Positions 1 to 14,710 of a stretch of 14,710 bases of DNA are shown here, one piece after another. A program made the position numbers and the translations under genes. The stretch is taken from assembly GCA_025454715.1 (NCBI GenBank), contig JALONY010000040.1:1-14710 (forward strand). The letters run 5' to 3'. This DNA comes from Anaerolineae bacterium (GTDB lineage Bacteria > Chloroflexota > Anaerolineae > Aggregatilineales > Phototrophicaceae). The notes under the pieces were generated by a model, which ran no database searches, was not told the origin of the DNA, and was given only the letters and a program-made list of their open reading frames with translations. Position 1 is the stretch's first letter. Every line of letters begins with the position of its first letter.

Positions 1-636
1 ACCCCGCTCAACTCGATCATCGGCTATAGCGAAATCTTGCTGGACGGGCTGGACGGTGACCTGACCGGTGACGCCCAAGAAGACGTGACGGCCATCCACG
101 AAAGCGGCCAGCACCTGCTGGGGCTGATTAACGAAATCCTCGACCATGCCAAGCTGGAGGCGGGGCAGATGCAGCTCGACCTGCAAACCCTCGACGCCCG
201 CGATGTGGCCATCGAGGTGGTCAAGATGGGCATGGTGCTCAAGAAGGAGCGCCCGATCGATGTCATCCTCGACGCGCCCGCCAAGGTGCCCGCGGTGCGC
301 GCCGACCCGTTCCGCTTGCGCCAAATCTTGCTCAACCTCGTCAGTAACGCGGTCAAGTTCACCGAGGCGGGGCGCGTCACCGTCGCGCTAGAGCCGGTCG
401 AGGACGGGCTGCACGTCTCGGTCAGCGATACCGGCGTGGGCATCGCGCCAGACCACCTCGACCTGATTTTCGAGCGCTTCTCGCAGGTCGATGGCTCCTC
501 GACCCGCCGCGCAGGCGGCACCGGCCTCGGCCTGACCATCACCCGCCAGCTCGTGCAGCTCCACGGGGGTCTCATCGCGGTCGAATCATCCCTCGGTCAA
601 GGCTCACGCTTCAGCTTCGTGCTGCCGCTGGCCTAA
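1..636 (+). CDS. Sensor histidine kinase, C-terminal part (5' end outside window)
   Basis: The frame is open from base 1 and ends at TAA 634-636. The first residues, [11 protein letters not shown], are the end of a HisKA dimerisation box, so the phospho-accepting His lies just left of the window. Downstream comes a complete HATPase_c domain: N-box with Asn codon 346-348 (NLVSNAVKF), G1 box DTGVGI from about 427, F-box FERFSQVD near 470, and G2 box GGTGLGL at 514-531. The protein ends soon after the ATPase fold, so there is no C-terminal receiver on this subunit. It should autophosphorylate and pass phosphate to separate receivers. The next gene starts 34 bases downstream and carries two receivers, and two more receiver genes follow, so a shared phosphorelay is likely. 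Sensor domains and membrane topology cannot be seen here. Confidence 0.93.
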
Positions 637-670
637 TCCCTATGTCGATTCACCTGATAGGAGCGCCGCC

Positions 671-2767
671 ATGACCGCACATTTCACACACATCGTCTGC
701 CTCGAATGTGGCCACCAGATGCCCCCCAAAGCCGAGCAACGCACCTGTGCCGCGTGCGGTTCCGCGTGGTTGGATGCCCGCTACGACTTGCCCGCCGTGC
801 GTGCCCTATGGGAGGCGGGCGCGCTACGCCACCGCGAGGCCACCCTCTGGCGCTACCGTGAGCTCCTGCCGGTCGATGGCCCCAACCCCGAAATCACCAT
901 GGGCGAGGGCGGCACCGCCCTGCCCCGCCTTTACAGCACCGAACGCCTGTATGGCCACCAGCCCATTTACGTCAAAGACGAGCGCAAGAACCCAACCAAC
1001 TCGTTCAAAGACCGCCAAGCCGCCGTCAGCGTGACGTGGATGCGCAGTGTCGGCATCGGCGAGTGCGTGTTGGCCTCCACCGGCAATGCAGCGGTGGCCT
1101 ATGCCGCCTTTTGCGCCCGTGCCGGAATCCGCCTCTGGCTGTTCATGACCAACGCCGCCCCACTCGAAAAAATGCGCGAGGTCGCGCTATACGGCGCGGA
1201 GGTCGTGCGCGTCAACGGCACCTATGACGAGGCCAAACACATGGCCGCCCAGTTCGCCCAGCGCCGCGGCATCTACATCGACACCGGCGCCAAGGCCATC
1301 CCCAGCAAAGAGAGCATGAAGACGCTGGCCTTCGAAATTGCCGAGGGCTTGGGCTTGGTGCATGACCACGGCAGACCCAGTGGTCAATTCGTCGCGCCCG
1401 ATTGGTACATCCAAGCCGTCAGCGGGGGCATCGGCCCCTTGGGGGTGATGAAGGGCTTCGGCGAATTGTACGAGATGGGCTTGATTGACCGCGTGCCCAA
1501 GCTCGGCATCATCCAAGCGGCGGGTTGCGCCCCGATGGTCAGCGCCTATGCGGCGCAGGCCGAAAAAGCCACGCCCGTCAGCCCCAAGACCCTGATTCAC
1601 GTGTTGGCGACCGGCGACCCGGGCGCGGCCTATGGCTTGTTGCGCGCCCATGCGCTGGCGCACGGTGGGGCGTTCCGTGCCGTCGAGGACGGCGACGCCT
1701 TCCGCGCCATGCGCCAAGTGGCCAGTCAGGCAGGCCTCTCGGTCGAGCCCGCCGCGGCGGTCGCTTTTGCCGGGCTCGAACAGCTCTTGCAAGACGGCAC
1801 TATCCAAGCGGGCGAGGTGGTGGTGGTCAACGCCAGCGGCCACACCCTGACCGCCGAAGGCCACATCCTCGGCGACCAATACGACCGCTACATCTTGTCG
1901 CTCAACGCCCAACCCAGCGGCGCGCAGCTCTCGACCGACCTCGACGCGCTGGCCGAACAAGTCACGACCGTGGTGGTGGTCGATGACAACCCCAACGACC
2001 GCAAGCTCATCCGCCGCCTGCTGCAAAGCTACAAACAATATCGGGTGTACGAGGCCACCGATGGCGCCGACGGCCTGACCGTCGTCCGCGACCGCCAGCC
2101 CGATTTGATCGTGGCCGACCTGACCATGCCGGAAATGGACGGCCTCGATTTCGTGCGCGCCCTCAAATCCGACCCCAAAACCAGCCATATCCCCGTCGTG
2201 GTGGTCTCGGCCAAGAGCATCACCCCCGATGAGCGCACCTTCTTGCGCCGCCACACCGAGTCGGTCTGGACGAAGGGCGATTTCGACACACGACAATTGG
2301 TTGACCATATTGTCTTAACGCTTGGCCATCAACCCGTGGCCAGCCCACGCCGCGAGGCCGTCCGCACCGCCCAACCCGAAGAGGCCGCCGCTCAGCACAC
2401 CATCCTCATCATCGACGATAACCCCGCCGACCTGCGCCTCGCACGGCGCGCCCTCAGCCGCCACCCCGAGTATCAACTGATCGAGGCCAGCGACGGGCGC
2501 GAGGGGTTGAAGGCGATTTACGCGCACCACCCCGACCTAATCGTCCTCGACCTGACCCTGCCTGAGCTCGACGGCTTCACCATCCTCGACACCCTGCACA
2601 ACGACCGTACCCTGCGCGATACACCCGTCATCGTTTTGTCGGCCAAAGGCTTAAATCTTAACGAAAGGACAACGCTTCTGAGGTATACTGATGTTATATT
2701 AGAAAAAGCAGGGTTCGAGGTCGGACAATTTGCCGAAACGGTAAAGCGTAAGTTAAAACCGGATTGA
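671..2767 (+). CDS. Threonine-synthase-like PLP enzyme fused to two receiver domains
   Basis: This is a single 698-residue frame with ATG at 671 and a TAGGAG ribosome site just upstream. Residues 1-35 form a zinc ribbon (Cys10, 13, 26, 29) as in many threonine synthases. Residues about 70-410 are a fold-type II PLP domain: SFKDR with PLP Lys113, STGN at 136-139, a glycine-rich phosphate loop SGGIGPLG at 251-258, and NASGHT at 387-392. Two receiver domains follow, about 433-551 and 577-698. Receiver 1 has Asp438/439, acceptor Asp483, Ser513 and Lys535; receiver 2 has Asp582/583, Asp627, Ser657 and Lys679. The D-to-S and S-to-K spacings are 30 and 22 in both, exactly as in CheY. Threonine synthase itself makes threonine from O-phosphohomoserine, but other fold II lyases or synthases share these motifs, so the substrate is not certain. 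The last 120 bases are unusually AT-rich. The fusion is uninterrupted and unusual; a phosphorylation-controlled enzyme is my inference. Confidence 0.9.
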   Translation: MTAHFTHIVCLECGHQMPPKAEQRTCAACGSAWLDARYDLPAVRALWEAGALRHREATLWRYRELLPVDGPNPEITMGEGGTALPRLYSTERLYGHQPIYVKDERKNPTNSFKDRQAAVSVTWMRSVGIGECVLASTGNAAVAYAAFCARAGIRLWLFMTNAAPLEKMREVALYGAEVVRVNGTYDEAKHMAAQFAQRRGIYIDTGAKAIPSKESMKTLAFEIAEGLGLVHDHGRPSGQFVAPDWYIQAVSGGIGPLGVMKGFGELYEMGLIDRVPKLGIIQAAGCAPMVSAYAAQAEKATPVSPKTLIHVLATGDPGAAYGLLRAHALAHGGAFRAVEDGDAFRAMRQVASQAGLSVEPAAAVAFAGLEQLLQDGTIQAGEVVVVNASGHTLTAEGHILGDQYDRYILSLNAQPSGAQLSTDLDALAEQVTTVVVVDDNPNDRKLIRRLLQSYKQYRVYEATDGADGLTVVRDRQPDLIVADLTMPEMDGLDFVRALKSDPKTSHIPVVVVSAKSITPDERTFLRRHTESVWTKGDFDTRQLVDHIVLTLGHQPVASPRREAVRTAQPEEAAAQHTILIIDDNPADLRLARRALSRHPEYQLIEASDGREGLKAIYAHHPDLIVLDLTLPELDGFTILDTLHNDRTLRDTPVIVLSAKGLNLNERTTLLRYTDVILEKAGFEVGQFAETVKRKLKPD

Positions 2768-2842
2768 AGTATTCACCCTCGAAACACCCCTATCAGCCAT
2801 CATCCCTATCGACAACCAAAGACCCCCTTGGAGACGCACCCC

Positions 2843-3220
2843 ATGACGACCGTCCTCTATATCGAAGACAACCCCCACAACATGCGCCTTGTCCGCAAGA
2901 TGCTCCAAACCGATGGGTTCGAAATGGTGGAAGCGCAAGACGGCATGAGCGGCATCGAGGCCGCGCTGGCGCACAACCCCTCCATCATCCTCATGGACAT
3001 CAACCTGCCCGACATCGACGGCCTCGAGGTCACGGCGCGCCTGCGTAAATACCCGCAATTCGCCCGCACCCCGATCATTGCGCTGACGGCCAACGCCATG
3101 CACGGAGACCGTGAGCGCATCACCAGCGGCGGGTGCGACGGCTATTTGGCCAAGCCCATCACGCGCAACGAACTGCTCAACACCATCCGCCGTTTTTTAT
3201 TGGTGGCGCAGACGGCGTAA
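2843..3220 (+). CDS. Single-domain response regulator (DivK/Spo0F-like)
   Basis: This 125-residue protein is only a receiver domain. Its pocket is Glu8/Asp9, acceptor Asp52, Thr82 and Lys104 (YLAKP), with canonical 30 and 22 spacings, so it should be phosphorylatable. There is no output domain, which suits a phosphorelay intermediate or a protein-interaction regulator such as DivK or Spo0F. A TTG at 2828 is also in frame, but ATG 2843 is preferred: GGAG at 2830-2833 sits nine bases before it and the protein then begins with the usual short lead into beta-1 (MTTVLYIEDN). It lies 75 bases after the enzyme-receiver fusion and 72 before the next receiver gene, on the same strand. The partner kinase is probably the one at the left edge, but orphan pairing cannot be excluded. 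Confidence 0.93.
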   Translation: MTTVLYIEDNPHNMRLVRKMLQTDGFEMVEAQDGMSGIEAALAHNPSIILMDINLPDIDGLEVTARLRKYPQFARTPIIALTANAMHGDRERITSGGCDGYLAKPITRNELLNTIRRFLLVAQTA

Positions 3221-3292
3221 CGGCCTGACCGCGCAGCACCACCCTAGGCTACGCCCACCCGTCCGCTCATCCACTCCAGAGGTTTGGGTTCC

Positions 3293-3655
3293 ATGGCTCG
3301 CATCGTCCTGATCGAAGACAACCCCCTCAACGCACGCTTGGCCGAGCGGTTGCTCCTGCGCGCCGGTCATGAGGTCGAGACGCTGGAGGACGGCGAAAAC
3401 GGCTACGCCTACATCTTGCAAAACCCGCCCGACATCGTCTTGCTCGACCTCGGTCTGCCCGACATCGACGGGCAGACCGTCGCCGCGCTCATCCGCCAGC
3501 ACCCCGACCTCTCGCAGCTGCGCGTGGTGGCGTTCACGGCGTGGCCGGAGGCCATGGCCGCCGAAATCGCGCAAGCCTATGGTTGCAACGGGGTGATCAA
3601 CAAACCGATCGACACCCGCCGCTTCGCCGCGCAGGTCGAGCAGTATTTGTCATGA
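3293..3655 (+). CDS. Single-domain response regulator
   Basis: This is a 120-residue stand-alone receiver: MARIVLIEDN start, Glu8/Asp9, acceptor Asp52 (LLDLGLPDIDG), Thr82 and Lys104 (NKP). It parallels the upstream receiver residue for residue in its pocket positions, but the surface sequence differs enough that the two are not a recent duplication. ATG 3293 is favoured over an in-frame TTG at 3284 because AGAGG at 3278-3282 is well placed. The stop TGA overlaps the ATG of the GNAT gene in an ATGA arrangement, so the two are probably translationally coupled. With no output domain, it probably acts by protein contact or as a phosphate sink; the acetyltransferase next door is a possible partner, by inference only. 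Confidence 0.93.
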   Translation: MARIVLIEDNPLNARLAERLLLRAGHEVETLEDGENGYAYILQNPPDIVLLDLGLPDIDGQTVAALIRQHPDLSQLRVVAFTAWPEAMAAEIAQAYGCNGVINKPIDTRRFAAQVEQYLS

Positions 3656-4521
3656 CCCCGCACGCCGCAGTCGAGCACCCGTCTCGCCCGCTGGCGTTGG
3701 CCAGCGAGTTCAGCTATGACGTGCTGGCCGAGCTCTACAACAACACCCGAGTCGATTACATCGTGCCGATGCCGATGAACGCGGCCAAAATGCGCGAGTA
3801 CGTGACGTTGTACGATGTCGCACTAGACCACTCGTTCGTCGCGTTGGACGGGCACGGTCAACCGGTCGGGCTGGGGATGATGGGCGTGCGCGGCCAACGC
3901 GCATGGATTACGCGGCTGGGCATCTTGCCGTCCCAGCGCGGGCGCGGCCTCGGTCAATCGTTGATGGACGCGATGCTGGGCGCGGCAGGGTCGAGTGGTT
4001 GCCACACCCTCCAGCTCGAGGTCATCCACGGCAACGACCCCGCCCGCCGCTTGTTCGAGGTCAACGGGTTCACCCACGTGCGCGATGTGCTGGTGGTGCG
4101 CCGCCCGCCCCGCACCGGCCAGACCTCGCCCCTCTTCGACCCCAGCATCCAGCTCCAAGACCTGTCCGCCATCCAGATTGAGCGGTGCTTGGCCGCCCGC
4201 ACCGACACCCCGACATGGCTGGACGAAACCCCCTCGGTGCTCAAACGCGGCAACCTGCGCGGCCTCTCGGCCATCGACCCGCACGGGCGCGCCAGCTGGC
4301 TGGTGTATCATGCCGGGCTGTTGCAGCTCTCGCATTTCGTGTTCGGCCCCTACATCGACGAAGGGGTGGCGCGTGCGCTGCTGTTCGCCGCGCACAACGC
4401 ACACCCCAAATCCGATACCAAAATCGAGAACGTCCCTGCCGATAGCCCGTATTGGCCGGTGATGATGTCGATGGGCTACCTGTCCACCTTCACCCGCCAA
4501 GAGATGGTGTTGACGCGCTAG
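3652..4521 (+). CDS. GNAT-family N-acetyltransferase with extra C-terminal domain
   Basis: This 289-residue protein starts at ATG 3652, overlapping the previous stop by four bases; upstream in-frame codons belong to the receiver gene's other frame and are rejected. Residues about 20-150 form a GNAT domain. The acetyl-CoA pyrophosphate loop is QRGRGLG at 95-101, and the beta-5/alpha-4 signature NDPARRLFEVNGF lies near 128-140. Residues about 160-289 form a second block, without a recognisable acetyl-CoA loop, ending in a GNAT-like beta pattern (MMSMGYLSTFTRQEMVL); it may be a degenerate second GNAT half, as in tandem-GNAT proteins. Substrate unknown. Coupling to a receiver gene hints at regulated acetylation within the signalling cluster, which is inference. 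Its TAG overlaps the convergent aminotransferase stop. Confidence 0.85.
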   Translation: MTPHAAVEHPSRPLALASEFSYDVLAELYNNTRVDYIVPMPMNAAKMREYVTLYDVALDHSFVALDGHGQPVGLGMMGVRGQRAWITRLGILPSQRGRGLGQSLMDAMLGAAGSSGCHTLQLEVIHGNDPARRLFEVNGFTHVRDVLVVRRPPRTGQTSPLFDPSIQLQDLSAIQIERCLAARTDTPTWLDETPSVLKRGNLRGLSAIDPHGRASWLVYHAGLLQLSHFVFGPYIDEGVARALLFAAHNAHPKSDTKIENVPADSPYWPVMMSMGYLSTFTRQEMVLTR

Positions 4522-5708
4522 GCACCCGCCAGCGCCAGCGGCTTGACCAGCCCGCGCTTGACCAAGAAGCGCTCGATGCGCTCCAATGCCCGCTCGATGT
4601 CCTCATAAGCCGCCGTGTAGCTGGCGCGGATGAAGCCGCGCCCCGACGCCCCGAACGCGCTGCCGGGGATGACCGCCACGCGCTCCTCAATCAACAACTG
4701 CTCGCAAAACGTCTCGTCGTCCATGCCGGTCGCGGCAATCGACGGGAAGGCGTAAAACGCGCCTTTCGGCTCGAAACAGGTCAAGCCCAAGCGGTTGAAC
4801 CCGTCCACGATTAGGCGGCGGCGGGCGTCGTAGCTTTGGCGCATGTGCTCCACGTCCGGCTCGCCATGCACGATGGCTTGTACCGCCGCGGCCTGCCCCA
4901 TGGTCGGCGCCGACATGATCAAATATTGGTGCAGTTTACGCATCGCTTCCATCACCGGCGCGGGGGCGGCGGCATAGCCGATGCGCCAGCCGGTCATCGC
5001 ATACGATTTGCTCATGCCGCTCAGCAGGATGGTGCGCTCGCGCATCCCGCGCAACGAGGCAAAGTTGACGTGCTCGACATCGTAGACCAGCCGCTCGTAA
5101 ATCTCGTCGGAAATCACCACGAGGTCGTGGCGCTCGGCCACCGCCGCAATCTCGGCCATCCGCTCGGGGGTCAAGACCGCGCCGGTCGGGTTGTTGGGGT
5201 AGCTCATCAAGATGGCCTTGGTGCGCGGGGTGATGCGCGCCTCGAGGTCGGCTCCCGTGACTTGAAAGCCGTTCTCGACACGGGTGGGCACCATCACCGC
5301 CACGCCGCCCGCCATCTCGACAGCGGCAGGGTTGGCCACGAAACACGGCTCGATGACCAAGACCTCGTCGCCCGGGTCGCAGATGGCCTTGAGCGCCAGC
5401 CACAACGCCTCGCTCACCCCGACCGTCACCAAGATTTCGGTGCCCGCGTCATAGCTCACGCCGTAGCGGTTGAGCAGTTGGCTGGCGATGGCGTGGCGCA
5501 GCTCGATGGTGCCGCTGTTGCTGGTGTAGGCAGTCTGGCCTTGCAAGATGGCGTCAGCGCCCTTCTGGGCGATGTGCGCGGGGGTGGCGAAGTCCGGCTC
5601 GCCGATGCCGAGGGTAATCACGTCCTGCATGGTGGCCGCGATGTCGAAAAAGCGGCGGATGCCCGAGGGGCGGAGTTGCTGGACTTGTTTGGAGAGGAAC
5701 TGACGCAT
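4518..5708 (-). CDS. PLP-dependent class I/II aminotransferase
   Basis: This 396-residue protein has all fold-type I aminotransferase landmarks: NNPTG at about 172-176, DEIY at 201-204, the PLP lysine in SGMSKSY (Lys234), and the carboxylate-binding Arg361 in RGFIRASY. The N-terminal region with GIGEPDF and QTAYTSNSGTIELR is typical of the aspartate/aromatic and diaminopimelate-type aminotransferase group. Substrate specificity cannot be fixed from sequence reading alone. A longer frame starts at a TTG at 5780, but the strong promoter at 5766-5794 would put the transcript start near 5759, downstream of that TTG. ATG 5708, with GGTGA eight bases upstream, is therefore chosen. The gene is divergent from murJ and convergent with the GNAT gene, so it is probably monocistronic. 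Confidence 0.92.
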   Translation of the reverse strand: MRQFLSKQVQQLRPSGIRRFFDIAATMQDVITLGIGEPDFATPAHIAQKGADAILQGQTAYTSNSGTIELRHAIASQLLNRYGVSYDAGTEILVTVGVSEALWLALKAICDPGDEVLVIEPCFVANPAAVEMAGGVAVMVPTRVENGFQVTGADLEARITPRTKAILMSYPNNPTGAVLTPERMAEIAAVAERHDLVVISDEIYERLVYDVEHVNFASLRGMRERTILLSGMSKSYAMTGWRIGYAAAPAPVMEAMRKLHQYLIMSAPTMGQAAAVQAIVHGEPDVEHMRQSYDARRRLIVDGFNRLGLTCFEPKGAFYAFPSIAATGMDDETFCEQLLIEERVAVIPGSAFGASGRGFIRASYTAAYEDIERALERIERFLVKRGLVKPLALAGA

Positions 5709-5765
5709 GTTTGGGGTCACCGTGGGTATGTGGAGGACATTCGTGCAGGTCGTTGTATATCGTTC

Positions 5766-5794
5766 ATCATACTTGCCCAAAACAGGCGTGTCAT
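5766..5794 (-). promoter_or_regulatory. Sigma70-type promoter of the aminotransferase gene
   Basis: Read on the minus strand, ATGACA (5789-5794) and TATGAT (5766-5771) are separated by exactly 17 bases. Each hexamer matches the sigma70 consensus at five of six positions. The predicted start near 5759 gives a leader of about 50 bases before ATG 5708. A 7-bp inverted repeat GGTGCGG/CCGCACC (5800-5806 and 5816-5822) sits directly upstream of the -35 box and could be an operator. Confidence 0.6.
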
Positions 5795-5899
5795 GGGGCG
5801 GTGCGGCGCAAAAACCCGCACCGGATTCCTACACAATGTCGGATAAGCCGCCCTTGACGGCCTGTTTGCCAGCTCGGTCTGGCGCGGGGGCGGGCGCGG

Positions 5900-5908
5900 T
5901 GCGATAGT
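5900..5908 (+). promoter_or_regulatory. Weak extended -10 promoter candidate for murJ
   Basis: TGC followed by GATAGT resembles an extended -10 element 40 bases before ATG 5948. No -35 hexamer lies at the right distance; a TTGACG at 5854-5859 is too far upstream. It is listed because the 239-base divergent gap must hold a murJ promoter and this is the best match seen. Confidence 0.25.
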
Positions 5909-5947
5909 TAACCGTCTGGTTTGCCGCCCTCCCGAAAGCCGCCCCTC

Positions 5948-7561
5948 ATGACCGACGCCGCCCCTTCCCCTGCCAACGCCCAATCGGGCGTCGCCCGCGC
6001 CTCGTTGTTGCTCGGGCTGGGCAATATCGCCAGCCGCGTGCTCGGGCTCCTGCGCGATGTCGCGCTCAGCAGTGTGTTCGGCCCCTCGCGGGCGCTCGAG
6101 GCGTTCAACAACGCCGTGCTGGTCAGCCGCGCCGTGTTCGATTTGCTGATTGCCGGGCACGTCAACAGCGCCATCGTCCCCGTCCTCAGCGACATCGAGG
6201 CCACGCAAGGCCGCGAGGCGCTCTATCGCGTGTTGCGCGCCCTCGCCGGGGTGATTTTGGTGGTCGGCGGCTTGTTCGTCGTGCTGCTGTTGCCATTGGC
6301 CGCGCCGGTGGCGGGCATCGTCGGCGGCACCGACCCCGAAACCCTCGCCCTGACCACCGACCTGTTGCGCCTGACCAGCCCGTCGATCGTGCTGCTGGCT
6401 TTGTTCGCCCTCTATAGCGGCGCGTTGTACGCCTTGCGGAGCTTTCGCTATCCGGCCTTCGCCGCCGCCGCCTTCAACGGCACGTTGGTCGTGTTGACGT
6501 GGGGCAGCGGGCAAGTCTTGGGCGGCCAAAGCGCGATTATCGCGGTGGCGGTGGCGTGGGTGTTGGCGGCGCTGGCACAGCTCGCCTTGCAGTGGGTCGG
6601 GTTGCGCGGCGGCTCGGTCTGGCCGTCGTTCCGCTGGCGTGACCCGCTGGTGCGCCCCGCCTTGCGCCGCATCGGGCGGTTATATGTGCCGGTCATCGGC
6701 GCGCTCGGCCTCGACCTCGTGACCACCCGTTTCTTGACCTATGCGCTGGCCGCCAACGCCAGCATCGCCCACGGCAACGTCTACCTGACGTGGGCGACCA
6801 CCCTGATGCAGTTCCCGCAGGGGCTGGTGGCCACGGCCATCAGCGCGGCGGTCTTGCCCACCCTCAGCCGCACCGCCGCCCTGATGCGTGACCAGCCCAG
6901 CGACGGGCAGGCCGCCCAAGCCTTCCGCGACACGCTGGGCTATGGCCTACGCCTGACCACCGCGCTAATTTTGCCGGCGGCGGTCGGGTTGGCGGTCTTG
7001 GCGGTTCCGGCCATCCGCCTCTTGTTCGAGCACGGCCTGACCACCCCCACCGACACCGACATCACCGCCACCGCGCTCCGCCTGTACCTCGTCGGCTTGC
7101 CGTTCGCGGCGTGGGATTTGCTGTTGATTTACGGCTTTTACGCCCGCCAAGATACCCTGACTCCGGCCTTGGTCGGGGCGGGGAGCTTGTTGGTCTACAC
7201 GGTGGCGGCCTTGTTGCTCACGCCGGCCTTCGGCTTATACGCGCTGATGATGGCCGACGCCATCAAGCACATCACCCACGCGCTGGTCTCGGCAGTGCTG
7301 CTGTGGCGGCGGGTGGGCGGCTTGAACGGGCAGGGCTTGGTCGGAACGTTCGCCAAGTCGGTGCTGGGCTGTGGGGTGATGGTCGGGGTGGCCGCGCTGG
7401 TCGTGCCGCTGAGCGAGCGCGTGTTCGGGGCGGGCGGGCTGGGCGAATTGCTGGCGTTGGGCGTGGCGGGCGCGGCGTGCGCGTTGGCCTATGGCTTGAC
7501 CGCCTATGCCCTGCGCCTCGACGCCCTGCGCGATGTGGTGCGCGTGCTGCGCCGCCGCTGA
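5948..7561 (+). CDS. murJ: MurJ/MviN-family lipid II flippase
   Basis: This 537-residue, very hydrophobic protein has roughly a dozen or more membrane segments. The N-terminal signature SRVLGLLRD followed by FNNAVL and SAIVPVLSD matches the MurJ/MviN family, as does the central QFPQGLVATAISAAVLPTLSR. Family members flip lipid-linked peptidoglycan precursor across the cytoplasmic membrane. The two arginines equivalent to E. coli Arg18 and Arg24 are present (SR and LRD), but the Arg-Arg pair of E. coli LLRRIF is replaced by Phe-Asp here, so this is a divergent member and the substrate is not assured. ATG 5948 is preferred to an in-frame TTG at 5921 because the added residues are low-complexity. 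The gene stands alone: the aminotransferase is divergent and the toxin-antitoxin cassette follows. Confidence 0.87.
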   Translation: MTDAAPSPANAQSGVARASLLLGLGNIASRVLGLLRDVALSSVFGPSRALEAFNNAVLVSRAVFDLLIAGHVNSAIVPVLSDIEATQGREALYRVLRALAGVILVVGGLFVVLLLPLAAPVAGIVGGTDPETLALTTDLLRLTSPSIVLLALFALYSGALYALRSFRYPAFAAAAFNGTLVVLTWGSGQVLGGQSAIIAVAVAWVLAALAQLALQWVGLRGGSVWPSFRWRDPLVRPALRRIGRLYVPVIGALGLDLVTTRFLTYALAANASIAHGNVYLTWATTLMQFPQGLVATAISAAVLPTLSRTAALMRDQPSDGQAAQAFRDTLGYGLRLTTALILPAAVGLAVLAVPAIRLLFEHGLTTPTDTDITATALRLYLVGLPFAAWDLLLIYGFYARQDTLTPALVGAGSLLVYTVAALLLTPAFGLYALMMADAIKHITHALVSAVLLWRRVGGLNGQGLVGTFAKSVLGCGVMVGVAALVVPLSERVFGAGGLGELLALGVAGAACALAYGLTAYALRLDALRDVVRVLRRR

Positions 7562-7575
7562 TTGTGGGGGGTCGG

Positions 7576-7598
7576 CGCACCGCGCCGGTTTTGTGCTA
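7576..7598 (+). repeat. 23-bp direct repeat, left copy
   Basis: The copy at 7576-7598 is identical to 8209-8231. It begins CGCACCGCGCC and ends TTTTGTGCTA. It contains a short dyad ACCG-CGC-CGGT and runs directly into the -10 element of the antitoxin gene. The copies are 633 bases apart and bracket the toxin-antitoxin pair exactly. Confidence 0.97.
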
Positions 7599-7602
7599 TG
7601 AT
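7594..7602 (+). promoter_or_regulatory. Extended -10 promoter of the toxin-antitoxin operon
   Basis: TGC-TATGAT is an extended -10 element with five of six matches in the hexamer. There is no clear -35, as is common for extended -10 promoters. The predicted start is near 7609, almost at the AGGAGGAG ribosome site (7609-7616), which implies a very short leader before ATG 7626. Confidence 0.55.
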
Positions 7603-7625
7603 GTGTGTAGGAGGAGCAGTCAACC

Positions 7626-7850
7626 ATGTCCAGCGCAAAGAAATTACCGACCAAACCGACCCCACAAGACCGTTTACGCCCAACCAAACCTGCGCGGCTC
7701 ATCCTGCGTAATGACATCGAAAACCCGTCCGATGCTGTCGTCTTGGATAAGCTTCAGGCGGGCTTGGTTGCGGTTGAGAACGGCCAGACATATCCCGCCG
7801 AGGAGATGTTGGCACGCTTGAAAGCCAAGTTCGGGTATGAAAAAGGTTAA
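7626..7850 (+). CDS. Putative type II antitoxin
   Basis: This small 74-residue protein starts at ATG 7626 behind a near-perfect AGGAGGAG ribosome site (9-base spacer). The first 30 residues are rich in Lys, Arg and Pro; the last 35 contain a helix-like YPAEEMLARLKAKFG stretch resembling the C-terminal, toxin-wrapping part of RelB/ParD/Phd-type antitoxins. I do not recognise a definite DNA-binding fold, so the antitoxin class is unresolved. The call rests mainly on context: it precedes and overlaps by 14 bases a RelE/HigB-like toxin gene, the usual order and coupling of type II modules. Its base composition is closer to the chromosome than that of the toxin. Confidence 0.7.
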   Translation: MSSAKKLPTKPTPQDRLRPTKPARLILRNDIENPSDAVVLDKLQAGLVAVENGQTYPAEEMLARLKAKFGYEKG

Positions 7851-8178
7851 TGTCAGAACACATGCCCAATTTGAGCGTGACTTAGAGAAGCTAGAAACAC
7901 GCTATAAGGGCGTTCTACTCGAAGTGGAAAAGCTGATTCATGCTTTACAAAATGGCGACACACTACAAGGGGATCGGATAAAAGGGATTGATCGTGTTGT
8001 CTATAAGATACGGCTTCCAAATCGGGCAGCCAAACGCGGAAAAAGCGGTGGCTTTCGTGTCATTTACTGTCTCATCTTAGACAATGAAGTTATTCTCCTG
8101 ACCATCTATTCTAAGACCGATAAATCTGATATTTCTGCACATAAAATTCGCGAGTTAATCGATTCTTTCAACTCATAG
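7837..8178 (+). CDS. RelE/HigB-family toxin (mRNA interferase)
   Basis: This 113-residue protein has the RelE-superfamily layout: two N-terminal helices (about 10-40), then beta strands with KIRLPNRAAKRGKSGGFRVIY (about 57-77) and a terminal strand TIYSKTDKSDIS (89-100). The GKSGGFRVIY signature is typical of HigB2/RelE-like ribosome-dependent RNases, which cut mRNA in the ribosomal A site. ATG 7837 lies inside the antitoxin gene (14-base overlap) with no clear ribosome site, which fits coupled translation and keeps toxin output below antitoxin. The gene is visibly AT-rich: hand counts give 28 of 60 GC at 7861-7920 and 24 of 60 at 8041-8100, against 40 of 60 at 8281-8340 in the next gene. That suggests horizontal acquisition. 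Confidence 0.88.
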   Translation: MKKVNVRTHAQFERDLEKLETRYKGVLLEVEKLIHALQNGDTLQGDRIKGIDRVVYKIRLPNRAAKRGKSGGFRVIYCLILDNEVILLTIYSKTDKSDISAHKIRELIDSFNS

Positions 8179-8208
8179 TCTCACCCATACAGCCGCACCC
8201 TGTAAACA

Positions 8209-8231
8209 CGCACCGCGCCGGTTTTGTGCTA
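8209..8231 (+). repeat. 23-bp direct repeat, right copy
   Basis: Identical over 23 bases to 7576-7598 and again placed immediately at the -10 element of the following gene. The next bases differ (AAAATG here, TGATG on the left), so identity ends inside the -10 hexamer. Confidence 0.97.
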
Positions 8232-8235
8232 AAAT
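8227..8235 (+). promoter_or_regulatory. Extended -10 promoter of the mutase subunit/meaB operon
   Basis: TGC-TAAAAT is an extended -10 element (five of six in the hexamer) with a predicted start near 8242. The upstream 20 bases are shared with the toxin-antitoxin promoter through the 23-bp repeat. An AAGAGG ribosome site at 8254-8259 lies nine bases before ATG 8269. Confidence 0.55.
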
Positions 8236-8268
8236 GCGCGCAAACGGTGCAAAAAGAGGTTTTTTGTC

Positions 8269-8685
8269 ATGACAGACCGCGCCATCCGCATTTTAATCGC
8301 CAAGCCCGGCCTCGACGGCCACGACCGCGGCGCAAAGGTCATCGCCCGCGCCCTGCGTGACGCCGGTTTCGAGGTCATCTACACCGGCCTACGCCAAACC
8401 CCCGAGATGATCGCCGAGGCCGCCCTACAAGAAGATGTCGATGTGGTCGGCCTGAGCATCCTCAGCGGCGCGCACCAAACCCTCGTGCCGGTCATCCGCC
8501 AGACGATGAACGCCCACGACCTCGCCGACGTGCCGCTGATTTTGGGCGGCATCATCCCAGAGCAAGACCACGCCGAGATGGCGCAGGCGGGCGTCGAGGC
8601 CATCTTCGGGCCCGGCACCTCCACCGCCGACATCGTGACCACCATCCGCCGCATCGTCGCGGAGCGCGGGGAGCCGACCGCGTGA
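8269..8685 (+). CDS. Cobalamin-binding small subunit of methylmalonyl-CoA mutase
   Basis: This 138-residue protein is a stand-alone B12-binding domain. It carries the DxHxxG motif (Asp16-x-His18-x-x-Gly21, within LDGHDRGAK), whose His is the lower axial cobalt ligand, then the SILSG and LGGIIPEQD loops that cradle the nucleotide tail. Its length and sequence fit the split mutase form found in archaea and several bacterial phyla, where the catalytic TIM-barrel subunit is a separate gene. That large subunit is not in this window. The enzyme interconverts R-methylmalonyl-CoA and succinyl-CoA. Its stop overlaps the GTG start of meaB in a GTGA junction, so the pair is one operon. Related acyl-CoA mutases (isobutyryl- or ethylmalonyl-CoA) use near-identical small subunits, so the exact substrate is not settled. 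Confidence 0.9.
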
Positions 8686-9728
8686 CCGATTCCGCCCCAT
8701 CCCTCGCCGCGGCGGTGCTGTCGGGGAGTCGCCGCGCCCTTGCCCGCGCCCTGACGTGGGTCGAAAACGAACACCCCGACTCCGCCGCGTTGCTCTCCAC
8801 CCTCTACCCGCACGGTGGGCGGGCGTGGGTGGTCGGCATCACCGGCGCGCCCGGCACCGGCAAATCCTCGTTGGTGACGGCGCTGGCCTTGCGCTTGCGC
8901 CAACAGGGCGAGACCGTCGCCATCCTCGCGGTAGACCCGACCAGCCCGTTTACGGGCGGTGCCATCTTGGGCGACCGCATACGAATGCGCGACCTGAGCG
9001 GTGACTCGGGCGTGTTCATCCGCAGCATGGCCACCCGTGGCAGCCTCGGCGGGTTGATCCGCGTGCTGGACGCGGCAGGCTTCGATCGCGTGTTGGTCGA
9101 GACGGTCGGGGCAGGCCAAAGCGAGGTCGATATTGCCCGCGCCGCCCAGACCACCGTGGTGGTCGAGGCGCCCGGCCTCGGCGACGACGTGCAAGCCATC
9201 AAGGCCGGTATCCTCGAAATCGCCGACGTGCTGGCGGTCAACAAAGCCGACCGCGCCGGTGCCGAGAACACCGTCCGCGCCCTGCGCGCCATGTTGGAGC
9301 TCGGCCACCCCACCCAGCGCAACCGCATGGTCAACCACCACGGCCAGCGCATGAGTGCCGAGGCACCCACTCAGGACGACCACGAGGCCGAACTGTGGGT
9401 ACCGCCGCTGGTTCGCACGGTCGCCACCCGCGAGGCCACGCCCGAAAACGACGGCATCGGCGACCTGCTGGACGCCATCGACCGGCACCGCGCCCACCTC
9501 ACCCACGCCGACGGCGACAAGCTCCGCCAGCGCCAGCGCGGGCGCATCGAGGGTGAATTGCTTGACCGCCTGAGCCACGCATTGATGGCGCGCTTGCTGG
9601 CCGCTTTGCCCGCCGGTACGCTCGAGGCGGCCATCGACGACGTGCAGTCCCGCCAGCGCAGCCCGCACCACGCCGTCCAATCGCTTTTGGACAGCGCAGG
9701 TAAGGCCGCCCAACCCAACGGCGTCTAG
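8682..9728 (+). CDS. meaB: Methylmalonyl-CoA mutase-associated GTPase MeaB (ArgK family)
   Basis: This 348-residue G3E-type GTPase begins at GTG 8682, overlapping the mutase subunit stop. It has the P-loop GAPGTGKS at 55-62, [18 protein letters not shown] at about 85-102, [12 protein letters not shown] at 114-125, the switch region [13 protein letters not shown] at 140-152, and NKAD at 187-190 for guanine recognition. This is the full MeaB/ArgK pattern at normal length. MeaB gates delivery of adenosylcobalamin to the mutase and ejects damaged cofactor, so its coupling to the cobalamin-binding subunit is the expected pairing. The older ArgK name (arginine transport kinase) is not supported by the motifs. 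The C-terminal 60 residues match the family's helical dimerisation arm in position. Confidence 0.95.
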
Positions 9729-9763
9729 CCGCTATCAATGGTTCCATACGTTAGGATAACCCC

Positions 9764-10150
9764 ATGACCCACACTGCCCCCATCACCGTCACCGATGCCT
9801 CGTTCGAGCAGGACGTGGTTAACGCCGAGTTGCCCGTCTTGGTCGATTTCTGGGCGGAGTGGTGCGGCCCGTGCCGCAGCGTCGCGCCCGTGCTCGACAA
9901 GCTGGCCGCCGAGTTCGCCGGTAAGGTCATCATCGCCAAGGTCAACGTGGACGAGAACCCCGCGCTGGCGCAGGGCTTTCAGGTCATGAGCATCCCCAAC
10001 CTGATGATGATCAAGCAACGCACCATCGTCTTCAACCAGCCCGGCGCCCTGCCCGAGCCGGTCTTGCGCGACCTGATGACCCAGCTCATCTCGCTGGAGT
10101 TGCCCGCGCAAGGCGAGGCCGCCGAAGCCGCCGACCCGTCGCAGAACTAA
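9764..10150 (+). CDS. trxA: Thioredoxin
   Basis: This 128-residue thioredoxin fold has the classic active site WCGPC at 33-37 preceded by VDFWAE, and the cis-proline in SIPN at 76-79. The family consensus after the cis-proline is usually Thr rather than Asn. After about residue 112 there is a short Ala/Glu-rich tail beyond the usual end. It has no signal peptide, so it is cytoplasmic and should reduce protein disulfides with thioredoxin reductase. ATG 9764 follows a TAGGA ribosome site (9752-9756). It lies 35 bases after meaB and could be read from the same transcript. Confidence 0.93.
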   Translation: MTHTAPITVTDASFEQDVVNAELPVLVDFWAEWCGPCRSVAPVLDKLAAEFAGKVIIAKVNVDENPALAQGFQVMSIPNLMMIKQRTIVFNQPGALPEPVLRDLMTQLISLELPAQGEAAEAADPSQN

Positions 10151-10186
10151 GCGCGGTCGTCCCCGCCCCGGATTGGTCGCACGCCG

Positions 10187-10230
10187 CACCCCCTCTTCAC
10201 ACGCCGTGGGGAGGGGAGTGAGGGGTGAGG
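10187..10230. repeat. C/T-rich to G/A-rich hairpin repeat in the thioredoxin-Nudix gap
   Basis: The strand runs CACCCCCTCTTCACACGCC, then GTGGGGAGGGGAGTGAGGGG, then TGAGG. CAC (10200-10202) and GTG (10206-10208) close a GCC loop, and the CCCTCTTC and GGGGAGGGG arms extend an imperfect stem. The design CCCTC...GGGAGGGG...GGGTGAGG resembles small dispersed intergenic hairpins I recall from Chloroflexota and other GC-rich genomes; only one copy is in this window, so dispersal is not shown here. Confidence 0.5.
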
Positions 10231-10272
10231 ACACCCGCCCCGCATCGCCCGCCGCCACCCCCTGCCGCGCTC

Positions 10273-10902
10273 ATGACCATCACCCCCGATTTGCTCCTGC
10301 GCGCCCTCACCCTCCCCAGTTTCGACCCCGCGCCCGCCATGCGCGCCATGGCACCGCTGGGGCGCGAGGCGCGCCGCGCCGACCCTCCACCGCGCCAAGC
10401 CGGTGTGCTGGCGCTGATTGCGCCCGACCTCGCCGACGGCTTACAGGTCGCCCTCACCCGCCGCACCGAGCGGCTCAACGGCCATAGCGGCCAAATGAGC
10501 TTCCCGGGCGGGCGGCGTGACCCCGATGACCCCGATTTTTGGCATACCGCCCTGCGCGAGACCCGCGAAGAACTCGGCATCGACACCGACGGCATCCAAC
10601 AGCTCGGCGCGCTGACCCCGCTCTACATCCCGCCCAGCCATTACGACGTGTACCCGTGGGTCGGGTTCTTGCCTGCGTTGCCCGCCCTCGCGCCCAACCC
10701 GCACGAGGTGGCCGAGGTCTATCTCGCGCCGTTGGCCGCCCTGCTGGCCGACGACTGCAAATGCACCGCCCAGCTCACCTTGCCCAATGGCCAGACCCGC
10801 GCCGTCCCCGCCTATCGGCTGTGCGGGCAAGAGGTCTGGGGTGCCACCGCCATCATGCTCAGCGAATTGGAACACCGGATGCGCGCCGTCTTGGGATGTT
10901 AA
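10273..10902 (+). CDS. Nudix hydrolase, CoA pyrophosphatase type
   Basis: This 209-residue protein starts at ATG 10273. The Nudix box GGRRDPDDPDFWHTALRETREELG (about residues 79-102) is preceded by TRRTERLNGHSGQMSFPGG, the UPF0035 motif that marks the NudL/NUDT7-like CoA pyrophosphatases, which cleave CoA and acyl-CoA to 4'-phosphopantetheine derivatives plus 3',5'-ADP. A GTG start at 10225 would add 16 Pro/Arg-rich residues and has a purine-rich region upstream, but it lies inside the hairpin repeat at 10187-10230 and the added residues look non-coding. ATG 10273 has no good ribosome site, so the start is uncertain. Nearby coenzyme-A-related genes (mutase subunit, meaB) make the assignment plausible but do not prove it. 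Confidence 0.88.
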   Translation: MTITPDLLLRALTLPSFDPAPAMRAMAPLGREARRADPPPRQAGVLALIAPDLADGLQVALTRRTERLNGHSGQMSFPGGRRDPDDPDFWHTALRETREELGIDTDGIQQLGALTPLYIPPSHYDVYPWVGFLPALPALAPNPHEVAEVYLAPLAALLADDCKCTAQLTLPNGQTRAVPAYRLCGQEVWGATAIMLSELEHRMRAVLGC

Positions 10903-11014
10903 GAATCCCGCAGATAGCCACATTTTCCCACATTTTCCCCGTGCAATTTGCCGAACGATTCGTTACCATCACCGGCGTGTCCGCGCACGTCCGAACCCGA
11001 AGGCGTCAGCCCCT

Positions 11015-12193
11015 ATGCTCATCACCCGTGGCTCCCGATACCGGCGCAGTCGGGCGCGTCGCTGGCGCGTGCCGTTCGCCATCCTGAACGGCATCATCGC
11101 GGGCGTACTGGTCTGGGGCATGGGGTGGGTCAACCACCTGATGGAGCCTGCACCGTCCAACCCTGCCGAGGCCGAAATCGAGGCCGCCGAGCGCGCCTTC
11201 GACAACGGCGACCTCGACGGGGCGGTGGCCGCCGCCGAGCGTGCCTTCGCCGCCCAGCCCCAACACCCCCGCGCCGCCCTGCATATGGCCAGAGCGCTGG
11301 TCTACCGCAGTTATGTCGATTATGACGGCGCGACCGACCGCCGCCGTGCGCTCGAATTGACCAATGCCGCCCTACAAGCCCACCCCGACGACCCCGACGC
11401 CTTGGCCGCCCGCGCCTTCGCCTTGCACGCCGATGGCCAATCGTTGGAAGCCTATCGCCTCGCCGAGCGCGCCTTGCGCCGCGATGCCCGCCACACCTTC
11501 GCCCGCCTGACGCTGGGCTTGGCTTATGCCGGGGTCGGGGCGTTCGAGCGTGGCCTCTCGGAGGTGCGCCAAGCCGTGCGCGCCGGAGACCAAGCCGTCG
11601 ATGCGCTGCGGGCGCAGGCGGTCGTCCAATCCGACAGTGGGCGCTACCGCGATGCCGCCAGCAGCATCGACCAAGCCATCGCACTCAACCGCGCCCTCAT
11701 CCCGCTCCATTTCGAGCGCGCCCTGTATGCGCTGCAAATCGGCGACAGCGGGGCGGCCAATACCGCCTATTTGCGCGTGCTGGCGTTGGATTCGGGCAAC
11801 GTCAAGGCACACCTGCGCCTGTGCGAACTGAACTCGACCTTGCGCCAGCGCGAGGACGCCTTGCGCTATTGCCAGCGGGTGCCCGAGCTGGCGCCCGACT
11901 GGTCGAAAGGCTGGCACGCGCTGGGGCGCGAGTACTTCTTGGGCGGCGACTTTCGCGAGGCGCAAACCGCGCTCAACCGCTGTTCGACGCTGGAGGTCTT
12001 GCAGGGGGTCGCCCCCGTCGAGCGCACCTTCGACTGTTGGTATCTGCAAGGGCAGGCCGCCGAGCTGAACGGCGATTGCCCCGCCCTGTTGACCACTTAC
12101 AACGAATTTCGTGCGATGTCGGCCTCTGGCGCGTTCAGAGAAACGTGGGTCTATCCGCCCGAAGGCCCCGCCGCCTGTGTTACCAACCCGTGA
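11015..12193 (+). CDS. Membrane-anchored TPR-repeat protein
   Basis: This is a 392-residue protein. An Arg-rich start (RGSRYRRSRARRW) is followed by one hydrophobic segment at about 19-40, so the N-terminus is predicted cytoplasmic with the rest outside. Residues 53-380 are tetratricopeptide repeats: recurring helix pairs with the W/L-G-Y-A-F-A-P pattern, for example AERAFDNGDLDGAVAAAERAF and LGREYFLGGDFREAQTALNRC. A longer open frame reaches 10787, but it overlaps the Nudix gene and is Arg/Pro-rich, so ATG 11015 is used; GAAGG lies at 10999-11003. TPR arrays mediate protein-protein contacts; no enzymatic domain is seen. Cysteines cluster in the last 100 residues. Partner unknown. Confidence 0.85.
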   Translation: MLITRGSRYRRSRARRWRVPFAILNGIIAGVLVWGMGWVNHLMEPAPSNPAEAEIEAAERAFDNGDLDGAVAAAERAFAAQPQHPRAALHMARALVYRSYVDYDGATDRRRALELTNAALQAHPDDPDALAARAFALHADGQSLEAYRLAERALRRDARHTFARLTLGLAYAGVGAFERGLSEVRQAVRAGDQAVDALRAQAVVQSDSGRYRDAASSIDQAIALNRALIPLHFERALYALQIGDSGAANTAYLRVLALDSGNVKAHLRLCELNSTLRQREDALRYCQRVPELAPDWSKGWHALGREYFLGGDFREAQTALNRCSTLEVLQGVAPVERTFDCWYLQGQAAELNGDCPALLTTYNEFRAMSASGAFRETWVYPPEGPAACVTNP

Positions 12194-12205
12194 CCACAGC
12201 GCCCT

Positions 12206-12235
12206 TTGTCCGCAACCGGCGCAGGCTTGTACAAT
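12206..12235 (+). promoter_or_regulatory. Sigma70-type promoter of the MoeB-like gene
   Basis: TTGTCC (12206-12211) and TACAAT (12230-12235) are 18 bases apart, with four and five of six consensus matches. The predicted start is near 12242, giving a leader of about 38 bases before ATG 12280 and its GAAAGGA ribosome site (12268-12274). Confidence 0.5.
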
Positions 12236-12279
12236 CCAACGCCTGACGACACGCGCCCCGCACGACCGAAAGGAACCCT

Positions 12280-13509
12280 ATGCCCCCGCTGGTACAAGCG
12301 CAAGCCACGCTTACGCATGAAGAGATTCGCCGTTACAGCCGCCACGTCATCATGCCCGAGGTCGGTATCGAAGGGCAACGCCGCCTGAAGGCCGCCAAAG
12401 TCTTGCTGATTGGCACCGGAGGCCTCGGCAGCCCGACCGCCCTCTACTTGGCCGCCGCGGGTGTCGGCACCCTCGGCATCGTCGATTACGACGTGGTCGA
12501 TGAGAGCAACCTGCACCGCCAAGTCATCCACGGCATCTCGACCGTCGGCATGAGCAAGCTGGACAGCGCCGAGAAGCGCCTACGCGACCTCAACCCCGAC
12601 CTCGTCATCCACAAGTACAACGAGCCGTTCACCAGCGACAACGCGCTACGCATCCTCGAGCCCTACGACATCGTGGTCGATGGCACCGACAACTTCCCGA
12701 CCCGCTACTTGGTCAACGACGCGGCGGTCAAGCTGGGCAAGCTCAACGTGTACGGCTCCATCTTCCGTTTCGAGGGGCAGGTGGCCGTGTTCGGCCACGC
12801 CGATGGGCCGTGCTACCGCTGCATGTTCCCCGAGCCGCCCCCGCCCGGCCTCGTCCCGAGCTGCGCCGAGGGCGGCGTGTTGGGCATCCTGCCCGGCACG
12901 GTCGGCACCATGCAAGCCACCGAGGCCATCAAGCTGATTTTGGGCATCGGTGAGCCGTTGGTCGGCAAGATGTTGCTGTACGACGCGCTGGAGATGAGCT
13001 TTACCACGCTCAAGGTTCGCAAGAACCCCAATTGCCCGGTGTGCGGCGTGCCCCACGAGCAAATCGAGCTGATCGACTATGAGCAGTTCTGCGGGATGCC
13101 CGCCCACGACCGCAGTGGGTTCAACACCCCGACCACCACGGTCGATGGGATGCGCGTGATGAACGTGCGCCAGCTCAAGGCGCGCCTCGACAAGGAGCCC
13201 GAGACGCTGGTCTTGGACGTGCGCGACCCGCACGAATGGGCGATTGCCGCGCTGGACGGGTCGCTCCGCATCCCCAAGGGCGACATCCTCGCCGCCAAGG
13301 ACGCGGTACTGGCCGGGCGCGCCAAACCTCGAGGGCGGCATCCTCGCATGGGCAAAGGACATCGACCCGAGCTTGCCGTCGTACTAGCGCCCAAACGCCT
13401 CACCCACCCCGCCCCTCGCCGGTTTTGGCTGAGGGGCGGGGCGGTAGGGTTAGGCGCAACATGTCGCGCCCTGCCGCTCCCCGCGCTTTCCCACCCCCTG
13501 CCCGACTGA
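12280..13509 (+). CDS. moeB: MoeB/MoeZ-type adenylyltransferase with disrupted rhodanese domain
   Basis: Residues 1-270 are a complete E1-like adenylyltransferase: ATP loop GTGGLG at 45-50, R-x-x-R near 70-90, DGTDN at 134-138, catalytic Cys195 in PSCAEGG, and zinc Cys pairs 178/181 and 252/255. Such enzymes adenylate the C-terminal glycine of MoaD, ThiS or CysO-like sulfur carriers for molybdopterin, thiamine or cysteine synthesis. Residues 291-349 start a rhodanese domain (LVLDVRDPHEW). The frame then lacks the CxxGxR active-site segment, and from about 13324 it is shifted; the last 60 residues are low-complexity and run through a hairpin. The expected family ending (NLEGGILAW, ending PSLPSY then stop) is present in the +1 frame at 13325-13387. 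I read this as an internal deletion of 3n+2 bases, or an assembly error. Sulfur transfer from this rhodanese should be lost. Confidence 0.88.
   Translation: MPPLVQAQATLTHEEIRRYSRHVIMPEVGIEGQRRLKAAKVLLIGTGGLGSPTALYLAAAGVGTLGIVDYDVVDESNLHRQVIHGISTVGMSKLDSAEKRLRDLNPDLVIHKYNEPFTSDNALRILEPYDIVVDGTDNFPTRYLVNDAAVKLGKLNVYGSIFRFEGQVAVFGHADGPCYRCMFPEPPPPGLVPSCAEGGVLGILPGTVGTMQATEAIKLILGIGEPLVGKMLLYDALEMSFTTLKVRKNPNCPVCGVPHEQIELIDYEQFCGMPAHDRSGFNTPTTTVDGMRVMNVRQLKARLDKEPETLVLDVRDPHEWAIAALDGSLRIPKGDILAAKDAVLAGRAKPRGRHPRMGKGHRPELAVVLAPKRLTHPAPRRFWLRGGAVGLGATCRALPLPALSHPLPD
13325..13387 (+). pseudogene. Out-of-frame remnant of the rhodanese C-terminus
   Basis: Read in the frame one base ahead of the MoeB-like gene, codons 13325-13384 give NLEGGILAWAKDIDPSLPSY followed by TAG 13385-13387. 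This is the standard C-terminal ending of rhodanese-fused MoeB proteins. It fixes where the ancestral gene ended and shows that sequence between about 13300 and 13325 is missing. Confidence 0.85.
13407..13441 (+). terminator. GC-rich hairpin after the ancestral MoeB stop, possible terminator
   Basis: An 11-bp perfect stem, CCCCGCCCCTC (13407-13417) with GAGGGGCGGGG (13431-13441), encloses a 13-base loop in which GCC and GGC can pair further. It starts 19 bases after the ancestral stop, a terminator-like position. No U-run follows, so it is not a canonical intrinsic terminator; pausing, RNA protection or factor-assisted termination are alternatives. Confidence 0.5.
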
Positions 13510-13512
13510 CGA

Positions 13513-13541
13513 CTGACCGGCACGCCCCCCTGTGTTACAAT
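13513..13541 (+). promoter_or_regulatory. Promoter of the M28 peptidase gene
   Basis: CTGACC (13513-13518) and TACAAT (13536-13541) are 17 bases apart, and TGT just before the -10 makes it an extended -10 promoter. The predicted start near 13548 gives a leader of about 35 bases to ATG 13584. It lies just past the hairpin and outside the disrupted gene's reading frame, so the peptidase is probably transcribed on its own. Confidence 0.55.
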
Positions 13542-13583
13542 GCAGGCCAACGGAAGCGTGAACCCCTCGGTATCCCATTGGCC

Positions 13584-14710
13584 ATGCAAAAACTCCTCCT
13601 CTGTTGCGCGGTGTTGGTCGTGCTGCTGTCGGGCTGCAACCTGACCACCGACGACGCCCCGCCCACCCTCATGCCCCAGATGACCGACGCGCCCATCCCG
13701 ACGCTGGGCTACAGCACCCCCATCCCCGGGCAAGAGCCGACGCCCACCCCCAGCGGGGTCAACGCCCAGCCGGTCGGCGCGCAATTGTACGGCCTGCTCA
13801 ACCAAGTCAGCAGTGACCGCCAATACAACACCATCGCCCGCCTGCAAGGCTTCTTCACCCGCCACGTCAACTCGTCCCAGACCTCCGAGACCGAGGGCGT
13901 CGGTGCGGCGGCACGCTGGCTATACGGCGAGTTCCAGCAAATCCAAGCCGACTCGCAAGGCAACTTCCAAGCCTTCACCCACGGCTTTACCGCCACCTAT
14001 AACGGCGTGCAGTCCGGCCAGCAAAACATCGTCGGGGTCATCAACGGCAACCTGCCCAACACCCAAGCCATCGTCATCGGCGCGCACTACGACAGCCGCA
14101 CCGACGACCTGCGCGACAACCTCGCCTTTGCCCCGGGCGCGGCGGACAACGGCTCGGGCGTGGCCGCCATCCTCGAGATGGCGCGCATCTTCAGCCAAAT
14201 CAGGCCACGGGCTACCCTGATTTTCGTCTTGTTCGCCGCCGAGGAGGTGGACAGGCAGGGCAGTCGCGCCTTCGTGCGCGATTACATCCGCGGCTACAAC
14301 ATCGACGTGAAGTTGATGATCAACATCGACACCGTGGGCAGCACCAACGACGCCCGTGGCAACATCAACGACCGCGAACTGCGTATCTTCAGCGCCCCGC
14401 CCGCCGATTCCGGCTCGCGCCAGAAGGCGCGCATGATCGACTTCATCATCGACAATTACTCGACCGACCTCAAGCTGATTTTCGTCGAGGAAATCGACCG
14501 TGAAGGGCGCTTCGGTGACCATTTCTCGTTCCACGAGGCCGGAATCCCAGCCATCCGCATCATCGAGGCGCTCGAGGACACCCCCAACCGAGAAGGCCGC
14601 GACACCATCGAGTACGTCGAGTTCGACTACCTGCGCAAGAGCACCCGCACCCTGATGACCATGATTTTGGCCTTGTCGGACGGGATGCCCGCCCCGAACA
14701 ACGTCGTCAT
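13584..14710 (+). CDS. Secreted M28-family zinc metallopeptidase lipoprotein (3' end outside window)
   Basis: The frame is open from ATG 13584 to the right edge (375 codons visible, no stop). Residues 1-18 are a lipoprotein signal peptide with lipobox LSGC and lipidated Cys18; residues 25-60 are a Pro/Thr-rich linker. From about 145 comes an M28 peptidase domain with every metal and catalytic residue: His168 and Asp170 (GAHYDS), bridging Asp188 (ADNGSG), catalytic Glu220 and zinc ligand Glu221 (AAEE), Asp249 (NIDTVGS), and His313 (GDHFSFHEAGIPA). Family members are aminopeptidases or carboxypeptidases acting on peptides outside the membrane. Gene symbol and substrate cannot be given. A purine-rich GGAAG lies upstream but far from the ATG, so no strong ribosome site is seen. 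It is transcribed from the promoter at 13513-13541. Confidence 0.93.
   Translation, partial: MQKLLLCCAVLVVLLSGCNLTTDDAPPTLMPQMTDAPIPTLGYSTPIPGQEPTPTPSGVNAQPVGAQLYGLLNQVSSDRQYNTIARLQGFFTRHVNSSQTSETEGVGAAARWLYGEFQQIQADSQGNFQAFTHGFTATYNGVQSGQQNIVGVINGNLPNTQAIVIGAHYDSRTDDLRDNLAFAPGAADNGSGVAAILEMARIFSQIRPRATLIFVLFAAEEVDRQGSRAFVRDYIRGYNIDVKLMINIDTVGSTNDARGNINDRELRIFSAPPADSGSRQKARMIDFIIDNYSTDLKLIFVEEIDREGRFGDHFSFHEAGIPAIRIIEALEDTPNREGRDTIEYVEFDYLRKSTRTLMTMILALSDGMPAPNNVV

What the first reader, a model, noticed from the sequence alone, without database searches (positions are those of the whole stretch)
671..2767. Threonine-synthase-like enzyme fused to two intact receiver domains
A complete zinc-ribbon PLP enzyme (Cys10/13/26/29, PLP Lys113) is joined in one uninterrupted frame to two receivers with full acidic pockets and exact CheY-like spacing (30 then 22 residues). 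Receivers normally control DNA-binding or second-messenger outputs; direct fusion to an amino-acid biosynthetic fold suggests phosphorylation control of metabolism, or a PLP enzyme reused as a signal sensor (for example of an amino acid). I cannot name a characterised example.
Basis: partly seen in the sequence, partly recalled or inferred. Interest (0 to 1): 0.75.

Follow-up and report, generated by a model that had tools for sequence, protein, structure and literature searches.

The report
PLP enzyme obligately fused to receivers
In many Chloroflexota bacteria a vitamin-B6 enzyme related to threonine synthase is joined to one or two signal-receiving domains and usually sits next to sensor kinases, so it looks like an enzyme switched by a two-component signal rather than the ordinary threonine-making enzyme that databases name it.

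Summary
ORF 671-2767 (+) is one uninterrupted 698-aa frame: zinc ribbon (C10, C13, C26, C29), a fold-type-II PLP domain (Lys113) and two receivers with intact acidic pockets and CheY spacing. It is neither artefact nor rarity: 120 of 120 listed database hits carry PLP and receiver domains, and 100 of 298 sampled genomes of the class match. I found no convincing unfused member of this PLP clade. A one-receiver paralogue, frameshifted near its end, is in the window's own genome.

The 'amino-acid biosynthetic' reading is probably wrong. A high-scoring separate ThrC is in 50 of 61 related genomes. The fusions form their own clade. Positions equal to Thermus ThrC N154, S155 and R160 (recalled as holding the substrate's phosphate) are kept in 9 of 9 class-A free ThrC and 0 of 241 fusions, while the PLP site is intact. 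A histidine kinase gene lies directly upstream in 42 of 55 testable loci. Lone receivers, a GNAT (two-receiver form) or an EamA permease (one-receiver form) often follow.

Best explanation: a response regulator whose output is a PLP enzyme of unknown substrate, gated by phosphorylation (0.6). The kind is known; I found no description of this PLP family in the held papers.

The parts
37..636 (+). C-terminal part of a histidine kinase (end of HisKA and full HATPase_c); its start lies off the contig
   Evidence: Pfam HATPase_c 3.1e-34, HisKA positions 29-66 of 66, the latter below its cut-off; 34 bases before the fusion gene
671..2767 (+). Fusion gene: zinc ribbon - PLP fold-type-II domain - receiver 1 - receiver 2, 698 aa
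   Evidence: model mean pLDDT 88.9, pTM 0.67
698..757 (+). Zinc-ribbon cysteines C10, C13, C26, C29
   Evidence: sequence; each Cys 120 of 120 in the window-type set; CxxC pair pattern 120 of 120 long, 117 of 121 short
893..1840 (+). PALP (threonine-synthase-like) domain, residues 75-390
1007..1009 (+). Codon of Lys113, the PLP Schiff-base lysine
   Evidence: aligns with Lys61 of Thermus ThrC; 241 of 241
1919..1957 (+). Linker helix, residues 417-429, between PLP domain and receiver 1
   Evidence: DSSP on the model; low confidence there (block means 58-61)
1970..2311 (+). Receiver 1 (residues 434-547), phosphoacceptor D483
   Evidence: Pfam; D483 in 118 of 120, the other two rows having a gap; two 577-aa forms, P0024 and P0075, have a single receiver that groups with receiver 2
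2399..2755 (+). Receiver 2 (residues 577-695), phosphoacceptor D627
   Evidence: D627 and K679 120 of 120
2843..3220 (+). Lone receiver (RR3), 125 aa; ATG chosen over the TTG at 2828
   Evidence: Pfam 5.8e-27; groups with the receiver that follows the fusion in L042 (96/95)
3293..3655 (+). Lone receiver (RR4), 120 aa
   Evidence: Pfam 4.9e-21; groups with the GNAT-coupled lone receivers of L042, L164 and L212 (100/99)
3652..4521 (+). GNAT-family acetyltransferase, 289 aa, start overlapping the RR4 stop (ATGA)
   Evidence: Pfam Acetyltransf_1 4.7e-15; overlap read

Best explanation
It is a response regulator whose output domain is a PLP enzyme. Shown by sequence: an intact fold-type-II PLP site in a clade apart from threonine synthase, one or two phosphorylation-competent receivers C-terminal to it in every intact member checked, and kinase, receiver and GNAT or EamA genes often next to it. 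Inferred: a multi-sensor histidine kinase encoded just upstream phosphorylates receiver 1 and/or receiver 2. Receiver 1, nearly as conserved as the PLP domain and joined by a short segment, acts from the C-terminal regulatory position typical of allosteric fold-type-II enzymes and changes activity at the PLP site. Receiver 2, on a variable linker, is a second input or a phosphate sink. The substrate is an alpha-amino acid other than O-phosphohomoserine, and the reaction (replacement, elimination or other) is unknown.
For: Catalytic site kept: Lys113, S136-T137-G138-N139 and SGG-GP 251-256 each 241 of 241; Ser or Thr at 389 (Thermus T317) 241 of 241. Threonine-synthase pocket lost: each of the N154, S155, R160 equivalents 9 of 9 in class-A free ThrC, 0 of 241 in fusions. 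Separate clade: long and short forms together 100/100 on a stem of 2.45 changes per site. Obligate fusion: 22 of 22 checked genome loci with SGGxGP carry a C-terminal receiver, one of them cut by a contig end; in a search whose length limit excludes full-length fusions, all 21 of 120 listed proteins without a receiver domain end early, many in partial receivers, frameshift-like or adaptor-like tails. Receivers: pocket positions filled in 117-120 of 120 long forms. Kinase directly upstream on the same strand in 26 of 30 one-receiver and 16 of 25 two-receiver loci. Domain conservation PALP 0.82, receiver 1 0.78, receiver 2 0.635, linker 2 0.30 (54 long rows). C-terminal regulatory domains as a key feature of allosteric fold-type-II enzymes: PMC9081730 (passages).
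Against: No activity, substrate or phosphorylation is known. Conserved PLP residues would also be kept by a PLP-binding sensor. Free classes B and C also lack the full N-S-R set (class B keeps N in 7 of 9, S and R in 0 of 9; class C R only), so losing it is not special to the fusions. The PLP tree warns that long branches meet, so the place of the fusion clade among the free classes is unsure. The model (pTM 0.67; no interdomain error output) does not show where the receivers dock. 13 of 55 testable loci have no kinase directly upstream: L048, L049, L051, L052, L055, L066, L068, L162 and L165 of the two-receiver form, L149, L157, L158 and L211 of the one-receiver form. The GNAT also occurs beside a lone receiver away from the fusion (8 of 10 fetched loci), so GNAT and PLP enzyme need not share a pathway. 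The acetyl-CoA motif (recalled pattern) is matched in only 9 of 19 of these GNATs.
Confidence: 0.6

Rival explanations
1. The PLP domain is a sensor or adaptor, not an output: it binds PLP and an amino acid, and ligand binding changes how the receivers take or pass on phosphate within a phosphorelay, as enzyme-derived PLP domains sense metabolites in MocR regulators.
For: One-receiver loci are often embedded in phosphorelay-like operons: a hybrid kinase upstream in many, and in 9 of 31 a receiver-kinase within two genes downstream. All fusion receivers tested group with the second receiver of those hybrid kinases, apart from the lone receivers (96/89). MocR precedent: PMC5320631 (start of abstract in search listing).
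Against: The catalytic PLP site is invariant; the domain order, receiver last, is that of an enzyme with C-terminal regulatory domains; GNAT or EamA neighbours suggest metabolism. None of this is decisive.
Confidence: 0.22
2. Phosphorylation does not gate catalysis; the receivers only place or dimerise a constitutive PLP enzyme.
For: The AlphaFold model gives no confident interdomain geometry; receiver 2 hangs on a variable linker (0.30 conserved).
Against: The phosphoacceptor, acidic, Ser/Thr and Lys positions are near-invariant in both receivers, which scaffolding alone would not need; kinase genes adjoin.
Confidence: 0.1
3. A true threonine synthase placed under two-component control.
For: Closest curated family is threonine synthase (PRK08197 258 bits); closest folds are threonine synthases; several databases name relatives threonine synthase; many one-receiver relatives pass the TIGR00260 cut-off.
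Against: P0001 is below the curated cut-offs (258.3 of 303; 122.7 of 167.1); a separate ThrC match of at least 247 bits in 50 of 61 genomes; N154/S155/R160 equivalents absent in 241 of 241; separate clade.
Confidence: 0.05
4. Assembly artefact or chance read-through of neighbouring genes.
For: The contig is from a fragmented genome (444 contigs, 71% complete), and the own-genome paralogue L002 does have a frameshift.
Against: Same length and order in more than two hundred listed database proteins and many genomes.
Confidence: 0.01

Closest known systems
Threonine synthase (ThrC; solved chains 1uim, 1v7c, 2zsj, 2d1f, 6cgq, 2c2b)
   Same: Fold type II, PLP lysine, STGN loop, Ser/Thr at the N1 position, N-terminal zinc-ribbon cysteines as in 8 of 9 class-A free ThrC of related genomes; 29-32% identity over 313-321 aligned residues to the bacterial chains
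   Different: N154/S155/R160 equivalents replaced (mostly Lys/Arg; Gly; Gly, Ala or Ser); SGG-GP where ThrC has GN-GN; invariant KDER and near-invariant FKDRQ; one or two C-terminal receivers; own clade
Cysteate synthase (CapA2 of Alistipes, 9k3c)
   Different: 22% identity; NCBIfam cysteate_syn 97.7 bits against a cut-off of 324.9; the solved chain is 430 residues long
Response regulators with enzymatic output domains (for example REC with a BcsA-like domain, KaiC-REC)
   Same: Receiver joined to a metabolic-type enzyme; lineage-restricted distribution (PMC5847659 section 14)
   Different: None of the examples named in that section is a PLP enzyme; 'pyridoxal' and 'PALP' do not occur in its main text
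Allosteric fold-type-II PLP enzymes with C-terminal regulatory domains (cystathionine beta-synthase; threonine deaminase recalled)
   Same: Regulatory module C-terminal to a conserved PLP core (PMC9081730, passages)
   Different: There the module binds a small effector (AdoMet for CBS); here it is a phosphorylatable receiver
MocR/GabR-type PLP regulators
   Same: A PLP domain inside a regulatory protein
   Different: Aminotransferase-like domain and a GntR DNA-binding domain (PMC5320631, start of abstract); neither is present here

Membership tests
Threonine synthase (ThrC) | Fold-type-II PLP core with Schiff-base lysine | tested here: met
Threonine synthase (ThrC) | Residues recalled to hold the substrate phosphate (Thermus N154, S155, R160) | tested here: not met
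   each 0 of 241 fusions, 9 of 9 free ThrC of class A; the role of these residues is recalled, not from a call
Threonine synthase (ThrC) | Score above curated family cut-off | tested here: not met
   P0001: TIGR00260 122.7 of 167.1, PRK08197 258.3 of 303. Many one-receiver relatives do pass TIGR00260, e.g. G000:C275 177.9
Threonine synthase (ThrC) | O-phosphohomoserine turnover | not testable with these tools
   needs an assay
Two-component response regulator | Receiver with acidic pair, phosphoacceptor Asp, Ser/Thr and Lys | tested here: met
   Both receivers of P0001; 117-120 of 120 in long forms
Two-component response regulator | Kinase partner encoded nearby | tested here: met
   Kinase C-terminus 37-636 in the window; 42 of 55 testable loci
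Two-component response regulator | Phosphorylation changes the output domain | not testable with these tools
   needs purified protein
Cysteate synthase | Score above curated family cut-off | tested here: not met
   TIGR03844 97.7 of 324.9
Cysteate synthase | Structural similarity | tested here: met
MocR/GabR PLP regulators | GntR DNA-binding domain plus fold-type-I PLP domain | tested here: not met
   Pfam finds only PALP and Response_reg

The most novel reading that the evidence does not exclude
These proteins are a distinct class of response regulator that answers a two-component signal by switching on the synthesis or breakdown of a small amino-acid-like molecule. The PLP clade exists only as receiver fusions. 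In one operon type a receiver-coupled GNAT acts beside it, and in the other an EamA permease carries the product out, so the metabolite itself could be the signal or response.
Probability: 0.25. Interest if true: 0.82.

Novelty: new variant of a known kind. Interest (0 to 1): 0.62.

Why it matters
Response regulators mostly act through DNA binding or second messengers (recalled). A whole PLP-enzyme clade that exists only fused to receivers would make direct phosphorelay control of small-molecule chemistry testable in bacteria. It also marks a likely systematic annotation error: many of these proteins, above all the one-receiver form, of which many pass the TIGR00260 cut-off, are named threonine synthase in public databases, although a separate ThrC is usually present and the site recalled for its substrate is gone. 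Because the same clade comes with one or two receivers and in separate operon types, it offers a natural series for asking how receivers regulate an enzyme.

Tried and rejected
Rejected: assembly artefact (same architecture in close relatives and many contigs). Rejected: housekeeping ThrC. Rejected as far as seen: an unfused ancestor still in the databases. A 298-residue profile query was used so that the tool's length limit shuts out full-length fusions. Of its 120 listed hits, 21 have no receiver domain; I read all 21 and they end early, many in partial receivers, frameshift-like or adaptor-like tails. 117 of the 118 proteins new in that search have SGGxGP. Only the best 120 of 6,430 hits are shown, so a distant unfused member is not excluded.

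Led nowhere: the amino-acid-binding dCache motif (recalled) was sought in the first 520 residues of neighbouring proteins of 400 or more residues: strict motif in none, the looser R-x-W-Y core in 2 proteins. Papers: ten searches were made, eight aimed at such fusions or at response-regulator outputs and two at the enzymes. None of the listed titles or abstract starts describes a PLP enzyme joined to receivers, but searches found more papers than they list (45, 1,036, 94 and 65), and most subscription papers are not held, so this is weak. Distribution outside Chloroflexota could not be sampled. Foldseek and VIA-align rows were mostly filled by the PLP domain (a few PleD rows apart), so receivers were judged by sequence; no solved PLP-receiver fusion shows among those rows, which proves nothing.

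Counts with choices in them: context counts rest on a crude gene caller and labels of my own and on loci that I chose for long contigs or that one search returned, not a random draw; two duplicate loci (L159, L160) were dropped, and L153 and L226 fell out because an antisense ORF hid the fusion (one search shows both are fused). In the ten GNAT loci, L203 showed no GNAT call (hidden by an antisense ORF) and L209 no receiver. The receiver check covers 20 stretches fetched for the purpose plus L153 and L226.

Full report

It is a large conserved family. All 120 listed hits of a search with residues 1-425 carry both Pfam domains, the window's own protein included. The window's genome holds a second copy on contig 275 (46% identity over residues 8-521). 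A search with that copy gives a shorter kind of about 557 aa with one receiver: 119 of 120 listed hits carry both domains, the one other (P0129) being marked partial. I call these the long and short forms. In 61 related genomes 52 have a match at 1e-60 or better, some of them both forms. In an even sample of the phylum 34 of 301 genomes have one at 1e-70, and in one of the class 100 of 298. In the class of G170, another class of the phylum, 6 of 120 genomes have it, all of one genus. In the scan of named genome contigs, the loci with a PLP-domain match (L039-L068) are titled as Anaerolineae, Anaerolineales, Aggregatilineales, Thermoflexales, Ardenticatenia or Chloroflexi MAGs. The lower rows of that scan match mainly the receiver half. 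A few database names stand outside this: Armatimonadetes bacterium for P0047 and P0181 (the latter Anaerolineae in another source); misbinning was not tested.

The fusion is obligate as far as I could see. In 20 further class members fetched for the check, and in two loci that my gene caller had missed, every PLP domain with the SGGxGP loop is followed in frame by at least one receiver (22 of 22, one cut by its contig end). One unfused PLP protein seen beside such a locus (L226) lacks the loop and resembles free class C. A third protein search used a 298-residue profile so that the tool's length limit shuts out full-length fusions. All 21 of its 120 listed hits without a receiver domain end early, many within partial receivers or in frameshift-like or adaptor-like tails. 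Distant unfused relatives below the listed 120 are not excluded.

It is probably not the housekeeping threonine synthase. Of 61 genomes, 50 have a TIGR00260 match of at least 247 bits, above the best listed fusion (187.6 bits); nine of these were read and carry no receiver (class A), the others are judged by score and by open frames of at most 539 aa. In the window's own genome, 71% complete, one search gives only two matches and lists one, the contig-275 fusion; a 102-aa frame on contig 152 resembles the N-terminal part. A tree of the PLP domains (13 long, 12 short, 20 free proteins of three classes A, B, C) places long and short forms together at 100/100 on a stem of 2.45 changes per site, with long (98/94) and short (100/98) each a clade; the program warns that long branches meet, so the place of this clade among the free classes is unsure. 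Across 120 long-search and 121 short-search proteins the PLP lysine, the STGN loop and the Ser/Thr equivalent to Thermus T317 are kept in 241 of 241. Positions equal to Thermus N154, S155 and R160 are Asn, Ser and Arg in 9 of 9 class-A free ThrC; in the fusions none of the 241 keeps any of them: position 205 is mostly Lys or Arg, 206 always Gly, 212 Gly, Ala, Ser or once Cys. Free classes B and C lack the full set too, so this loss alone does not define the fusions. That the three residues hold the phosphate of O-phosphohomoserine is recalled from the literature, not from a call. In the alignments to solved ThrC that were printed in part the same contrast shows. The family has invariant basic residues nearby (K189 241 of 241, K or R at 208 241 of 241, K213 120 of 120 in long forms), so an anionic substrate remains possible; that these line the pocket is inference.

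The receivers. In long forms receiver 1 pocket positions are filled in 117-120 of 120; receiver 2 D583, D627 and K679 are 120 of 120. A receiver tree of 60 domains puts all fusion receivers tested, with the second receiver of the neighbouring hybrid kinases, on one side (96/89) and the lone receivers, with two receiver-kinases, on another (98/95). Receiver 1 of the long form lies with the single receivers of the other-class and second-copy fusions (89/69, weak). The single receivers of the 577-aa forms P0024 and P0075 group with receiver 2 (97/98), which is best read as loss of receiver 1 with receiver 2 kept. Mean conservation in 54 long rows is 0.82 for the PLP domain, 0.78 for receiver 1, 0.635 for receiver 2 and 0.30 for the linker between the receivers. 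I read this as receiver 1 working closely with the enzyme and receiver 2 as a tethered second input. The stretch 392-401, just after the conserved GHT motif, is among the least confident parts of the model, yet E396, H398, L400 and D402 are 120 of 120 in long forms: a candidate hinge, by inference only.

Genomic context. In the window the end of a histidine kinase gene stops 34 bases before the fusion, and two lone receivers and a GNAT gene follow, the last overlapping the receiver before it by ATGA. Across 58 distinct fusion loci (27 two-receiver, 31 one-receiver; not a random draw) a kinase is the gene directly upstream on the same strand in 16 of 25 and 26 of 30 that have 3 kb upstream. A lone receiver lies within three genes downstream in 20 of 26 and 5 of 31, GNAT within four in 11 of 26 and 0 of 31, EamA within three in 0 of 26 and 14 of 31. 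The kinases that were scanned carry GAF and PAS domains, some also dCache. In other families of the class the short-form operon also holds dCache-HAMP-GAF-type receptors and a ParA-like ATPase (two loci scanned, L210 and L219; others alike by gene length). In the two other-class genomes examined the order is receiver, GNAT, kinase, fusion, receiver (L212, L213). The GNAT also occurs away from the fusion, next to a lone receiver in 8 of 10 loci fetched. Long form and strong GNAT occur together in 18 genomes, long alone 9, GNAT alone 6, neither 28 (Fisher p 1.7e-4, not corrected for kinship).

Mechanism. Shown: an intact PLP site with a changed substrate pocket, phosphorylation-ready receivers, fusion in every intact member checked, kinase linkage. 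Inferred: the kinase phosphorylates one or both receivers and this changes the PLP domain's activity. A review of PLP enzymes states that a C-terminal regulatory domain is a key feature of allosteric fold-type-II enzymes, with cystathionine beta-synthase held inactive by its own (PMC9081730, passages); here the receivers hold that place. The rival that the PLP domain is a sensor within a phosphorelay fits the short-form operons and stays open.

Novelty. A census paper says that receivers attached to standard metabolic enzymes had been seen in multiple instances, and that the archaeal ones have narrow distributions (PMC5847659, section 14 read; its references 5 and 6 not seen). It does not mention pyridoxal or PALP in its main text, nor does the PeerJ survey PMC4558063 (passages). 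PMC1183210 left other enzymatic output domains out (passages). Eight paper searches aimed at such fusions or outputs list no PLP-receiver fusion (four of them listed only part of what they found). The Herpetosiphon genome paper PMC6210107 (passages) counts two-component genes, and no fusion shows in the passages that I saw. I therefore rate it a new variant of a known kind.

Noticed in passing
L002:1424-3105 (-), own-genome contig 275: The short-form paralogue shifts frame near L002 position 1510, inside the receiver; a 94%-identical relative (P0123) is intact. Assembly error or real lesion not decided.
   Followed up: partly
L210, L214, L216, L218, L219, L225 upstream of the short form: Genes of 260-262 aa sit beside the hybrid kinase in these six loci, with 731-981-aa genes close by; those scanned in L210 and L219 are a ParA/MinD-like ATPase (AAA_31) and kinase-less dCache-HAMP-GAF receptors (dCache below its cut-off in L219).
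   Followed up: partly
window 3652-4521 and relatives: The receiver-coupled GNAT family matches the usual acetyl-CoA motif (recalled pattern) in only 9 of 19 members, so some may not be ordinary acetyltransferases.
   Followed up: partly
public names of one-receiver relatives: Many are named threonine synthase; many pass the TIGR00260 cut-off of 167.1 (up to 187.6 bits, others just below it), a likely systematic misannotation.
   Followed up: partly
L226:11458-12726 (+): A free class-C ThrC-like protein lies just behind a kinase, fusion and lone receiver, in the same direction.
   Followed up: no
L212/L213 (G170, G340), genus g89 of another class: G170 contig C1 is 6,346,587 bases, the length I recall for the Herpetosiphon aurantiacus chromosome; recalled, unchecked. 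If right, a cultured host is at hand.
   Followed up: no
window 7837-8178 (+): RelE-like protein, below Pfam's cut-off (23.0 of 27 bits).
   Followed up: no
window 8269-9728 (+): B12-binding protein and MeaB GTPase gene overlapping by four bases.
   Followed up: no
window 12280-13509 (+): MoeB/MoeZ-like gene whose C-terminal rhodanese-like part (recalled) seems to leave its frame; a rhodanese-like tail lies in another frame ending at 13387.
   Followed up: no
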